Shown here in pieces: positions 1 to 64,000 of a DNA stretch of 64,000 bases. Within the stretch, counting starts at the first letter, position 1. Each line of letters begins with the position of its first letter. The position numbers and the translations under genes were made by a program. The DNA is from Pseudomonas sp. ACM7 (GTDB lineage Bacteria; Pseudomonadota; Gammaproteobacteria; Pseudomonadales; Pseudomonadaceae), in assembly GCF_004136015.1 (NCBI RefSeq), contig NZ_CP024866.1, forward strand, positions 5,163,859 through 5,227,858, read 5' to 3'. The notes below the pieces were generated by a model. The model was not told where the DNA came from and ran no database searches. It was given only the letters and a program-made list of their open reading frames with translations.

Positions 1-72
1 GTCATCATGCTGGCCGACCTGGCGGTGAATCGGGCGTTGGATAACATCGATCCGCAAGACTCACCCACGTAG
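1..72 (+). CDS. C-terminal end of a DUF6124-family protein (partial)
   Basis: The reading frame is open from the window edge to TAG and encodes the last 23 residues, including MLADLAVNRALDNIDPQ. This matches the conserved tail I know from DUF6124, a family of roughly 100-130 residue Pseudomonas proteins of unknown function, usually ending in 'LAELAVNRALDNLDPQ'. The gene converges on the curlin operon and shares the hairpin just downstream. A decayed relative lies at 22364-22619. Family assignment is from memory of the tail; the function is unknown. Confidence 0.6.
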   Translation, partial: VIMLADLAVNRALDNIDPQDSPT

Positions 73-87
73 CTGATCGGCACAGAC

Positions 88-124
88 AAAAAAACCGCGA
101 CCCTCCAAGGACCGCGGTTTTTTT
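88..124. terminator. Bidirectional rho-independent terminator
   Basis: An A-run, an ACCGCG...CGCGGT stem and a T-run form a symmetrical hairpin between the DUF6124 stop on the plus strand and the csgA stop on the minus strand. The A-tract and T-tract allow termination from both sides. Confidence 0.85.
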
Positions 125-133
125 GCAGCGCGA

Positions 134-1513
134 TTATTGCTGTAGCACGGTTGCCCGGTTGTCGTTGCCCATTTGCTGCACGGTCGCAGTCTGGGTCATG
201 CCACTCTGAGTGACGCTGGCAATGTTGCCGGTGCCGCCCTGAGTGACGTAGGCCACGTTCATGGTGCCGGACTGGTCGAAGTCGGTGGTGTTGCCAGTGC
301 CGGTGCTACTGCCCTGAGCCAGGTTGGTGGTGCCGCGCTGGTCGGCGATGAGGATGTTGTCGCTGCCGTTCTGGTCGAAGTACAGCTCGTTGTAGTTTTC
401 AGCCTGTTTGACCGTGGTTTTGTTGCCGGTGCCCGTCTGGCTGGTGGTCATGATGTGGCCGACGCCGTCTTGTTTGAAGCTGGCGGTGTTGTTATTGCCG
501 GCTTGGGTAATGGTTGCGCGTTGGTTACTGCCGAACTGGCCGCCCAGTTGCGGGCCTTTCCAGTTGCTGGCGTAGACCTTGTTTTCAGTGCCCACGGAGG
601 TAGCGTTCAACACTTGGCTGTCGCCGCTTTGATAGGTGAAGTGCACGTTGCCGGTACCTTGCTGGTACAGCGCCAGGACCGAGCCGATGGAGTCGAACTG
701 GTCCGCATAAATTGCGTTGAGGTCGCCGACTTGCAGCACCTGGGCGACGTTGTTTTCGCCGAAGCTCTGGTCGACCACGGTCTCGTTGGTTTTCCCGTAC
801 TGGTTGACGGTGGCCTCGCTGGCGGTTTGCCCGCCTTGCCAGACTTCGGCGCCGTTGAAGTCGCCGAACTGGTTGATGGTCACGGTACCGCCGTTGCCAT
901 CGCGCTGGTCGCCATAGGCGTAGTTGCCTTCGCCCGCCTGGTTGAGATTGATCTGGCCGCCCATGTGGGCGATTTGTTCGGCGGTGGCGTAGTTGGCGGT
1001 GCCGTACTGGATGATCACTGCGTTGTTGGCAGTGCCCAGTTGGATCTGTTCGATATTGGCCTCGTTGCTGTCACCAAACTGGAAGGTTTGACCTTGGGTG
1101 CCTTCCTGACTGTCCTGATAAATGAACGAGAAGTTGCCGCTGCCCTGCTGTTGTTGCAGCGCTTCGTTGCCGCCCATGCCGATCGACTGGCTGGCATGGC
1201 TGGTGTTGGAGCTGCCGACCTGTTGCTGGGTGATGGTGCTGCCGTTTTCGAACAGTTGCTCGGCGTAACCGGCGTTGTAGTCGCCGAGTTGATCCTGGGT
1301 GATGGTGCCGGTGGCGTTGTCTTGCACCGCTGCGGCATCGTTGCCCTCGCCGAGTTGCTGCTGGGTGGCGGTACTGAACGGGGCCGCGGTCTGTTTCACG
1401 TCGGCGATGTTGGCGGTACCGACCTGGTCCTGGGTGGAAACGCTGTCGTCGGCCATCGCCTGGGCACTGAGTAGGACCAGGATGGTGGCGGTGAGGGGCG
1501 TCAGTTTGAACAT
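134..1513 (-). CDS. csgA: Curlin repeat protein, major curli subunit (CsgA-like)
   Basis: Secreted amyloid subunit that would polymerise outside the cell into curli fibres. A signal peptide (about residues 1-21, ending AQAMA) is followed by about twenty imperfect curlin repeats of 20-23 residues with the Q-x-G-x-x-N-x-A-x-x-x-Q pattern running to the C terminus (last residues ATVLQQ). At 459 residues it is about three times the length of enterobacterial CsgA (about 150), as is common for pseudomonad curlins. It is the last gene of the operon, 27 bp after csgB. The secretion genes csgE, csgF and csgG are absent from the window, so export machinery must be encoded elsewhere. The repeats produce a long antisense open frame that is not a gene. 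Confidence 0.88.
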   Translation of the reverse strand: MFKLTPLTATILVLLSAQAMADDSVSTQDQVGTANIADVKQTAAPFSTATQQQLGEGNDAAAVQDNATGTITQDQLGDYNAGYAEQLFENGSTITQQQVGSSNTSHASQSIGMGGNEALQQQQGSGNFSFIYQDSQEGTQGQTFQFGDSNEANIEQIQLGTANNAVIIQYGTANYATAEQIAHMGGQINLNQAGEGNYAYGDQRDGNGGTVTINQFGDFNGAEVWQGGQTASEATVNQYGKTNETVVDQSFGENNVAQVLQVGDLNAIYADQFDSIGSVLALYQQGTGNVHFTYQSGDSQVLNATSVGTENKVYASNWKGPQLGGQFGSNQRATITQAGNNNTASFKQDGVGHIMTTSQTGTGNKTTVKQAENYNELYFDQNGSDNILIADQRGTTNLAQGSSTGTGNTTDFDQSGTMNVAYVTQGGTGNIASVTQSGMTQTATVQQMGNDNRATVLQQ

Positions 1514-1540
1514 GATGAAACCTCCATGTGGTGCAGTGCT

Positions 1541-2002
1541 TTAGCGGTATTGTTTGACCGAAACGCTCATGCCGTTTCCGGATTGGGTCACGGCGCTTGA
1601 AAGCCCCGTGCCGGCCTGGTCGATGCTGGCGTCGTTGTTGTTGCCGTTCTGGGAAATCTGCGCGCGGTTGTGGCTGCCGTTTTGCGTGATTGAGGCGGCG
1701 TTGCCACTGCCTTGCTGGGTGATCATTGCCATCAGGTCGCTACCTTGCTGCAGGATGTAGGCTTCCTGATTACTGCCCGACTGGACGATGCGACCGAGCA
1801 GCGACTGGCCGTTCTGTTGCAACAGCGCAACGTTGGCCTGGCCGTTCTGATCGATCAGTGCTTGCTGGCCAATCGGTGGTGGTAACTCGCCGAGGTCGGC
1901 GCCGGGGGCCAGGTCGTCGTTCTCCATCAAATCGTCGGCGCGCGCGCCCGCACTGCTGCAGAGCAGAAGCAGGCAGAGCAGGGCGGCGGTCGAGGTTTTC
2001 AT
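1541..2002 (-). CDS. csgB: Minor curlin / nucleator (CsgB-like)
   Basis: Probable nucleator of the curli fibre. The chosen start (MKTSTAALL) has an AAAGGA ribosome site 6-7 bases upstream; a longer in-frame start 12 codons earlier would put charged residues before the signal peptide. The product has about 153 residues: a signal peptide ending near AGARA, an acidic linker, then five to six curlin repeats (for example ITQNGSHNRAQISQNGNNND) ending in KQYR. Length and repeat number fit CsgB (about 150 residues). The gene is followed closely by csgA and preceded by a 760-codon secreted protein in the same operon. Confidence 0.85.
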   Translation of the reverse strand: MKTSTAALLCLLLLCSSAGARADDLMENDDLAPGADLGELPPPIGQQALIDQNGQANVALLQQNGQSLLGRIVQSGSNQEAYILQQGSDLMAMITQQGSGNAASITQNGSHNRAQISQNGNNNDASIDQAGTGLSSAVTQSGNGMSVSVKQYR

Positions 2003-2062
2003 GGTTGCGTCCTTTGGGAAGAGGCCGGCCCCACCCACCGAATCGGCGGGTGGGGCGAGGGC

Positions 2063-4306
2063 TCAGTTCGAGATCACCGAGACCGTGCGCACGGTGCCTT
2101 GGGACGAGGTGATGGTGGCTGTCGGGTTCGCCGATGGAATCACCGCCGTGGTGTTGTTCACTGTCAGCCTCCAGCGACCGGTCGCCGGTACCGTGGTGGT
2201 GCCCAGGGTTGCCAGCCCGGTCGGGGTGGAGACCTTGATGGTGATGGTGTTGCCGGTGGTCACCGATGAGGTGCCTGCAAAGTCCCAGGTGAAGCGGTTG
2301 TTGGAGCGAGCCGACACCGTTGCCGTGGTCACCGTGAAGGTTTCCGCAGCAGGCCTTGGCGAGACTTGCACGGTGACCGTGGCCGGTGTCGACAGGGCGC
2401 CGAAGCTGTCCCGGGCGATGTAGGTGAAGGTCGTGGTGAAGGCCGTCGTGACCGTGGCCGGTGGGGTGTAGGTGATCACAGTACCGTTGCTGCTGACGGT
2501 GCCACGACCCGCCGCAGGTTGGGTCAGGCTGGCGACCGCCAAAGGCACGTTGCCTTCCGGATCGGTGTCGTTGGCCAACACGTTGATCGGTATCGCCACG
2601 CCCAGGGTCGCGACGGCGTCGGCGACTGCCACCGGTGGCCGGTTAGGCGCCACGGTGATGGTCACGGTCGCTGGGGTAGTCGAAGCCAGGCCTTTGATGT
2701 CTTGAGCCTTGTAGGTGAAGGTCGTGGTTAACGGCACAGTGACCACGGCGGGCGGGGTGTAGACCACCGCAGTCGTGCCGCTCAACGCCACGGTGCCCTG
2801 GCCGGCGGCCGGTTGGGTCAGCGCGGTGATGCTCAGTGGCGTGTTGCCGTCCGGGTCGCTGTCGTTGGCCAGCAGGTTGAGGGTGATCGGCACGCCGAAG
2901 CTGGTGCTGCCGGTGTCGGCCACAGACAGTGGCGCCTGGTTCTCGCCGGTATCCGGTGCGGTACCGACAACCACGACGGGCTCGGTATCGCTGCCGCCCG
3001 CGGCGGATTTTACCGTGACGGTGGCGGGTGGCTGGGTCAGGTCGGCGATGGTGATTTTTTGCAGAGTGCCGGATTTCGACAGACGTCCGTAACCCTGCGC
3101 GACCATGTCTGGCACCGCCACTTCGTCAGTGGACGTGGCCTCGATCAGCAGGCTGTGATTGCTCCAGTTGTAGCGAGCGGTCTGGATTTTCACCAGGTCA
3201 ACGAGCTTGCTCGAGACCGCCGTAGGGCGGGTGGTGCCGGCCGGGTTGGTGGCGGTGAGCACCACGACCGGAGGCACGGGGCCGCTGAGCAGGTGTTGAC
3301 CGAAGTACAACCCGGTGCCGTCACCCACCATGTTGATCAGGCATGGCGTAGGCGGTGGGCCTGGCACAAGGGCGAGGGTTTCGCGGAAGCACAATGTAGA
3401 GCTGTTGTCCGCTTTGCCAAAGACTTCGACCCGGGTGCTGGTACCGGTGCCCGAGGCGATGCGACGGTAGGTTGCACGGCTAAGGTCGACATGGGTTTGC
3501 GCACGGTTGTCGAGGACTTTACCGGCCAGCGTGAACAGGTTGCTTTGGATCGTGCCGGCCGGGCCCTGGATGCGCACAAAGTTGGTGTTGTTGGGGCTGC
3601 CGGTGACTTGTTCGGTGAGGTTCGGGTCGCCGACGAAGGTTTCGATTGCGCCGGTGTCCGGGTTCACTTCGGTATAGGGGCCGTTGACGCTGCGCAGGAA
3701 TGGCCCGATAGCACCGTTGAGTGCCCCGCTGAAATTCCCCGCCGGACCTACGCCGATGTCTCTGGTGATGTTGATTGCGCGACGACCGGGGGTGGTGACG
3801 TTGACCGTTTCCACGCCATAAGGGTGAGTAATGGTGTAGGTCCCGGCGACGGGCACGTTTATCCGCATACGAATCCGCGCAAAGCTGATTTGATCGCCAT
3901 CGAGCGGATTTCCGCCGGCAAAAGCTGCTTCTATCCCGGCCACGTAGGCGTCCATTCCATAGCCAGCGGCATTGTTGGGAATGTTCATCCCGGCGAGGAA
4001 CCAGAAGGCTTCGTCTGGCCAGTTATCCGGGAACACCATCGGCAGGGTGTCGTCGAAAATGCCCGGTGTCGGCAGCAGGGTGCACATGTAGGCCGGTGGC
4101 GTGGCAGCCGGTACCCGCGAACTGGTGGCTCGGGATTGGCACAGTTCCATCGACAGCAGATTGTTGTCCTGATACCAGATCGGGAATTTCCCCGAGGCAA
4201 AGGTATAAGGACCGGGGTCGACGGCAGCGAGTTGCGCGAATGCACTGCCGGACAGCGATAGAGTCAGTCCCAGGGCGTTGAGCGCCAGGCGTGGCCAATT
4301 GTTCAT
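2063..4306 (-). CDS. Large secreted 'VDPGPY' protein with tandem cadherin/Ig-like domains
   Basis: The start MNNWPRL has a perfect AGGAGG site 6 bases upstream and a signal peptide ending SAFA. The first ~430 residues are homologous to the whole upstream gene product (shared AAVDPGPY, GxFxxWYQD, YMC-LLP-PGIFDDT, FPDEAFWF, GDQISFARIR, HPYGVE, PGRRAINITRDIG, GPFLRSVNGPYTE). The C-terminal ~300 residues add two bacterial cadherin/VCBS-like repeats (about residues 460-555 and 555-650, with LANDSDPDGN and LANDTDPEGN calcium-type loops) and a final Ig-like domain. The family of the N-terminal domain is not recognised. Position between a sigma-54 promoter and csgB suggests an extracellular matrix or fibre-associated role; this is inference. 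Confidence 0.8.
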   Translation of the reverse strand: MNNWPRLALNALGLTLSLSGSAFAQLAAVDPGPYTFASGKFPIWYQDNNLLSMELCQSRATSSRVPAATPPAYMCTLLPTPGIFDDTLPMVFPDNWPDEAFWFLAGMNIPNNAAGYGMDAYVAGIEAAFAGGNPLDGDQISFARIRMRINVPVAGTYTITHPYGVETVNVTTPGRRAINITRDIGVGPAGNFSGALNGAIGPFLRSVNGPYTEVNPDTGAIETFVGDPNLTEQVTGSPNNTNFVRIQGPAGTIQSNLFTLAGKVLDNRAQTHVDLSRATYRRIASGTGTSTRVEVFGKADNSSTLCFRETLALVPGPPPTPCLINMVGDGTGLYFGQHLLSGPVPPVVVLTATNPAGTTRPTAVSSKLVDLVKIQTARYNWSNHSLLIEATSTDEVAVPDMVAQGYGRLSKSGTLQKITIADLTQPPATVTVKSAAGGSDTEPVVVVGTAPDTGENQAPLSVADTGSTSFGVPITLNLLANDSDPDGNTPLSITALTQPAAGQGTVALSGTTAVVYTPPAVVTVPLTTTFTYKAQDIKGLASTTPATVTITVAPNRPPVAVADAVATLGVAIPINVLANDTDPEGNVPLAVASLTQPAAGRGTVSSNGTVITYTPPATVTTAFTTTFTYIARDSFGALSTPATVTVQVSPRPAAETFTVTTATVSARSNNRFTWDFAGTSSVTTGNTITIKVSTPTGLATLGTTTVPATGRWRLTVNNTTAVIPSANPTATITSSQGTVRTVSVISN

Positions 4307-4341
4307 GATGCCTCCTGATGAGGAACTGGGCATGTGAGCGT

Positions 4342-5688
4342 TCATTGCACGATGACCACTTCTTCGGTGTCGCTGCCGCCATTGGATGACGTCACTCGAA
4401 CCTTGGCCGGTGGTATCGGCGAGATGCCGGTGGCCAGGGATTTCACTGCGCCATCGCCACTGAGGGCGCCAATGGCGACACCTGTGCCAGAGGTGGCTGT
4501 GAGCACCGGTGGCGAAGTTTCGTCGCTGGTCGAGGCCACGACCGTTATTTGCCCGGTGCTGAGGCTGTATTCGGCACGTGAAATCACCACCAGGTCCGTC
4601 AGGGGCATGGGTAAGGTGGTCGGTGTGCTGCTAGCGATGGCCAGGTGGTTGTCGGCGGTCACTTGCAACGTGCTCGGCAAGCTGGGGTTGGTCGAAGATT
4701 GCGCATACCAGTTGCCGGTGGTGTTGGCCTCGGTAAGGTTCAACACCGGGTTGTTGCTGTCCAGAGTCACTTTGGCCGGTGGCGGCGGGGCCAGGGCGAA
4801 CACGTCTTGCTGAGCCACCGGAGCGCTGGCGCCGGGTTTGCGCGAGTAGGTGCTGCGCTGGGTGATCAATGGCGTCGGCCGTGCCATTGTCGCCAACTTG
4901 CCGGAGATGGCCATCACCGTCGTGCGCAAATCCAGCCCGTTGGGGCCTTCAATGCGTATGTAGTTGGTATTGAAAGGGCTGCCGGTGAAGGCTTCCACCA
5001 GGTTCGGGTCGCCGACGAATTGCTCGGCTGAACCGGTGACCGGATTGGTCTCGGTGTAGGGGCCATTGACGCTGCGCAGGAACGGCCCGACATCGCCCTT
5101 AAGGGCACCGTCGTAGGTTTTCGGCACGCCGATGCCGATATCCCGGGTCATGTTGATCGCCCGACGCCCGGGGGTGTCGACGTTGAAGACATCGACGCCG
5201 TAGGGGTGGGTAATGACGTAGGTGCCCGCGGTCGGTACATCGACACGCAGGCGGATGCGGGCGAAGCTGATCTGGTCACCTTCGACCGGGTCGCCACCAC
5301 TGAAGGCGGCTTCAACGGCGCTGACGTAGGTCAGGTCGATACCTCGGGCTGCGTCGACGATGGTGCCGTCGCCGGTGAACCAGAACGCCTCATCAGGGAA
5401 GTTGGTCGGGAAGACGAGCGGTTGCGTGTCGTCGAAGATCCCGGGTGCCGGCAGCAAGTTGCACATGTACGTCGGTGCGCCCGGTGCGCTGGGCACTCGC
5501 GAGCTGACAGCCTTGGACAGGCAAAGATCGAGGGTTCGACCGTGAGTGTCCTGATACCAGGCAGCGAACGAGCCGTTGGCTTGCACGTAGGGGCCTGGGT
5601 CGACGGCAAACAGCGCCGCCTGGGCGACGCCTTGGGCCAGTGCGCTAACGACCAGGGCGGCCGCGGTTTTGGACAGTAAAGGGTGCAT
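4342..5688 (-). CDS. Secreted 'VDPGPY' protein, first gene of the curli operon
   Basis: A 448-residue protein with signal peptide (MHPLLSKTAAALVVSALAQG, ending AQAAL). It is a paralogue of the N-terminal region of the next gene: both share the VDPGPY opening, paired cysteines around LDLCLS and YMCNLLP, the FDDTQPLVFP segment, GDQISFARIRLR, HPYGVDVF, PGRRAINMTRDIGIG and FLRSVNGPYTE. It lacks the cadherin-like repeats. Both proteins end their homologous region with a GGSDTE-VVIV motif. The function is unknown. It is the promoter-proximal gene, 65 bp below a sigma-54 -12 element, and 35 bp separate it from the next gene, so the four genes are very likely cotranscribed. Confidence 0.8.
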   Translation of the reverse strand: MHPLLSKTAAALVVSALAQGVAQAALFAVDPGPYVQANGSFAAWYQDTHGRTLDLCLSKAVSSRVPSAPGAPTYMCNLLPAPGIFDDTQPLVFPTNFPDEAFWFTGDGTIVDAARGIDLTYVSAVEAAFSGGDPVEGDQISFARIRLRVDVPTAGTYVITHPYGVDVFNVDTPGRRAINMTRDIGIGVPKTYDGALKGDVGPFLRSVNGPYTETNPVTGSAEQFVGDPNLVEAFTGSPFNTNYIRIEGPNGLDLRTTVMAISGKLATMARPTPLITQRSTYSRKPGASAPVAQQDVFALAPPPPAKVTLDSNNPVLNLTEANTTGNWYAQSSTNPSLPSTLQVTADNHLAIASSTPTTLPMPLTDLVVISRAEYSLSTGQITVVASTSDETSPPVLTATSGTGVAIGALSGDGAVKSLATGISPIPPAKVRVTSSNGGSDTEEVVIVQ

Positions 5689-5751
5689 GAGTTAAGCCCT
5701 CTATATATCGAAATGCCTGCCCCATGGAGACGGGTCAGTTGAGAGGGCTTC

Positions 5752-5768
5752 GGCAACTTCCATACCAA
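5752..5768 (-). promoter_or_regulatory. Sigma-54 (-24/-12) promoter of the curli operon
   Basis: On the minus strand the sequence reads TTGGTATGGAAGTTGCC. It has GG at -24 and GC at -12 separated by exactly 10 bases, inside TTGG and TTGC boxes close to the consensus TGGCAC-N5-TTGC. Initiation about 12 bases downstream (near 5741) leaves a leader of about 53 bases before the ATG at 5688. An NtrC-class activator is encoded at 13024-14454. Confidence 0.7.
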
Positions 5769-5786
5769 CCGTCGAAAACGGCCGGT

Positions 5787-5854
5787 AGAGGCCCGAGTCA
5801 TGGGCGTGTCACTCACAAACGGCATCGGAGCGCGGTTTTTGGGAGCGGGCCTCT
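5787..5854. promoter_or_regulatory. Inverted repeat in the curli/kinase intergenic region
   Basis: AGAGGCCCG (5787-5795) and its complement CGGGCCTCT (5846-5854) lie 59 bp apart centre to centre, upstream of the sigma-54 promoter and in the distance range used by enhancer-binding proteins. The interval 5689-5971 contains no gene. A 10-bp palindrome CCCTATAGGG (5942-5951) sits 20 bp before the kinase start. Function is inferred from position only. Confidence 0.35.
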
Positions 5855-5971
5855 GTCCCCAGGATTGGGGGGAGATGGGGATAAGGAGTAAGTGGGGGGA
5901 CGAGACCCAACGTCGGGCAAACGGCCATGAGTGGGCTATAACCCTATAGGGGAATCGTCGGGAACACGTCC

Positions 5972-7420
5972 ATGGACATGCCTACTCAAACACTTCAGGC
6001 CGAGGAGGGTGATGTTTGCCTGAGCTCGCGCAAGCAGCCGTTCAATTTATTGCGCTGGTTTTCGCTCATCAGCATGGCGGTGATTGGCACGGTGGCGGTG
6101 GCGTTGGGGTCGGTGTCCACCCGGTTCGTGATTACCGAAAGCGTGCAACGCGATGCGTTGTTGACGTCCCAGTTCATTCAGGCGATTGCCTCGGTCGAGG
6201 TGCGCCACGTATCGATTCCCAACGTGCGGACCATGGGCGAGCTGCTCGATCCGCGCAAAGACAAGGACTTTTCCGACGTCGACCCGCTGGCCCGCGCCAT
6301 TGCCCGGGGCGAATTCCTTGACCATATCGAGCACTTGCCGGACGTGATCCTGGCCAATATCTATGCCCCCGACCGCAGGGTGATCTGGTCGACCAACCCG
6401 GCGTTAATGGGCACTACGATCCATGCCGACGAAGACCTCGATCAAGCCTTTGCTTCCAAAATTCCGGTGTCGGCCAGCTATCACGATGTGAACAAGAGCC
6501 GCATGGAACAGAAGTTTGTGGCGCCCCCGGAATACATCTTCATCGAGAACTACATTCCGTTGTTCGATGTCGACGGCAAGAACGTCACGGCGATGGTCGA
6601 GATCTACAAGGAACCCAAGGACCTGATCAGCCGCATGGAGCGCGGCCTGGTGCTGATCTGGCTGGCCACTGCGCTGGGCGGCGGGCTGATTTACCTGGGG
6701 CTCTACTGGATAGTGCGCCGGGCTGCCATTTTGCTGGCGGCGCAACAAAAGCAACTGATCACCAACGAAACCTTGGTCGTCCTGGGCGAAATGTCGTCGG
6801 CGGTCGCCCACAGTTTGCGTAATCCGCTGGCGACCATCCGTTCAAGCGCCGAACTGGCGCTGGAATTCGACAGCGGCCCGGCCCACAAGAACATCAACGA
6901 CATCATCGGCCAAGTGGATCGCATGTCGAAGTGGGTGAGGGAGCTGCTGCAATCCTTGCGTCCGCTCAACGATGACGCCGAGCCTGTCAATCTGGTGGCG
7001 GCGCTGCATGACAGCCTGATGGCCTTCGAGCATCAAATCACCAAAGCCTCGGTCCATGTGGTGTTCGACCCGAAGCTGACGCCCATGGTCCTTAGCCAGC
7101 AGGTGCAGTTGACGCAGATCCTCAACAGTTTGCTGGCCAATGCACTGGAAGCCATGGACAAGAGCGGCACGTTAATCATCACATTGGAGCCGACCGATTC
7201 CCGTGGCCTCAGCGTGGTGGTGAGCGACACCGGCAAAGGCATGAACGAAGAACAGCGCAGCATGGCCTTCCGGCCGTTTTTCACCACCAAACAAGGTGGG
7301 CTGGGTGTCGGGCTGGTGCTGGTCAAGCGGATCATGGAGCGGTTTGGCGGTGCGGTGGCCCTGGAAAGCCGTGAAGGCGAGGGCACGAGTGTCCGTCTGT
7401 CGTTCAAATTGGTCCCCTGA
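5972..7420 (+). CDS. Membrane sensor histidine kinase (MnxS-like)
   Basis: Sensor kinase of 482 residues. Two membrane segments (about 27-50 and 218-243) bracket a periplasmic sensor of about 170 residues. The kinase core follows: H box VAHSLRNPLATIRS (His near 279), N box LLANALEAM, DTGKGM, and the G box GGLGVGLVLVKRIMERFGG. It is a full-length paralogue of the kinase at 11562, including the periplasmic domain (MGEMLDPR/MGELLDPR, VxWSTN, EYIFIENYIPLF). The two kinases flanking a multicopper oxidase, with one NtrC-type regulator, match the MnxS1/MnxS2/MnxR arrangement described for Mn(II) oxidation in P. putida GB-1; which of S1 or S2 this is cannot be decided here. It is divergent from the curli operon. 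Confidence 0.85.
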   Translation: MDMPTQTLQAEEGDVCLSSRKQPFNLLRWFSLISMAVIGTVAVALGSVSTRFVITESVQRDALLTSQFIQAIASVEVRHVSIPNVRTMGELLDPRKDKDFSDVDPLARAIARGEFLDHIEHLPDVILANIYAPDRRVIWSTNPALMGTTIHADEDLDQAFASKIPVSASYHDVNKSRMEQKFVAPPEYIFIENYIPLFDVDGKNVTAMVEIYKEPKDLISRMERGLVLIWLATALGGGLIYLGLYWIVRRAAILLAAQQKQLITNETLVVLGEMSSAVAHSLRNPLATIRSSAELALEFDSGPAHKNINDIIGQVDRMSKWVRELLQSLRPLNDDAEPVNLVAALHDSLMAFEHQITKASVHVVFDPKLTPMVLSQQVQLTQILNSLLANALEAMDKSGTLIITLEPTDSRGLSVVVSDTGKGMNEEQRSMAFRPFFTTKQGGLGVGLVLVKRIMERFGGAVALESREGEGTSVRLSFKLVP

Positions 7421-7434
7421 AAAAGGGTGTGAAC

Positions 7435-7474
7435 TTTCCCCGTTAGTGGGTGTCATTCCCCAGTCGTTTTCCCC
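7435..7474 (+). promoter_or_regulatory. Candidate enhancer site cluster upstream of the oxidase gene
   Basis: Three (A/T)TTCCCC copies at 7435, 7455 and 7468, two of them preceded by GGGTGT, lie about 100-140 bp upstream of the predicted sigma-54 start site. That is the usual distance for an NtrC-family activator. C-runs of the TCCCC type also occur at similar distance above the curli promoter (5855-5885, minus strand). Binding is inferred, not demonstrated. Confidence 0.3.
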
Positions 7475-7548
7475 GGTTATGGCACATTGATGTTGATAAG
7501 TCATTGTTTTGTTAAGTATTAATACTTTTGTAAATAACGGTTACAGAT

Positions 7549-7565
7549 CTGGCGAGGTCCTTGCA
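7549..7565 (+). promoter_or_regulatory. Sigma-54 (-24/-12) promoter of the multicopper oxidase gene
   Basis: CTGGCGAGGTCCTTGCA has GG (7551-7552) and GC (7563-7564) separated by exactly 10 bases within CTGGC and TTGCA boxes, a near-consensus sigma-54 promoter. Predicted initiation near 7576 gives a leader of about 30 bases before the oxidase start. The match supports control by the NtrC-class regulator encoded at 13024. Confidence 0.78.
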
Positions 7566-7606
7566 AAACCCCCATTACCCCCTTCACGACTCCGAGGCGG
7601 CTGGTG

Positions 7607-10420
7607 ATGGACAGAAAAGCGCGGTACCCCTTCAAACGGTTTGGCCTCCTGACGCCTCTGAGCGTTCTTCTGACAATGACGCTGGGCACAGCGACTCTTC
7701 GCGCCAGCCCCATCGACGACGAGCGACAGCCAGAACCTTCCGACCCCTCGGCTTACTACGATGAACCGGCTGACAAAGCCGCGGCGTTGAATGCCATTTT
7801 GACCATGCCCGAGGCCAACAAGGATTCCTTCGATTTACCCGGTGGCGTCAAAGGCAGCAAAGACACCACGCGGGTGGAAAACATTCTGCCGCCGGTGGTG
7901 CAAACCAGTTTCAACTACCCCACCAACGGCAAGCCGAGTCCACTGTATGGCGCTCAGCCGTTTACTCAGCAGTTGGTGCTGTTCGAAGAATTCGGCCCGG
8001 AAAAACTCGACCCCACCACACCGGCAGCGCCGTTGGGTTTTCCACCGGCAGCCATCGGCCCGTTGCCACAGCAGGACCCCACCAGTGCGGCCCGCAGTGC
8101 GCCACCGAGTGCGGCACTCGACGCCTTTCTGCGTCAACCAGGCTTGACTCCGTTCCCCAGCCAGTATTCCAACGTGGTCGACCGTAACCCGTGGCAGAAG
8201 CAGATCGAATTTTTCCTCAACCGCCGTATCGGCTCGTCGGCTGAAGGCCGTCCGCCAGGAAAAGGCTGGTCGCACCAGCGCTGGAACGAGTTTTACCCCC
8301 AAATCGCCTACAAGACCGTGCAAACCGGCGCACGGTTGAATACCGGTGGGCGTGATAGTCGTCAGATGCACCGCTATGCCGTGGGCGAGTTTGGCCCCGG
8401 CGGCCTCTATCACAACGTGGCTGGCGTACCGGCGACCGATGGCACCGCCAAGGGCGTCGATGCGCGTTTCCACCCGAAAATGCCGGTGCAGAACCACAAC
8501 TCGGTCTGGACCTTTGATGGCACCTTGCCGCCAAAATTGTTGATGGTGCGTTACGGGCAACCCGTGTTGATGCGCCATTACAACGGCTTGCCGATCGACC
8601 CGTCGGCGAACATGGGGTTCGGTTTGCACACCATCACCACCCACGAACACAACGGCCACACACCGGCTGAAAGTGACGGTTATGCCAATGCGTTTTTCTT
8701 CCCCGGGCAATTTTACGACTATCGCTGGCCGATCCAGTTGGCCGGCTACGACAGCATCAACACCAAGGCTGAAGACCCGCGTGCAGCCTTTCCGTGCTCG
8801 CCGGGCGAAACCCTATGGACCAACGACCTCATCCCCAGCCGCAAGACCTGCGAAAACGGCACCATCAAAATCCGCGGCGACTGGCGCGAAACCATGAGCA
8901 CCCACTGGTTTCACGACCACATGCTCGATTTCACCGCGCAGAACGTCTACAAGGGCAACGCGGCAATGATGAACTACTACAGCGCCCTGGACCGCGGCAA
9001 TGAATCGGTGAATGACGGCGTCAACCTGCGCTTTCCCAGTGGCAGCGCCTTGCCTTGGGGTAACCGCGACTATGACGTCAACCTGCTGTTTGCCGACAAG
9101 GCGTGGGATAAAAACGGTCAACTGTGGTTCAACCCGTTCAATACCAACGGCTTCCTCGGGGATCAGGTGCTGGTCAACTGGCAGTGGAAACCGACCCTGG
9201 ATGTGCGCGCCCGCAGCTATCGGTTCCGCATGCTCAATGGCTCCGTGTCGCGCTTCTTCAAACTGGCGCTCGTGCGCGAGATCAAGGGCACCAGCGGGGA
9301 GTTCCAAGGGCCTGCCGGCTCGGGAGTGTCGTATGCCCGCGTGCCGTTCCACATGATTGCCAACGACGGCAACATCATGGAACACAGCGTGCCGTTCGAC
9401 GGCAGCATGGACCTGGATGCCGACGGCGATAAACAGAACCACAACGCGATCCTGCCAACCCTGGGCATTGCCGAACGTTTCGACATCATCGTCAACTTCT
9501 CGAAAAACGGGATCAAACCGGGCGACAAGCTGTTCTTCGTCAACCTGCTGGTGCACGAAGACGGCAAGGGCCCGAAAGAACCCGTCTCCCTGGCTGACGT
9601 GCTGTCCGAGAAATACCGGGCGATCCTCAAGCAAACCAGCAAGGGGCCGAAGTGGGAGGACGGTGATCCGGCGGTAGGCAAGGTGTTGCAACTCAACGTC
9701 AAGGCCTACACCGGCCAGGACCTGGCCATGGATCCGGCAGCGTACGAACCGGCCAAACCGGGCAAAGCCGAAGGCTTGGTGATGATCCCGCTGAAGATTC
9801 ACCGCGACAACACCGCCGACAAGGCGCTGCTGGCCAAAGCCCGTCACCGCACCTTCACCTTCGGCCGTTCCGACGGTACCGATGAAGCACCGTGGACGGT
9901 CAAGACCGATGGCGGTTTCGGTTTCTCCATGGACCCACGTCGCTTGAACACCGCGACCCAGCTGGCCAGTGGCCCCACCGATGCCGGTGTCGCCGGTTTC
10001 GGCACCCTGGAAGTGTGGAACATCAAGCTCGGCGGCGAGGGCTGGAGCCACCCGGTGCATGTGCACTTCGAGGAGGGGATCATCCTCAGCCGCGGCGGCA
10101 AGGTGCCACCGGAATGGGAAAAATGGGCACGCAAGGACGTGTACCGCATCGGCTCGGAAAAGGATGGCCTGGACAGCGTCGAAATAGCGATCAGCTTCCG
10201 CGAATTCGCCGGGACGTACATGGAGCACTGTCACAACACGCAGCATGAGGACAACTCCATGTTGCTGCGCTGGGACATTGAAAAACCGGGGCAATTCCAG
10301 CTGATGCCGACACCGCTGCCAAGTTGGGATGGTGTGCGCTACGTGAACTCCGCCGCGCTGCCAACCTTCCGCACTGGCGACGGCTCCGGCCCCGGCCCCA
10401 AAGAGGTGGTCCAACCATGA
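7607..10420 (+). CDS. mcoA: Large secreted multicopper oxidase (McoA-like, putative Mn(II) oxidase)
   Basis: Copper oxidase of about 937 residues with a signal peptide (FGLLTPLSVLLTMTLGTATLRA). All four copper-binding motifs are visible: THEHNGH (about 345-352), THWFHDH (about 431-437), HPVHVH (about 814-819) and the T1 loop HCHNTQHEDNSML (about 873-885). The family passes electrons from a substrate through a type 1 copper to a trinuclear site that reduces O2. In P. putida GB-1 the oxidases MnxG and McoA oxidise Mn(II) under control of MnxS1/S2 and MnxR; the flanking kinases and regulator here make McoA the best match. The ATG at 7607 follows a GAGG; a GTG three bases earlier is equally possible. 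The stop overlaps the next ATG (ATGA). Substrate is inferred from context. Confidence 0.82.
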   Translation: MDRKARYPFKRFGLLTPLSVLLTMTLGTATLRASPIDDERQPEPSDPSAYYDEPADKAAALNAILTMPEANKDSFDLPGGVKGSKDTTRVENILPPVVQTSFNYPTNGKPSPLYGAQPFTQQLVLFEEFGPEKLDPTTPAAPLGFPPAAIGPLPQQDPTSAARSAPPSAALDAFLRQPGLTPFPSQYSNVVDRNPWQKQIEFFLNRRIGSSAEGRPPGKGWSHQRWNEFYPQIAYKTVQTGARLNTGGRDSRQMHRYAVGEFGPGGLYHNVAGVPATDGTAKGVDARFHPKMPVQNHNSVWTFDGTLPPKLLMVRYGQPVLMRHYNGLPIDPSANMGFGLHTITTHEHNGHTPAESDGYANAFFFPGQFYDYRWPIQLAGYDSINTKAEDPRAAFPCSPGETLWTNDLIPSRKTCENGTIKIRGDWRETMSTHWFHDHMLDFTAQNVYKGNAAMMNYYSALDRGNESVNDGVNLRFPSGSALPWGNRDYDVNLLFADKAWDKNGQLWFNPFNTNGFLGDQVLVNWQWKPTLDVRARSYRFRMLNGSVSRFFKLALVREIKGTSGEFQGPAGSGVSYARVPFHMIANDGNIMEHSVPFDGSMDLDADGDKQNHNAILPTLGIAERFDIIVNFSKNGIKPGDKLFFVNLLVHEDGKGPKEPVSLADVLSEKYRAILKQTSKGPKWEDGDPAVGKVLQLNVKAYTGQDLAMDPAAYEPAKPGKAEGLVMIPLKIHRDNTADKALLAKARHRTFTFGRSDGTDEAPWTVKTDGGFGFSMDPRRLNTATQLASGPTDAGVAGFGTLEVWNIKLGGEGWSHPVHVHFEEGIILSRGGKVPPEWEKWARKDVYRIGSEKDGLDSVEIAISFREFAGTYMEHCHNTQHEDNSMLLRWDIEKPGQFQLMPTPLPSWDGVRYVNSAALPTFRTGDGSGPGPKEVVQP

Positions 10421-11460
10421 ACCGCGAGGGAGCCGACATGAAAATGCATACGCCGCGCTCCCGCGCCCTGGGCATGCACCTGATTTTGATGTTGGTCACC
10501 TGCCTGCTGGCCAGTCGGGTGCTGGTGGCTCATGAAGCTGCTCCGTCCGTGTCAGCGTCACCGACGGAGTCGGCGACGCCCTGGGGCGGTGATTACTTCC
10601 CCAACACCTTGCTGACCGATCAGGACGGTCGGCAGTTGCGTTTCTTCGATGATTTGATCAAGGACAAGGTGGTGGTGATCAATTTCATCTTCACTTCGTG
10701 CAGCGACTCCTGCCCGCTGGAAACCGCGCGCCTGCGTCAGGTGCAGAAGTTGCTGGGGGATCGGGTCGGCCAGGACATTTTTTTCTACTCCATCAGCATC
10801 GACCCCTTAAGCGATACACCCGATGTGCTCAAGGCCTACGCACAACGCTTCAAGGTCGGGCCGGGCTGGAAGTTTCTCACCGGGGAGTTTGCCGACGTCA
10901 CCGATCTGCGAAAAAAACTCGGGCTGTTTATCGAAGGCGTCGACAACGGACGCAGCAAGGACCACAACCTCAGCCTGATCGTCGGCAACCAGACCACGGG
11001 CCGCTGGATGAAAGCTTCACCTTTCGAAAACCCGTGGATTCTGGCCGATCAGTTGGCCAACACACTGCAGAACTGGAAGCAGCCCAGCGTTGAAGAAAAC
11101 TACGCGGATGCGCCCGAGATTCGTCCGCCGAGCAACGGCGAAGAACTGTTTCGCACCCGTTGTGCGTCGTGCCACAGCCTGGGTCCGATGGACGGGCAGG
11201 GCATCGGCATGCGCAGCATCGGCCCGGACCTGATCGGCGTCACTCGCCTGCGTGATCCGGCCTGGCTGAGTCGCTGGATTCGCGAGCCGGACCGCATGCT
11301 GGCGGAAAAAGACCCGATCGCGCTGGAGCTGTTTGAGCGTTTCGACAAAATTCCCATGCCCAACCTGCGGCTGGATGAGAACGCGGCGCAGTCCATCGTG
11401 GGTTTTTTGCAGGAGGAAACCGAACGACAGCACCCGCTACAGGCCGCGCAAACGCAATAG
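10417..11460 (+). CDS. SCO1/SenC copper chaperone fused to a cytochrome c domain
   Basis: An N-terminal membrane anchor or signal (LGMHLILMLVTCLLASRVLVA) is followed by a thioredoxin-fold SCO domain (about residues 45-220) with the copper-binding CxxxC in TSCSDSCPLE (about 94-98) and the partner His in KDHNLSLIVG (about 182). The C-terminal ~100 residues form a class I cytochrome c with CASCH (about 249-253) and a likely Met ligand in KIPMPN. The fusion would act in the periplasm, and translational coupling to the oxidase (ATGA overlap) suggests that it loads copper into, or takes electrons from, that enzyme. An alternative start at 10438 has a good GAGGGAG site. Domain calls are firm; the partner is inferred. 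Confidence 0.85.
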   Translation: MNREGADMKMHTPRSRALGMHLILMLVTCLLASRVLVAHEAAPSVSASPTESATPWGGDYFPNTLLTDQDGRQLRFFDDLIKDKVVVINFIFTSCSDSCPLETARLRQVQKLLGDRVGQDIFFYSISIDPLSDTPDVLKAYAQRFKVGPGWKFLTGEFADVTDLRKKLGLFIEGVDNGRSKDHNLSLIVGNQTTGRWMKASPFENPWILADQLANTLQNWKQPSVEENYADAPEIRPPSNGEELFRTRCASCHSLGPMDGQGIGMRSIGPDLIGVTRLRDPAWLSRWIREPDRMLAEKDPIALELFERFDKIPMPNLRLDENAAQSIVGFLQEETERQHPLQAAQTQ

Positions 11461-11561
11461 CGGCTTAATCCTGTCATTGGGGCCGTCTGTCTCGATCAAT
11501 GCCACCTACACTGATCCGAAACACGGCTGAAAAGGCTATGCAAGGCATCCGGGAAGGTCCT

Positions 11562-13055
11562 ATGCAGATACCAGAACAACAAAAAATACCTGCGTCGGCT
11601 ATGTCGGAAGCAGAAAGCAAGGACTGGCGAGGACAGTTCAACTTGCTGCGCTGGTTTTCCCTGGGCAGCTTTTTCATCATCGCCGCCGTGGCGCTGGGGT
11701 TGGGCTATGTGTCCACGCGTTTCGTCGTCGATGAGAGCATCGAGCGTGATTCCATGCTGACTGCGCAGTTCATTCAGGCCATTGGTGATGCGGAAATTCG
11801 CCATGCCGGCATCACCCTGCAAAGAACCATGGGCGAAATGCTCGATCCGCGCGATGACATTGCCTATCCCGACGTAGATCCGGCGGCCCGTGCCGCTGCC
11901 CGCATGGAGTTTCTCGATCATGTCGAACACCTGCCGGACACGCTGTTGGCGGTGGTGTACGCCCTGGATCGCACCGTGGTCTGGTCGACCAATGCACAAA
12001 TGATTGGCATGCGCGTCGAAGGTGATGAGGAACTGGACGAGTCCTTCGAAATGAAGGAACCGGTGTCCACCAGCTACCACGAAATCGATGAGGAACGTCC
12101 CGAGCAGCAACTGCTGCGTGAGCCTGAATTTCTGTTCATCGAGACCTACATCCCGATGTTCAACGCCGACAAGAGCAAAGTGATCGCCATGGTGGAGATC
12201 TACAAGGAACCCGCGGACCTGGTGGAACGCATCCAGCGTGGCTTCAAGCTGATCTGGCTGGCAACTGTACTTGGCGGTCTGGCCATCTACCTCGGGCTGT
12301 TCTGGATTGTGCAGCGCGCGGCCATGCTGCTGCAAAGCCAGCAGAAACAACTGATCAGCAACGAGACCTTCGTCGCGCTGGGGGAAATGTCCTCGGCGGT
12401 GGCCCACAGCTTGCGCAATCCGTTGGCCAACATTCGTTCCAGCGCCGAACTGGCTCAGGACATCGCCAGCCAGAACGCGCAGAAGAACATCGGTGACATC
12501 ATCAGTCAGGTCGACCGCATGTCGCGCTGGGTTCGGGAGTTGCTGGTGTCATTGCGACCCGTGAACGACGACTACGAAACGGTAGACCTGGTGCTTGTCA
12601 TCGACGACACGTTGAGTGCGTTTGACGCGCTGATTAAACGCTCCGGCATCGACGTGCGTTTCACCCCTCAGAGTTGTCCGCCGGTCATCAGCCAACAGGT
12701 GTTGCTCACGCAAATTGTTAATAGCCTGTTTGCCAATGCCCTGGAAGCCATGCCCAAGGGCGGCGTGCTGAGTATCGATATCGAAACGCCGCAGCCCGGA
12801 CTCGTGCGCATGACCCTGAGCGATACCGGCAAGGGAATGACCACACAGCAACAACAAATGGCCTTCAAGCCGTTTTTCACCACCAAACAAGGAGGGTTGG
12901 GCGTGGGCCTGGCCCTGGTCAAAAGAATAATGGAGCGTTTCGAAGGCTCGGTCGAATTGACCAGCCGAGAGCAGGAAGGAACCCGCGTTTGTCTCAATTT
13001 TAAAGTGGCAACGGGAGGGGACTATGGAGCACAGCATTCTGCTGGTCGAGGATGA
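11562..13055 (+). CDS. Membrane sensor histidine kinase (second MnxS-like kinase)
   Basis: Full-length paralogue of the kinase at 5972, about 497 residues from the chosen ATG, which has GGAAGG just upstream; ATGs at 11499 and 11538 are in frame but less well placed. Two membrane segments (about 30-52 and 225-250 from this start) enclose a periplasmic sensor. The core carries VAHSLRNPLANIRSS, LFANALEAM, DTGKGM and GGLGVGLALVKRIMERF. Its 3' end overlaps the response-regulator gene by 32 bp, so the two are coexpressed and probably form a cognate pair. Requirement for both kinases is known for MnxS1 and MnxS2 in P. putida GB-1; identity here is by context and family. Confidence 0.85.
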   Translation: MQIPEQQKIPASAMSEAESKDWRGQFNLLRWFSLGSFFIIAAVALGLGYVSTRFVVDESIERDSMLTAQFIQAIGDAEIRHAGITLQRTMGEMLDPRDDIAYPDVDPAARAAARMEFLDHVEHLPDTLLAVVYALDRTVVWSTNAQMIGMRVEGDEELDESFEMKEPVSTSYHEIDEERPEQQLLREPEFLFIETYIPMFNADKSKVIAMVEIYKEPADLVERIQRGFKLIWLATVLGGLAIYLGLFWIVQRAAMLLQSQQKQLISNETFVALGEMSSAVAHSLRNPLANIRSSAELAQDIASQNAQKNIGDIISQVDRMSRWVRELLVSLRPVNDDYETVDLVLVIDDTLSAFDALIKRSGIDVRFTPQSCPPVISQQVLLTQIVNSLFANALEAMPKGGVLSIDIETPQPGLVRMTLSDTGKGMTTQQQQMAFKPFFTTKQGGLGVGLALVKRIMERFEGSVELTSREQEGTRVCLNFKVATGGDYGAQHSAGRG

Positions 13056-14454
13056 TGAACTCCTCGCCGAGAATATTCAGACCTACCTGGAGCGCAAGGA
13101 CTTCGAGGTGACGGTCTGCCACTCGGCTGAGGACGCGTTAGAACAATTGGGCACTTTCGTCCCGGACGTGGTGCTGACCGATAACTCGCTGCCGGGCATG
13201 AGCGGTCACGACCTAATCCAGAAGCTGCGCATCAGCGCGCCGGATCTGAAAGTGATCATGATGACCGGCTACGGCAACGTCGACGACGCCGTGGTGGCAA
13301 TGAAAGAGGGCGCTTTCCATTACGTCACTAAACCGGTGGCCATGCCGGAACTCAAACTGCTGCTGGACAAGGCCCTGGCCACCGACCGAATGGAACGCAC
13401 ACTGTCGTTCTATCAGGAACGCGAAGCGCAGAAGTCAGGGGTGCAGGCATTGATCGGCGAATCGGCACCGATGCAGTACCTGAAAAGCACCATTGGCCAG
13501 TTACTCGACGCCGAGCGGCGCATGGCCAATACCGATCTGCCTCCGGTGTTGGTGGAAGGCGAGACCGGCACCGGCAAGGAACTGGTGGCCCGTGCGTTGC
13601 ACTTCGACGGCCCGCGCAGCAAAGGTCCGTTCATTGAATTCAACTGCGCCTCGATTCCTTCCAACCTGGTGGAGTCGGAACTGTTCGGCCACGAGAAAGG
13701 CGCCTTCACCGACGCCAAGGACCGCCGCGTCGGGCTGGTGGAAGCGGCCGATGGCGGGACGCTGTTTCTCGATGAAGTCGGCGAGATGGACTTGTTGCTG
13801 CAAGCCAAACTGCTGAAGCTGCTGGAGGACCGGACGATCCGCCGGGTCGGCTCGGTGAAGGAGCGCAAAGTCGATTTACGGGTGATCAGCGCCACCAACT
13901 GCAACCTTGAACAAATGGTCCAGCAGGGCAAGTTCCGCCGCGACCTGTTCTTCCGTTTGCGGATCATCTCGATCAAGGTGCCGCGCCTGTATGCCCGTGG
14001 CGCGGACATCCTGCTGCTGGCTCGACACTTCCTGGCGATCCACGGCAAACGTTATGGCAAACCGAACCTGTATTTCAGCGATCAGGCCGAGGAATTGCTG
14101 CTCAGCTACAGCTGGCCGGGCAACGTGCGCGAGTTGCGCAACATGCTTGAGCAAACCGTGTTGCTGGCCCAGAGCGACACCGTCGCCGCCCATCAATTGA
14201 ACGTGTGCCTGAGCCTGGTGGATGAGCCGCTGTTGTTCCAGCAAGAGCCGCAATACTGCGAACCGCGTCCGGTTTACAACGGCACCGAGTCCATGAACCT
14301 GCCGGAAGTGGAGCGCGACATGGTGCGCAAGATGCTCGACAAGACCGACTGGAACGTCACCAAGTCCGCACGGCTGCTTGGCCTGAGCCGCGACATGCTG
14401 CGCTACCGGATCGAAAAACTTGGCCTCGCGCGCCCGGAAAAACGCCAATGGTAG
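13024..14454 (+). CDS. mnxR: Sigma-54-dependent NtrC-class response regulator (MnxR-like)
   Basis: A 476-residue activator in three parts. The receiver domain (1-120) has acidic pocket ED10D11, phospho-acceptor Asp53 in [10 protein letters not shown] and Lys in VTKP. The AAA+ domain (about 145-385) has Walker A GETGTGKE, the sigma-54-contact loop [15 protein letters not shown] and Walker [14 protein letters not shown] Fis-type HTH closes the protein (about 430-470, [24 protein letters not shown]). The usual GAFTGA loop reads GAFTDA; the second Gly is replaced by Asp. A strong GGGAGGGG site precedes the ATG, which lies inside the kinase gene. Likely targets are the two sigma-54 promoters at 7549 and 5752. 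Confidence 0.87.
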
Positions 14455-14457
14455 ACC

Positions 14458-14844
14458 TTATTGCATCAATGGCCCCTGACGGCTGAGGCACGCGAGCAGG
14501 CACGTGGGGTCGAGGACTTCTTCGTTCACGTAGACACCGCGTTGCTGATCGTAGGAGCGGATGAACACTCGAACCGTGGCATCCGCTACCGTCGGCAATC
14601 TTGAGTCGTAGAACTCATGCTGACTCGAAATGGGGGTGAAGTCCTGAGGCGCTGTCGGGATGTACGAGCCGGGCGGCACCGTGCTTAGTGACGGTGGCAC
14701 GGGGTGAGCGAAGGGTTGGTCGGCCCCGTAATAGTTGAACTCACTGCTGTAATCGGTAGTGGGTGTCAGGCTGTCGTCCGCGTGAGCACCGGTTGTGGTG
14801 ATCAGGCAGAGGGCGAGCAGTAGCCTCAGATCGGTTGTTTTCAT
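14458..14844 (-). CDS. Small secreted protein of unknown function
   Basis: A 128-residue product with a clear signal peptide (MKTTDLRLLLALCLITTTGAHA). The mature part is proline- and tyrosine-rich at first (YSSEFNYYGADQPFAHPVPP), then a compact segment with RVFIRSYDQQRGVYVNEEVLDP and a C-terminal Cys pair in PTCLLACLSRQG. I do not recognise the family. It is convergent with the response regulator, only 3 bp between stop codons, and has its own CAGGTG ribosome site. No sigma-54 promoter was found before it. Confidence 0.65.
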   Translation of the reverse strand: MKTTDLRLLLALCLITTTGAHADDSLTPTTDYSSEFNYYGADQPFAHPVPPSLSTVPPGSYIPTAPQDFTPISSQHEFYDSRLPTVADATVRVFIRSYDQQRGVYVNEEVLDPTCLLACLSRQGPLMQ

Positions 14845-15023
14845 GGCAGCACCTGCGAAATCGGTTTTTCCCGCAATTCCCCAAGGTCATTAACTATAGC
14901 TCCCGTACGAGCGCGCGTTCGCGATGCCCGGATTACAAGATTTGAACAAAGACTCAATGGGGTTTTTCAAAACGCTGATCTAGACTCGTGCCGGTCAATC
15001 AAGACCCCAGTCTGGAGCGCGCA

Positions 15024-15836
15024 ATGGAAATGCCGACAAAAGAAAAAGCCATCGCCAGCAACCGCGATGCCTGGAATGACTCCGCCCGACACCACAAAGA
15101 CAATCCCGAATGGCGGGCCCGTTTGACGGCTGTTGGGAATAGGGATTTTTGCTGCATGGACGACACCCTCCGAGGTTTGCTGGAACAAGTGGGTGTCGAC
15201 GGCAAAGACGTGGTGCAACTGGGCTGCAACAACGGCCGCGAAAGCCTTTCGTTGTTTGCGCTGGGTGCCCGCCACGTCGTGGGCGTCGACCAGTCCGAGG
15301 CTTTTCTCGATCAGGCGCGGGAACTGGCGTCACGCTCGCCCCATGCGCCTGAGTTCATCGAGGCAGACATCCATCACTTGCCGCCTGAACTTCATGGCCG
15401 CTTCGACGTGGCCCTGATCACCATCGGCGTGTTGAACTGGATGCCGGACATCGACGAATTCTTCCGCCACGTCGCGCAAACCCTCAAGCCCGGTGGCAGC
15501 CTGGTGGTGTACGAAACCCATCCCTTCCTCGAAATGTTCGACCCCGAGTCCGCCGATCCGTATCGGCCGGACAGCTCGTACTTTCGCAGCGAACCTTTCG
15601 TGCAGGACCAGCCGATCGTCTACGAAGGCAAAGTCGACTAGCAGGCGGCTCCGTCCTACTGGTTCGTCCACACCCTGGGCGCCATTTTCACCGGCGCCAT
15701 CGACGCCGGATTGCAGATCAGCCACTTCAAGGAGTACCCGCATTCCAACCGCGAGGAACTCTATGATCGGTATGAGCAGCAAACGGCGCAGTTGCCGTTG
15801 TGTTTTACGTGGGTGGCGCGCAAGCGAGCAGTCTAA
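15024..15836 (+). pseudogene. SAM-dependent methyltransferase interrupted by an in-frame amber codon
   Basis: The frame opens at MEMPTKEKAIAS after a GGAG site and shows a class I methyltransferase: motif I VVQLGCNNGRESLSLFALGA, acidic loop GVDQSE, motif II-III region DVALITIGVLNWMPD and LKPGGSLVVYETHPFLEMF. It stops at TAG (15639-15641) after YEGKVD. The same frame then continues without interruption for 64 codons to TAA at 15836, encoding QAAPSYWFVHTLGAIFTGAI and a typical methyltransferase C terminus. A single CAG-to-TAG change explains the break. The truncated 205-residue product keeps the SAM-binding fold but loses the substrate-side C terminus. Confidence 0.85.
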
Positions 15837-15849
15837 TCAGAAGAGTCTC

Positions 15850-16158
15850 TTAGAGCGTTGAGTGATTGACCGAATGACCCGGCTGCGCGCAGAGATCAAT
15901 GCCAAGGGCGTGAATGACCTTTAATACCGTATCGAAACGTGGTTTTGCCCCTGGTGCGAAGGCCTTGTACAGGCTTTCGCGGCCCATACCCGAATCCTTG
16001 GCTATCTGTGTCATTCCACGCGCTTTCACCACATAGCCGATAGCGCGAAGAAATTCTTCGTTGTTGCCGTCTGCGAGCACTTGCGAAAGGTACTCGCTGA
16101 TGGCTTCGTCACTGTCCAGCAGAGCCGCCATATCGAAAGTAGTCAAAGTCTGGCTCAT
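15850..16158 (-). CDS. HTH antitoxin of a HigBA-type toxin-antitoxin module
   Basis: A 102-residue protein of the 'addiction module antidote' type. It carries EFLRAIGYVVKARGMTQIAKDSGMGRESLYKAFAPGAKPRFDTVLKVIHALGI, the usual Cro-like HTH in which TQIAKDSGMGRESLYKAF is the recognition region. It lies 2 bp after the toxin gene on the same strand, in the toxin-first order typical of this subtype. It would neutralise the toxin and repress the shared promoter near 16470. Confidence 0.87.
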   Translation of the reverse strand: MSQTLTTFDMAALLDSDEAISEYLSQVLADGNNEEFLRAIGYVVKARGMTQIAKDSGMGRESLYKAFAPGAKPRFDTVLKVIHALGIDLCAQPGHSVNHSTL

Positions 16159-16160
16159 GT

Positions 16161-16454
16161 TTAAACCTCCTTTGCCAATTTTTTCGCCCGCCTGATGTCG
16201 GCGGTTTGCGAAGATTTGTTACCACCCGCCAATAGCACAATGACGACGCTATTTCGCATAGTGAAGTAGACCCGATAGCCTGCACCGACGTCCACGCGCA
16301 TTTCGGAAACACCATCACCCACCGGTTTGACATCGCCCAGATTACCCGCAGAGGCACGGTCAATGCGACGAGCGATGGCTAACTTCGCCCGCAAGTCACG
16401 AACTGAGGCATGCCATGTCGCGAAGATCATAGTTTGTTGAATAAGATAATTCAT
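16161..16454 (-). CDS. RelE/ParE-family toxin (HigB-like)
   Basis: A 97-residue protein with the small RelE-fold signature: WHASVRDLRAKLAIARRIDRASAGNLGDVKPVGDGVSEMRVDVGAGYRVYFTMRNSVVIVLLAGG. Members of this group, paired with the HTH antitoxin seen downstream, are mostly ribosome-dependent mRNA interferases. Arg and Lys residues in the C-terminal strand region (GNKSSQTADIRRAKKLAKE) fit the catalytic surface. The upstream stretch around 16455-16490 is AT-rich and contains the near-palindrome ATCCATATGGAT, a likely autoregulatory operator. Confidence 0.86.
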   Translation of the reverse strand: MNYLIQQTMIFATWHASVRDLRAKLAIARRIDRASAGNLGDVKPVGDGVSEMRVDVGAGYRVYFTMRNSVVIVLLAGGNKSSQTADIRRAKKLAKEV

Positions 16455-16618
16455 TACTCAAATGTATCCATATGGATACGAATGAGCAGTCAGGCAATTC
16501 CTTCGTTATGTATGTTTTTTCCCTGAAGTGTGTGGGCTATGGGGTATCCGTGGGGGTTAATTCGCGGTGCTGCTGCCGTCCGCTATCCTTGCTCCACGCA
16601 CATCGAACGGTTTTCCCC

Positions 16619-17287
16619 ATGCTTTCGGTCCAAGGCGTCTTCAAAAGCTACGCCACTCCCCAGGGCCCACTGCCGGTTCTGCAAGGTGTCGACCTCACCT
16701 TGAAACCCGGCAGCAGCCTGGCGTTGATGGGGGAGTCGGGCAGTGGCAAGAGCACCTTGCTGCACCTGATTGCCGGGCTGGACAAGGTCGATCGCGGCAG
16801 CATCCGCAGCGGCGAACATCGGCTGGAGCAGATGAACGAAGGGCAACTGGCGAACTGGCGGCGGACCGAAATCGGCCTGGTGTTTCAGCAGTTCAACCTG
16901 ATCGGCAGTTTGCGCGTGGAGGACAATCTGGCATTTCAGGCGCGATTGGCGGGGCGCCATGATCCGCGCTGGCAGGCGCATCTGGTGCAACGTCTGGGCT
17001 TGGGTGATTTGCTGCAGCGTTATCCGGAACAGCTGTCCGGTGGCCAGCAGCAACGGGTCGCGCTGGGCCGTGCCCTGGCGTCGCAGCCAAAACTGCTGCT
17101 GGCCGACGAACCCACCGGCAGTCTCGATGAAGCCACCAGCGATGAGGTCTTGAAGTTGTTGCTGGAGTTACTCGACGACAGTCCCACCACCTTGTTGATG
17201 GTCACCCACAGCCCGCGGGTTGCCGCGCGGCTGGCCGAAAAAGTGGTGCTCCACGGTGGCCGTCTGGCTGGCGCGGACGAGCGCTGA
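16619..17287 (+). CDS. ABC transporter ATP-binding protein (LolD/MacB type)
   Basis: A 222-residue ATPase with Walker A GESGSGKST, Q loop FQQFNLIGSLRVEDN, signature LSGGQQQRVALGRAL and Walker B LLLADEPTGSLDEA. The LSGGQQQR and EPTGSLD motifs place it in the group that partners FtsX-fold permeases (LolD, MacB, AttE-like). The start MLSVQGVFKSY fits the family; upstream in-frame codons do not. The stop is followed after one base by the GTG start of the permease, so the two are made together. The third gene of the operon encodes an AttH-like lipoprotein. Confidence 0.86.
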   Translation: MLSVQGVFKSYATPQGPLPVLQGVDLTLKPGSSLALMGESGSGKSTLLHLIAGLDKVDRGSIRSGEHRLEQMNEGQLANWRRTEIGLVFQQFNLIGSLRVEDNLAFQARLAGRHDPRWQAHLVQRLGLGDLLQRYPEQLSGGQQQRVALGRALASQPKLLLADEPTGSLDEATSDEVLKLLLELLDDSPTTLLMVTHSPRVAARLAEKVVLHGGRLAGADER

Positions 17288-17288
17288 A

Positions 17289-19760
17289 GTGCGGGTCTTT
17301 CGCGAGACGCTGCGGGCGCTGATCAGTCATTGGCGGCAGCATCCGGTGCAGTTTTTCAGTGTGCTGACCGGGCTCTGGCTCGCCACCAGCCTGCTGACCG
17401 GCGTGCAGGCGCTGAACAGCCAGGCGCGTGAAAGCTATGCCCGGGCCAGTCAGTTGATCGGCGGCGAACCCCAGGCCAGCCTCAGTGCACCCAGTGGCGC
17501 AACCTTCTCCCAACACGTGTTTGTCGACCTGCGCCGTTTGGGTTGGCCGGTGTCGCCGGTCCTGCAAGGCCGGGTGACGCTCAAGGGGCATGAAGACCAG
17601 CGCTTGCAGTTGATGGGGATCGAGCCTGTGTCGCTGCCCGCCGGTTCCGCAGTGGCCGGACAGGCGTTGGCGATTGAGCAGGTTGTCGAGTTTTTCAGCC
17701 CTCCGGGCAGTACCTGGATTTCGCCGCAGACGTTGCAGGCACTAGGTCTGCATGAGGGCGAAGGCCCGCTGACTTTGAGTGATCAGGTATTGCCGCCGCT
17801 GCATGCCCAACCCGATATGGCCCCCGGTGTGTTGTTGGTGGACATAGGCTTCGCCCAGCAGATTCTGGGCCTGCCGGATCAGCTGTCACGCCTGCTGCTG
17901 CCGAAGGATTTCACCGCGCCCCTGCCTGATCACTTCAAGGGTCAACTGCAGCTCAAGACCAGCGGCGAAGAGAACAATTTGTCGCGCCTCACCGAAAGCT
18001 TTCACTTGAACCTCGATGCGCTGGGTTTTCTGTCATTCGTGGTCGGCCTGTTCATCGTCCACGCCGCGATCGGCCTGGCGCTGGAACAACGCCGTGGCTT
18101 ACTCAGAACCCTGCGCGCCTGCGGTGTCAGTGCACGGATGTTGATTGCCTGTCTGGCGGTTGAACTGGGTGGTCTGGCGTTGATCGGCGGACTGGTCGGC
18201 GTCGCCAGCGGCTACCTGCTGGCCAGCGTGCTGTTGCCGGACGTCGCCGCCAGCCTGCGCGGGTTGTACGGCGCCGAAGTGGCGGGGCAGTTGAGCCTCA
18301 GTCCGTGGTGGTGGCTCAGCGGCGTCGGCCTGAGTCTGTTGGGCGCGTTGTTGACGGGGGCCAACAGTTTGTTGCGGGCCGCGCGCCTGCCTTTGCTGGC
18401 CCTGGCCGACCCGCAAGCCTGGCATCAGGCTCACGCGCGCTGGTTGCGGCGTCAGGGTTGGGTTGCCGTGATCGCCGCGGTGATCGCTCTGCTGGCGTTG
18501 ATCTTTGGCGACAGCCTGAGCAGTGGCTTCGTGCTGATGGCGGCACTGTTGATCGGCGCTGCGCTGGCGTTGCCGGTGGTGCTCAACTGGGTGTTGAACC
18601 TCGTGCTGCATCGCAGTCGCTCGGTACTCGGCCAATGGTTTCTCGCCGACTGCCGTCAGCAACTGCCGGCCCTGAGCCTGGCGCTGATGGCGCTGTTGTT
18701 GGCACTGGCGGCGAACATTGGAGCGGGCAGCATGACGGCCGGTTTTCGTCAGACCTTCAGCGATTGGCTCGAACAACGCCTGACCGCCGAACTGTACGTT
18801 AATCCGCGAAATCCGGCCCAGGCCAGAGAGCTGCAAACCTGGCTCAAGCAGCAACCCGGACTCACGGCAGTGCTGCCCAACTGGCAAGTATCGATCCAGT
18901 TGCAGGGCTGGCCGGCGGACGTCTTCGGCGTGATCGATCACCCGACGTATCGCCAGCATTGGCCGCTGCTGGAAGCCTTGGGCGACAACCCTTGGGACCG
19001 ACTCGCCAAGGACGATGCGCTGATGCTCAGCGAGCAACTGGCCCGTCGGCTGAAGGTGCGTCTTGGCGATCACCTGACGATTCCCACACCCAATGGCACA
19101 TGGTCGCCACGGATCGTCGGCATCTACGCCGACTATGGCAATCCCAAGGGCCACATGCTGGTCAACGTCAACCATCTGCTGCGTGGCTGGCCGCAGCTGA
19201 CACCCAGCCGTTTCAACCTGCGCATCGACCCGACGTTGATCCCTGCCTTCCAGGCCGCGCTGCAAACCCGCTTCACGCTGGAGGACAGCCGCATCGTCGA
19301 CCAGGCCCGGCTCAAGGGTTGGTCCACGCAAGTCTTCGAACGCACCTTTGCCGCGACCGCCGCGCTCAATAGCCTGACCCTCTGTGTGGCGGGCGTGGCG
19401 CTGTTCATCAGCCTGTTGACCCAAAGTCAGAGCCGACTCGGGCAACTCGCGCCCCTGTGGGCGCTCGGCGTGACTCGCCGGCAACTGATGTTGCTCAATC
19501 TCGGGCAGACCTGGTTGCTGGCGGTGCTGACCTTGGTGCTGGCGTTGCCGTTGGGGATCGCGTTGGCGTGGTGCCTGGACACGGTGATCAACGTTCAGGC
19601 CTTTGGCTGGCGCTTGCCGCTGCGGGTGTTTCCGATGCAGCTGTTGCAGTTGATGGGGTTGGCGCTGTTGGCGACTTTGTTGGCGTCGGCGTGGCCGCTG
19701 TATTCGCTGTATCGCACGCAACCGGCGGATCTGCTGAGGACGTTTGCTCATGAAGATTAA
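17289..19760 (+). CDS. ABC transporter permease, FtsX/MacB fold
   Basis: An 823-residue permease starting at GTG (VRVFRETLRALISHW), one base after the ATPase stop. It has the doubled FtsX arrangement: an N-terminal helix, a large periplasmic domain (about 50-240), helices around 260-400, a second block of helices (about 410-500), another periplasmic domain (about 510-690) and three C-terminal helices (about 700-810, with LTQSQSRLGQLAPLWALGVTRRQL). Such permeases extract or move lipophilic substrates or lipoproteins using the ATPase. The last 11 bp overlap the attH-like gene. The substrate is unknown. Confidence 0.85.
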   Translation: MRVFRETLRALISHWRQHPVQFFSVLTGLWLATSLLTGVQALNSQARESYARASQLIGGEPQASLSAPSGATFSQHVFVDLRRLGWPVSPVLQGRVTLKGHEDQRLQLMGIEPVSLPAGSAVAGQALAIEQVVEFFSPPGSTWISPQTLQALGLHEGEGPLTLSDQVLPPLHAQPDMAPGVLLVDIGFAQQILGLPDQLSRLLLPKDFTAPLPDHFKGQLQLKTSGEENNLSRLTESFHLNLDALGFLSFVVGLFIVHAAIGLALEQRRGLLRTLRACGVSARMLIACLAVELGGLALIGGLVGVASGYLLASVLLPDVAASLRGLYGAEVAGQLSLSPWWWLSGVGLSLLGALLTGANSLLRAARLPLLALADPQAWHQAHARWLRRQGWVAVIAAVIALLALIFGDSLSSGFVLMAALLIGAALALPVVLNWVLNLVLHRSRSVLGQWFLADCRQQLPALSLALMALLLALAANIGAGSMTAGFRQTFSDWLEQRLTAELYVNPRNPAQARELQTWLKQQPGLTAVLPNWQVSIQLQGWPADVFGVIDHPTYRQHWPLLEALGDNPWDRLAKDDALMLSEQLARRLKVRLGDHLTIPTPNGTWSPRIVGIYADYGNPKGHMLVNVNHLLRGWPQLTPSRFNLRIDPTLIPAFQAALQTRFTLEDSRIVDQARLKGWSTQVFERTFAATAALNSLTLCVAGVALFISLLTQSQSRLGQLAPLWALGVTRRQLMLLNLGQTWLLAVLTLVLALPLGIALAWCLDTVINVQAFGWRLPLRVFPMQLLQLMGLALLATLLASAWPLYSLYRTQPADLLRTFAHED

Positions 19761-20814
19761 GCTCGGCGTGTTGCTATTGGCTTTGTTGGGCGGGTGCGAT
19801 CACTCGGGGCCTGTTGAGAAAGGCTTCGCGGGGCTGGGTCATCAGGCTGCCGCGTTCACCCCGGTGGTGCCCGGTCAGGTGTTCAGCTTTCCGGCGGATC
19901 ACGGTCCTCATGACGGTTTTCGCATCGAATGGTGGTACGTCACCGCCAACCTAAAGGACGATCAGGGACGCGAGTTCGGCGTGCAGTGGACGTTGTTTCG
20001 CAGCGCCTTGAAAGCGACGCCCGAGGTCGCTGGCTGGGGTAATCAAATCATCTGGCTTGGCCACGCGGCCGTGACGTCGGCGACAGTGCATCACGCCGCC
20101 GAGCGCTATGCCCGTGGTGGTGTTGGTCAGGCTGGCGTGAGTCTCGCACCGTTCAACGCGTGGATCGATGATTGGCATTTCAGCAGTCAGGGTTCCGACC
20201 CGTTGGCGGATCTTCAACTCAGCGCCCGGGACAAGGATTTTGGCTATCAACTGCGGCTGACCTCCACACGTCCTTTGGTGCTTCAGGGCGACAAAGGCTT
20301 CAGTCAGAAATCTGAACAAGGGCAGGCGTCGTACTACTACAGTCAGCCGTTTTTCCAGGCCAATGGCACACTGGAAATCGACGGTAAAATATATCAAGTC
20401 AGCGGCCCGGCCTGGCTCGACCGGGAATGGAGCAGCCAGCCCCTGACTGCCAACCAGACGGGCTGGGACTGGTTTTCCCTGCACCTGGACAGCGGCGAAC
20501 AGGTGATGCTCTACCGCATGCGGCAGAAGGACGGCGCGCCTTACCTCACCGGCACCTGGATCGACGCTCAAGGCCAGACGCAGTTGCTGCACGCCGCAGA
20601 CATAAGCCTCACACCGCAAGACACCGCCAAAGTGGCCGGACGTTCGATGCCGGTACGCTGGTCGATCAAAATCCCCGACAAACACCTCGACATCACGATC
20701 AGCGCGCTCAATCCCAATGCGTGGATGGCTTTGCGCATTCCCTATTGGGAAGGGCCGGTGCAATTGAGCGGCAGCCATGGTGGGCAGGGTTATCTGGAAA
20801 TGACCGGGTATTAA
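19750..20814 (+). CDS. AttH/CrtC-type lipocalin-like lipoprotein
   Basis: A 354-residue protein starting at MKIKLG, with a lipobox ending LLALLGGC (lipidation Cys near 15). The body carries the AttH/CrtC signature: FPADHGPHDGFRIEWWYVTANL near the N terminus, a central WLDREWSSQPL and TGWDWFSLHLDSGEQVMLYRMR, and YWEGPVQLSG at the end. This fold comprises two lipocalin-like halves; members are annotated carotenoid 1,2-hydratase-like. Association with an FtsX-type ABC transporter is the usual context of AttH. Function is probably periplasmic handling of a lipophilic molecule; the ligand is unknown. Confidence 0.85.
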   Translation: MKIKLGVLLLALLGGCDHSGPVEKGFAGLGHQAAAFTPVVPGQVFSFPADHGPHDGFRIEWWYVTANLKDDQGREFGVQWTLFRSALKATPEVAGWGNQIIWLGHAAVTSATVHHAAERYARGGVGQAGVSLAPFNAWIDDWHFSSQGSDPLADLQLSARDKDFGYQLRLTSTRPLVLQGDKGFSQKSEQGQASYYYSQPFFQANGTLEIDGKIYQVSGPAWLDREWSSQPLTANQTGWDWFSLHLDSGEQVMLYRMRQKDGAPYLTGTWIDAQGQTQLLHAADISLTPQDTAKVAGRSMPVRWSIKIPDKHLDITISALNPNAWMALRIPYWEGPVQLSGSHGGQGYLEMTGY

Positions 20815-20937
20815 GGCTCCCCTGTAGGCTGGCGAAGCCTGCGATCCTTTGACGTTGATCTTGATCCCCCGAAATCCCCCCGGAACTCCTCGCGACGCCC
20901 AACCCTCTACCGTGAGAACCCCCGCAGGAGCCCACAC

Positions 20938-21180
20938 ATGAGCGACGACCTAAAACCACCTGACCTTGCCTCGTGGCAGCGCCTGTTCGAAGACAAGGCC
21001 TACTGGCAACAGTCCCCTGATGCCCATTACGCCGAACTGCTGCGGGTGGCCGATGACTTGCTGGGGCAGGGCGCCATCGACCTGGAACAATGGCAGGCCT
21101 TGAAGGCCAAGGCCTATCAATCTCATAAAGACTCGCCTGCCGTGAACGTCGCCCAGGAGGTTGACGATCCCGAAGCCTGA
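20938..21180 (+). CDS. Small acidic conserved protein
   Basis: An 80-residue, Trp- and acid-rich cytoplasmic protein (LASWQRLFEDKAYWQQSPDAHYAELLRVADDLLGQGAIDLEQWQALKAKA) without a signal peptide or membrane segment. The middle could form a helical hairpin. It is followed within 11 bp by a second small gene with its own GAGGAG site. The family is not recognised. Confidence 0.65.
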   Translation: MSDDLKPPDLASWQRLFEDKAYWQQSPDAHYAELLRVADDLLGQGAIDLEQWQALKAKAYQSHKDSPAVNVAQEVDDPEA

Positions 21181-21191
21181 GGAGAATTTCC

Positions 21192-21365
21192 ATGAATCCC
21201 AAACCGCCTGACACTTTGGAAAACCCCGACGAGCCCCGACCACCGGGTGAAGTCGAGCGCGACAACGACGCCCTGCGCCCGACCGATCCAACCCGACGCA
21301 AGGAAAGCGGCAAGGGCACAGACAGTGGTGAATCCACCGCACAAGAAACCGCAAAAACTCCCTGA
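21192..21365 (+). CDS. Very small, probably disordered protein
   Basis: ATG after an AGGAGAATTTCC site opens a 57-codon frame that reads MNPKPPDTLENPDEPRPPGE and then charged and polar residues (ERDNDALRPTDPTRRKESGKG) to TGA. It has almost no hydrophobic residues, so it should be disordered. Close coupling to the 80-residue gene just upstream suggests one transcript. No known function. Confidence 0.5.
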   Translation: MNPKPPDTLENPDEPRPPGEVERDNDALRPTDPTRRKESGKGTDSGESTAQETAKTP

Positions 21366-21452
21366 TCAGCGTCTATGCTCATCTGCGCAGAGGGCGCTGG
21401 ACGGTGGTTCAGCGCTCGTTGCTGCCTCCAAATCACAGGGAATGTACCGCTT

Positions 21453-22037
21453 ATGAAACTTCACGCACTGACCAAAGCCATCACCCTTGCGACCCTCCTG
21501 TCTGCCGCCAGCCTTAGCGCCATGGCGGCGGACATCCCGCTGTCTGCCGTTGTGGAGGCGGATCAGGTCACCACCAAAGTTGTCTCGGTCGATGCTGCCA
21601 ATCACCAGGTCGTCCTGGAGGGGCCGGAAGGTCGTCAGGTCCATGTGCAATTGACCGACAAGGCCAAAAACCTCGGCAAACTGAAAGTCGGCGACCAAGT
21701 CGATGTCAAGGTTACTAGCGCTGTCGCCGCCTACCTCGACACCGACGTCGACAAAGGCCTGCCAGGCACCGTCGAACGCGCTGGCGAAGTCCGCGCAGCT
21801 CCCGGCAGCGACAACCCGGGTGGCGAAGCCTACCGTCAGGTGCAGGTCCAACTAAAAATCACCAAAATCGACGTGAAGAAAAACCAGGTCACCTTCGAAA
21901 ACCCCGCCGGCCAGTCCAAGACCGTTGACGTCGTAAGACCCGAAGTTCAAGCGGAATTGAAAGATCTGAAAGTTGGGCAGAGTGTCGTTGTCACCTATAC
22001 CGATATATTGAAAGTGAACAGCAAGCACGGAAGTTGA
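21453..22037 (+). CDS. Periplasmic protein of unknown function
   Basis: A 194-residue product with a classical signal peptide (MKLHALTKAITLATLLSAASLSAMA). The mature part contains two similar beta-rich segments: residues 35-70 (TTKVVSVDAANHQVVLEGPEGRQV) and about 125-160 (ITKIDVKKNQVTFENPAGQSKTV), each followed by a 'LKVGDQV/LKVGQSV' turn. This looks like an internally duplicated OB- or SH3-like periplasmic domain. No catalytic motif is visible. The chosen start lies 10 bases after AGGGAA. Confidence 0.7.
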   Translation: MKLHALTKAITLATLLSAASLSAMAADIPLSAVVEADQVTTKVVSVDAANHQVVLEGPEGRQVHVQLTDKAKNLGKLKVGDQVDVKVTSAVAAYLDTDVDKGLPGTVERAGEVRAAPGSDNPGGEAYRQVQVQLKITKIDVKKNQVTFENPAGQSKTVDVVRPEVQAELKDLKVGQSVVVTYTDILKVNSKHGS

Positions 22038-22363
22038 GTATTAGCTCTATAGGTTGCTTGTACAATTTTTGTATAAGAACAATCAGTTTTAATGGTCTAA
22101 CTGGTGAGTTTGCTAGTCTGTAAAATAGTATTTGGGCCGACATTTAATCGAAAGTTGTTTCGATAAATTTCATGTTCATATACGCGGACATATTCGAAAA
22201 CTTCAATTAAAATACTTCCCGTTCGCCCAGTGTCAGGGCTCTTTACCGGTGCATGGATTGCCAGGCCATTACACTGGGCGAACACCTTCTCTGGAGAGCA
22301 GTTTAAAAGCTTCAGACATAAAAAATGGGAGACCGTGGTAGTCGCCCATTTTTATTGCCTGGA
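22038..22363. other. AT-rich interval with a 13-bp inverted repeat and a terminator
   Basis: No convincing gene. The first ~180 bases are strikingly AT-rich compared with the window. GTTCGCCCAGTGT (22221-22233) and its exact complement (22271-22283) enclose 37 bases, giving a potential long hairpin. A rho-independent terminator follows at 22320-22353 (AAAAATGGG...CCCATTTTT); its symmetry allows use from either side, including by the decayed gene to the right. A small transcribed RNA is possible but unproven. Confidence 0.45.
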
Positions 22364-22619
22364 TTAAACCGGTGCCTGCAATCGCTGCCTGGCCGCATCG
22401 CAGCAAATTGCGACTGTCGCGGAATTGAGATCTGTGGTCAGTTCGTTGAGTGATGCAGAGGTTTTCGCAGGCGTGGTTTAACAGGTTTCAGTGTCGATGG
22501 CCGGGAGGAGGGTGAAGACGAGGCCGGCGGGGTTGGATGTTGTGGATTGCACTGACGGCGCGTTGGGTTGCTTTGCTGAATTGGAGGGGATCGGGATACT
22601 CGGGTGGAAACATTTTCAT
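22364..22619 (-). pseudogene. Decayed DUF6124-family gene
   Basis: A good AGGAG site precedes MKMFPPEYPDPLQFSKATQR, and the first ~31 codons read like a DUF6124 N terminus. The frame then shifts: in another frame follow GLVFTLLPAIDTET, then LLNHACENL in a third, and finally ASLNELTTDL back in the second, before TAA at 22364. Together these are the family's conserved middle (DTETLL-HACE-LAS-). At least two indels are needed, so the gene is dead. It ends just before the terminator at 22320-22353. Confidence 0.55.
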
Positions 22620-22792
22620 GGTGAATCTCCTGAACCAACATAGCCACAAAGCGGCATTTGCATGCCTTGATTGTGTCCGATCTGTCAAAACCGGTTGCCG
22701 GGGCTTCAGTGATAGGCTCGGTATCGGGCTTTGTGGTGCAGGCGGGGAGTGATAAGGTTCTGGCATGGTTGTAGTTGATAAGGAAATCGCTT

Positions 22793-23785
22793 GTGTTACG
22801 TCAGCTTGTATTTGCCCTGCCAGCATTGATTCTGCTCGGCTGCCAGGCAGAATCCGAACCCTTGCCGCACAGCCAGAAACTCGCGCCAGAAAAAGTCGCG
22901 GCGATCGCGGCCACGATCAAGAATAAATACCCGAACTTTTCCAGCGAACTGCGTGGCAAGGTGCTCAACACCGTGGTGCAGTCGATCGACAATATGGTGT
23001 TTGTCGAAGGCGGTCAGTTTGATATGGGCGACTTCGGGTGGATTTGTGAGTATGACGAAAAGGATGTGTGCACCTGGCCTTGTGGTCAGGATCCGGAGGA
23101 GCTTTGTAATATCAGTTCGGGTGGTGATGATGATTTTGTGCATCCGGTAAAGCTGAGCAGTTATTACCTGTCGAAATTTCAGGTTGCGTTGGGTGATTTC
23201 GATTTGTTTTTTGTTGCGAACGGAAAGCCTCTGTTTGATGCTAAATATCGAGATAGAGAAGATCTAAAAGATATACTTTTTAATCCAGTATTACCTGCTC
23301 CCACACAAAGCTGGCAGGAGGCCAAAGATTACTGTCAATGGATTGGCCAACTAAGTGGTTATCCCGTGGACCTACCCTCTGAGGCGCAGTGGGAGTATGC
23401 CGCCCGCAGTCGAGGCGAGCATGTGTTGTTTCCAACCGATACTGGGAGTCTCAGTTACGGGGAAAATTTTCCAATGGAGTCTGAAACAGCCACGTTTCCT
23501 GTGAAACGTTTCCCTCCTAACCCTTTGGGTCTTTACGGTATGTCAGGCAATGCTATTGACTGGGTCAACGATTGGTATGGCAAAGATTATTATCAGCACT
23601 CACCCTTAGAAAATCCGCAAGGACCAGACACTGGTACTAAGAGAATAAAAAGGGGATCAAATCATTCTGAGGCGTCTTTGTTCGCCGCTCCTATAGTCCG
23701 ACGTTGGGCTGAAGAGCCAGATCAAGGTGGTCACTATCAAGGTAACAGCTTCCGTTGTGCGATTCAGTCGGATAGGCCGCTATAG
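22793..23785 (+). CDS. FGE-fold (SUMF1-like) lipoprotein, copy 1; putative T6SS immunity protein
   Basis: GTG start (MLRQLVFALPALILLGC) with AAGGAA upstream and a lipobox Cys near residue 17. The mature protein has a Cys-rich loop (GWICEYDEKDVCTWPCGQDPEELC) and a formylglycine-generating-enzyme fold: FVEGGQFDMGDF, SWQEAKDYCQWIGQLSGYPVDLPSEAQWEYAARSRGEHVLFPTDTG, NPLGLYGMSGNAIDWVNDWY, NSFRCA. The two catalytic Cys of true FGE, expected before the final GFRC-like motif, are absent. First of three tandem paralogues beside an effector-adaptor-VgrG set; lipoproteins in that position commonly act as periplasmic immunity proteins. Its leader at about 22726-22760 resembles a vgrG remnant. Function inferred. 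Confidence 0.75.
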   Translation: MLRQLVFALPALILLGCQAESEPLPHSQKLAPEKVAAIAATIKNKYPNFSSELRGKVLNTVVQSIDNMVFVEGGQFDMGDFGWICEYDEKDVCTWPCGQDPEELCNISSGGDDDFVHPVKLSSYYLSKFQVALGDFDLFFVANGKPLFDAKYRDREDLKDILFNPVLPAPTQSWQEAKDYCQWIGQLSGYPVDLPSEAQWEYAARSRGEHVLFPTDTGSLSYGENFPMESETATFPVKRFPPNPLGLYGMSGNAIDWVNDWYGKDYYQHSPLENPQGPDTGTKRIKRGSNHSEASLFAAPIVRRWAEEPDQGGHYQGNSFRCAIQSDRPL

Positions 23786-23899
23786 CTCACTGATCCGAAA
23801 ACTCCGAGGTACAGCGGGGAAAATCAGTAGTCTGGCTTTGTTGTGCAGGCGTGGGATGTTAATGTTCGGTCTTTGTCGCATTTTATAAGGATATTGCCA

Positions 23900-24892
23900 G
23901 TGCTACGTCAGCTCGTACTTGCCTTGCCAGCCATGATGTTTTTGGTCGGCTGCGAGGCGGAATCCGGCCCTTTGCCAAACAGCAAGAGCCTTACCCCAGA
24001 GAAAGTCGCGTCCATCGCAACCACTATCGCGAAGAAGTACCCTGATCTTCCCAGCGAACTGCGTGGCAAGGTGCTCAACACCGTCCTGCAGTCCATCGAA
24101 AATATGGTGTTTGTCGAGGGTGGTCAGTTTGATATGGGTGATTTCGGCTGGATTTGTGAGTACGACGAAAAGGATGTGTGTACCTGGCCTTGTGGGCAGG
24201 ATCCTGAGCAGCTTTGTAATATCAGTATGGACGGTAATGACGATTTCGTGCATCCGGTAAAACTGAGCAGCTACTACCTGTCGAAGTTTCAAACTATTTT
24301 GGGTGATTTCGATCTGTTTTTTACCGTGCAAAATAAGCCGTTGTTTGATACTAAATTCCGCGACAGAGCAGATTTGAAAAGTATGTATGCCCCGAATTTA
24401 CCGGCGCCCACAAAGAGCTGGCAGGAGGCGAAAGATTACTGTCAATGGATTGGGCTGCTGAGTGGCTATCCGGTAGATTTGCCTACAGAAGCTCAGTGGG
24501 AATATGCCGCCCGTAGCCGCGGGCAACATGTGCTATTTCCTACCGATACCAGAAGCCTGAGTTTTGGGAAGAACTTTCCGGTAGAAGGTGAAGGTGAGAC
24601 TTTTGCAGTTGGCCGATTCACCCCTAATCCCTTGGGTATTTACAATATGTCCGGTAATGCTACGGATTGGGTTAACGATTGGTATTCTAAAGATTATTAT
24701 CAGCACTCGCCGTTGGAAAATCCGCAAGGTCCGAAGACAGGGGCAGATAAAGTTAAGCGCGGCTCGTATTATCCTGAGGGTCCATTGCTAGCAGCTTCAA
24801 TTGTAAGGCGATGGCCCGATAAGCCAATACAGGATGCTTATTATCCTGGTACGAGCTTTCGCTGTGCTATTCAGTCAGATAAAAACCTATAG
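23900..24892 (+). CDS. FGE-fold lipoprotein, copy 2; putative T6SS immunity protein
   Basis: GTG start after a TAAGGAT site, with the same lipoprotein signal (MLRQLVLALPAMMFLVGC). It is nearly identical to copy 3 over the first ~150 residues, diverging in the central and C-terminal parts (FFTVQNKPLFDTKFRDRADLKSMYAPN; RGSYYPEGPLLAASIVRRWPDKP). It also lacks the FGE catalytic cysteines. The preceding ~55 bases (from about 23834) match part of the vgrG remnant at 25270-25340, showing that this gene and its leader were copied together. A hairpin terminator follows at 24906-24925. Divergence concentrated in the second half is what one would expect of immunity proteins changing specificity. Confidence 0.75.
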   Translation: MLRQLVLALPAMMFLVGCEAESGPLPNSKSLTPEKVASIATTIAKKYPDLPSELRGKVLNTVLQSIENMVFVEGGQFDMGDFGWICEYDEKDVCTWPCGQDPEQLCNISMDGNDDFVHPVKLSSYYLSKFQTILGDFDLFFTVQNKPLFDTKFRDRADLKSMYAPNLPAPTKSWQEAKDYCQWIGLLSGYPVDLPTEAQWEYAARSRGQHVLFPTDTRSLSFGKNFPVEGEGETFAVGRFTPNPLGIYNMSGNATDWVNDWYSKDYYQHSPLENPQGPKTGADKVKRGSYYPEGPLLAASIVRRWPDKPIQDAYYPGTSFRCAIQSDKNL

Positions 24893-24905
24893 AGTATTAA
24901 ATGTT

Positions 24906-24925
24906 AGGGCACCGATGGCGCCCTT
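24906..24925 (+). terminator. Hairpin terminator after immunity copy 2
   Basis: AGGGCACC...GGCGCCCT followed by TTAT; the counterpart after copy 3 (26354-26375) is a closely similar hairpin, part of the duplicated block. Confidence 0.55.
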
Positions 24926-24941
24926 ATAATTAATTGTATAT

Positions 24942-24977
24942 TTAAGACAAGCCATCAAATAGATTGCTGCGCCGTGC
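24942..24977 (-). pseudogene. Scar of the LysM effector 3' end
   Basis: Read on the minus strand these 12 codons give ARRSNLFDGLS then TAA, matching the last residues ARRSNLFDGLA of the intact effector at 26390-28897. The nucleotide match extends across CATCAAATAGATTGCTGCG with few changes. The rest of the effector gene is gone, so this is a remnant of a former effector copy downstream of immunity copy 2. Confidence 0.75.
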
Positions 24978-24989
24978 TGGAACCAAAAG

Positions 24990-25034
24990 GGGACACCCAT
25001 TAGCCGGTCTCAAGTCAAGGCTAATGGGTGTCCC
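24990..25034. repeat. 16-bp inverted repeat at the scar junction
   Basis: GGGACACCCATTAGCC (24990-25005) and its exact complement (25019-25034) are separated by 13 bases. It sits exactly between the effector 3' scar and the vgrG scar, so it may mark the junction where the intervening genes were lost. Confidence 0.6.
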
Positions 25035-25044
25035 TTTAATCCAT

Positions 25045-25320
25045 TTAATCCAGTCCCCCCTTTAATCCAGCGAGCAGCCACAGGTCGTTCCATTTGGCTT
25101 TCGGGTGTTGGGTCAGCGCCAGGAAGTGGCCGCTGACCAGCAACGGCTGATCGCTTTTGCCTTCCGCGAGTTGGAAGTCGCTGCGCTGATGCTCAAGGGC
25201 GCGTTCGGCCAAGTGATTGCCACGTTCGCGGTCGATGAAGCGACCGGGGTAGTCGTAGTCTTTTTCGAAGGCGTAGTGTTGGGCTTTGTTGTGCATGCGT
25301 AGGGTGGTAATGTTCTGCCC
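25045..25320 (-). pseudogene. Internal fragment of vgrG
   Basis: The minus-strand frame encodes DYDYPGRFIDRERGNHLAER and SDFQLAEGKSDQPLLVSGHF, then ALTQHPKAKWNDLWLL. This is almost the same as the intact VgrG at 29747-31822 (DYDYPGRFVDRERGKHLAKR onward). There is no vgrG start, no gp5-like C-terminal region and no beta-helix. It is a remnant left by duplication or deletion of a vgrG-effector-immunity block. Its 5' part forms the leader of immunity copy 3. Confidence 0.85.
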
Positions 25321-25347
25321 TTGTCGCATTTTATAAGGATATTCCCA

Positions 25348-26340
25348 GTGCTACGTCAGCTCGTGCTTGCCCTGCCAGCCATGATGTTTTTGGTTGGTTG
25401 CGAGGCGGAATCCGGCCCTTTGCCAAACAGCAAGAGCCTTACCCCAGAGAAAGTCGCGTCCATCGCCACCACTATCGCGAAGAAATACCCTGATCTTTCC
25501 AGCGAACTGCGTGGCAAGGTGCTCAACACCGTCGTGCAGTCCATCGACAATATGGTGTTTGTCGAGGGTGGTCAGTTTGATATGGGTGACTTCGGCTGGA
25601 TTTGTGAATACGACGAAAAGGATGTGTGTACCTGGCCTTGTGGGCAAGATCCTGAACAGCTCTGCAATATCAGCAGGGATGGGAATGATGATTTTGTACA
25701 TCCAGTAAAACTGAGTAGCTACTATCTCTCAAAGTTTCAGACCCGGTTAGGTGATTTTGACGTTTTTTTTATCGCGCAGGGTAAGCCAATACTTGATAAT
25801 AAAGATCGAGAACAAGAGGATCTGAAACATCTCTATGCACCAAACTTACCCGCACCTACACAAAGTTGGCAAGAGGCTAAAGATTATTGTCTGTGGGTTG
25901 GTCAGCTAAGTGGATACCCTGTTGATTTGCCTACAGAGGCGCAGTGGGAGTATGCGGCCCGTAGTCGTGGTCAGCACGTACTATTTCCTACTGATAATGG
26001 CAGTCTAAACTTTGGACGCAATTTCCCAGTGAAGAGTGGCGGCAGCACATTTGCAGTCGATAGCTTTACTCCTAATCCTTTAGGTATATATAACTTGTCC
26101 GGAAATGCTACGGACTGGGTCAATGACTGGTATGGAAAAGACTATTATCAGCAGTCTCCTATGGATAACCCGCAAGGGCCTAAGACTGGTACTCAGAGGG
26201 TTAGACGCGGTTCAAACTATCCAGAGGGGCCTATAGGTGCAGCTCCGGTTGTTCGTCGCTGGGCTGATGCTCCCTCAAAGGACGCGCATTATCCTGGAAC
26301 GAGTTTTCGATGTGCTGTTCAAACTGATAAGTCTTTTTAA
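25348..26340 (+). CDS. FGE-fold lipoprotein, copy 3; probable cognate immunity of the adjacent effector
   Basis: GTG start after TAAGGAT, lipoprotein signal MLRQLVLALPAMMFLVGC, about 330 residues. Same domain order as copies 1 and 2: Cys-rich loop, FVEGGQFDMGDFGW, SWQEAKDYCLWVGQLSGYPVDLPTEAQWEYAARSRGQHVLF, NPLGIYNLSGNATDWVNDWY, TSFRCA; no FGE catalytic Cys pair. It ends 49 bp from the convergent effector stop with a terminator between, so it is the copy still joined to an intact effector and is the best candidate for the cognate immunity protein. The membrane-anchored periplasmic location implies that the toxin acts in the periplasm or on membranes. Confidence 0.76.
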   Translation: MLRQLVLALPAMMFLVGCEAESGPLPNSKSLTPEKVASIATTIAKKYPDLSSELRGKVLNTVVQSIDNMVFVEGGQFDMGDFGWICEYDEKDVCTWPCGQDPEQLCNISRDGNDDFVHPVKLSSYYLSKFQTRLGDFDVFFIAQGKPILDNKDREQEDLKHLYAPNLPAPTQSWQEAKDYCLWVGQLSGYPVDLPTEAQWEYAARSRGQHVLFPTDNGSLNFGRNFPVKSGGSTFAVDSFTPNPLGIYNLSGNATDWVNDWYGKDYYQQSPMDNPQGPKTGTQRVRRGSNYPEGPIGAAPVVRRWADAPSKDAHYPGTSFRCAVQTDKSF

Positions 26341-26353
26341 TTGGCTGAAAATC

Positions 26354-26375
26354 AGGGCGCCAACGGCGCCCTTAT
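26354..26375. terminator. Terminator between immunity copy 3 and effector
   Basis: AGGGCGCC/GGCGCCCT stem followed by TTATT; lies between two convergent stops and is closely similar to the hairpin after copy 2. Confidence 0.6.
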
Positions 26376-26389
26376 TAATTAGTTAAGTT

Positions 26390-28897
26390 TTACGCCAAGC
26401 CGTCAAATAGATTGCTGCGTCGAGCAGCGACTAACACACCTTCTTTACGCCACGGCAAACCTGGAGACCAAGCCAACATTCCATCGGTTCGTGCGGATGA
26501 ATCGCTATTAATCGCTAAAGTTCCTATAAAACGATTGAACTCTCGTTGTTCGCTCCCATCCAGAAGCGCATTAATACGATCCAAACTATCTATCGCTTTG
26601 ACTTTGCTGCCATTTTTTGAACAATGTTCCAATACTTCAAGGAAATGACGCCAGGTACGCAAATGAGATAGCAATAAAACAACGGCTTTTTCCTGGTTTT
26701 CGGCCCAGCTTTCAACAAAGCTCTCGGTTAACAAATAAAGCATGGGGCCAATGGTTTCAGGTGGCAGTATTTTGAGGGGGATTTTTTTGCTATTTACATT
26801 GATGGCTTGATTACTGAGTAGATATGCGGCCAAATTTTGGGCTTCTTCTTTAGTGGCCTTTCGTCTTAGCCACCAACGTTCCATGCTTTCAAAGCCTTCT
26901 ACGAAAGCTTTTCCAGCTACTTCTCCTGGATGTGTTGCAACGTGAAATAGCCCCTTGGCCATGTAGCTAAAAGCCTCTTCCGTCACTGCCAACTGATAAT
27001 GAAAGTCTGCTTTTGACAAGGCGCTGCATAAAATAAATGCAAGATTCCCAACCTGTTCTAAATCCACGGATGTACCAAAACCGCCTCCAGCCCCCGGGCC
27101 AAATACCAGACTGGCCTTGCAGTTGATCGCCAAACGATCCGCGTTGATTTCAATGCCGAAATCAAAACTTGCTCCAATGCCAAGCGCCACATTGCCTTCA
27201 GTCTTGATCTCAACCAGACTCGCCCAGTCTGTACTGCCACTGTCATTCGCCTGGCCCGCGACAATTTTGCCGCCCCCTTGCTTGGCCGGATCAAGCCACT
27301 TCAACGTTCCGGTTACGGTGCCGCCACTTTGTACGCCTGCAAAGGCATTGCCCTTCAAACCTACGGCACCTCCACGCTTTTTATCCACCGCCATGCTGGG
27401 TGAACTGAGCAGCGCCGTCGCACCCGAGGCTTCAACTTCCTTGGGTTTGTATTGTGCTTTAACGCCAGCCTGACCTTGTGCCGTCGCACCGACGAAACAC
27501 GACAGCTCCACTTTTCCGTCAAGACGGAAGATGCCGATGTCGCTCACTACTTCCTTGCCTTCGGCGTTGCGATAAGGCATCCGCACCACATAACCTCCCT
27601 GATCGGGAAAGAAACTCTTGAGGGCGGCCGAGCCTTCTGCCAACGAAATCGCAGCGCTGCCCTTAACTCCCACCTCGATGTTGCCCTTGCCGGGTTCCCA
27701 GCTGTTGATGCCGGCGCTGGCGGTGGCGGCGAAACGGAAAGCGTGGGCTTCGGCGGAGACGGCGTATTTAGCCGAGTCTGCCTGGTTGGAAGTCCAGGAG
27801 CATTCTTTATGCAGCGCATTAAGCAAATTGTCGTCCTTGCTCGTCCAGGTCGTAAATTTGGCTTCCAGACCGCCCAGGGGACTGGTTTTACGGCTTTCAT
27901 TGACGGCGGACTTAATGTCCTTGAACAGTTCTTTAGCCAGGTTTTTATCGAGCGGCTTGCCCTGCATTACCTTCGTGCTGACCTTCACTTTCCAGTCAAG
28001 CTGTTCCCGGTAACTCATCGGTATGTAGTGCCGGCGGCTTGGGTCGCTGAACGAGATGACTTCGATGACGGTAATGCCCGTTTTTACTTGCCGACCCTTT
28101 TGGCTTTCGGAGGTTTTTCCCTTGCCATGCTTGATGTCAGGCGCAGCGCTGTTGGCGCTGGTGGAACTGTCGCCGGCTTCGGCCTTTCCTTGCGCTGCGA
28201 TTTTGGTTCGCAGGGATTCAATCTCGGCGTTCAATTCGAGTACTTTTTTGGCTTGCAGCTGTTTCCAGTTGCTCTCCAGGTAGTTGCCCCCAAGCGAAAC
28301 CTTCGGCGTATAACGCTGATACCAGTCACGTGCCTGCTGCACGGTTGCCAACTGACCTTGCAAGTCTTCTTTGCGCGTAACCGCCTTTGCGGTCGCTTTT
28401 TCCGGCTGTGGCTCTGATCGCTGTACCAGGCCGGCATCTTCGGCCTTGGCGTTCCAGGCATCTTTGATACAGCGCGAGCAGGCGCAACTGGTCTGAGGAT
28501 TTGACGCCTTGGTGCATTTGCTCGCTTCGGTAGCTTTGGCCAGGTTCTGGTGCAGCTCGTCCATGAGTTTCTTGACGAGGTCAGTCTGCGTTTTGAGTGC
28601 TTTTGACTCTTTTTCTGTCAGAACGTAAAAAGTGTCTTCACCGGTGATATGCACCACGTCCACCAGTTCGTCCTTGCATTGGGCTTCGCCCTTGACGCTG
28701 GTGGTGCTCTGGTTGTCCGCATGCTTGGGCGGCGGCAATATTTTGGCTGCGGGCAACGTCAACACCCAGCCGACCTTGATGTGGTTGGGGTCGGTAATGA
28801 TTGGATTCAGTGCCCGCAGGTCTGCCGACGAGCATTTGTTCGTACTGGCGATACTGCCGAGGGTGTCGCCACTTTTAACCGTGTAGGTGTTGCTCAT
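26390..28897 (-). CDS. LysM-domain type VI secretion effector (putative)
   Basis: An 835-residue protein with no signal peptide. Residues 3-48 are a LysM peptidoglycan-binding module (YTVKSGDTLGSIASTNKCSSADLRALNPIITDPNHIKVGWVLTLP). A helical, Cys-containing linker (about 60-260) follows, then a Gly/Ala-rich probably beta-rich segment (about 370-600: SAEAHAFRFAATASAGINSW, GVKGSAAISLAEG, LGIGASFDFGIEINADRLAINC) and a helical C-terminal region (about 620-835). No nuclease, lipase or peptidase motif was recognised. It lies directly after a DUF4123 adaptor and VgrG, the standard cargo-effector layout, and faces putative immunity lipoproteins. Toxic activity is unknown; the cell wall or membrane is the likely target. 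Confidence 0.75.
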   Translation of the reverse strand: MSNTYTVKSGDTLGSIASTNKCSSADLRALNPIITDPNHIKVGWVLTLPAAKILPPPKHADNQSTTSVKGEAQCKDELVDVVHITGEDTFYVLTEKESKALKTQTDLVKKLMDELHQNLAKATEASKCTKASNPQTSCACSRCIKDAWNAKAEDAGLVQRSEPQPEKATAKAVTRKEDLQGQLATVQQARDWYQRYTPKVSLGGNYLESNWKQLQAKKVLELNAEIESLRTKIAAQGKAEAGDSSTSANSAAPDIKHGKGKTSESQKGRQVKTGITVIEVISFSDPSRRHYIPMSYREQLDWKVKVSTKVMQGKPLDKNLAKELFKDIKSAVNESRKTSPLGGLEAKFTTWTSKDDNLLNALHKECSWTSNQADSAKYAVSAEAHAFRFAATASAGINSWEPGKGNIEVGVKGSAAISLAEGSAALKSFFPDQGGYVVRMPYRNAEGKEVVSDIGIFRLDGKVELSCFVGATAQGQAGVKAQYKPKEVEASGATALLSSPSMAVDKKRGGAVGLKGNAFAGVQSGGTVTGTLKWLDPAKQGGGKIVAGQANDSGSTDWASLVEIKTEGNVALGIGASFDFGIEINADRLAINCKASLVFGPGAGGGFGTSVDLEQVGNLAFILCSALSKADFHYQLAVTEEAFSYMAKGLFHVATHPGEVAGKAFVEGFESMERWWLRRKATKEEAQNLAAYLLSNQAINVNSKKIPLKILPPETIGPMLYLLTESFVESWAENQEKAVVLLLSHLRTWRHFLEVLEHCSKNGSKVKAIDSLDRINALLDGSEQREFNRFIGTLAINSDSSARTDGMLAWSPGLPWRKEGVLVAARRSNLFDGLA

Positions 28898-28916
28898 TGC
28901 TCATCGTCCTTGTGAT

Positions 28917-29750
28917 TCAGAGGCTTTCCAGCTGAGTCAATTTTTCACCCAGCGCCACGTCGTTACGAGCCAGGAGTTCTGCATCAGGGGCGTTTGCCCA
29001 AAAGGAGTCTCCACGGCTTATGGCGAGGCGTAGCCAGCGCTCCTGATCTGCCATCTGTTGGTAGCCTGCTTGTTGTCCGGCCAGCAATTGACGATGTACA
29101 AACTCGACGGTGTCTTCGGCGGGTAATACTTCGCGATAGTCCTCGGCAAAGCGTGCTGCAATGACCTTCAATCGACCTTGTTCAATCGATTCTTCGCGCT
29201 CCGGGCTCAGGTACAGCCAAGCGGGCGGTTGCAGTTCGGTGGCGGGACTTTTGGGGGGCTTGGCGCAATACCGCCAGCCCATTTCGTTACGCCAGGCCAT
29301 GCCGGTGAACGGCCCAATAAACTGGGCGCGCTCAGTTTCATTGAGGCTGCGCAGCAGGGGCTCCAACCAACGTGGATCGAAAAACCGCATCATTTGTTGC
29401 GGCGCGTCGTCGGTGCGCACAGTGAGCAGGCTTTGCCAGTGTTCAACCCCGTTATCCAAGGCTTGCTCATTGCTCAGCCAGGCCACGCAGCCGGCGTCGG
29501 ACTGCTCCAGCAAGGCACTGGCATAGGCCGTCGAGTCGCCTTTTGCAGGGCACACGACAACGTAAGGTCCAGCAGGTTGAAGTTCGGCATATGGCGTGTT
29601 GAGGAATAGTGGAATACACCGAGGGCGAGATTGTTCGTCACCTTGAAACAGACGCGTCAGCAAATCCGCATCAAAGCTGCCATCCAGAATCAGGCACATG
29701 GTGCCCGGTGACGCAGCTTGCTCGAACGGCGAAGGAATCGAGTCCATCAT
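28917..29750 (-). CDS. DUF4123 T6SS effector adaptor (Tap/TEC family)
   Basis: A 277-residue chaperone that would load the downstream effector on VgrG. It shows the DUF4123 layout: N-terminal LILDGSFDADLLTRLF, YAELQPAGPYVVVC, central LSNEQALDNGVEHWQSLLTVR and the hallmark MMRFFDPRWLEPLLRSL-----IGPFTGMAW. The start overlaps the vgrG stop (ATGATGG contains the TGA), and the effector starts 19 bp after its end. DUF4123 proteins are specific for one VgrG-effector pair, which supports the effector call. Confidence 0.86.
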   Translation of the reverse strand: MMDSIPSPFEQAASPGTMCLILDGSFDADLLTRLFQGDEQSRPRCIPLFLNTPYAELQPAGPYVVVCPAKGDSTAYASALLEQSDAGCVAWLSNEQALDNGVEHWQSLLTVRTDDAPQQMMRFFDPRWLEPLLRSLNETERAQFIGPFTGMAWRNEMGWRYCAKPPKSPATELQPPAWLYLSPEREESIEQGRLKVIAARFAEDYREVLPAEDTVEFVHRQLLAGQQAGYQQMADQERWLRLAISRGDSFWANAPDAELLARNDVALGEKLTQLESL

Positions 29751-31822
29751 GCTGTTTTACCCGGCTGGTGAATGGGGCAATGGCCGGAGGCATCGAGGTG
29801 GCACGAAGGAGTCGGCAGTAGCACCCCTGTCTTTGCTTGCGCTTTATACGATGCAAGGGAGGGCGCAACAACCTGGCCAGCCTTATCCGCATCCGCCTGT
29901 TTCAATACCCCCGGCATCAATGGCGCAGCACCTGTCCCATTTCCCGGACTGCCGCCGGAATTCATGTTGATCACCGGCCCGCTCAGCGTCACACCGCTGG
30001 CGTCGATCTTGATGAAGCTACCACCCCCCATGAGGGTCAGTTCGCTGCCCGCTTCGAGCACGACTTTCATGCCGCTGCTCAGGTGGATTTCCTGGCCGGC
30101 TTCGATGAATTGGCCTGTGCCGACCTTGATGTGCTGGTTGACGCCCACGGTGAGGTGGTCGTTGGCGCGGGTTTCGACTTTGCGGTCGGCGTAGACGGTG
30201 TGGTGTTCTTCGGCCTTGAATTCGCTGTAGCTGTTTTGCTCGACGGTGTCGTGGCGTTCGTTGCCGACGCGGATTTTCTGGTCGTGTTCGACGTTTTCGT
30301 CCCAGTCGCGCTGGGCGTGCAGGAAGATTTGTTCCTGGCCCTTTTTGTCTTCGATGCGCAGTTCGTTGTAGCCGCCGCCACCGGGGGAGCTGAGGGTTTT
30401 GAAGGTGCTGCGGGTTTTGTTCGCCGGCAGGGCGTACGGGACGACGTTTTCCTTGTGGTACAGGCAGCCGCTGATCAGCGGTTGGTCGGGGTCGCCTTCG
30501 AGGAAGCTGACGAGCACTTCCATGCCGATGCGCGGGATGGCGATGCCGCCGTAGTGGGCGCCAGCCCAGGCGGAGGAGACGCGCAGCCAGCAGCTGGTTT
30601 TGTCGTCGGCCTGGCCTTCGCGATCCCAGTGAAATTGCACTTTGACGCGGCCGTATTGGTCGCAGTGGATCTCTTCACCTTTTGGCCCGGTGACCACGGC
30701 GCTCTGGCTGCCGAGGATGCGCGGTTTTTTCTGGGTCAGCGGTGGGCGATTCGGCACGTCCCACGGGGTGGCCTGGAAGCGGTTGCGGTAGCCCTGGTGG
30801 AAATCGTCTTTCAGGTTAGTGGTGCTGCTGGTGACCGACTCTTCCAGCACTTGCGGCTGTTTGCCTTCGTGGAGGATTTCGGTCAGCAGCCACAGGTCGT
30901 TCCATTTGGCTTTTGGGTGTTGGGTCAGGGCCAGGAAGTGACCGCTGACCAGCAACGGCTGATCGCTTTTGCCTTCGGCGAGCTGGAAGTCGCTGCGGTG
31001 ACGTTCGAGGGCGCGTTTGGCCAGGTGCTTGCCGCGTTCGCGGTCGACGAAGCGACCGGGGTAGTCGTAGTCTTCGAGGTCGGGCAGGGCGTCGCCACGG
31101 TTTTCGCTTTCCAGGGTCAGGCGCGGTTTTTCGAAGTCGTAGTCGCGGCGGGTGGTGCGGCTGGTGCGGGTTTCCAGGCGCAGGTCGAAGCGCTTGATCA
31201 CCGGGTCATTGGCGACCATGCCGGAGTCTTGCTGGTAGGCCACGGGCGCGAGTTTAGGGAACACCGTCTGGTCATCGCCGAACACCAGCTTGTGGGCGGT
31301 GGCGCTGTGCTGAAAGTGGTAGTGGATACCTTCTTCCTCGCACAGACGCTGAACGAACTGCAGGTCCGATTCATCGTACTGAACGCAGTAAATGCGCTCC
31401 GGATAAATCGCCCCGACTTTGAATTCATAGGCGTTGCTTTGGATGCCGTGCTCTTCGAGGACGCTGCCGATGATTTTCGGCACGTTAAGGTTCTGGAAGA
31501 TGCGTTGGTTGATGCGGTGCGCCAGGTAAGACAGTTGCGGGCGCAGGGTCACCGCGTAGCGGGTCAGGCGTTTGCCGGAATCACCCTGGGCGGCGCGGTA
31601 GATCTGGCCATGGATGCCGCTGCCGTCAGGCGAGAGCTGCAAGAAGGCCGGTTTGTGCAGCAGGGTCTCGAGGTCCAGGGACGGCTGTTCACTGACCAGC
31701 TCCACCTCAAACACAAAGGGCTGGCTGATGGCTTCCCGACCTTGCAGGGAAAGAACCTGGAAGTCGCTGGAAAGACCTTCGATAGTCAGGGCAAAGTGAG
31801 TTTGATTGGCCGGCGCGAACAT
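29747..31822 (-). CDS. vgrG: VgrG spike protein of the type VI secretion system
   Basis: A 691-residue puncturing spike. The chosen start MFAPANQTHFAL follows GAGGAACAAGGG; a TTG 12 codons earlier is less likely. Residues 1-370 are the gp27-like part (ALTIEGLSSDFQVLSLQGRE, YCVQYDESDLQFVQRLCEEEGIHYHF), about 380-480 the gp5 OB-fold (CDQYGRVKVQFHWDREG, SCWLRVSSAWAGAHYGGIAIPRIGMEVLVSFLEGDPDQPLISG), then the C-terminal needle with VEQNSYSEFKAEEHHTVY repeats and a terminal extension that may bind the adaptor. The gene lies between hcp and the adaptor. T6SS sheath and baseplate genes are not in this window, so this is an orphan vgrG island. Confidence 0.93.
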   Translation of the reverse strand: MFAPANQTHFALTIEGLSSDFQVLSLQGREAISQPFVFEVELVSEQPSLDLETLLHKPAFLQLSPDGSGIHGQIYRAAQGDSGKRLTRYAVTLRPQLSYLAHRINQRIFQNLNVPKIIGSVLEEHGIQSNAYEFKVGAIYPERIYCVQYDESDLQFVQRLCEEEGIHYHFQHSATAHKLVFGDDQTVFPKLAPVAYQQDSGMVANDPVIKRFDLRLETRTSRTTRRDYDFEKPRLTLESENRGDALPDLEDYDYPGRFVDRERGKHLAKRALERHRSDFQLAEGKSDQPLLVSGHFLALTQHPKAKWNDLWLLTEILHEGKQPQVLEESVTSSTTNLKDDFHQGYRNRFQATPWDVPNRPPLTQKKPRILGSQSAVVTGPKGEEIHCDQYGRVKVQFHWDREGQADDKTSCWLRVSSAWAGAHYGGIAIPRIGMEVLVSFLEGDPDQPLISGCLYHKENVVPYALPANKTRSTFKTLSSPGGGGYNELRIEDKKGQEQIFLHAQRDWDENVEHDQKIRVGNERHDTVEQNSYSEFKAEEHHTVYADRKVETRANDHLTVGVNQHIKVGTGQFIEAGQEIHLSSGMKVVLEAGSELTLMGGGSFIKIDASGVTLSGPVINMNSGGSPGNGTGAAPLMPGVLKQADADKAGQVVAPSLASYKAQAKTGVLLPTPSCHLDASGHCPIHQPGKTA

Positions 31823-31953
31823 CCCTTGTTCCTCGTGCAGTGCTGTGGCGTTCGCCAATACCGGAAAAAGGAATCAGCAGACGCAAAATTCTGAAAGGGC
31901 GTAAACAACATCGACCAGCAGAGCTGGCCGATGCGTGAAGCGGTCAGCCGCGA

Positions 31954-32469
31954 TTAAGCGACTGGCTGACGCCAGTCATCGGAACCCGAAGTACCGGATA
32001 CTTCGTGGGTCCAGGTGATTTTGCGGTAGGTGAACTGCACTTCTTCCAGGTGAGTGAAGTGCGAGTTCGACGGGTCCTGGCAGTTGTGCATTTTGTTGTT
32101 GATGGCGACGATGATCGCGTCTTCCAGTTTGGTGGTGTAGTAGTGCTCTTGGGTACCTTGAGCCGAAGTGCGGTACCACTGGATAACGATTTCGCTCATG
32201 CGCTCGCCGGAGGTCAGAGCAGCTTGCAGCAGTGGCGAAGCCTTGTCGTAGACCTTGGTGATCACGACTGGCTTGTGAACGCGCTGACCGGTCGGTTGGC
32301 CGGACTGTGGGTCACGCGGGATGATCACGTCGTGGCTGAAAGCCTGAACCATGACCTGGTCTTCGTGACCTTCCTGGTAGGTGTTGCCAACCGAGTCGGC
32401 GGTGAATGCGCCGGCAGTGATCAGACCTTGTTTCTCGCCAGTGACGGACATGTACGCTGGTGTAGCCAT
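31954..32469 (-). CDS. hcp: Hcp family T6SS tube protein
   Basis: A 171-residue Hcp: ATPAYMSVTGEKQGLITAGA, YQEGHEDQVMVQAFSHDVIIPRDPQSGQPTGQRVHKPVVITKVYDKASPLLQAALTSGE, WYRTSAQGTQEHYYTTKLEDAIIVAI. It forms hexameric rings stacked into the secreted tube and can carry small effectors. It leads the island, 131 bp before vgrG, and has a possible sigma-54 promoter (32537-32554). The length and the RDPQSGQPTGQR segment fit the Hcp2-like group encoded beside orphan vgrG genes. Confidence 0.93.
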   Translation of the reverse strand: MATPAYMSVTGEKQGLITAGAFTADSVGNTYQEGHEDQVMVQAFSHDVIIPRDPQSGQPTGQRVHKPVVITKVYDKASPLLQAALTSGERMSEIVIQWYRTSAQGTQEHYYTTKLEDAIIVAINNKMHNCQDPSNSHFTHLEEVQFTYRKITWTHEVSGTSGSDDWRQPVA

Positions 32470-32536
32470 GGATGTGCTCCTTGCTAAAAATTGAGGGTGC
32501 CCGGGAGGCGGTATCGCCCGGTGGGTGCCTGACTGT

Positions 32537-32554
32537 TATCAAGGTCCGTGCCAG
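32537..32554 (-). promoter_or_regulatory. Possible sigma-54 promoter of hcp
   Basis: On the minus strand CTGGCACGGACCTTGAT matches the -24 box TGGCACG perfectly and has TTG at -12 with correct 10-base spacing, but the -12 dinucleotide is GA instead of GC. Start about 60 bases before the ATG. hcp genes are sigma-54-controlled in several proteobacteria, so the site is plausible but not certain. Confidence 0.45.
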
Positions 32555-32637
32555 AAACGGTTAACGCTATATAAATCAGGTGGTTGAGAGGTTTTTTCGG
32601 CCGCGTGGAGAATGTTCGGCAGCGATTGCCTGTGAAT

Positions 32638-32760
32638 GTGCGCAAGAAGTTGCGCAGTACTGCGCAACTTCTTGCGCACTTGGCTGGGGCGCCTGACAGG
32701 CCGGGCGATCAGCCCCCCGGGAAGGGCTTTCGCACCGTTGATTGCGCAACTTCTTGCGCA
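32638..32760. promoter_or_regulatory. Three-copy dyad array including a perfect 42-bp palindrome
   Basis: The unit TGCGCAACTTCTTGCGCA (7-bp arms TGCGCAA/TTGCGCA around CTTC) occurs three times: inverted at 32639-32656, direct at 32661-32678 and direct at 32743-32760. The first two units are 22 bp apart (two helical turns) and together form a perfect 42-bp palindrome (32638-32679). The array lies in the gene-free interval 32470-32914 between divergent hcp and the PfpI-like gene. The regular spacing fits cooperative binding by a dimeric repressor or activator; the protein is unknown. Confidence 0.7.
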
Positions 32761-32914
32761 TCAAGGCGCTTGGCCATCATCGGGTGACCAGTCGTCTCAT
32801 TGGCCGAAAACCGGCAGCAGAAGCGCTAGGGTGACAGGTGCAACGAACACTGCAGCCTGGAGGTCAAACTCAGCGCCGAGATAAATGAACATCTGCGAAC
32901 TCAAGGAGTACGAC

Positions 32915-33592
32915 ATGAAAATCCTGATGGTTCTAACGTCACACGATCAATTGGGTGACACGGGTAAGAAAACCGGCTTTTGGCTGGAAGAATTCGCCGC
33001 ACCGTATTTCGCCTTCAAGGACGCCGGCGCTCAGTTGACCCTGGCCTCGCCCAAGGGCGGCCAACCGCCGCTGGACCCAAAAAGCGACGAGCCGGACGCG
33101 CAAACCGCGGCCACCGAGCGCTTTCGCAAAGACTCTGCCGCCCAGTCCGCATTGGCGTCTACCGCTCTGCTGAGCAGCGCGAGAGCTGAAGATTACGATG
33201 CGATTTTCTATCCGGGCGGCCATGGCCCGCTGTGGGATTTGGCCGAAGACAAAATTTCGATCGCTCTGATCGAGACGTTTTACCAGGCGGGCAAACCGGT
33301 CGCGGCCGTCTGCCACGCACCGGGTGTGTTGCGTCACGTCAAGGGCGCGGACGGCCAGCCGCTGGTCAAAGGCAAGCGCGTGACGGGGTTTACCAACACT
33401 GAGGAAGAGGCGGTGCAACTGACGAAGGTTGTGCCGTTTTTGGTGGAGGACATGCTTAAGGAGAAGGGGGGTGTTTATTCCAAGGGGGCTGACTGGGCCA
33501 GTTATGTGCTCACTGATGGTTTGCTGATCACCGGTCAGAATCCGGCTTCCTCTGAAGCAGCGGCACAAGAACTATTGGCGAAGCTCCGCTAA
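32915..33592 (+). CDS. DJ-1/PfpI family protein (type 1 glutamine amidotransferase-like)
   Basis: A 225-residue cytoplasmic protein of the class I amidotransferase-like fold. The start MKILMVLTSHDQLG follows AAGGAG. The nucleophile elbow is AVCHAPGVLRHVKG (Cys near 133), with the upstream Glu in TGFWLEEFAAPYFAF and FYPGGHGPLWDL. The Cys-His-Ala-Pro variant is typical of the Hsp31/YajL-like branch, annotated as glyoxalase III or protein deglycase relatives. It is alone in its direction, divergent from hcp across the palindromic array. Confidence 0.88.
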   Translation: MKILMVLTSHDQLGDTGKKTGFWLEEFAAPYFAFKDAGAQLTLASPKGGQPPLDPKSDEPDAQTAATERFRKDSAAQSALASTALLSSARAEDYDAIFYPGGHGPLWDLAEDKISIALIETFYQAGKPVAAVCHAPGVLRHVKGADGQPLVKGKRVTGFTNTEEEAVQLTKVVPFLVEDMLKEKGGVYSKGADWASYVLTDGLLITGQNPASSEAAAQELLAKLR

Positions 33593-33600
33593 ATCTGACG

Positions 33601-33733
33601 TGTAGCAGCTGGCGCAGCCTGCGTTCGGCTGCGCAGCAGTCGTAAAACCGGCAAACACGGTGTGTCTGAAAGACCGCGGCGGCGGATACAACGACTGCTG
33701 CGCAGCCGGACGCAGGCTGCGCCAGCTGCTACA
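33601..33733. repeat. Long inverted repeat with 43-bp arms
   Basis: Arms 33601-33643 and 33691-33733 are complementary with one mismatch and separated by 47 bp. It belongs to the same family as 35245-35391, on the other side of hglS. Probably a chromosomal REP-like element that also acts as a terminator between convergent genes. Confidence 0.8.
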
Positions 33734-33748
33734 TGTTTGTGCCACGCT

Positions 33749-35134
33749 TCAGACAGCGAGGCTCGACGCTGCGAAACATTCCTCGATCGAGCGCCGCTGC
33801 GTCTCGGCATACAACGCCAACTCATCAATCGTCGATCGCCCCAGCGCCTTCTCGAACACCTGCCGGTTCGATTGCACACCATAGTGGGTTTGCGCCGCAT
33901 CGCCCAGGTTCGACTGAAAAATCCCCGCAGCGCTGACTGGCAGGAAATCTTCGTACACCAACGGTTCAACCCGCAAATACCCGCCGCTGAGCAGATCCTC
34001 CAGCGACCACGATTTCAGCTCATCGGCCCCCAAACCTTTTTCCGTGACGAAGTAGCGAAAGTACGCCAGTTCCTGTTGGCGCATGCCCTCAACGGTGTCA
34101 GGGAATTCTGCAAAGTGCTGCGCCATCAGCGCGTTGTAGCGAGCGGCGTTGGCTTCGTTGGGGAAGTCTTTCAACTCATCACGGGCAACGTTGAGCAAAC
34201 GGTCGTAAAGCGCCCGGCCTTTGGGGGTGAGCGCGGCACCGCGTTGCTCGATTTCGCCGAAACGGGCGCTGTGGCTGCCACGATTCTCGGCTTGATCGGT
34301 GAAGGCGACAGGCTCGTCCAGGGCCTTGAAACTGGTCTGGCGCAGCAGGATCGGGCACTGACGGCGGGGCGGGCCTTCGATCACCGCTTTGGGGGTGATG
34401 CCGTGGGCAGGCATTTGCGCCTGGACGATGTCGATGTCCAGGGTGCGCGGCGTCAGGTGGTTGATATGCGGGCCGGTGAACGCCACCACGTCGGCGATCA
34501 GGCGATGCTGGGCGCTGAGTTTGCGGTACTGCTCGGCGGTCACGGTGGCGGTGTGATGCCAGCGGAACGTTTCCAACGCCTGTTCGACGAAGTCCTGGGC
34601 CTCCTGTTCGGTGAGGCCGCCCTGGGTTTCGGCGCGCTCGATGAGAATCAGCGCAGTGGGCGTGAAGATCGAACGCTTATCCAGCACCGATTGGGCGAAC
34701 GCGCGCAGTTCCAGGTCGTCGATCAGTTCCAGGCGCAGCAGGGAGGTGAATACCCGGAACGGGCTGACCTGCAACGCTGCTTCATGCACCGCGCGAAAAG
34801 CCGTGGAGTGCACCGGCACGCCGGCCGGGGTCAGGTCGTAATAACCCACCGGTTGCATGCCCATCACGGCAAACAGCCGGGCGAGGGTGGCCAGTTCATC
34901 GGCGGTGCCGACACGGATAGCGCCATGCCGCTCCAGGTCCAGGCGCTGGATTTCACCGGTGCTGTTCAACTGTCGGGCGATCTGTGGATCGCTGTCCAGC
35001 ACGTGACGGTTGGTCTGTCCCACCAGTTCCATCAGCGCGCCGTACAGCGGCACTTCTTCGCGGTACATGTCGGACATCGCTTTGGAGAAGCGTTGGCGGA
35101 TCAGGTCAGGGCTGACGAAGTTCGGGTGACTCAT
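33749..35134 (-). CDS. hglS: 2-oxoadipate dioxygenase/decarboxylase (DUF1338, HglS/YdcJ)
   Basis: A 461-residue member of the DUF1338 family. In P. putida HglS converts 2-oxoadipate to D-2-hydroxyglutarate in D-lysine catabolism, using one metal ion in a VOC-like fold. Visible family features: N-terminal RQRFSKAMSDMYREEVPLYGALMELV, the arginine-rich loop HGAIRVGTADELATLARLFAVMGM, VHSTAFRAV, FRWHHTATVTAEQYRKL (metal His), HINHLTPRTLDID (metal His) and C-terminal LRVEPLVYEDFLPVSAAGIFQSNL. Length is as expected (about 460). It stands alone, bracketed by two related inverted repeats. Confidence 0.88.
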   Translation of the reverse strand: MSHPNFVSPDLIRQRFSKAMSDMYREEVPLYGALMELVGQTNRHVLDSDPQIARQLNSTGEIQRLDLERHGAIRVGTADELATLARLFAVMGMQPVGYYDLTPAGVPVHSTAFRAVHEAALQVSPFRVFTSLLRLELIDDLELRAFAQSVLDKRSIFTPTALILIERAETQGGLTEQEAQDFVEQALETFRWHHTATVTAEQYRKLSAQHRLIADVVAFTGPHINHLTPRTLDIDIVQAQMPAHGITPKAVIEGPPRRQCPILLRQTSFKALDEPVAFTDQAENRGSHSARFGEIEQRGAALTPKGRALYDRLLNVARDELKDFPNEANAARYNALMAQHFAEFPDTVEGMRQQELAYFRYFVTEKGLGADELKSWSLEDLLSGGYLRVEPLVYEDFLPVSAAGIFQSNLGDAAQTHYGVQSNRQVFEKALGRSTIDELALYAETQRRSIEECFAASSLAV

Positions 35135-35244
35135 GAAAGAATTCCTGGCGCGGTGACGTAAAGGATGCGGGAAAAGATCGCAGCCTTGCGCGGCGCTGAC
35201 AAACGAAGAATCTTACGAACTTCATTCTGCAAAGGACTGCTTGT

Positions 35245-35391
35245 TGTAGCAGCTGCCGAGCCTGCGAGGCTGCGTTCGGCTGCGAAGCAGTCGTGAAATC
35301 AGCCACTGTGGTGTGTCAGAAGGAACGTGCATACAGGGTTTGCGACTGCTGCGCAGCCGAACGCAGCCTCGCAGGCTCGGCAGCTGCTACA
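35245..35391. repeat. Long inverted repeat with 49-bp arms
   Basis: Arms 35245-35293 and 35343-35391 are complementary with one mismatch. The right arm contains the stop codon of the hydrolase gene (35387-35389). Sister of the element at 33601-33733. Confidence 0.8.
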
Positions 35392-36328
35392 CCGGAAGTT
35401 CCGAGCGCAGCGATGCCAAAAATTCCCGATACAGCCGCGCCGTGTTCGTCGGTTGTTCCACCATCGGCATATGGCCGGTGTGGTCCCAGACTTCCACTCG
35501 CAGATCGGCGATGCCTTTGCTCCAGATCGCCACGCTGCTGACATCGATCAAGCGGTCCTTGTGTCCCCACAGCAACAGCGCCTGGCACTTGATGTCGGGC
35601 AGTTTCGGCTCCATCGGCGGGCTGGCACGGAAGTCGTTGAAGATTTCTTCCAGCTCATCGCGACTCTGTTCATAGCGTTGCGCGATGGCGTCCAGCACCA
35701 CCTTGGGTACCCACGGCGGTTCGGCCATGGTCATGGCGTAGAAACGCTGGAATTCTTCCCTTGAGTGAATAAGGAACGGGTTGTGGCCCTTGGCCAAATG
35801 CCGCTCCAGGTCGCTGGCTTCGGGGGCGGTGACACCCGCGGGGTCGATCAGGGCCACCGAAACAATGCGATCCGGGTACGTGGCCGCGAGCCACGCTGCC
35901 ATGTAGCCGCCCATCGAGTTGCCGATCACGTGGACTTTCTCGACGCCGCAGACATCGAGCAACTGGATCATCCGCTTGGCCTGCAAAGGAATGTCGTAGC
36001 CGCCGCCCGCCTTGAAGCCGGTTTCGCCATGGCCGGCGATGTCGGGGATGATCACCCGATAGTTGCCGACAAAGTGCCGGGCAAAACGCAGCCAGATGTT
36101 TTTGTCGGCGCTGTAGCCGTGGAGCATCAGCACGCTGCTGGACGCTTCGTACGGCCCGCCTTGCCAGGTCGAGACGGTCATTTCGGCGATCGGCACGACA
36201 ATTTTGTGCAGTCCATACAGCTTGGCCTCTATCGACATGTCCAAGTCATAGAGCCAATAACCGATGGCCGGGTAACTCAACCAGCTCCAGGCCGCGAAAA
36301 CTGCGATAGCGACAACCAACAAAAGCAT
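35387..36328 (-). CDS. Membrane-anchored alpha/beta hydrolase
   Basis: A 313-residue serine hydrolase. An N-terminal membrane helix (MLLLVVAIAVFAAWSWL) is followed by the alpha/beta fold: oxyanion loop VLMLHGYSADKNIW, PDIAGHGETGF, nucleophile elbow VIGNSMGGYMAAW (Ser near 142), acid region LLLWGHKDRLID and His in VWDHTGHMPMVEQP. Such enzymes are esterases or lipases. It lies 22 bp after the flavin monooxygenase on the same strand; a Baeyer-Villiger enzyme plus esterase is a known pairing for turning ketones into esters and hydrolysing them. Confidence 0.87.
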   Translation of the reverse strand: MLLLVVAIAVFAAWSWLSYPAIGYWLYDLDMSIEAKLYGLHKIVVPIAEMTVSTWQGGPYEASSSVLMLHGYSADKNIWLRFARHFVGNYRVIIPDIAGHGETGFKAGGGYDIPLQAKRMIQLLDVCGVEKVHVIGNSMGGYMAAWLAATYPDRIVSVALIDPAGVTAPEASDLERHLAKGHNPFLIHSREEFQRFYAMTMAEPPWVPKVVLDAIAQRYEQSRDELEEIFNDFRASPPMEPKLPDIKCQALLLWGHKDRLIDVSSVAIWSKGIADLRVEVWDHTGHMPMVEQPTNTARLYREFLASLRSELPV

Positions 36329-36350
36329 CAGGCATCTTCCTTTTACGTGA

Positions 36351-37805
36351 TCAGGACAGAATGTGATCGGCGGGTTTCAGCGCCCTGGTCAACCGGTGAT
36401 AGCTGAAACTGAAGCCCGGAAACATCGCAATCACATGACCGCTCTTGCTTTGATACCAACTGTGGCAGCCCCCGGACTTCCATACGGTGCGTTCCATCTC
36501 CCGGTGGATCATTTCAGTGTAGGTACGTTCTGCTTCGGGGCGTACTTCGATGCTGCGCAAACCGTGTTCTTTTAACGTGCGGATGCAATCGAGAATGTAA
36601 TTCATCTGGGACTCGATGATGAACAGCGCCGAGGTGTGGCCAATGCCCGTGTTGGGGCCGGTGACGATAAACAGGTTGGGGAAGTCCGGCAGGCTGGTGC
36701 CGAGATAGGCCCGCGGATACTGGGCCCAGAAATCTTTGAGTTGTGTGCCGTTTTTGCCGGTGACCGGGTAGGAAATCACCCCGTCGGTGGCGTCGTAACC
36801 GGTGGACCAGACGATCAGGTCCAGGTCGATGTGTTGGCCGTCCTGGGTGACGATGCCGGTTTCATCGATGGCGGCGATGCCTTGCTCGCGGCTGTGCAGG
36901 CTCACGTTGCTGCGACCCAGCGCCGGGTACAGGGTGCTTGAGATGATCACCCGTTTGCAGCCGATGACGTAGTCGGGTGTCAGTTTTTGCCGTAATTGGG
37001 GGTCGGGCACTTGCCGTTTGAGGAAGCGCAGGGCGTGTTGCTGGACCAAGCGGATCGCTGGTTTCGAATACTTGAAGGCAATCACCCGGGTTTCGAACAG
37101 CCAGTAGATCATCCAGCGCAACAGTTTGTAGGCCGGTTTGAGCCCCAGTAACCAACGCTGGAATGGCCCAAAGGCACGGTCGGCCCGAGGCAATACCCAG
37201 TGAGGCGTGCGCTGGAACACATGCAGATGCTCGACGTCCGGGGCAATCGTCGGAATCACCTGGGCCGCGCTGGCGCCGCTGCCAACGATGGCCACGCGTT
37301 TTTGCCGGTAATCGTAGGTGTGATCCCAGTTGTTGGTGTGAAAAGTCTTGCCCTGAAACCGCTCCTGGCCCTCGAAGTGTGGAATCACGGGTTGGCTCAA
37401 CGGCCCGGTGGCGTTGATCAGGAACTGCGCATGGAACGTGCCTTTGCTGGCGGTGTGCACCGCCCAGCGTTTGCCGTCATCGTCCCATTCGATGCGCTCG
37501 ACATTGGCCTGCAGTTCCACCTTGTCTCGCAGGCCGAAGTGCTCCACCACGTACTGGGTGTAGTGGTGCAGTTCGGCCTGCTCGGCGAACATTTGCGTCC
37601 AGCGGTAGGGCGCGAAGGACAGCGAATAGAGTGGCGAGGGCACGTCGACCGCGGCACCAGGGTAGGTGTTTTGGCACCAGGTGCCGCCGAAAAAGTCCCG
37701 TCGTTCCAGCAGGCGGAAATCGTCGATGCCTGCCTTGAGCAAATTGATCGCCGCGCACTGGCCGCCAAAACCGCTGCCGATGATCAACACTTGAAAGGTC
37801 TGCAT
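36351..37805 (-). CDS. FAD-dependent monooxygenase, Baeyer-Villiger type
   Basis: A 484-residue flavoprotein: FAD Rossmann motif GSGFGGQCAAINL at residues 10-22, ERRDFFGGTWCQNTYPGAAVD, the Baeyer-Villiger fingerprint FQGKTFHTNNWD (FxGxxxHxxxW), NADPH Rossmann motif VAIVGSGASAAQV, and WSTGYDATDG near the C terminus. It would oxidise ketones (possibly long-chain) to esters with NADPH and O2. The hydrolase gene follows at 22 bp and is probably cotranscribed. The natural substrate cannot be read from sequence. Confidence 0.87.
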   Translation of the reverse strand: MQTFQVLIIGSGFGGQCAAINLLKAGIDDFRLLERRDFFGGTWCQNTYPGAAVDVPSPLYSLSFAPYRWTQMFAEQAELHHYTQYVVEHFGLRDKVELQANVERIEWDDDGKRWAVHTASKGTFHAQFLINATGPLSQPVIPHFEGQERFQGKTFHTNNWDHTYDYRQKRVAIVGSGASAAQVIPTIAPDVEHLHVFQRTPHWVLPRADRAFGPFQRWLLGLKPAYKLLRWMIYWLFETRVIAFKYSKPAIRLVQQHALRFLKRQVPDPQLRQKLTPDYVIGCKRVIISSTLYPALGRSNVSLHSREQGIAAIDETGIVTQDGQHIDLDLIVWSTGYDATDGVISYPVTGKNGTQLKDFWAQYPRAYLGTSLPDFPNLFIVTGPNTGIGHTSALFIIESQMNYILDCIRTLKEHGLRSIEVRPEAERTYTEMIHREMERTVWKSGGCHSWYQSKSGHVIAMFPGFSFSYHRLTRALKPADHILS

Positions 37806-37998
37806 GGGCCTCCTTTTTTATCGTTATTGATCGAACCCTCCTTTCATGTATAGCCAAACATTGGGCGCTCGCCTCATGGCTATGCCTGGGTATTCAGACC
37901 GCCAGCCGGTGATGGCTATTTGACGTTACCCTGATAGACTCTCACCACACTTGAAACCCTAGTGTTTTCAGGTTCCGTTCTGTGGCGCAGAGGCTCCT

Positions 37999-39072
37999 AT
38001 GGGAAAAACGGGAGGAAAAGGACTTTCACTGGCCAGGAGGCTTTATACATCGCGAATCCTGGGATTAGCTTTGGGGCTGTTGCTCGTGAGCGCGGCGATG
38101 TATCCACTCAACCCGGCACCGTGGGTCTGGGTGGCGATGCTGCTCAACGCCGTACTCTGGCCGCACTTGGCTTATCAATGGGCGCGCCGCGCGCAAGTGC
38201 CTTATCACGCTGAACACCGCAACCTGCTGGTGGACGCCTTTCTCGGCGGCTTTTGGGTCGCTGCCATGCAGTTCAATCCGCTGCCCAGCGCGACGACCCT
38301 GTCCATGATGGCGATGAACAACGTGGCCATTGGCGGTTTGCGTTTCCTGTTGGCGGGAACCGTGGCGCAGATTCTCGGGATAGGCGTCGGACTGCTGATT
38401 TTCTCCCCCTCCTTCATCCCGCAAACCAGCCAAGTGCAGATGTATGCCTGTTTGCCCTTGATGTGTTTGTATCCGCTGGCATTGGGCTGGATCTGCTTCC
38501 GCCAGGCCCACACCCTCGGCCGACAAAAGCGTGAATTGCTGGCCCTGAGCCGCACCGACAGCCTCACCGGCCTACTGAACCACGGCGCCTGGAAGGATCA
38601 ACTGGAAGTCGAACTCCAGCGTTGCAAGCGTCAGCAGCAGGGCGGGGCGATTGCGCTGATCGACATCGATCATTTCAAATCCATAAACGACACCTACGGC
38701 CACGTTGCCGGGGACATCGTCCTGCGTCAGTTGAGCAAAATGCTCAAGCAGAACTTGCGCGCGGCGGATGTTGCCGGGCGCTACGGTGGCGACGAGTTCT
38801 GCGTGATCCTCCCGGACCTTCCGCTCACGAGCGCTGCGGCCGTGATGGATGCCCTGCGTGATCGCTTCGCCACCTTGGGTTATGAGCAGAGCCCGGCGCT
38901 GACAGTCAGCCTGAGCATCGGCCTGGCCGCCTTCAACCCGGCACACACCGACGCAACCCTGTGGCTCAACGACGCCGACCAGGCGCTCTACGAAGCCCAA
39001 GCCACCGGTCGCAACCGCGTCATCTGTTGCGGCGATGGCGAACCGCATCACGAATTACTTGATTCGGTGTGA
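37999..39072 (+). CDS. Diguanylate cyclase with N-terminal MASE2-type membrane domain
   Basis: A 357-residue c-di-GMP synthase. Residues about 10-175 form five to six membrane helices opening with LARRLYTSRILGLALGLLLV, the MASE2-like sensor of DgcC/AdrA. The GGDEF domain (about 190-350) has DSLTGLLNHGAW, DIDHFKSINDTYGH, the active site RYGGDEF (about 260-266) and an intact RxxD inhibitory site (RAAD) five residues before GGDEF, so product inhibition is likely. DgcC/AdrA proteins control cellulose in enteric bacteria alongside curli; any link to the curli genes here is inference. Confidence 0.9.
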   Translation: MGKTGGKGLSLARRLYTSRILGLALGLLLVSAAMYPLNPAPWVWVAMLLNAVLWPHLAYQWARRAQVPYHAEHRNLLVDAFLGGFWVAAMQFNPLPSATTLSMMAMNNVAIGGLRFLLAGTVAQILGIGVGLLIFSPSFIPQTSQVQMYACLPLMCLYPLALGWICFRQAHTLGRQKRELLALSRTDSLTGLLNHGAWKDQLEVELQRCKRQQQGGAIALIDIDHFKSINDTYGHVAGDIVLRQLSKMLKQNLRAADVAGRYGGDEFCVILPDLPLTSAAAVMDALRDRFATLGYEQSPALTVSLSIGLAAFNPAHTDATLWLNDADQALYEAQATGRNRVICCGDGEPHHELLDSV

Positions 39073-39102
39073 TCCATCACCAGTAATGTCGCCTGACATT
39101 CC

Positions 39103-39199
39103 GCCATCGCGAGCAAGCTCGCTCCCACAGGGGATCTGGGTGCTGCCCACATTTTGCGATCACCCGGATCACTGTGGGAGCGAGCTTGCTCGCGATGGC
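39103..39199. repeat. REP-type inverted repeat, 28-bp arms
   Basis: GCCATCGCGAGCAAGCTCGC (start of the left arm, 39103-39130) pairs with 39172-39199 without mismatch. This is the common intergenic 'GCGAGCAAGCTCGCTCCCAC' pair of Pseudomonas chromosomes; a degenerate relative lies at 51195-51300 and another at 55951-56045. Confidence 0.8.
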
Positions 39200-39306
39200 T
39201 TCAACTCGGTCCAAAGCCGAACGCTCAGTGTCGCATCGGGTCTAGAGCCTTGCGCCGTAGTCAGGTAGGGTGTTTTTCACCCCCGACACGAAACAAGGAT
39301 CGATTC

Positions 39307-40548
39307 ATGACGTTCAATCTCCCTCGCTCCCTACTGGCCACCAGCCTTGGCCTGACCCTCGCCCTCGGCGCTTTCGCTCCCGCCGTTTTCGCCGAACCGC
39401 ACAAGCAAGTCCTCGCCGATTCCGAACAGTACAAGGGTGAAGCCCTGAAGTTACTGGAACGTTTGGTGAACATCGACTCCGGTTCCGGTTATGAGCCCGG
39501 CCTGACCCAAGTGCGCGACATCGCCATCGACGAACTGAAAAAACTCGGCGCGACCATCGAGCTTGTGCCCAATACCCCGGACAAAAGCAGCCACGTGATC
39601 GCGACCCTGAAAGGCGCTGGCAAGGCAAAAATCCTGTTGATGGCGCACATGGACACCGTCTTCAAGGAAGGTTCGGCCGCCGAGCGTCCGTTCCACATCA
39701 AGGACGGCCGCGCCTACGGACCGGGCGTGATGGATGACAAGGGCGGCATCGTTGCCGGGATCTACGCGCTGAAAGTCCTGAAAAACCTCGACTTCAAGGA
39801 CTACGCGCAAATCACCTTCCTGCTCGACGCCAGCGAAGAAACCGGCTCGGACATCGCCACCGACCTGATCAAGAAAACCGCCAAGGCCCACGACGTCACC
39901 CTCAACCTCGAACCCGGCCGCCCGGCGGATGGCCTGGTGGTGTGGCGCAAAGGCAGTGCCACCGCGGTGGTCGAGGTCAAGGGTAAGGCGGCTCATGCCG
40001 GTGTCGCGCCGGAGCTGGGACGCAACGCCGCCATGGAAGCGGCACACCAGATTTTGCAGCTCGGCAAACTGGGCGATGCGGAGAAGAAAACCACCATCAA
40101 CTTCACCGTGCTCAAGGCTGGCGACCGCACCAACGTGATTCCGGATCAAGCCACCGCCAAGGCAGACGTGCGGGCAGCGGTGCCGGAAGAGTTTGACCGG
40201 ATCGAAAAGGACCTGGCGCGGGTTTCGAAAGACAAGCTGATTGCTGACACAGAAGTCACCACCACACTGCAGCGCGGATTGCCGCCGATGCCGCAAACGC
40301 CGGAATCGGATCGGCTGATGGCCATGGCTCAGGGGATTTACGGTGAAATTGGCCGCAAGTTGACGGAAGAAGGTAGCGGTGGGGCGGCGGATGCCAGCCT
40401 GTCAGCGGGCGTGGGTACGCCGACGCTGGATGGGTTCGGGATTGTTGGCGGGAATATTCATACGCCGGAGGAATACGCGGAGGTTGAGAGCGTGGCGCCG
40501 CGGATTTATCTGTTGTCGCGGATGATTATGGAGTTGGCCAAGCGCTGA
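39307..40548 (+). CDS. M20 metallopeptidase, glutamate carboxypeptidase (CPG2-like)
   Basis: A 413-residue exported peptidase: signal peptide MTFNLPRSLLATSLGLTLAL ending VFAEP. The M20 zinc-site motifs are present: ILLMAHMDTVF (His/Asp), GPGVMDDKGG (bridging Asp), DASEETGSD (catalytic Glu, then Glu), LEPGRP and C-terminal GGNIHTPEEYAEV. The dimerisation domain carries VEVKGKAAHAGVAPELGRNAAMEA. Whole-length similarity is to carboxypeptidase G2 of Pseudomonas, which removes C-terminal glutamate from folates and peptides. The start at 39307 has AAGGAT upstream and gives a proper signal peptide. Confidence 0.88.
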   Translation: MTFNLPRSLLATSLGLTLALGAFAPAVFAEPHKQVLADSEQYKGEALKLLERLVNIDSGSGYEPGLTQVRDIAIDELKKLGATIELVPNTPDKSSHVIATLKGAGKAKILLMAHMDTVFKEGSAAERPFHIKDGRAYGPGVMDDKGGIVAGIYALKVLKNLDFKDYAQITFLLDASEETGSDIATDLIKKTAKAHDVTLNLEPGRPADGLVVWRKGSATAVVEVKGKAAHAGVAPELGRNAAMEAAHQILQLGKLGDAEKKTTINFTVLKAGDRTNVIPDQATAKADVRAAVPEEFDRIEKDLARVSKDKLIADTEVTTTLQRGLPPMPQTPESDRLMAMAQGIYGEIGRKLTEEGSGGAADASLSAGVGTPTLDGFGIVGGNIHTPEEYAEVESVAPRIYLLSRMIMELAKR

Positions 40549-40557
40549 TCTCACTGC

Positions 40558-40591
40558 TGATCGTTCCCGCGCCAGAGCGTGGGAACGATCA
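40558..40591. terminator. Hairpin after the M20 peptidase gene
   Basis: TGATCGTTCCC (40558-40568) and GGGAACGATCA (40581-40591) form an 11-bp stem starting 10 bp after the stop codon. There is no strong T-tract, so it may be a repeat element as well as an attenuating hairpin. Confidence 0.5.
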
Positions 40592-40729
40592 TTGTGTGGC
40601 TCACAACTTTCCAAGACGTTTCCTACGACGTACCCTGTTGCCGCGTTTCGGCATCGACCCCTATAGTTCGGGCTCGCGGAAAACACCGCGAACGACCTTG
40701 GCCGGTCGAGTTTAGGAATGCTTCAGCGT

Positions 40730-40778
40730 CCATAACACCATTTCAGACGTTTATTACGTCTGAAATGGTGTGTTATGG
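40730..40778 (+). other. Long near-perfect hairpin upstream of a small gene
   Basis: Arms 40730-40750 and 40756-40778 pair over 21 bp with one 2-base bulge around a TTATT loop. It lies in the gene-free interval 40549-40904, about 125 bases before the 100-residue gene. It could be a structured leader or small RNA; it lacks a T-run and is not obviously a terminator. Confidence 0.5.
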
Positions 40779-40904
40779 CGGCTGTGCGTGGGACACCTTC
40801 GGGTGTGCCGGGTCTTTCAGGTACCGGTCGGCCAACCCGCACACGGCTGCCACCTTACATTCGCTTGGCCGCGAACGGTGGTAGCTAAACCTGGAGTTAA
40901 ACCC

Positions 40905-41207
40905 ATGTTCGACCAAGTCATGCCCCGTTACCTCCCCATCGACACCTACGACGCCGAAACCCCGGTGCTCTTCATCAACACCCACAAAGAACTCAGCGAC
41001 ATCGCCGCTTGCGCTGCGCATCGCTTCACCGTCGTTCGCGATCTGGCGGACACCTTGTCCAGCCTGAACCTCAAAGACATTTCCGATTGCGATCTGATGC
41101 GCGTTACCCGGGCGGTTCATCTGCTGATGCGCGAAGGCTGCGCGATGCTGGATGTGGTTCAGGCGCGGGCGTTGCAGCGGGAGGTGGAGTTCAAAGCCGC
41201 GGTGTAG
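40905..41207 (+). CDS. Small conserved protein of unknown function
   Basis: A 100-residue cytoplasmic protein (MFDQVMPRYLPIDTYDAETP, VLFINTHKELSDIAACAAHRFTVV, CDLMRVTRAVHLLMREGCAMLDVV). Mostly helical by composition, no signal peptide. CTGGAG lies 9 bases before the ATG. It is monocistronic, with a structured leader upstream and an inverted-repeat terminator just after the stop. I recognise no domain. Confidence 0.65.
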   Translation: MFDQVMPRYLPIDTYDAETPVLFINTHKELSDIAACAAHRFTVVRDLADTLSSLNLKDISDCDLMRVTRAVHLLMREGCAMLDVVQARALQREVEFKAAV

Positions 41208-41215
41208 GCAAGATC

Positions 41216-41293
41216 AAAAGATCGCAGCCTGCGGCAGCTCCTACATAGAGATGGCGTACACCCTGTAGGAGCTGCCGAAGGCTGCGATCTTTT
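41216..41293. repeat. Inverted repeat, 30-bp arms, between convergent genes
   Basis: AAAAGATCGCAGCCTGCGGC... pairs with ...GCCGAAGGCTGCGATCTTTT with few mismatches (arms 41216-41245 and 41264-41293). Flanking A- and T-runs make it a likely bidirectional terminator. Same family as 52837-52922 and 54677-54772. Confidence 0.75.
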
Positions 41294-41305
41294 CGGTGGA
41301 ATCGG

Positions 41306-42175
41306 TTACTCCTTCACGCTCATAAACTCTTCCGCCCAACGGATGTATTCCTCAGGCTGCGTATAGGTGTGGGTCAGTTCGGTAGCGCTCAGGTCCGACG
41401 CCTGATTAAAGATCTGCCGCTGTTCCCGCAGGCTGTCATACGTGGCCTTGATCGCGGCGAAGTAGGCGCCGTGACCATCGATGGTGACGCGCACACCCAG
41501 TTCGGCCAGGCGTTTATCGTCGCGCAGCAACGGATTGCCATAGGTGACCAGCATCAGCGGCACGCTCAGGTGCTCGGCGATTTGTTCGAGGTGGTCGAAG
41601 TCCCGCACGCCCACCATGCAAATCCCGTCCGCACCGGCCTGCTGGTAATGACAGGTACGGCTGATGACTTCCTGCACCGGCAGGATCCCGGCGTTGGTGC
41701 GGGCGATGATTGCCATTTCCGAATCGACCCGTGCTTCCAGTGCCGCACGAATCTTGCCGACGCCTTCCGCCACCCCGATCAGGTCAGTGGACTTGCGGCC
41801 GAACTGGGCGGGCAGGAGCGTGTCTTCGATGGTCAGGGCGGCCACACCGGCACGTTCGAGTTCGACGATGGTGCGCATGACGTTGAGCGCGTTGCCGTAG
41901 CCGTGGTCGGCGTCGGCGATGACCGGCAATTGGGCGACACGGCCAATGCGAGTGGCCTGCTCGGCAAACTCGCTGAGGGTGATCAAGGCAAAGTCGGGGG
42001 CGCCCAGTACCTGCAACGATGCGACTGAACCGCCCAGGATCCCCACTTCAAAACCCAGGTCAGCGGCAATGCGGGCCGACATCGGGTCGAAGACCGACGC
42101 CGTGTGATAGCAGGCGTTGGAGGCGAACAGCTCGCGAAAGTTACGGCGTAAATCTTGATGAGAAAGCCTGGACAT
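41306..42175 (-). CDS. Isocitrate lyase/PEP mutase family, oxaloacetate decarboxylase-like
   Basis: A 289-residue TIM-barrel enzyme starting [19 protein letters not shown]. Family features: [38 protein letters not shown] (metal and substrate site), [10 protein letters not shown] and [38 protein letters not shown]. The CKRC-type loop of isocitrate lyases is absent. Length and sequence resemble the P. aeruginosa oxaloacetate decarboxylase PA4872. An in-frame start 17 codons upstream was rejected because MSRLS fits the family. It follows the acyltransferase pair by 131 bp on the same strand. Confidence 0.83.
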
Positions 42176-42305
42176 ATGAGTTCCACCACTGCAATGGGAA
42201 TGGAAGGGCTTGAGCAAAAGTGTCAACGCCGAAGGAACAAAAGGCTATCACGCGAGCGGGGGAAGGATGATGACGAATTTGCAGAGGCGGATGGACCACC
42301 GTCGC

Positions 42306-43340
42306 TCACGCCGCCACCGACTGCTGTTGTTGATTGAGCAGCGGCACGGCGCGTACCGAGTTGCCGGGTTGCAGTTGCAGGCGTTTGGCGGTGAGGCGGT
42401 CGACGATCAGGCTGTTGCCCACCTGCCTGGCCTGGGCGGCGGTGATGCGGCAGTTCTCCAGGCGACGGTTATGGATCAGCCACACCGGGGCCTGCTCGTC
42501 GGGTGTGCCGATGGCCAGCAGCAGCGGTTGGCTGTCGCGCACGGCACGAATATTCGAGACCGGGGCTTCGATCACCGGGCCGGCGTCGAAGATGTCGATG
42601 TAACCCTTATGGGCAAACCCTTCGGCGGTGAGGATTTTCAGCGCCGGTTCAGTGTTCGGGTGCGCCTTGCCGATCACGGCCTGGGCCTGTTCGGTAAGCA
42701 GGCAGGTGTAGAGCGGTTGGCGTGGCATCAGTTCAGCGATGAACGACTTGCTGCCCAGCCCCGACAAGTGATCGGCGTGGTTGAAATCCATCTTGAAGAA
42801 GTGCCGGCCCAGGCTGTCCCAGAACGGTGAACAGCCATGTTCGTCGGCGCTGCCACGCAGTTCGGCGATGAGTTTGTCGCCGAACAGGTGCGGAAACTCG
42901 GCAACAAACAACAAACGCCCCAACGACAGCAATCGACCGTTACTGCCGTGGCGTTGATCGGGTCGCAGAAACAGCGAGCAAATCTCCGATTGGCCGGTCA
43001 TTTCATTGTTCAGGAACAACGTCGGAATCTGTCGCCGGATACCCAGGTCCGGTGACGAACTGACCGTAAGCCCGACCCGGTAGTTGTACCAGGGCTCACG
43101 CAGGCCCACGGCGCCCACCAGGGCACTGACGCCCACCAGTTGCTGATCGTCGTCTTCGAGCACGAAGAGGTAATCGGCATCGGCGCGTTCGACCTGTTCG
43201 GCGAAGGTTCGTTGGGCCCAGCGCACCCGGTGGGTCAGGCGTTCCTCGTTGGCCGGCAGGGTGGTGAAGCCGGGGCCAGCCTGGTGCACCAGGTTCAGCA
43301 AGGCGGGCAGGTCGGTGACGTGAACCGGGCGGACAATCAT
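42306..43340 (-). CDS. Arginine/ornithine N-succinyltransferase-like subunit (AruG type)
   Basis: A 344-residue AstA-family acyltransferase. It has the conserved VRPVHVTDLPALLNLV start, YLFVLEDDDQQLVGVSALVGAVG, LGRLLFVAEFP, GCSPFWDSLGRHFFKMDF and SFIAELMPRQPLYTCLL. In Pseudomonas the succinyltransferase is a heteromer of AruF and AruG; this copy is closer to AruG and is paired with an AruF-like gene 61 bp upstream. The remaining arginine succinyltransferase pathway genes (astB, D, E) are not here. Instead the pair ends an RpiR-led amine cluster, so its acceptor may not be arginine. Confidence 0.85.
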   Translation of the reverse strand: MIVRPVHVTDLPALLNLVHQAGPGFTTLPANEERLTHRVRWAQRTFAEQVERADADYLFVLEDDDQQLVGVSALVGAVGLREPWYNYRVGLTVSSSPDLGIRRQIPTLFLNNEMTGQSEICSLFLRPDQRHGSNGRLLSLGRLLFVAEFPHLFGDKLIAELRGSADEHGCSPFWDSLGRHFFKMDFNHADHLSGLGSKSFIAELMPRQPLYTCLLTEQAQAVIGKAHPNTEPALKILTAEGFAHKGYIDIFDAGPVIEAPVSNIRAVRDSQPLLLAIGTPDEQAPVWLIHNRRLENCRITAAQARQVGNSLIVDRLTAKRLQLQPGNSVRAVPLLNQQQQSVAA

Positions 43341-43401
43341 GATGCAACTCCTTCTGCACGCCCGCTCGGGCGCTGTCGTTGGGCGCGGGGCCGGGTGATG
43401 C

Positions 43402-44418
43402 TCACAGGGCGATCAGCCGGATCGGGCTGCCTTCGGTCACGTTCAGGGCGGCGCACATCTCGGCGCTCAACCCCACAGGTTGCCCGGCCTGGTAATCCAG
43501 ATCGGCGACGATGGCGCGATAGTCCTTCAGCGAATCGTTGCTCACCAGATAGCTGCCACGGGCATCGATCTGCGAGCCCGGTTCCGCCGTGCCGGTCTGG
43601 CTCTGGGCGATGGAGCGGATGCCGGGAGTGCGTGCATACAGCGTCGGACCGCCGTCGAACAGGTCGATATAGCTGTTGGTTTCGAAGCCTTCGCGTTCGA
43701 GGATATCGAAGGCTTCCTGGCCATCGGGGTGGATGCGGCCGATGCTGTCCTGTGCAGCCTGGGGCAGCATCGGCACGTAGATTGGGTATTGAGGCATCAG
43801 TTCGGCGAGGAAGGTTCGGCTTTCCAGGCCGCAAAGCCGCTCGGCCTCGGCGTAGGGCAGGTCGAAGAAGTGCTTGCCCACGGCATCCCAGAACGGCGAG
43901 TGCCCTTCATCGCTGCTGAAGCCGACGATCTCTGTAATGACGGCTTCGGCAAAGCGCCGCGAGTGGGCGGCGATGAACAACAGCCGTGCCCGGGACAGCA
44001 GTTCAGAGAACCGTGTTCGCACCAGCGCTGCGTCAATATGAAAACCTCGCAGCAAGGTATGGCCGCTGAGGTCGTGACACAACGACAGCGCGGGCACGCC
44101 GTGCTCGATGTTCAGCTCCCGCGAGGCGCTGGTGAAATGCCGGTTGCGCAGGCTGTAGAACGGCTCGCTGAAACCGGCGGTGGCAAGGATCTCCGAGCAA
44201 CCCACCAAACGCTCTCGGGTCAGATCTTCCAGCACGAAGAAATAGTTCTCCGGGCCATGACCCTCAACGTCTTTTTCGAATGAGGCGCAGGAATCGAGAA
44301 TCTTCTCGCGCAGGCATTCGGTGTCGTCCGGCAAGGACGTGACGCCTACCAGACTGTCGCGCGCCAGTTGCTGCAACTGGGGCAGGTCGGTTAACTCGAC
44401 TGGGCGTAAGACCAGCAT
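43402..44418 (-). CDS. Arginine/ornithine N-succinyltransferase-like subunit (AruF type)
   Basis: A 338-residue AstA-family protein, the length of AruF. Motifs: VLRPVELTDLPQLQQLARDS, YFFVLEDLTRERLVGCSEI, GHSPFWDAVGKHFFDLPYAEAERLCGLESRTFLAELMPQYPIYVP and EGFETNSYIDLFDGGPTLYART. It is a paralogue of the downstream AruG-like protein, and together they could form the heteromeric acyl-CoA-dependent enzyme. The permease gene ends 119 bp upstream. Substrate uncertain, since the local neighbours suggest gamma-glutamyl amine metabolism. Confidence 0.85.
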   Translation of the reverse strand: MLVLRPVELTDLPQLQQLARDSLVGVTSLPDDTECLREKILDSCASFEKDVEGHGPENYFFVLEDLTRERLVGCSEILATAGFSEPFYSLRNRHFTSASRELNIEHGVPALSLCHDLSGHTLLRGFHIDAALVRTRFSELLSRARLLFIAAHSRRFAEAVITEIVGFSSDEGHSPFWDAVGKHFFDLPYAEAERLCGLESRTFLAELMPQYPIYVPMLPQAAQDSIGRIHPDGQEAFDILEREGFETNSYIDLFDGGPTLYARTPGIRSIAQSQTGTAEPGSQIDARGSYLVSNDSLKDYRAIVADLDYQAGQPVGLSAEMCAALNVTEGSPIRLIAL

Positions 44419-44537
44419 GGATGCACTCCTGTATCAAAGGGTTCGGCGGTTGGCACCGAACCTGACTATCACTGTCGGTTTCCACGCGTTAAATCGGCGG
44501 TCGCCTGATTTTTTGTCAGACGCCGCTCTTTTTCTTG

Positions 44538-45887
44538 TCAGCCGTTGCTTGGGTCGGGCAGTACCGTGCGGGTGCCCACCTTGTTGAGTACAAACAGGTA
44601 GACCAGGCCCAGGGCAATCCAGATCAGACCGAGTTTCTGTGCATCGACGCCCATGTTGTACATGATCGCCGCGACGATGATGAAGCCGATCGCCGGGCAG
44701 ATCAGGTGACGGATCACCTGGCCGGATTTCTGCCGACGCCAGTAGTAGTTGATGACCGTCAGGTGCAGCAACATGAAACCGCTCAGTGCGCCGAAATTCA
44801 CCAGCGAGGTGAGGGTGTCCACCGAGTTGATGAACAGGTAGCAGATCACCAGCGACAGCACGGCCACCAGGTAGATGCTCACATACGGCGTGTTGTGTTT
44901 GGGGTGAACCTTGGCCAGTACCTTTGGCAGCTTGCCGTCCCGGGCCATGCCGAACAGCAGACGAGACACTGCCGCTTGGGAGGTGATTGCCACCGCAACA
45001 CCCCAGGCCAGCGCAGTAGCCACGGCGGTCAGGATGGCCAGCCAGCTGCCGGCCGCGAGTTCAGCGATTTCATAAAAAGCCGTGTCAGCCGATTTGAAAC
45101 CCATGCCGGCCGCCAGATCTGTCGCAATCCAGGTCTGCACGACGAAGATCACACCCATGACCACCAGCGTGATCAGCGCGGCCTTGCCGACGCTGCGGCC
45201 CGGGTCACCCTTGATCTCTTCGGCGAGGGTGGAAATCGCATCGAAACCGAGGAACGACAGCACCGCAATCGACACCGCTTGCATCAGCAGGGCGAAGTTG
45301 AACGTCTCGGGGTTGTACAACGGCGCCAGTGTCAACTGACCGTTACCGCCGCCACTGTGCAGCGCGTTCCAGGCGTAGAACAGGAAGATCCCCAGCACCA
45401 CCAGTTGCGCCAGCAGAAAGATGATGTTCATTCGCGCGGTGAAGGTGATGCCCCGCAAGTTGACGAACGTCGCGCTGACCAGGAAGGCCAGGATGAAACC
45501 GACCTTCGGAATGTCCGGGTACAAATGATTCAGGGCCATGGCCGCGTACACATACAGCAGCGGCGGAATCAGCAGGTAATCGAGGAGCATCAGCCAACCG
45601 GCGATAAACCCTACGTGCTGGTTCAGGCCCCGTTGCGCGTAGGAGTAAACCGAACCGGCAATCGGAAAGGCCCGAGCCATGCTGCCGTAACTCAGGGCAG
45701 TGAAGAGCATCGCCACCATGCCGATGATGTAGGCCAGCGGTACCAGCCCCGGTGCCTCGGCGTTGACGTAGCCATAAACACCAAACGGTGCGATGGGGAT
45801 CATGAAGATCATCCCGTACACCACCAGGTCGGTCAGCGACAGGCTGCGTTTCAACTCTTGCTTGTAGCCGAATTCTTCTATTTCCAT
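44538..45887 (-). CDS. APC family amino acid/amine permease
   Basis: A 449-residue transporter with about 12 membrane helices, opening with KRSLSLTDLVVYGMIFMIPIAPFGVYG (the APC unwound first helix). Further features: ALSYGSMARAFPIAGSVYSYAQRGLNQHVGFIAGWLMLLDYL, FLGFDAISTLAEEIKGDPGRS and SRLLFGMARDGKLPKVLAKVHPKHNTPYVSI. Related proteins carry putrescine or amino acids. It lies 57 bp after the N-formylglutamate amidohydrolase-like gene and is the likely uptake system for the cluster's substrate. Confidence 0.88.
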   Translation of the reverse strand: MEIEEFGYKQELKRSLSLTDLVVYGMIFMIPIAPFGVYGYVNAEAPGLVPLAYIIGMVAMLFTALSYGSMARAFPIAGSVYSYAQRGLNQHVGFIAGWLMLLDYLLIPPLLYVYAAMALNHLYPDIPKVGFILAFLVSATFVNLRGITFTARMNIIFLLAQLVVLGIFLFYAWNALHSGGGNGQLTLAPLYNPETFNFALLMQAVSIAVLSFLGFDAISTLAEEIKGDPGRSVGKAALITLVVMGVIFVVQTWIATDLAAGMGFKSADTAFYEIAELAAGSWLAILTAVATALAWGVAVAITSQAAVSRLLFGMARDGKLPKVLAKVHPKHNTPYVSIYLVAVLSLVICYLFINSVDTLTSLVNFGALSGFMLLHLTVINYYWRRQKSGQVIRHLICPAIGFIIVAAIMYNMGVDAQKLGLIWIALGLVYLFVLNKVGTRTVLPDPSNG

Positions 45888-45944
45888 GAAGCCGTTCTCC
45901 TTGATATGAACGCAGCTACAAGCTGCGAGTTTGAAGCGATTCCT

Positions 45945-46697
45945 TTACAGCAGCGGTGCCAGGTATTCGGTAAAGCGACTGACGTCTTCAGGCGTGCGCA
46001 GCAGGTCGTTGCGCACCTCGATCAACACCGACTCCAGGCCGCGTGCATCGCCGTGGACCGGCACGGTCATGTCGCCCAGGGGGTTGATTTTGTACGGCTC
46101 ATTACCGGCAACTTTCAATGGGTGCTGGCTCAAGCCATCGATCAAACGCTGGGCATATTCCTTGGCCTCTCTATACAACACGCCAACTTCAAGCGCGCGG
46201 GGCTGGCCGTGATAGACCGGCGTGAAACTGTGAATTCCCACCACCCGCACCGGCCGCCCTTCAGCGACACGTTCGTCGATCAAGTCTGTCAGACGCGAGT
46301 GAAACGGCTCGAACAGGGTTTGCCGACGGTACTCGCGGGTGGCTTCGTCCAGATCCCGATTTCCTGGTACCTGATAAATCTCGCTCTGCGCCGGAATGCT
46401 GTCCGGCGCTTGGCGCGGTCGGTTGAGGTCGACCAACAGTCGCGAATAATTGGCCGCCAACAAGGTTGCGCCCAGTGCCTGGGACAAGCCCTCGGCCAAC
46501 GCCAGGGCACCGATGTCCCAGGCGATGTGCTCGCGGGCCGCCTCGTGACTCAGGCCCAGGTCATTTAACCCGGCCGGAATAAAACGGCTGGCGTGCTCGC
46601 ACACCAGAATCAACGGGTGGCCAGAATCTTCCCGGCTCAAGGTGTACGCGGGCTCGGTGTATAGACCGAGCTCAGCGGATTCAGTACAGGCGCGCAT
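45945..46697 (-). CDS. N-formylglutamate amidohydrolase family protein
   Basis: A 250-residue zinc hydrolase-like protein. Family motifs: ILVCEHASRFIP, HIAWDIGALALAEGLSQALGATLLAANYSRLLVDLNRP, VVGIHSFTPVYHGQPRALEVGVLY and GLESVLIEVRNDLL. The ATG at 46697 lies inside the 3' end of the ligase gene (17-bp overlap); a GTG at 46706 is an alternative. In this neighbourhood the enzyme more likely cleaves a gamma-glutamyl or N-acyl glutamate intermediate than formylglutamate from histidine, because no hut genes are present. That reassignment is inference. Confidence 0.84.
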   Translation of the reverse strand: MRACTESAELGLYTEPAYTLSREDSGHPLILVCEHASRFIPAGLNDLGLSHEAAREHIAWDIGALALAEGLSQALGATLLAANYSRLLVDLNRPRQAPDSIPAQSEIYQVPGNRDLDEATREYRRQTLFEPFHSRLTDLIDERVAEGRPVRVVGIHSFTPVYHGQPRALEVGVLYREAKEYAQRLIDGLSQHPLKVAGNEPYKINPLGDMTVPVHGDARGLESVLIEVRNDLLRTPEDVSRFTEYLAPLL

Positions 46698-48012
46698 AGT
46701 GCTCACAGCGTTCGGCGGGCGACAGCTGTTCCGTCAGCGTCAGTTCCTCGGTTTTAAGGGCAAAGTAGGTGTCCAGCAACGCGCTCGGCAGGGCTTCAAT
46801 CAGTGCCTCGCTGTTGCGCAGGCAGTCCAGGGCCTGGGCAAGGGACGCGGGCAGGGCGACGATGCCGCGCGCCTGGCGTTGCTCTTCGTTCAAGGAGTCG
46901 GGGACTTCATCGGTGATTGCATTCAAGGCCAGGCGTTGCTCGATGCCCAGCCGACCGGCAATCAGCAGCGCGGCCATGGCCAGGTGCGGCGAGGACGTCG
47001 CGTCCATGGCGCGAAATTCCAGGTTGTATTGCGACGCCACCGATTTTCCGCCCAGGCTTGTCGTCGGGCAGATTCGCAGCGCCGCTTCGCGGTTGCGTTG
47101 CCCGAGGCACGCGTAGGACGCGCTCCAGTGATGAGGCTGCAAACGCTCGTAAGACACCGGCGTCGGCGCGGTAAACGCACAGAGTGCGGGCAGGTGATGC
47201 AGGATGCCGGCGGCCCAGTGCTGGCCGAGGGTCGACAAGCCATTGGTGGTGCCGGCGTCGTACATCACCGGTTGGCCAGACAGGTCCAGCAGGCTGATGT
47301 GCAGGTGCACGCCGTTGCACACCGCGTGCTCCGAGGTCTTGGGCGCGAAGCTCAACGCCAGGCCCATTTGCCGGGCGATCTCTCGGGTGATTTCACGAAC
47401 GTTCACCGCGCGGTCGGCAGCGGCCACACCCAGGGTCGGGCGACAGGTGATTTCGTATTGATGCTTGCCGTACTCGGGCAGGAACATTTCTGGCTCGACG
47501 CCACCGGCACGCAGGGCGCTGAGCAGCCAACCGCCAAACTCGGCACCCTGACGCTGGGCTTGCAGAGAAAACGCCAGGTGTTCAACGTCGCCGGTGTTCA
47601 AGTTGAATTCATGCTCGAACGCCGCATTGACCTGCAAGCCCAACTCGGCGCGATAACGCTCTACCTCGTCGCGCAACACCGTACGCGGGCAGGCACCCCA
47701 TGGGCGGCCATCGGTTTCGCGAATGTCACTGTGAATAAAATCCAGCGCCGGAGCGTTGGCATCCGGGCCGTTACTGACCGTCACTCGGCTGGGCAGATCG
47801 GGCATCAGCCGCAAATCGCCATAAGCGCCCCACGGGTTGGCGTAGGCGATGATGTCTTGCGGGGTCAGCGCACTGTTGGCCGGCACCCAGCCACACCCCG
47901 TCCTTTGATAGTGCTCGAGTTCGTCCGTGGGAAAGGAGCGCCCGCGTGTCACGCCGATCAGGTCGGTGGTGACGAGGGTGGTCATGGGCAGTGGCAACAG
48001 GCGCTCGCTCAT
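46681..48012 (-). CDS. Glutamine synthetase-like gamma-glutamyl amine ligase
   Basis: A 443-residue GS-fold ligase. Metal and substrate motifs are visible: NAAFEHEFNL (ExE), NGVHLHISLLD (HxH), the Arg-bearing ASYACLGQRNREAALRICP, and FRAMDATSSPHLAMAALLIAG. The usual GS C-terminal adenylylation tyrosine context is missing. It resembles P. aeruginosa PA5508, a GS homologue I recall as acting on amines rather than ammonia; the gene order here (RpiR, cysteine hydrolase, GS-like, N-formylglutamate amidohydrolase, APC permease) matches PA5506-PA5510 as I remember it. Overlaps the hydrolase upstream by 4 bp. Confidence 0.85.
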   Translation of the reverse strand: MSERLLPLPMTTLVTTDLIGVTRGRSFPTDELEHYQRTGCGWVPANSALTPQDIIAYANPWGAYGDLRLMPDLPSRVTVSNGPDANAPALDFIHSDIRETDGRPWGACPRTVLRDEVERYRAELGLQVNAAFEHEFNLNTGDVEHLAFSLQAQRQGAEFGGWLLSALRAGGVEPEMFLPEYGKHQYEITCRPTLGVAAADRAVNVREITREIARQMGLALSFAPKTSEHAVCNGVHLHISLLDLSGQPVMYDAGTTNGLSTLGQHWAAGILHHLPALCAFTAPTPVSYERLQPHHWSASYACLGQRNREAALRICPTTSLGGKSVASQYNLEFRAMDATSSPHLAMAALLIAGRLGIEQRLALNAITDEVPDSLNEEQRQARGIVALPASLAQALDCLRNSEALIEALPSALLDTYFALKTEELTLTEQLSPAERCEHYARLY

Positions 48013-48653
48013 GGCTGCATCTCCTGCAACCGGCCGAGCACAGTCTGGGTGTCGGTGATCCAGCAGTAACCCTTGATTGCATTCAGGCAGGCCTGATGCC
48101 GCGCGGGTGTGTAAGTCGCGCAGGCATCTTCCACCAGCGTTACCAGGTAGCCGCGGTCCGCGGCGTCACGCACGGCCATGTCCACGCACTGGTCGGTGAC
48201 GATGCCGGCGATGATCAGATGCCGCGTCCCGAGGTTACGCAGCACGTAGTCGATGTGGGTGGAGTTGAAGACCCCGGACGAGGTCTTGGGCAGCACGATT
48301 TCGTTTTCTGCCGGGGTCAGGTCGTCGATGATCCGCGCTTGCGGGCTGCCCTTGGGCAAGTGCATGTCCGAGAGTTTGTGGTCCAGCGAGCGGTCGCGGC
48401 CGTCGGCGGTGAGGCTTTCGATGATCGTGTGCAGCACGTTTTGCCGGGCGCTGCGAAAGGCGCTGAGCAGCCGGCGTTGATTGGGCACCACCTGCATGTG
48501 GGTGCGGGTCAGGAAGTACTCGGCGTCCGGTCCGTTGAGGTGCGGGTCGAACTGCGGTTCAAGCCAGGCGCGTTGCATGTCCACCAGCAACAGCGCGGTG
48601 TGATCGGTGACGAATGGCAAATCCCGGGGCGAGTGGTGGGGGAGCGTGAACAT
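48009..48653 (-). CDS. Cysteine hydrolase of the isochorismatase superfamily
   Basis: A 214-residue hydrolase with the Asp-Lys-Cys triad: ALLLVDMQRAWLEP (Asp near 25), EIVLPKTSSGVFNSTHID (Lys near 122) and IIAGIVTDQCVDMAVRDAADRGY (Cys near 155). Members hydrolyse amides such as carbamoyl or N-substituted amides. It follows the RpiR regulator by 2 bp and overlaps the ligase by 4 bp, so it is an integral member of the operon. Confidence 0.86.
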   Translation of the reverse strand: MFTLPHHSPRDLPFVTDHTALLLVDMQRAWLEPQFDPHLNGPDAEYFLTRTHMQVVPNQRRLLSAFRSARQNVLHTIIESLTADGRDRSLDHKLSDMHLPKGSPQARIIDDLTPAENEIVLPKTSSGVFNSTHIDYVLRNLGTRHLIIAGIVTDQCVDMAVRDAADRGYLVTLVEDACATYTPARHQACLNAIKGYCWITDTQTVLGRLQEMQP

Positions 48654-48655
48654 CC

Positions 48656-49510
48656 TTATTTATCCTCCAGCAGGTGGGTATCGAAGTCGGTCCGCAGGGC
48701 GTCGATGCCTTCCAGGCGATCGGCCAGATCCGGGCTGCGCAAGGTCAGGCAGGCAATCAGCGCCTCGACCTGGGCCAGCGCCGGAACCAGGGTGTCGAAG
48801 GCCGATACCGACTCCACCGGCGCACTGATAATCAGGTCGGCCATTTCCCGCAACGGTGAAGCATAGATGTCGGTAAACAACACTACGCGTGCATATCGAC
48901 TTTTCGCCGCATTGGCCACGCGCAGGGCCTGTGACTGGTAGCGGCGATAGTCGAACACCAGCACCACGTCCTGACGCTGCACGTCGAACAATCGATCGGG
49001 CAGTTGCGCGTTGTCTTCCAGGGCGAAACAGCCTGGACGCAGCAAGCGCAGGTGGTTAAGCAAGTAATTGGCGAGGAAACTGCTGAAGCGCCCCCCGAAG
49101 CAATGCACGTGATGGCGGGTGTCGAGCAGCCATTCCACCAGAATCCGCACATCTTCGGATTGGGTCAGCGCATGGGTGTCCGCCAGCGCTCGATGGCTGT
49201 CCGCCAGATAATGGCTCCAGGCGTCGCCTTTCTGAAGATGAGAGCGAGGCTGCAACAGGGCGCTGGGGGAGCGGAGGCGGTGGTCCATGTCGCTGAGCAG
49301 GGCATCCTGGAAATCGGCATAACCGCTGAAACCCAGTTTTTTGACCAGTCGCACGATGGTGGGATCGCTGACACCGGCATGTTCGGCCAAACGTGACATC
49401 GGGCCCAGTCCGTTACGCGGATACTGGTCCAGCAAGGCACGGATGACTTTGCGTTCCGACGGCGTAAGGTCCAGGCCGGGATCGGTGATCAGGTCTCTGA
49501 GAGAAGGCAT
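48656..49510 (-). CDS. MurR/RpiR family transcriptional regulator
   Basis: A 284-residue regulator. The N-terminal RpiR HTH (LTPSERKVIRALLDQYPRNGLGPMSRLAEHAGVSDPTIVRLVKKLGFSGYADFQDALLSD) is followed by a SIS domain (about 115-260: HHVHCFGGRFSSFLANYLLNHL, DVVLVFDYRRYQSQALRVANAA, VVLFTDIYASPL). It normally binds a phosphosugar-like ligand, but in amine clusters the ligand may differ. It is the first gene of the operon, so it is probably autoregulated; a candidate operator lies at 49547-49572. Confidence 0.88.
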   Translation of the reverse strand: MPSLRDLITDPGLDLTPSERKVIRALLDQYPRNGLGPMSRLAEHAGVSDPTIVRLVKKLGFSGYADFQDALLSDMDHRLRSPSALLQPRSHLQKGDAWSHYLADSHRALADTHALTQSEDVRILVEWLLDTRHHVHCFGGRFSSFLANYLLNHLRLLRPGCFALEDNAQLPDRLFDVQRQDVVLVFDYRRYQSQALRVANAAKSRYARVVLFTDIYASPLREMADLIISAPVESVSAFDTLVPALAQVEALIACLTLRSPDLADRLEGIDALRTDFDTHLLEDK

Positions 49511-49546
49511 CCGGGCTCCTGCTGGATGGATATGTTGGTTTCATTT

Positions 49547-49572
49547 CATAAATTGCTAAAACAGTATTTATG
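49547..49572. promoter_or_regulatory. Inverted repeat, candidate operator of the RpiR-led operon
   Basis: CATAAAT (49547-49553) and ATTTATG (49566-49572) are exact complements separated by 12 bases, 37 bp upstream of the regulator start in an AT-rich patch. Placement fits an autoregulatory site. The rest of the 49573-49851 interval shows no gene or recognisable cobalamin riboswitch. Confidence 0.4.
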
Positions 49573-49851
49573 TAGCGGACTCTACATGTCTAGTGAATTT
49601 TTCAATGGTTTTTTAAAGCCCCAAAATAGAGCGAAAACCCCGTGAGCCGTGGGCTACATGGAAGTCGACTGAGCTTGTAGGCCATCGCCCATAGTGGTGT
49701 CGGATATCGCCGATTTTTTCAGGTGTGTGTGAGTTAGAACCCATGTTTGCTGGATCAAACGAAACGCCCTGGATCGCGCTTCTTGCGGCACAATTGGGCA
49801 ATTGTTTGCGGCGTGTTGCCGTTTTCCATTCCATCGACAGAGTGATCCTTC

Positions 49852-50424
49852 GTGCAGGCGACCCGTTTGACCCTGATGTGCCACGCTCGAACCGTCGCAC
49901 AGAAATTGGCGTGTTTTCCTACGAATGAGCCAATAGAGATGGATTGGCAATTGGCAAGGGGATCGCGTCGTGCTCAGTTCAAGGGGACGCCGCGACTGGT
50001 GTGTGGACCTGAACTGCGAACCCGGCAAACCGCCGAGTTGTTCGGCAGCGACGTGGAGATTGTCGAGGCATTGAGGGATTGCGATTTCGGGCTCTGGAAC
50101 GGCGTACGGATCGACGATCTGCAAAAAACCGCAGCCGAAACGCTGCAGATCTGGCTCGATGACCCGAATTCGGCGCCCCACGGTGGCGAGTCGGTGGTGC
50201 AACTCGGTGAGCGGGTGGCCGCTTGGCTGAAAACGCTGGAGGCAACACCGGGGCACATCGTTGCCATCACCCATCCATTTGTCATGCGCGCCGCGCTGAC
50301 GCAGGTGCTGCAAGGCGCGGCGTTCAACCTGATCGACGTTGAACCGCTGTCGGCCATCGAGTTGCGGTTCAACGGCCGCTGGCGCCTACGCTTGCTGGGC
50401 ACGGACCTTGAGGGAACACGTTGA
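49852..50424 (+). CDS. Histidine phosphatase family protein (CobC-like)
   Basis: A 190-residue protein from a GTG start, coupled to cobF by a 1-bp stop/start overlap. It has the phosphoglycerate-mutase-like fold: RLTLMCHARTVAQ at the N terminus, CGPELRTRQTAELFG, DFGLWNGVRIDDL, GGESVVQLGERVAAWL and ITHPFVMRAA (second His). The canonical catalytic RHG reads CHA here; Arg and Gly are replaced. The acid and second His are retained. Context beside cobF suggests a role in cobalamin assembly such as alpha-ribazole phosphate removal, but the altered motif leaves activity uncertain. Confidence 0.75.
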   Translation: MQATRLTLMCHARTVAQKLACFPTNEPIEMDWQLARGSRRAQFKGTPRLVCGPELRTRQTAELFGSDVEIVEALRDCDFGLWNGVRIDDLQKTAAETLQIWLDDPNSAPHGGESVVQLGERVAAWLKTLEATPGHIVAITHPFVMRAALTQVLQGAAFNLIDVEPLSAIELRFNGRWRLRLLGTDLEGTR

Positions 50425-51179
50425 TGAAAAAACTTCTGGTCATTGGCATCGGTGCCGGCAACCCCGACTACATCACGATGCAAGCCGTGAAAGCGCTGAA
50501 CCTCGTCGACGTGTTTTTCCTCATGGACAAGGGCCAGAGCAAAGACAAACTGATCGACCTGCGCCGCGAGATCTGCGAGCGCTACATCACCGATCGCGAC
50601 TACCGTTTCATTGAAGCCCACAGCCCGGAGCGCGAACGCGGTGATGTGGACTACAGGGCCAGCGTGGAAGACCTGAACCTGGCCAAACAGCAGACCTTCG
50701 AACGGTTGATCAACGAGGAAATGACCGACGACCAGTGCGCCGGTTTTCTGGTCTGGGGCGACCCGGCGTTGTACGACAGCACCATCCGGATCTTGCAGGC
50801 GATTCTGGCTTCGGGTCGGTGCGTCTTCGAATTTGACGTGATCCCCGGCATCACCAGTGTTCAGGCGTTGGCGGCGCAGCATAAGGTGCCGCTGAACCGC
50901 ATTGGCCGTTCGATTGAAATCACCACGGGTCGACGGCTGGCGGCGGCGCAGGTGAGCGATGCCGACAGCCTGGTGGTGATGCTGGATGCAGAAGATTCCT
51001 ACCTTCGAGTGGCGGACCAGGAGACGGAGATTTACTGGGGGGCCTACCTGGGGACGCCGGATGAAATCCTGATCAGCGGCAAGCTCAAGGATGTGGCGGA
51101 TGAGATCGAACGGGTGCGCAAGGCTGCTCGGTTGGAGAATGGGTGGATTATGGATACGTATCTGTTGCGCAAGCCTTGA
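50424..51179 (+). CDS. cobF: Precorrin-6A synthase (deacetylating), CobF
   Basis: A 251-residue SAM-dependent methyltransferase of the aerobic cobalamin pathway, which methylates precorrin-5 at C1 with loss of acetate. Motifs: LLVIGIGAGNPDYITMQAVKALN (SAM GxGxG), VFFLMDKG, GFLVWGDPALYDSTIRIL, VIPGITSVQALAAQHKVPLNRIGRSIEITTGR and YWGAYLGTPDEILISG. Length is the family's usual. ATG overlaps the previous stop (TGATG) and has GAGGGAA upstream. The other cob genes are not in this window. Confidence 0.92.
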   Translation: MKKLLVIGIGAGNPDYITMQAVKALNLVDVFFLMDKGQSKDKLIDLRREICERYITDRDYRFIEAHSPERERGDVDYRASVEDLNLAKQQTFERLINEEMTDDQCAGFLVWGDPALYDSTIRILQAILASGRCVFEFDVIPGITSVQALAAQHKVPLNRIGRSIEITTGRRLAAAQVSDADSLVVMLDAEDSYLRVADQETEIYWGAYLGTPDEILISGKLKDVADEIERVRKAARLENGWIMDTYLLRKP

Positions 51180-51194
51180 TGAAATTGGTGTCTG

Positions 51195-51300
51195 GGCTGA
51201 CGCCTTCGCGAGCAAGTCGGATCGCCGCACCGCCGCTCCCACAGTAGACCGCGTCCGTCCAGACAACTCGGTCAACTGTGCGAGCTTGCTCGCGATGAGG
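51195..51300. repeat. Degenerate REP-type inverted repeat
   Basis: GCCTTCGCGAGCAAG near 51200 and CGAGCTTGCTCGCGATGAGG near 51281-51300 are diverged arms of the 'GCGAGCAAGCTCGC' family found intact at 39103-39199. It separates convergent cobF and the GlxA-type regulator. Confidence 0.55.
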
Positions 51301-51314
51301 CTCTAAAGAACACC

Positions 51315-52289
51315 TCAAATTATTGCTTTAACCTCCCGCCCAAAACGCTCCCGATACACCGACGGCGGCACCCCTACCACGCCGCGAAACGCCACCCGAA
51401 AACTCTCCACCGAGCGATAACCGCAGCGTTGGGCAATCTGGTCGGTGTTCTGGCTCGTACTCTCAAGCAGCTCGCGGGCCCGGCCCAGGCGTTCGTGCTG
51501 TAACCAGGCTTTGGGCGGCATGCCGGTGGCTTCAGTGAAGCGGCGCAGAAACGTCCGTTCACTCATGGCCGCCTCACTCGCCAGCTCGCGAACCTCCAGC
51601 GGTTCATGCAAACGCTCGCGTGCCCACTGCATGACGCGGGACAAATCGCTACGCGGCGTAGGACTGACCGGTGTCGGAATGAACTGCGCCTGGCCGCCGG
51701 TGCGTTGCGGCGACATCACCAGCCGTCGCGCCACCGAGTTGGCCACCTGCGTACCGAAGTCCCGCGCCACCAAGTGCAGGCAGGCATCGATACCGGCAGC
51801 GCTGCCGGCCGAGGTGATCAGTTGACCTGAATCGACATAGAGCACGTCCGGATCGACCAGAATGTTCGGAAAACGCTCGGCCAACTCAGCGGTGTAGCGC
51901 CAGTGCGTGGTGGCGCCGCGACCGTCGAGCAAACCGGTGGCCGCCAGCACGAACACGCCCGAGCAGATCGACAGCAGCCGCGCACCCCGCTCATGGGCCT
52001 GGCGCAGGGCCGCGATCAATGCCTCAGGCACCGGGGCGCTGCGATCACGCCAGCCGGGAATGATGATGGTCCGGGCGTCCTCGAGCAGTTCCATGCCGCC
52101 ATCGGCCAGCACCTGAATGCCGCCCATGGCGCGCATTGGGCCTTGATCGACGGCGGCGATCCGGTGCTCGTACCAAGGGAAGTCGAACTCCGGCCGTGCC
52201 AGGCCGAAGATCTCCACAGCGATGCCGAATTCGAATGTACAGAGGCCGTCGTAGGCCAGAATTGTGACCAATCCAGGGGTGGGCTGCAT
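51315..52289 (-). CDS. GlxA/FtrA-type AraC family regulator with DJ-1/PfpI-like domain
   Basis: A 324-residue transcription factor. The N-terminal class I amidotransferase-like domain (about 1-190: VTILAYDGLCTFEFGIAVEIFG, IIIPGWRD, LLSICSGVFVLAATGLLDGRGATTHW) lacks evidence of catalysis and probably senses a ligand. Two AraC HTHs follow (about 215-320: HEPLEVRELASEAAMSERTFLRRFTEATGMPPKAWLQHERLGRARELL and YRSVESFRVAFRGVVGVPPSVYRERF). Divergent from the rhodanese gene with 101 bp between, so it is likely to control it. Confidence 0.88.
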   Translation of the reverse strand: MQPTPGLVTILAYDGLCTFEFGIAVEIFGLARPEFDFPWYEHRIAAVDQGPMRAMGGIQVLADGGMELLEDARTIIIPGWRDRSAPVPEALIAALRQAHERGARLLSICSGVFVLAATGLLDGRGATTHWRYTAELAERFPNILVDPDVLYVDSGQLITSAGSAAGIDACLHLVARDFGTQVANSVARRLVMSPQRTGGQAQFIPTPVSPTPRSDLSRVMQWARERLHEPLEVRELASEAAMSERTFLRRFTEATGMPPKAWLQHERLGRARELLESTSQNTDQIAQRCGYRSVESFRVAFRGVVGVPPSVYRERFGREVKAII

Positions 52290-52390
52290 TTGGCGGAAAG
52301 TTCCCGGTGAGTGTCTTGTGCGCCACTGTAGCCGCAAGCGTCGGGCGGATAAAGTCTTCTCACACCCACCGAGACTTTGGAGTACAGCCC

Positions 52391-52825
52391 ATGACCAGCC
52401 TGGTCCGCGAGATTCCCGCCGCCCCATCGGCCATCGCCCTGATGCATTTCAGCAACCGTCTGACCTTCGAAACCGACTGTTCCGACGTCCACTGCAGCCA
52501 ACAGGCCTGCGAAGTGGATTTTGTCCTGGTGGACGTGCGCGGCCCGCTCGCGTTCGAGCGTGGCCATGTGCCGGGAGCGATCAATATTCCGGGGCGACTG
52601 CTGACCGCTGAAAGTCTGGCGGCCTACCCGAAAACCAGCGTGTTCGTGGTGTATTGCGCCGGGCCCCACTGCAACGGTGCCAACAAGGCTGCCGTGAAAC
52701 TGGCGGCGCTGGGTTACCCGGTCAAGGAAATGATCGGCGGGGTGACCGGGTGGCTGGATGAAGGGTTTGAGTTGAGTGTTGCGGTGCAACGGCCTGCCAG
52801 CACCGTGATCGGTTGCGAATGTTGA
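52391..52825 (+). CDS. Rhodanese-like domain protein
   Basis: A 144-residue single-domain rhodanese: FVLVDVRGPLAFERGHVPGAINIPGR, active-site loop VVYCAGPHCNGANKAAVKLAALGYPVKEMIGGVTGWLDEG, with Cys in YCAGPHC as the likely persulfide carrier, plus extra cysteines early (CSDVHCSQQAC) and at the C terminus (IGCEC). Such proteins move sulfane sulfur. It is divergent from, and probably regulated by, the GlxA-type regulator. Confidence 0.87.
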   Translation: MTSLVREIPAAPSAIALMHFSNRLTFETDCSDVHCSQQACEVDFVLVDVRGPLAFERGHVPGAINIPGRLLTAESLAAYPKTSVFVVYCAGPHCNGANKAAVKLAALGYPVKEMIGGVTGWLDEGFELSVAVQRPASTVIGCEC

Positions 52826-52836
52826 TGTAGTCGAAA

Positions 52837-52922
52837 AGATCGCAGCCTCGTTTCACTCGACAGCTCCTACAGGTCTACGCGATCCCCTGTAGGAGCTGTC
52901 GAGTGAAACGAGGCTGCGATCT
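52837..52922. repeat. Perfect inverted repeat with 36-bp arms
   Basis: Arms 52837-52872 and 52887-52922 are exact complements with a 14-base loop (AGATCGCAGCCTCGTTTCAC at the outer end). Lies between convergent genes and can act as a terminator. It carries a CGTTTCACTCGA insertion relative to the related repeats at 41216 and 54677. Confidence 0.85.
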
Positions 52923-52935
52923 GTTGATATTGCTT

Positions 52936-53568
52936 CTAAACGGATGCCCACCACCCATCCAGCGTCGCCTGCAACCACTCGAACACGGTTGCGTAGGCGG
53001 CGCTGTCCTGTTGACCCCGGGGCAGCGGTGACTCGTCGGCAAAGTGATCATTGAGCGTTGCCACCGATTCAGCCGTCCACTCCGGATGAAACTGCAACCC
53101 CACCCGCGTCGGCCCGACGCGATACATCTGCTGCTCGCACTGATCACTGCTGGCCAGCAACTGTGCGTTTGGCGGCAGGTCGATGGCGTCTTCGTGCCAT
53201 TCCAGCACGTTCAGAGGCTGACCATCGACGAACGTCACGCGAGTCCAACCGGTTTCTGTTCGATCCATCCGCCGCACCTTTCCGCCCAGGCTCTGCGCCA
53301 GCAACTGCGCCCCCAGGCAAATCGCAAACACCGCCGCGCCTTGATCCAGACTGCCCGCCAACCACTGACGTTCGGCTTCCAGCCAGGCCGGCCCGCCGTT
53401 GGATTCATAAGGCCCGCCCAACAGGATCACGGGGGCTGCACTGACTGGCGGCAACTGGCCGAGGTCGGCGCGAAAGACGTTCAGGGTCAAACCTCGGGAC
53501 GCAGCCCACGTGGCAATGGCGCCGGGACCTTCGGCGGGGTGGTGTTGGATCAGGTTCAACGTGGGCAT
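52936..53568 (-). CDS. Type 1 glutamine amidotransferase
   Basis: A 210-residue stand-alone class I amidotransferase. The triad is visible: nucleophile in VFAICLGAQLLAQSLGG (Cys near 84), VGLQFHPEWTAE (His and Glu near 161 and 163), with VILLGGPYESNGG forming the oxyanion region. It probably serves as a gamma-glutamyl hydrolase or GMP-synthase-like amidase domain. Its neighbours give no clear pathway. Confidence 0.86.
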   Translation of the reverse strand: MPTLNLIQHHPAEGPGAIATWAASRGLTLNVFRADLGQLPPVSAAPVILLGGPYESNGGPAWLEAERQWLAGSLDQGAAVFAICLGAQLLAQSLGGKVRRMDRTETGWTRVTFVDGQPLNVLEWHEDAIDLPPNAQLLASSDQCEQQMYRVGPTRVGLQFHPEWTAESVATLNDHFADESPLPRGQQDSAAYATVFEWLQATLDGWWASV

Positions 53569-53816
53569 AAGGGCTCTCTTGTAGTTTTTGCTTGTAGGTT
53601 TTGTCTGAAAAAAGGGCTTGTCCTACAGTCTTTGCACCGGCTTGGCGCGCGCTTCAAGGGGCTCGAATCCGTCGGCCACTTTTTTATAAGTATTTGTCGC
53701 TTAAACACAATTTGCCCTCCTTGCGCCGCTCTAGACTGCCGGCCACTTCGGTGCTCTCCAATCGGAAGCAGCTACCGAAAGCTGCCAATAAAAGCCTTCG
53801 CATACAGGAGTTATAA

Positions 53817-54596
53817 ATGAAGAAGCTAGTGATGTTCGGTGCTCTGGCACTGTCGATGTTGTCCCTGACGGCTATGGCCGAAGACGCCAAGCCGATCCGC
53901 CTCGGTATCGAAGCCGGTTACCCGCCATTCTCGATGAAAACCCCTGATGGCAAACTCACCGGCTTCGACGTGGACATCGGCGACGCGCTGTGCGAGCAGA
54001 TGAAAGTGAAGTGCACCTGGGTCGAGCAAGAGTTCGACGGCCTGATCCCGGCGCTGAAGGTCAAGAAAATCGACGCGATCCTGTCGTCCATGACCATCAC
54101 CGACGATCGCAAAAAGAACGTCGACTTCACTATCAAGTACTACCACACCCCGGCGCGCTTCGTGATGAAGGAAGGCACCGACATCAAGGACCCGCTGACC
54201 GAACTCAAAGGCAAGAAAGTCGGTGTGCTGCGCGCCAGTACCCACGACCGCTTCGCCACTGAAGTGCTGGTGCCGGCCGGTATCAATCTGGTTCGCTACG
54301 GCTCCCAGCAGGAAGCCAACCTGGACATGGTCGCCGGTCGTCTCGACGCGATGCTGGCCGACTCGGTCAACCTGGACGACGGTTTCCTGAAAACCGACGC
54401 CGGTAAAGGCTTCGCTTTCGTCGGCCCGACCTACGAAGACGCCAAGTACTTCGGCGGCGGCGCTGGTATTGCTGTGCGCAAGGGCGATACCGCCCTGGCA
54501 GAGAAATTCAACACCGCCATCACCGAAATCCGCGCCAACGGCAAGTACAAGCAAGTGCAAGACAAGTACTTCAACTTTGACGTTTACGGCCAGTAA
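53817..54596 (+). CDS. Basic amino acid ABC transporter substrate-binding protein (AotJ-like)
   Basis: A 259-residue periplasmic binding protein with signal peptide [21 protein letters not shown]. Family 3 motifs: [104 protein letters not shown]. It closely resembles AotJ, the arginine/ornithine binder. Permease and ATPase genes (aotQ, M, P) do not follow; a terminator does, and then an AotO-like gene. It may feed a transporter encoded elsewhere. Confidence 0.88.
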
Positions 54597-54612
54597 TCAC
54601 GCCGTTCAAAAA

Positions 54613-54647
54613 AGTGGCAACCGTTGACGCGGTTGCCACTTTTTTTA
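54613..54647 (+). terminator. Rho-independent terminator after the binding-protein gene
   Basis: AGTGGCAACCG...CGGTTGCCACT stem followed by seven T residues, 16 bp after the stop codon. Confidence 0.9.
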
Positions 54648-54676
54648 TGTGATTTATCCTGCGACATACATCCCAT

Positions 54677-54772
54677 GTAGGAGCTGCCGGAGGCTGCGAT
54701 CTTTTGATTTTCTGCAGTTTCATTGCCGCTAAAGATCAAGATCTAAAGATCGCAGCCTTCGGCAGCTCCTAC
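54677..54772. repeat. Inverted repeat, 28-bp arms
   Basis: GTAGGAGCTGCCGGAGGCTG (left, from 54677) pairs with ...CAGCCTTCGGCAGCTCCTAC (right, to 54772), with one mismatch across a 39-bp spacer. REP-like family shared with 41216-41293. Confidence 0.75.
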
Positions 54773-54812
54773 GCTCAGCGATCCTGAGCACCGATAGCTA
54801 CAGGAGCACCCC

Positions 54813-55925
54813 ATGCAACGCATCGATCATTCACTGCCCTGGAGCCACCTAGGCACCGAACGCACCCTCAGCGTGTTTCGTTATGGCGCGGGCACTCGCA
54901 AGGTCTACATCCAGGCCAGCCTGCACGCTGATGAACTGCCGGGCATGCGCACGGCGTGGGAACTGAAAAAGCGTCTGGCCGAACTCGAAACCCAGGGTCA
55001 GTTGCAGGGCGTGATCGAACTGGTCCTGGTGGCCAATCCCATCGGCCTCGATCAACACCTGCAAGGCAGCCACATGGGCCGCTTCGAGCTGGGCAGCGGC
55101 AAGAACTTCAACCGCTCCTTCGTCGAACTCAGCGCACCGGTGGCCGAGTTGATCGGCGATCGGTTGGGCCGTGATGCGGCTGCCAACATTGCGCTGATTC
55201 GCCAGACCATGGGCCAGGTACTCGACGGCTTGCCGGCACCGGCCTCGCAGCTTGAAGCCATGCACCGCTTGCTGCTGCGCCACGCCTGCGATGCCGACAT
55301 CACCCTCGACCTGCATTGTGATTTCGACGCGGCGATTCATCTGTATGCCTTGCCGCAACACTGGCCGCAGTGGCAATCCCTGGCAGCGCGTTTGAAGGCT
55401 GGGGTGGCGTTGCTCTGTGAAGAATCCGGCGGCAGCTCATTCGATGAGTCGTGTTCAACGCCGTGGTTGCGTCTGGCAAGGGCTTTCCCTGAGGCCGCGA
55501 TCCCGCCGGCCAACCTGGCGACGACGCTGGAGCTGGGCAGCATGGGTGATACGCGAGTCGATCAGGCGCAGGCCAATTGCGAGGCGATTCTCGGGTTTCT
55601 CGCCGAGCAGGGTTTCATCACAGGTACTTGGCCTGCGGCCCCGAGCGAATGCTGTGAAGGTATGCCGTTCGAAGGCACCCAATACCTGTTCGCACCGCAT
55701 CACGGGGTCGTCAGTTTCCTGCGCGATTCGGGTGAATGGGTGGAGAAGGGGGATGCGCTGTTTGAAGTGGTCGACCCGCTGAATGATCGGGTCACGACCG
55801 TTTGCGCGGGGACCAGTGGCGTGTTGTTTGCGATTGATCGCGGGCGCTATACACAGCCGGGCACCTGGCAGGCGAAGGTCGCGGGGCGCGAGCCGATTCG
55901 GGTCGGGAAGTTGATTAACGACTGA
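54813..55925 (+). CDS. Succinylglutamate desuccinylase/aspartoacylase family protein (AotO-like)
   Basis: A 370-residue zinc hydrolase-like protein. Metal motifs are YIQASLHADELPGMRTAWELKKRL (HxxE) and DADITLDLHCD (third His), with NPIGLDQHLQGSHMGRFELGSGKNFNRSF between. In Pseudomonas aot operons a gene of this family, aotO, sits among the arginine transport genes; here only the binding protein and this enzyme are neighbours. It may deacylate N-acyl amino acids taken up through that binding protein. Function inferred from family and context. Confidence 0.85.
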   Translation: MQRIDHSLPWSHLGTERTLSVFRYGAGTRKVYIQASLHADELPGMRTAWELKKRLAELETQGQLQGVIELVLVANPIGLDQHLQGSHMGRFELGSGKNFNRSFVELSAPVAELIGDRLGRDAAANIALIRQTMGQVLDGLPAPASQLEAMHRLLLRHACDADITLDLHCDFDAAIHLYALPQHWPQWQSLAARLKAGVALLCEESGGSSFDESCSTPWLRLARAFPEAAIPPANLATTLELGSMGDTRVDQAQANCEAILGFLAEQGFITGTWPAAPSECCEGMPFEGTQYLFAPHHGVVSFLRDSGEWVEKGDALFEVVDPLNDRVTTVCAGTSGVLFAIDRGRYTQPGTWQAKVAGREPIRVGKLIND

Positions 55926-55950
55926 GGATCTTAGTCGTTTTCGAGGCCGC

Positions 55951-56045
55951 CTTCGCGAGCAAGCCCGCTCCCACATTTCATCTCAGTCGGACACGAAATT
56001 TGTGTACACAGGAGATTCAATGTGTGTGCGGGCTTGCTCGCGAAG
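55951..56045. repeat. REP-type inverted repeat, 18-bp arms
   Basis: CTTCGCGAGCAAGCCCGC (55951-55968) and its complement (56028-56045). Common Pseudomonas intergenic element between the AotO-like gene and the esterase gene. Confidence 0.75.
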
Positions 56046-56144
56046 AGGCCCTATGAAGCGGCGATGATGTCCAGCCGATCATCGACATCCCGATTCACAG
56101 TGTTAGGCTCTCCCCCGAATCCTGCGCTCTGTGAAGGAAGGTTT

Positions 56145-56861
56145 ATGTTGAAGTTTCTCGCTCTGCTGACACTCCTGGCGTCCGCCGCCGTCCACGCTCA
56201 AACCCCGCTGCAAACCGATCTGCCGCTCAAGTACCTGGAGCAGGCCCACCCCGAATCGCGTAATCAGCCCCTGGTGATTTTCCTCCACGGTTTTGGCAGT
56301 AACGAGGAGGACCTGTTCGACATCAAGGATGAATTGCCCGCGTCATACAACTACCTGTCGGTACGCGCACCGATGGTGATGGAGGAGGACAGTTACAAGT
56401 GGTTTCGCGAGAAGGGTAACGCTGCCTACAACGGTGAGACCGATGATCTGAAGTCCAGCGGCCAGGTGCTGCAGGATTTCGTCGCACAGGCGGCGAAGAA
56501 ATATCACACCGAACCGAACAAGGTATTCCTGGTGGGTTTCAGCCAGGGCGCGATCATGTCCTATGAGGTGGCCCTGCGTCATCCCGAGGCGGTGGGCGGG
56601 ATCGCGGCGTTGAGCGGACGGATTTTGCCGGTGCTCCAGTCCGAACTGAAACCGGATGAAAAGCGCCAGAAGCTGGCGATTTTCATCGGTCATGGCACTG
56701 CGGACAAACGCCTTCCGTACATTGACGGCACGGACGCCGACAGCCTGTTGCAGAGCCTGTCACTCAAGCCTGAATTTCATGCCTACCCTGGCGTCGGTCA
56801 CAGCATCAGTGCCAACGAGATGCAGGACTTGAGCGCCTGGTTGCAGCGTCTCAATCCCTGA
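56145..56861 (+). CDS. Secreted phospholipase/carboxylesterase-type hydrolase
   Basis: A 238-residue alpha/beta hydrolase with signal peptide MLKFLALLTLLASAAVHA. The fold is of the carboxylesterase 2 type: LVIFLHGFGSNEEDLFDIKDEL, nucleophile elbow VFLVGFSQGAIMSYEVAL (Ser near 141), acid in GHGTADKRLPY and His in YPGVGHSIS. GAAGGAAGG precedes the start. Convergent with the next gene with only 3 bp between stops. Confidence 0.88.
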   Translation: MLKFLALLTLLASAAVHAQTPLQTDLPLKYLEQAHPESRNQPLVIFLHGFGSNEEDLFDIKDELPASYNYLSVRAPMVMEEDSYKWFREKGNAAYNGETDDLKSSGQVLQDFVAQAAKKYHTEPNKVFLVGFSQGAIMSYEVALRHPEAVGGIAALSGRILPVLQSELKPDEKRQKLAIFIGHGTADKRLPYIDGTDADSLLQSLSLKPEFHAYPGVGHSISANEMQDLSAWLQRLNP

Positions 56862-56864
56862 TGC

Positions 56865-57452
56865 TTACTTGCCGGTGACGATCTGTTTGACCAGCGTCTC
56901 GTGGCCAGCATTGTCGCTGAGGCGGGAAATCACCTGAACGATCGCCATGCGCGTGTTGGACGCGGCCATCACTGTGGTGTCGAGGGTTTTGCCGCCGCCC
57001 TGGGTGGCGGTACTGTCGATCTGCCGCAGCCCCAGGCCAGTGCCTTTCTGGGTCAGGCTTTTTTCACTGAGCTTGGTGAAGTCCGGCAGCGCCGTGGCTT
57101 GTTCGGTGGCGAAGTCAGACGCCGCGGAGTCGAGGAATTGACCGTCGTTGTCTTTGACATTGAGGCCGCCGGGGATGGTGTTTTCAGCGGCGATCACGAC
57201 GGTTTTAGTCGCCTGATTGGTGTACATGGTGCCCGTTGCCCCGGCGGTGCCGGTGGCCGCGTCGCCGGCAGGCAGCGGGTTGGCGATGAAACCTTTGGGC
57301 AGGGTGAACGTGAACTTGCCGCCGAGCATCGAGACTTTCTGTGCGGGCGCGGTATCGCTGGCAGTGGCCTTGGCGGCCTGCGCATTCAGCGCTCCCAGAC
57401 TGGCAACCGCCGTCAACAACAGGACAACGGTTTTTTTACTCAACAATGACAT
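56865..57452 (-). CDS. Periplasmic DcrB-like protein
   Basis: A 195-residue exported protein, signal peptide SKKTVVLLLTAVASLGALNAQA, with the mature part VSMLGGKFTFTLPKGFIANPLP, MYTNQATKTVVIAAENTIPGG, and TVMAASNTRMAIVQVISRL. The 'GKFTFTLPKGF' opening and alternating strands resemble the DcrB family of small periplasmic proteins. No catalytic residues evident. Function unknown. Confidence 0.68.
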   Translation of the reverse strand: MSLLSKKTVVLLLTAVASLGALNAQAAKATASDTAPAQKVSMLGGKFTFTLPKGFIANPLPAGDAATGTAGATGTMYTNQATKTVVIAAENTIPGGLNVKDNDGQFLDSAASDFATEQATALPDFTKLSEKSLTQKGTGLGLRQIDSTATQGGGKTLDTTVMAASNTRMAIVQVISRLSDNAGHETLVKQIVTGK

Positions 57453-57536
57453 TCAGAAACTCCAGGGGATGGTCGGTCTCGCGGTGGGGGGCGATCATCC
57501 CATGGAGGTTACGGCGCATTCCAGCGCAGTCTAACG

Positions 57537-57783
57537 GACGGTCACGTTCCTTTGGCTACTTATGGACCCGCTCCAACCAACCGCTGCTGGGCGTCATCGG
57601 CCTGAAACGGCCACTCACCGCACGCATCGACGGCGCCACCAGCGAGGTCAACCTGCTCAACGAACATGGCATCACCACCGTCTTCAATTCCTACGGCACC
57701 GGCCTGCGCTTATGGGGCTACCGCACCGCGGCATGGCCCAGCGTCACCCACATGCGCAACTTCGAAAACGTGCGCCGCACTGA
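57537..57783 (+). pseudogene. Remnant of a phage/R-type pyocin tail sheath gene
   Basis: A frame without start encodes NQPLLGVIGLKRPLTARIDG, SEVNLLNEHGITTVFNSYGTGLRLWGYRTAAWPSVTHMRNFENVRRT and then loses homology. This is the conserved C-terminal region of contractile tail sheath proteins (LNxxGxxTVxxSFGTGLRxWGNRSAAxPxVTHMRNF). Both the N-terminal two thirds and the last ~60 residues are missing. It is a scar of a prophage or tailocin, about 200 bp before the IS66 left end. Confidence 0.8.
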
Positions 57784-58091
57784 TCTCCGATTCTTGCCGG
57801 TGCTCGCTGGTATTTGGTCGATTTCTGTCGGTCGCTACCGGCAGAAATCGGCCAAAAGCGGCCACTAAGGAGCTGACTGTCGGTACTCAAGATCCAAATG
57901 CCTCATACAGGCGCATCAGACGTCACACTACGTGGGTTATCGGGACCTTTACGAGCCGGCTGTTTGCGCCGGGTTTCACGGGGGACTTAGCGTAAGCGTC
58001 CGGCGAAGTCACCTACCCGATCCCAGCGATAAGGGCGATGTTGTCCACTTAAAAATACGTGGACACTATCGCCCCTATCATCAGGGTTGCC

Positions 58092-58415
58092 ATGCGCCAA
58101 AGAACCTCTTACTCCAAACCCTTTAAAGCCCAGATCGTCCAAGAATGCCTGCAACCTGGCGTGTCGATGGCCAGCGTGGCCCTGCGTCACGGCATTAACG
58201 CCAACCTGGTTCGAAAGTGGATACCTGCTTATCGTGATCATCAGGCGCCAGCGTTGGCTGCTTTTGTTCCGATGAAACTTGCGTCCGCAACCCGGCCCGA
58301 TCAGCAGATGTCGGTCAACATCGAGGTTCCTTTCGGGCAGCAAAAACTCACTGTGAAGTGGCCATCCTCAGATCCTGACGGGTGTGCTCGTTTTGTCCGT
58401 GAGCTTGCCAAGTGA
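58092..58415 (+). CDS. tnpA: IS66 TnpA accessory protein
   Basis: A 107-residue HTH protein of IS66 elements: QRTSYSKPFKAQIVQECLQPGVSMASVALRHGINANLVRKWI is the transposase-8-like DNA-binding region. Overlaps tnpB by 4 bp (GTGA). Required with TnpB and TnpC for transposition of the element. Confidence 0.88.
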   Translation: MRQRTSYSKPFKAQIVQECLQPGVSMASVALRHGINANLVRKWIPAYRDHQAPALAAFVPMKLASATRPDQQMSVNIEVPFGQQKLTVKWPSSDPDGCARFVRELAK

Positions 58416-58747
58416 TCCGCATCGACGCCATCTGGCTAGCCACCGAGCCCATGGATATGCGCGCAGGTACCGAGACCGCGTTGGCCAGAGTGATTGCAGT
58501 ATTCGGTGCGGCGAAGCCGCACTGTGCTTATCTCTTTGCCAATCGACGTGCTAACCGAATGAAAGTCCTGGTTCATGACGGGATTGGTGTTTGGCTGGCT
58601 GCACGGCGTTTGAACCAAGGCAAATTCCACTGGCCAGGCATTCGGCAAGGCTGCGAGATGGAGCTAGATACCGAGCAACTTCAGGCCTTGGTATTAGGTC
58701 TGCCTTGGCAGCGTGTTGGCGCTGCCGGCACAATCACACTGCTTTAA
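58412..58747 (+). CDS. tnpB: IS66 TnpB accessory protein
   Basis: A 111-residue protein of the IS66 Orf2 family: IWLATEPMDMRAGTETALARVIAVFGAAKPHCAYLFANRRANRMKVLVHDGIGVWLAARRLNQGKFHWP. The start (ATGATCCGC or GTGATC) overlaps tnpA. No frame damage visible. Confidence 0.9.
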   Translation: MIRIDAIWLATEPMDMRAGTETALARVIAVFGAAKPHCAYLFANRRANRMKVLVHDGIGVWLAARRLNQGKFHWPGIRQGCEMELDTEQLQALVLGLPWQRVGAAGTITLL

Positions 58748-58808
58748 AAACTGTAATTAGATTCTTGGCTTACTACCGCAAGCGATCTGCTTTGGTAAAA
58801 TCCAAGGC

Positions 58809-60335
58809 ATGACTTCTTCGCCCAATCTCGATCAGATGACCCCCGACCAACTGCGTGCATTTGCTGCGCAGTTGATGTCGAAGGTCGACACCATGGGCAG
58901 AAAGACCCACCGCGATCAAACCATCATCGAACAGCTGACCCACGAGATCGCCATCCTCAAGCGGCACAGGTTTGCCAAGCGCAGCGAGCAGATCAGCCCT
59001 GAGCAAGGCAACTTGCTCGACGACCTGCTCAACACAGATCTTGAGGCTATCGACGCCGAGTTGAAGGCCCTCCGACCAGCTCCCGCTCCAGAAGAGAAAC
59101 GCCAGCAACCCAAGCGCGCGCCGCTACCACCGCAGTTTCCACGCACCGTAATTCATCACGAACCGGAAAACACCCAGTGCGCCTGCGGCTGCCAACTTCA
59201 GCGCATCGGCGAGGACGTCAGCGAGAAGCTGGATTACACTCCGGGCGTGTTCACCGTCGAACAGCATGTGCGTGAAAAATGGGCCTGCCGTCAGTGCGAA
59301 ACACTGATCCAGGCACCGGTGCCGCCCCAGGTAATCGACAAGGGAATACCTACAGCAGCTCTGCTCGCTCATGTAATGGTGGCGAAATTCGCCGACCACT
59401 TGCCGCTGTACCGGCAGGAGAAAATCTTTGGCCGCGCCGGCTTAGCCATCGCGCGTTCAACTCTCGCGCAATGGGTTGGACAGACCGGTGTACAGCTTCA
59501 GCCATTGGTTGATGCCTTGCGAGAAGCTGTTCTGGCCCAACGAGTTGTCCATGCCGACGAAACTCCGGTGCAGATGCTTGCGCCCGGAGAGAAGAAAACT
59601 CACCGCGCTTATGTCTGGGCTTACTGCACCACGCCGTTCTCGGCGCTTAAGGCAGTGGTTTATGACTTCAGCCCGAACCGCGCCGGTGAGCATGCACGTA
59701 ACTTCCTCGGCTCGTGGAACGGCAAGCTGGTGTGCGACGATTTTGCTGGCTACAAGGCCGGTTTCGAGAAGGGCATGACCGAAATTGGTTGCATGGCCCA
59801 CGCACGCCGCAAGTTTTTCGATCTGCACGTGGCAAATAAAAGCCAGCTGGCGGAACAGGCACTGCACTCGATTGGCGGTTTGTACGAAGTTGAGCACCAA
59901 GCGCGGGACATGAGTGATGAGGATCGCTGGCGGATACGGCAAGAAAAAGCGGCGCCGTTAGTGAAAGCACTGCACGACTGGATGTTGACCCAGCGCGATC
60001 TTGTGCCCAACGGATCAGCGACGGCAAAGGCCTTGGATTACAGCCTTAAACGCTGGATAGCGCTGACGCGCTACCTGGACGATGGGGCTGTGCCCATCGA
60101 CAACAACCAGGTAGAGAACCAGATCCGGCCGTGGGCCCTTGGGCGTTCGAATTGGTTATTTGCCGGATCGCTACGCAGCGGAAAACGGGCGGCTGCGATC
60201 ATGAGTTTGATCCAGTCGGCGCGATTAAATGGACATGATCCATATGCCTACCTGAAGAATGTTCTCATGCGACTGCCGACGCAGCGGGCGAATGAAATTA
60301 CCGAGCTGCTGCCGCATAAATGGGCGTCCGTTTAA
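58809..60335 (+). CDS. tnpC: IS66 TnpC transposase
   Basis: A 508-residue DDE transposase. An N-terminal leucine-rich coiled coil and HTH (about 1-100), a zinc-binding CACGCQLQRIGEDVSEKLDY segment, CRQCETLIQAP, then the IS66 catalytic core with VVHADETPVQML (Asp), CDDFAGYKAGF (Asp) and VPIDNNQVENQIRPWALGRSNWLFAGSLRSGKRAA (Glu). Full length and intact, so the element may be active. Confidence 0.93.
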   Translation: MTSSPNLDQMTPDQLRAFAAQLMSKVDTMGRKTHRDQTIIEQLTHEIAILKRHRFAKRSEQISPEQGNLLDDLLNTDLEAIDAELKALRPAPAPEEKRQQPKRAPLPPQFPRTVIHHEPENTQCACGCQLQRIGEDVSEKLDYTPGVFTVEQHVREKWACRQCETLIQAPVPPQVIDKGIPTAALLAHVMVAKFADHLPLYRQEKIFGRAGLAIARSTLAQWVGQTGVQLQPLVDALREAVLAQRVVHADETPVQMLAPGEKKTHRAYVWAYCTTPFSALKAVVYDFSPNRAGEHARNFLGSWNGKLVCDDFAGYKAGFEKGMTEIGCMAHARRKFFDLHVANKSQLAEQALHSIGGLYEVEHQARDMSDEDRWRIRQEKAAPLVKALHDWMLTQRDLVPNGSATAKALDYSLKRWIALTRYLDDGAVPIDNNQVENQIRPWALGRSNWLFAGSLRSGKRAAAIMSLIQSARLNGHDPYAYLKNVLMRLPTQRANEITELLPHKWASV

Positions 60336-60504
60336 CCACGCGGGTGCATGGGGCGCTTAGCTAACGTAGCGAACTTTCTGATTGGCCAAATCCTACGATT
60401 TACTGCTGCGTTGGCATGCTGCGGTCTGTGTCGTAACGGCCATGATTTAGGTCGTATTTGGATGCACCTCAATCTTACCGGTCAGTATAGTCAACTCCGT
60501 CCCG

Positions 60505-61095
60505 ATGCCGGAGTGCCTTAAATTGGACAATACCCGTGAGCGCTTGATTGACTCAGCGCTGAAGCTGTTTCTGTCACAAGGTATATACATTACTGGTGTG
60601 ATGGCCATCGCCGCGATGGCGGGTGTTACCAAGATGACGCTCTACAGCCATTTCCCCTCCAAGGATGCGCTGATAGTGGCTTGCCTTGAGGAACGTGACC
60701 GACGCTGGCGTGAAGAGGTAGCGCGCACCTTGGCAGGGCATCCTGACCCGGTCAGTGGCATGCTCGCGTTTTTCGATTTGTATCAACGCTTTCTTTTGCA
60801 AGATAGCGGGCGCGGGTGCCTGTTTGTCAACAGCGCGGCTGAATTCCCCCAGTTTAGCCACCCTGTGCATTTGGCAGTGAGCAGGCATAAGCAAGGGATA
60901 CGCGAAAATCTTACTGCATTGGCCATGAGCGCCGGTATAAGCGACCCTGACGTAGTTGCTGAGGGGCTGTTTATCTTACTGGAGGGCAGTTTTGTCAGCG
61001 GCGCCATGCGCCAGGACTTACGGGTATTCGACACTGCCCGCCACGTAGCTCATTGCTGGATCCGGAAGCAGGGCCAGCAGGAGCAGAGCGTATGA
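60505..61095 (+). CDS. TetR family transcriptional regulator
   Basis: A 196-residue repressor with N-terminal HTH (DNTRERLIDSALKLFLSQGIYITGVMAIAAMAGVTKMTLYSHFPSKDALIVACL) and a C-terminal ligand domain. The ATG at 60505 has no good ribosome site; a TTG at 60523 (giving LDNTRERL, closer to family starts) lies 6-7 bases after CCGGAG. Its stop overlaps the transporter start (ATGA), so it probably represses its own operon, including the exporter. The interval 60361-60504 holds the promoter; no other gene is seen. Confidence 0.87.
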   Translation: MPECLKLDNTRERLIDSALKLFLSQGIYITGVMAIAAMAGVTKMTLYSHFPSKDALIVACLEERDRRWREEVARTLAGHPDPVSGMLAFFDLYQRFLLQDSGRGCLFVNSAAEFPQFSHPVHLAVSRHKQGIRENLTALAMSAGISDPDVVAEGLFILLEGSFVSGAMRQDLRVFDTARHVAHCWIRKQGQQEQSV

Positions 61096-62069
61096 CCCTA
61101 GGCCTATTAGCGGCCATTGCCGCCACTTTTTCCTGGTCGCTGCTCTACATCTTTCCGGGGTTGGTCGGCGATTACAGCCTTTTTGATCTGGCTGTGGTGA
61201 GCTATGCCTTTGCCGGTTTAGGTAGCCTGCTAGTGCTGTTTGTTTACCGTAGCGAAGTGCGGCAATTGCGACTGAGCGACTGGGCCTGCGCCGCACTGCT
61301 GGGCTTCTTGGGATACATCGGTTACTTCTTTCTGATTACCACTGCGGTCTTGGCAGCTGGGCCGGTGATCCCTCCGGTGATGATGGGGTCAGTACCGATC
61401 GTGCTCGCGATTGCCGGCAACATGCGAAGCTCCAGCGTGCCCTGGCGCGCCATTGCCGGGCCACTGTTGCTCGCGGCATTGGGTATAAGTTTGGTCAATC
61501 TGAGCGTGTTTGATTTTAGCAGCGCAACGGTGGTGCTCCCGACCGATTCGATACTGCTTGGGCTGCTCGCATCGTTAATGGCAATTGGATTTTGGACTGG
61601 TTTTGGATTGTTAAATGAAAGTGCTTTGGCTCAACGCCCAAGCATATCTCCCATGTTGTGGTCAGCCATGCTGATCTTCATGTGCAGCGTCGAAATGCTG
61701 GCCTTCATCCCAGTTGGGCTGTACTTGAAACTGTCCCACTTCGCTAGCCATCCGAGCGGGTTAGCAGGTACTCAGGCGCTAATAATCTGTGGGTTAATTC
61801 AGGGGTTAGGGGCCACCCTTGCAGGTGCTTGGGCATGGTCAATCGCAACTCGGCGCCTACCTCTGGCTCTAAGCGGACAATTGATCGCCAGCGAAACCAT
61901 TTATGCAACTACGATGGGCCTGCTCATCAACCAACGCTGGCCCTCTCCTATGGAAGCGCTTGGGACAGGGTTGCTATTCGTAGGGGTGGTGTGGGCAATT
62001 CACACCTTTTATCGCAGGCAAACACGCCTCGAAACGCATGGTGGGATAACTGACCTTAGCCAAAACTAA
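61092..62069 (+). CDS. DMT-superfamily (EamA-like) transporter
   Basis: A 325-residue membrane protein with about ten helices in two EamA-like halves (MTLGLLAAIAATFSWSLLYIFPGLVG; LLGFLGYIGYFFLITTAVLAAGPVIPPVMMGSVPIVLAI; LIICGLIQGLGATLAGAWAW; SGQLIASETIYATTMGLLIN). Translationally coupled to the TetR regulator. Exporters of this family move metabolites or drugs; the substrate is unknown. Confidence 0.85.
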   Translation: MTLGLLAAIAATFSWSLLYIFPGLVGDYSLFDLAVVSYAFAGLGSLLVLFVYRSEVRQLRLSDWACAALLGFLGYIGYFFLITTAVLAAGPVIPPVMMGSVPIVLAIAGNMRSSSVPWRAIAGPLLLAALGISLVNLSVFDFSSATVVLPTDSILLGLLASLMAIGFWTGFGLLNESALAQRPSISPMLWSAMLIFMCSVEMLAFIPVGLYLKLSHFASHPSGLAGTQALIICGLIQGLGATLAGAWAWSIATRRLPLALSGQLIASETIYATTMGLLINQRWPSPMEALGTGLLFVGVVWAIHTFYRRQTRLETHGGITDLSQN

Positions 62070-62429
62070 TGCGAATGTGCCGGTATCGGCATTTCAGGTG
62101 TCCGCTTTGGATTGATTTGGCATCATTGCCCTAAGTGCTGGGGTCGGGAAGGTGTGTTGGGCGGACGGTTACGACTTAGCTGCTGGTCTTGCTGGCGCTT
62201 TTGTGGCGACAGCCTTAGGCGCGATGGTCGAACTCAGCCTTAGTCGACGTGGCTAGTGGACTGGCTCACTTTAATGTTGCGATCTTCGGCGAAATGCCGT
62301 TAAAAGAATAGAACAACACCACTGACTAACGGACTTGGTTGAAATTACCTGCTCTGGATCTTGACATCGTGGAAAACGTATGGAGAAATGCAGGGGTCGC
62401 TAGATTCTGTGAAATGCTAGGAATAGATA
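62070..62429 (+). other. Gene-free stretch with a degenerate coding fragment
   Basis: No intact gene. At about 62117-62256 one frame, open for about 46 codons, reads FGIIALSAGVGKVCWADGYD, LAAGLAGAFVATALGAMVEL and then a stop; it is hydrophobic and preceded by an in-frame stop, so it looks like a decayed C terminus of a membrane protein. The remainder is ordinary spacer. Confidence 0.35.
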
Positions 62430-62819
62430 ATGGGCGATTTAGTAAAATTTCCAGGGAGCGCGAAAAGCAAAGCCGTCCAAGCGGATCCGATTACACCGAG
62501 TGCGCTTGTAAGAAAAATGCTTGTTCCTGGCTATGCCTCTGAGGAACTAGACACGGTAGCTCACATTAAAGGTTATCTAGCCTCCAGAAAAATTAAATTT
62601 TCTTCGACTAGCAAATTTGTATCGATTGAAAAGTCGGCGCGCAAACATACACTGATTTTTGTCAAACAAAAAATCGTGGTCGTTCTATTTTCCCCAAAAG
62701 GAAAAATTGAGTTGCCACCGGAATGGAATAAGATTGTTATAAAATTCGACTCTGACCGTCAGGTGATCGATTACTCATCCATGATAATTAACGCTATAGA
62801 GGAGCAAAAAAATGGCTGA
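62430..62819 (+). CDS. Orphan protein of unknown function (low GC)
   Basis: A 129-residue protein from ATG with AGGAATA upstream. It is basic (SARKHTLIFVKQKIVVVLFSPKGKIELPPEWNKIVIKFDSDRQ) with mixed strands and helices and no signal peptide. Base composition is clearly more AT-rich than the window average, suggesting transfer. It overlaps a 28-residue gene at its end, and both are closed by a strong terminator, so they form a compact two-gene unit. No family recognised. Confidence 0.6.
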   Translation: MGDLVKFPGSAKSKAVQADPITPSALVRKMLVPGYASEELDTVAHIKGYLASRKIKFSSTSKFVSIEKSARKHTLIFVKQKIVVVLFSPKGKIELPPEWNKIVIKFDSDRQVIDYSSMIINAIEEQKNG

Positions 62820-62898
62820 ACCTAAAGCAGCAACTTCGGTCGCAAATCCAGCAAGCCAGAACGCACAGAGGGCTTATAAAAAGCTGGACGATCTTTGA
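62812..62898 (+). CDS. Tiny protein coupled to the preceding gene
   Basis: ATG inside the 3' end of the previous gene (8-bp overlap), with GAGGAGC 8 bases upstream. Encodes 28 residues, MAEPKAATSVANPASQNAQR followed by AYKKLDDL and TGA. The good ribosome site, the overlap and the terminator placed just after its stop (not after the first gene) support real translation. Confidence 0.5.
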   Translation: MAEPKAATSVANPASQNAQRAYKKLDDL

Positions 62899-62907
62899 AC
62901 TGTGATA

Positions 62908-62947
62908 AGACCCCGGGCGGAGATGGGTTCTGCCCTGGGTATTTTTT
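62908..62947 (+). terminator. Rho-independent terminator
   Basis: ACCCCGGGC (62910-62918) pairs with GCCCTGGGT (62932-62940), followed by ATTTTTT; it lies 11 bp after the 28-residue gene. Confidence 0.85.
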
Positions 62948-63027
62948 GACGTTTTGCGAAACGCTTTTGAATGATCGCAGTTCATCACTAGCCGCTTTCG
63001 TCCCGATTGCATGCACTGCGGAATTTT

Positions 63028-63267
63028 TTACTTCACCTGCTCTTCCAATTTCTCAGAAGCCAATGAGCATACGATTTTCGAAGCGACGCACGCTGATGCC
63101 TCTCCCTTATCCAGGTAGTGAAGCGCAATAAACGCAATACCCACAGGGATACCGACTTGTTGCAACCGATCCTCGTAATTTGCGGTAGGCGCACTGTAGT
63201 ATTTCCCACTCAAGTCGCGCGAGTCGAACCACTCGTGAAAAAACCGGTTGAACTTGTATCTGGGCGC
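63028..63267 (-). pseudogene. Open frame without a proper start, possible gene remnant
   Basis: The minus-strand frame is open from just after a TGA at 63268-63270 to a TAA at 63028. It encodes KFNRFFHEWFDSRDLSGKYY, SAPTANYEDRLQQVGIPVGIAFIALHYLDKG and a Cys-containing tail. Only a TTG (63213) is available as a start. The product looks like the C-terminal part of a small protein; no family recognised. The surrounding interval 62948-63584 shows no other supported gene. Confidence 0.3.
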
Positions 63268-63584
63268 TCAGACCAAACCGTCGAGCAGCCTCAGCGCCGT
63301 TTGTCTGAATTATTCCCCCCTGACCTTGGTCATTACTTTGACGACGCGTATGGGGCTAGGCCGCACCTAATCAATGTAGATACTTTCTTTTGGGTGCATA
63401 TAAAAGCTTCGGACCACACACCCTAAAACTACCGACTGGCCTAGTTGGCAGAGCGCTTTGTTCATAGATGCCGTCGACCTAAGTTCATGAACGAAGAGCC
63501 GGCGAACGGCCAACCTGTTTTCAAGTATTTGATCCTGTTGCATACGGTCATTCCCACAGACCTATTGCAGTCCGTCGGTGTACC

Positions 63585-63870
63585 GTATCCGCTCCATGAA
63601 CTCCACATTCCAAGCGGATAGCTGACGGCTGATGCTGTGCTCCCGATTTCCATCAGGAGCCCATCACCATGATGCGTCCCAATGCCAGCGTTGAAAAAGT
63701 GTACCTCTACCCAAAGCCTGTCGATTTGTATCCGCTCCATGAACTCCACATTCCAAGCGGATAGCTGACGGCTGATGCTGTGCTCCCGATTTCCATCAGG
63801 AGCCCATCACCATGATGCGTCCCAATGCCAGCGTTGAAAAAGTGTACCTCTACCCAAAGCCTGTCGATTT
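63585..63870 (+). repeat. Perfect 143-bp tandem duplication at an IS66-type gene start
   Basis: Bases 63585-63727 are repeated exactly as 63728-63870. The unit holds the end of an upstream frame (YPLHELHIPSG, stop), a ribosome site TCAGGAGC and the first ~20 codons of a TnpB gene. The first tnpB copy (from 63669) reads through the junction to an early TAG; the second (63812) continues in frame. Identity of the copies implies a recent event or an assembly artefact. Confidence 0.9.
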
Positions 63871-64000
63871 TCGAAAGTCCATCGACGGCCTGGCTGCATT
63901 GGTCGAACTGGACATCAAAGTTGCGGTGTTCGACCCTGTGCTTTTCGTCTTTCTAAATCGCCACCGCAACCGCGTCAAAGTGTTGTACTGGGAGCGCAAC
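63812..64000 (+). CDS. tnpB: IS66-family TnpB protein (partial, runs off the window)
   Basis: ATGATGCGTCCC, preceded by AGGAGC, opens a frame that continues to the window end: VEKVYLYPKPVDFRKSIDGL, AALVELDIKVAVFDPVLFVF, LNRHRNRVKVLYWERN. This is the standard Orf2 (TnpB) of a different IS66 subgroup from the element at 57992. About the first 63 residues are visible; transposase tnpC would be expected to follow outside the window. Confidence 0.88.
   Translation, partial: MMRPNASVEKVYLYPKPVDFRKSIDGLAALVELDIKVAVFDPVLFVFLNRHRNRVKVLYWERN

Follow-up and report, generated by a model that had tools for sequence, protein, structure and literature searches.

The curli operon described here very probably belongs to the regulon of MnxR and sigma-54, because its promoter elements are conserved, its upstream palindrome is shared with the manganese (Mn) oxidase genes, and its first gene, lead1, is found only together with mnxR. 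We predict, with a probability of roughly 0.85, that MnxR binds the palindrome and, with sigma-54, switches on curli, export machinery and Mn oxidases as one regulon. The first-pass annotation had read the oxidase and curli as one sigma-54/NtrC-class regulon, and this is supported by the conserved promoters, the shared palindrome and the co-occurrence of lead1 with mnxR, including at distant loci. The regulon looks wider than that annotation proposed, since both predicted sites also precede mnxG and the T2SS-csgEFG operon. No report of a link between curli and Mnx was found in the literature searched, which did not cover the key early Mnx papers.

Results

Genes of the locus

The window (the whole 64,000-nucleotide stretch of DNA that was analysed) contains the following features.

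134..1513, minus strand: csgA-like major curlin (Pfam Curlin_rpt, 80.3 bits; cut-off 20.7)
1541..2002, minus strand: csgB-like minor curlin (Pfam Curlin_rpt, 77.1 bits, over the cut-off)
2063..4306, minus strand: lead2, secreted; a lead1-like part, then Big_9/cadherin-like repeats (Pfam Big_9, Cadherin_4, Cadherin_5)
4342..5688, minus strand: lead1, secreted, first gene of the operon; no Pfam or NCBIfam match
5752..5767, minus strand: -24/-12 element of the lead1-lead2-csgB-csgA operon, TGGTATG-GAAG-TTGCC, 79 bp before the lead1 ATG
5857..5870, minus strand: predicted MnxR site of the curli operon, CCCC-N6-GGGG, 89 bp upstream of the -24
5972..7420, plus strand: mnxS1-like sensor kinase (HisKA, HATPase_c)
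7438..7451, plus strand: predicted MnxR site of mcoA, CCCC-N6-GGGT (7 of 8 bases match), 98 bp upstream of the -24
7550..7565, plus strand: -24/-12 element of mcoA, TGGCGAG-GTCC-TTGCA, 54 bp ahead of mcoA, which starts at 7604
7604..10420, plus strand: mcoA-type multicopper oxidase (Pfam Cu-oxidase_2)
10435..11460, plus strand: SCO1/SenC-cytochrome c protein (Pfam)
11544..13055, plus strand: mnxS2-like sensor kinase (Pfam), paralogue of the mnxS1-like kinase
13024..14454, plus strand: mnxR-like NtrC-class response regulator (Response_reg, Sigma54_activat, HTH_8)

Curlin repeats are present in both csgA and csgB by the Pfam model; the E. coli-based NCBIfam models CsgA and CsgB give 124.4 and 79 bits, under their cut-offs of 160 and 165. 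What had been annotated simply as a curlin operon does contain csgB and csgA, but it starts with two secreted proteins that are not curlins, lead1 and lead2, which are 45.6% identical over 461 alignment columns. The fold of lead1 is modelled as mostly beta and we claim nothing more specific, because the confidence of the model is middling (mean pLDDT 67.6, pTM 0.45) and its Foldseek matches are generic multi-domain, largely Ig-like proteins (TM around 0.2). Among the 120 of 1807 protein matches to lead1 that were listed, the named ones are mostly Pseudomonas 'hypothetical protein' and some are labelled glycoprotein gp2. The T2SS-csgEFG operon, which ends in csgEFG, and mnxG lie to the left of the window within about 27 kb of csgA; csgE, csgF and csgG are over the cut-offs of Pfam CsgE, CsgF and CsgG (L009). 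In its curlin repeats and its CsgE, CsgF and CsgG, the system resembles the csgBA/csgEFG curli of Enterobacteriales.

The neighbouring genes form an MnxS1/MnxS2/MnxR-like system, as first proposed, with paralogous kinases (62.6% identity over 457 aa), an NtrC-class regulator, and mcoA and the SCO gene between the kinases; the kinase at 5972-7420 is indeed the only gene between the curli and mcoA units. By its sequence the regulator appears fit for contact with sigma-54 (GAFTDA at residue 226; the AAA+ domain Sigma54_activat at 218.8 bits). The order kinase-mcoA-SCO-kinase-mnxR is identical to that reported for strains MS-1 and DSV-1 (PMC11409713). Mn oxidation requires rpoN in MS-1 and mnxS1, mnxS2 and mnxR in GB-1 (PMC11409713), and the mnxG and mcoA promoters are Mn-dependent and active in stationary phase, with sigma-54 sites predicted at both (PMC11930936). 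The MnxS1/MnxS2/MnxR system with McoA and MnxG of P. putida GB-1, MS-1 and DSV-1, with its sigma-54-dependent Mn oxidation and predicted sigma-54 sites, is among the closest known counterparts. The word curli has no occurrence in the portions of PMC11409713 and PMC11930936 consulted and, unlike in those portions, the lead1-lead2-csgBA and T2SS-csgEFG operons here share the pair of predicted sites.

Conservation of the -24/-12 elements

Both sigma-54-type elements of the first-pass annotation, with GG-N10-GC spacing, were recovered, the curli element being corrected to 5752-5767 from 5752-5768. They were scored with a weight matrix of approximate values. Over both strands of the window 14 sites score at least 11.4 and two at least 13.9, and the chance of such a site in any one 150-bp stretch of a single strand is P of about 0.016 for the curli element and 0.002 for the mcoA element. 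Consensus counts in the organism's own genome were rejected as evidence: at up to two mismatches they come to 568 + 556 against 532 + 546 for the reversed control, no clear excess.

A single element proves little, since sigma-54-like matches occur genome-wide at chance level, and this is one of two observations that would favour chance matches beside genes that are neighbours without common control; the other is that in 64 of 100 genomes no more than 15 kb separates lead1 from mnxR. The significance of the elements comes from their conservation across regions. At a threshold score of 11, an element is found before lead1 in 59/67 regions, mcoA in 52/54, mnxG in 41/41 and T2SS-csgEFG in 11/11; it is also present upstream of the curli operon in 20/20 regions from genomes where the operon is mostly far from mnxR. 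At L124, among the 59 curli sites counted, the scored site is a different one, at -29, and the -95 element scores 10.3. In a P. koreensis-like clade the GC of the -12 before curli is changed to GT, and 19 of the 21 curli regions (out of 76 from named genomes) that score below 11 are of this GT-at--12 type.

A palindrome shared by four operons

A conserved activator-like palindrome is present about 100 bp before the -24. Counts of CCCC-N6-GGGG compared with the expectation from shuffles show that the perfect form precedes curli in 56/67 regions (1.57 expected), mnxG in 22/41 (1.61), mcoA in 7/54 (0.92) and T2SS-csgEFG in 11/11 (0.41). At mcoA it is imperfect in most regions; with at least 7 of the 8 bases matching it is found before mcoA in 52/54 (9.06 expected) and before mnxG in 33/41 (11.05). 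Depending on operon and stringency, expectation is exceeded about 3- to 36-fold. All 11 T2SS-csgEFG regions have two perfect palindromes, 43-45 bp apart. In 6.6 Mb the sequence CCCCRNNNNTGGGG has 18 occurrences; four of these precede mnxG (one), T2SS-csgEFG (two) and curli (one). Few blocks are conserved upstream of lead1 across 21 diverse regions, and they include the palindrome, the -24/-12 element and the start region; this, like the excess over shuffles, makes it highly improbable that the elements are chance matches. In the other curli systems, from seven genomes without an MnxR match, the pair of sites was found in 0/7 loci.

One IHF-like site, with one mismatch, lies between the palindrome and the -24 of mcoA in the window; no IHF-like site with up to two mismatches was found at curli in the window. 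IHF sites have been predicted at mnxG and mcoA (PMC11930936).

A different NtrC-class activator might bind the curli palindrome, with sigma-54 doing the rest. Many such activators exist in Pseudomonas (a first look gives more than 100 candidates in the organism's own genome), and the Fap amyloid uses RpoN with another regulator, BrfA (PMC9207406). We consider this quite improbable: mnxG and mcoA, for which the oxidation phenotype requires mnxR (PMC11409713), have this palindrome in front of them too, and lead1 has mnxR as its companion in every genome that carries it, as set out below.

Distribution of lead1, mnxR and curli genes

Of the 298 Pseudomonas genomes surveyed, 101 have both mnxR and lead1 and none has lead1 without mnxR (raw counts, kinship ignored); the single genome with mnxR and no lead1 is 73% complete. 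Looking beyond the genus, a search with the MnxR of G059 against 244 genomes of the order at E 1e-130 gave one match, the organism's own genome; with few candidates scored per genome, more distant relatives may have escaped it. Besides the close pairs within 15 kb, lead1 and mnxR are on one contig yet more than 60 kb apart in 12 of the 100 genomes. The co-occurrence persists where linkage is broken, and these unlinked genomes largely refute the idea of mere neighbours.

The same survey bears on a further reading, in which the target of MnxR is lead1-lead2, serving the Mn oxidases, while the curlins are downstream passengers that contribute nothing to Mn oxide formation. As companions of mnxR, lead1 and lead2 are steadier than the curlins: lead1 has mnxR in 101/101 genomes, whereas csgG orthologues are found in 94 of these 101 and missing in seven. 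The lead1-lead2 pair is kept with no curlin genes found downstream in G021, G162, G265, G276 and a copy in G270, and in G263 a second pair is divergent to a second mnxG, again without curlins. (Where additional lead1-lead2 copies adjoin a second mnxG, at L274, they have no perfect pair of sites.) However, csgG orthologues are confined to genomes with mnxR (94/94), and curli is tied in twice, because csgEFG ends another operon, in front of which the palindrome is present twice along with a -24/-12 element. On balance we regard passenger curlins as unlikely, though the most serious of the alternatives.

Discussion

We suggest the following mechanism. MnxS1 and MnxS2 would phosphorylate MnxR, which, bound at the palindrome, would contact sigma-54 polymerase through DNA looping; together they would turn on the curli, mcoA, mnxG and T2SS-csgEFG operons. 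The curlins would then be exported by CsgE, CsgF and CsgG, and, together with the proteins of lead1 and lead2, the amyloid may hold the oxidases or Mn oxide outside the cell, which is the least certain step. The purpose of the joint regulon is perhaps a mineral-bearing biofilm matrix. More tentatively still, MnxSR might at root be a matrix regulator, with Mn oxidation as the mineral-forming arm of one programme of four operons, in which curli amyloid, Ig-like partners and interchangeable Mn oxidases leave the cell via T2SS and CsgG, giving an amyloid-manganese-oxide composite around the cell.

Curli in E. coli are controlled by CsgD. Apart from P. stutzeri, Pseudomonas is reported to show no csgD in the vicinity of its csg genes (PMC3521004). 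Unlike CsgD-controlled curli, the operon described here has a putative sigma-54 promoter, predicted control by MnxR and two extra secreted proteins at its head. The Fap system of P. fluorescens PF07 is similar in being an amyloid operon with a -24/-12 promoter and an RpoN-dependent regulator, BrfA (PMC9207406), but it differs in amyloid family and regulator, and manganese, multicopper and mnx have no occurrences in the main text of that paper.

The 14-bp site is usable for charting the whole regulon. A shared regulon bears on how curli are controlled in those Pseudomonas whose csg genes have no csgD nearby, a question posed in PMC3521004, and on the cellular role and regulation of Mn oxidation, posed in PMC11930936. 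If it is true, Mn oxide formation would become part of the building of the biofilm matrix.

Gene organisation

The curli operon at the left end of the window has the order lead1-lead2-csgB-csgA, where lead1 and lead2 are our labels for the two secreted proteins at its head. The relevant genes are:

134-1513, minus, csgA
1541-2002, minus, csgB
2063-4306, minus, lead2
4342-5688, minus, lead1
5972-7420, plus, first sensor kinase
7604-10420, plus, multicopper oxidase (mcoA), followed by an SCO protein and the second kinase
13024-14454, plus, NtrC-class regulator (mnxR), GAFTDA loop retained
14458-14844, minus, 128-residue protein without a family match, kept beside mnxR in several relatives (L131-L135, L137, L139, L267, L268, L270, L271)

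The order kinase-mcoA-SCO-kinase-mnxR is that described for strains MS-1 and DSV-1 in excerpts of PMC11409713, and we have therefore adopted the Mnx names, which are putative assignments from gene order and domains. The csgE, csgF and csgG genes lie on the same chromosome, left of the window, after a series of type II secretion genes (T2SS-csgEFG; locus L009), and are preceded by an operon with a 1965-residue mnxG-type gene (L161), named from its length and the gene neighbours given for GB-1 and OF001 (Pfam gave no match). Between them, csgG and csgA have an inserted reverse transcriptase gene (L009 13338-14744, identified from its translation) that probably belongs to a group II intron. The predicted structure of lead1 is mostly beta, with middling confidence and only generic structural matches.

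Conserved promoter elements and a shared palindrome

The first-pass annotation proposed that sigma-54 promoters join the curli operon and the Mnx locus into one regulon. The -24/-12 elements (GG-N10-GC) before the curli operon and mcoA are both real, and judged on sequence alone they would be modest: with our approximate weight matrix, the chance of such an element per 150 bp of one strand is about 0.016 (curli) and 0.002 (mcoA), and consensus matches in the ACM7 genome barely exceed a reversed control. Across relatives, an element scoring at least 11 lies upstream of lead1 in 59 of 67 non-identical regions (in one, L124, the counted site is a different one at -29, the -95 element scoring 10.3) and upstream of mcoA in 52 of 54. 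It was also found in all 20 lead1 regions fetched as unlinked, between -68 and -86 relative to the extrapolated start; mnxR is more than 60 kb off or on another contig in 18 of these genomes, the exceptions being G162 (23 kb) and G169 (less than 15 kb). A named-genome set, the best 80 of 315 relatives and partly overlapping the 298-genome draw used below, gave 76 loci with sufficient upstream sequence; 55 have an element of at least 11, and 19 of the other 21 belong to the main exception, a clade reading GT instead of GC at -12.

Phosphorylated NtrC-class activators bind about 100 bp upstream and contact the sigma-54 polymerase through looping. Aligning the regions revealed a block, CCCC-N6-GGGG, upstream of both the curli and mcoA promoters, which we take as the predicted MnxR site.

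Palindrome 45-170 bp upstream of -24 (in brackets, expectation from dinucleotide shuffles; thinned, less similar sequences only)
Curli: perfect (8/8) 56/67 (1.57); 7 of 8 or better 65/67 (15.67); thinned, perfect 46/57 (1.37)
mnxG: perfect 22/41 (1.61); 7 of 8 or better 33/41 (11.05); thinned, perfect 15/31 (1.21)
T2SS-csgEFG: perfect 11/11 (0.41); 7 of 8 or better 11/11 (3.08); thinned, perfect 11/11 (0.27)
mcoA: perfect 7/54 (0.92); 7 of 8 or better 52/54 (9.06); thinned, perfect 6/38 (0.50), 7 of 8 or better 36/38 (6.17)

Before T2SS-csgEFG, each of the 11 regions counted carries the perfect palindrome twice, with a spacing of 43-45 bp; two further regions have two copies (L269) and one (L277). 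Directly behind the doubled palindrome, the first gene of this operon (L009 2642-3175) encodes a protein with a response-regulator receiver domain only. The ACM7 genome contains CCCCRNNNNTGGGG 18 times, against 3+4 strand matches for the reversed control, and four of the 18 lie upstream of mnxG (1), T2SS-csgEFG (2) and curli (1). Only at curli and T2SS-csgEFG does a sigma-54 element of at least 11.5 follow within 190 bp; a further one of the 18 (L169) is followed by an element of 11.2 at 44 bp. In this genome the perfect mnxG copy lies about 360 bp from the start, and the copy closer to the start matches at 7 of 8. In the set of the best 80 of 315 relatives, 73 of the 76 loci have a perfect palindrome and all 76 match it at 7 of 8 bases or more. 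It is intact in the P. koreensis-like clade with GT at -12 (L062, L064, L066, L068, L069, L132, L133; L318, P. koreensis DSM 16610), where the curli promoter may be weak or shifted. As a control, the 18 kb surrounding csgG was examined in seven genomes that have a different curli system and lack an MnxR match. None of them (0/7) paired the palindrome with a sigma-54 element, under a strict requirement for a perfect palindrome that would also miss the window's own mcoA promoter.

Co-occurrence and linkage

One draw of 298 Pseudomonas genomes contains mnxR in 102, lead1 in 101, mnxG in 95, mcoA in 92 (some partial) and csgG orthologues in 94; in 7 more the only CsgG is about half identical. Both mnxR and lead1 are present in 101 and neither in 196, with no lead1-only genome and a single mnxR-only genome (G222, 73% complete, mnxR on a 5-kb contig); G048 is tallied as lead1-positive though its copy looks broken. 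As the counts are not phylogenetically independent, Fisher values are not to be read as probabilities. For mcoA and lead1 the figures are 89 with both, 3 with mcoA only (weak or partial matches), 12 with lead1 only and 194 with neither. All 12 lead1 genomes that lack an mcoA match carry mnxG, and all 6 that lack mnxG carry an mcoA match (partial in G265, at 58% identity). At least one oxidase match is therefore present in every one of the 101: it is the oxidases that vary, with lead1-lead2 constant.

The first-pass annotation asked whether the two units adjoin each other in other genomes. Among the best 80 of 315 relatives, mnxR is in the upstream flank of all 66 loci of sufficient length, and a nearly full mcoA in 47 of them. 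In 100 genomes of the draw, lead1 and mnxR are less than 15 kb apart in 64, 15-60 kb in 10 and more than 60 kb in 12; the remaining 14 have them on separate contigs (some probably assembly breaks). Linkage therefore accounts for only part of their co-occurrence. In some unlinked genomes lead1-csgBA is still near csgEFG and mnxG (e.g. G189), and in others apart from them (e.g. G199, G109, G101). Six genomes (G265, G203, G027, G059, G234, G042) have one kinase and no mcoA between lead1 and mnxR; we infer that this arrangement is older and that mcoA was inserted later.

Lead proteins and curlins

No curlin gene was found in at least 5 kb examined downstream of lead2 in G021, G162, G265 and G276, nor beside the G270 lead1-lead2 copy, and csgG is absent from 7 of 101 lead1 genomes (in one of them, G136, the csgE match is truncated and csgB is broken). 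This makes the lead proteins the core target, with curli as a frequent partner.

In G263 (L274 5667-15939) an additional lead1-lead2 pair (53-62% identical) is divergent to a second mnxG (74%), with no curlins and no perfect pair of sites at this locus; lead1-lead2 look like manganese-oxidase partners. In G087 (L275 5505-8876) a second-type mcoA (75% identical) continues in frame into a lead2-repeat-like stretch, as if carrying its own Ig-like tail. In G048 (L137, L273) lead1, lead2 and csgA look broken, and only a remnant of mcoA is left between the kinases; mnxS1, mnxS2 and mnxR have been retained, and a full mcoA of the second type is located elsewhere.

A probable regulon of manganese oxidases and curli

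The literature searched contained no report of curli within the Mnx regulon, in agreement with the first-pass annotation; the key GB-1 papers fell outside that search, and a description may therefore already have been published. Only one paper found, PMC3056050, contains both mnxG and curli, and the parts consulted do not relate curli to manganese oxidation; the curli regulator of Pseudomonas is left open in the consulted part of PMC3521004. Sigma-54 control of a Pseudomonas amyloid is not new as such, since Fap, according to an excerpt of PMC9207406, also uses RpoN, its regulator being BrfA. Excerpted accounts describe the mnxG and mcoA promoters as manganese-dependent and stationary-phase, with predicted sigma-54 and IHF sites (PMC11930936), and manganese oxidation as requiring mnxS1, mnxS2 and mnxR in GB-1 and rpoN in MS-1 (PMC11409713).

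The conservation of the sites, their sharing between promoters and the co-occurrence of the genes bear out the proposal that oxidase and curli belong to one regulon: very probably, four operons are under MnxR and sigma-54, and the regulon exceeds that first proposed. Curli would then be raised by the same input as the mnxG and mcoA promoters, and curli or the lead proteins could hold the oxidase or the oxide. An amyloid-mineral matrix is a plausible functional meaning of the regulon.
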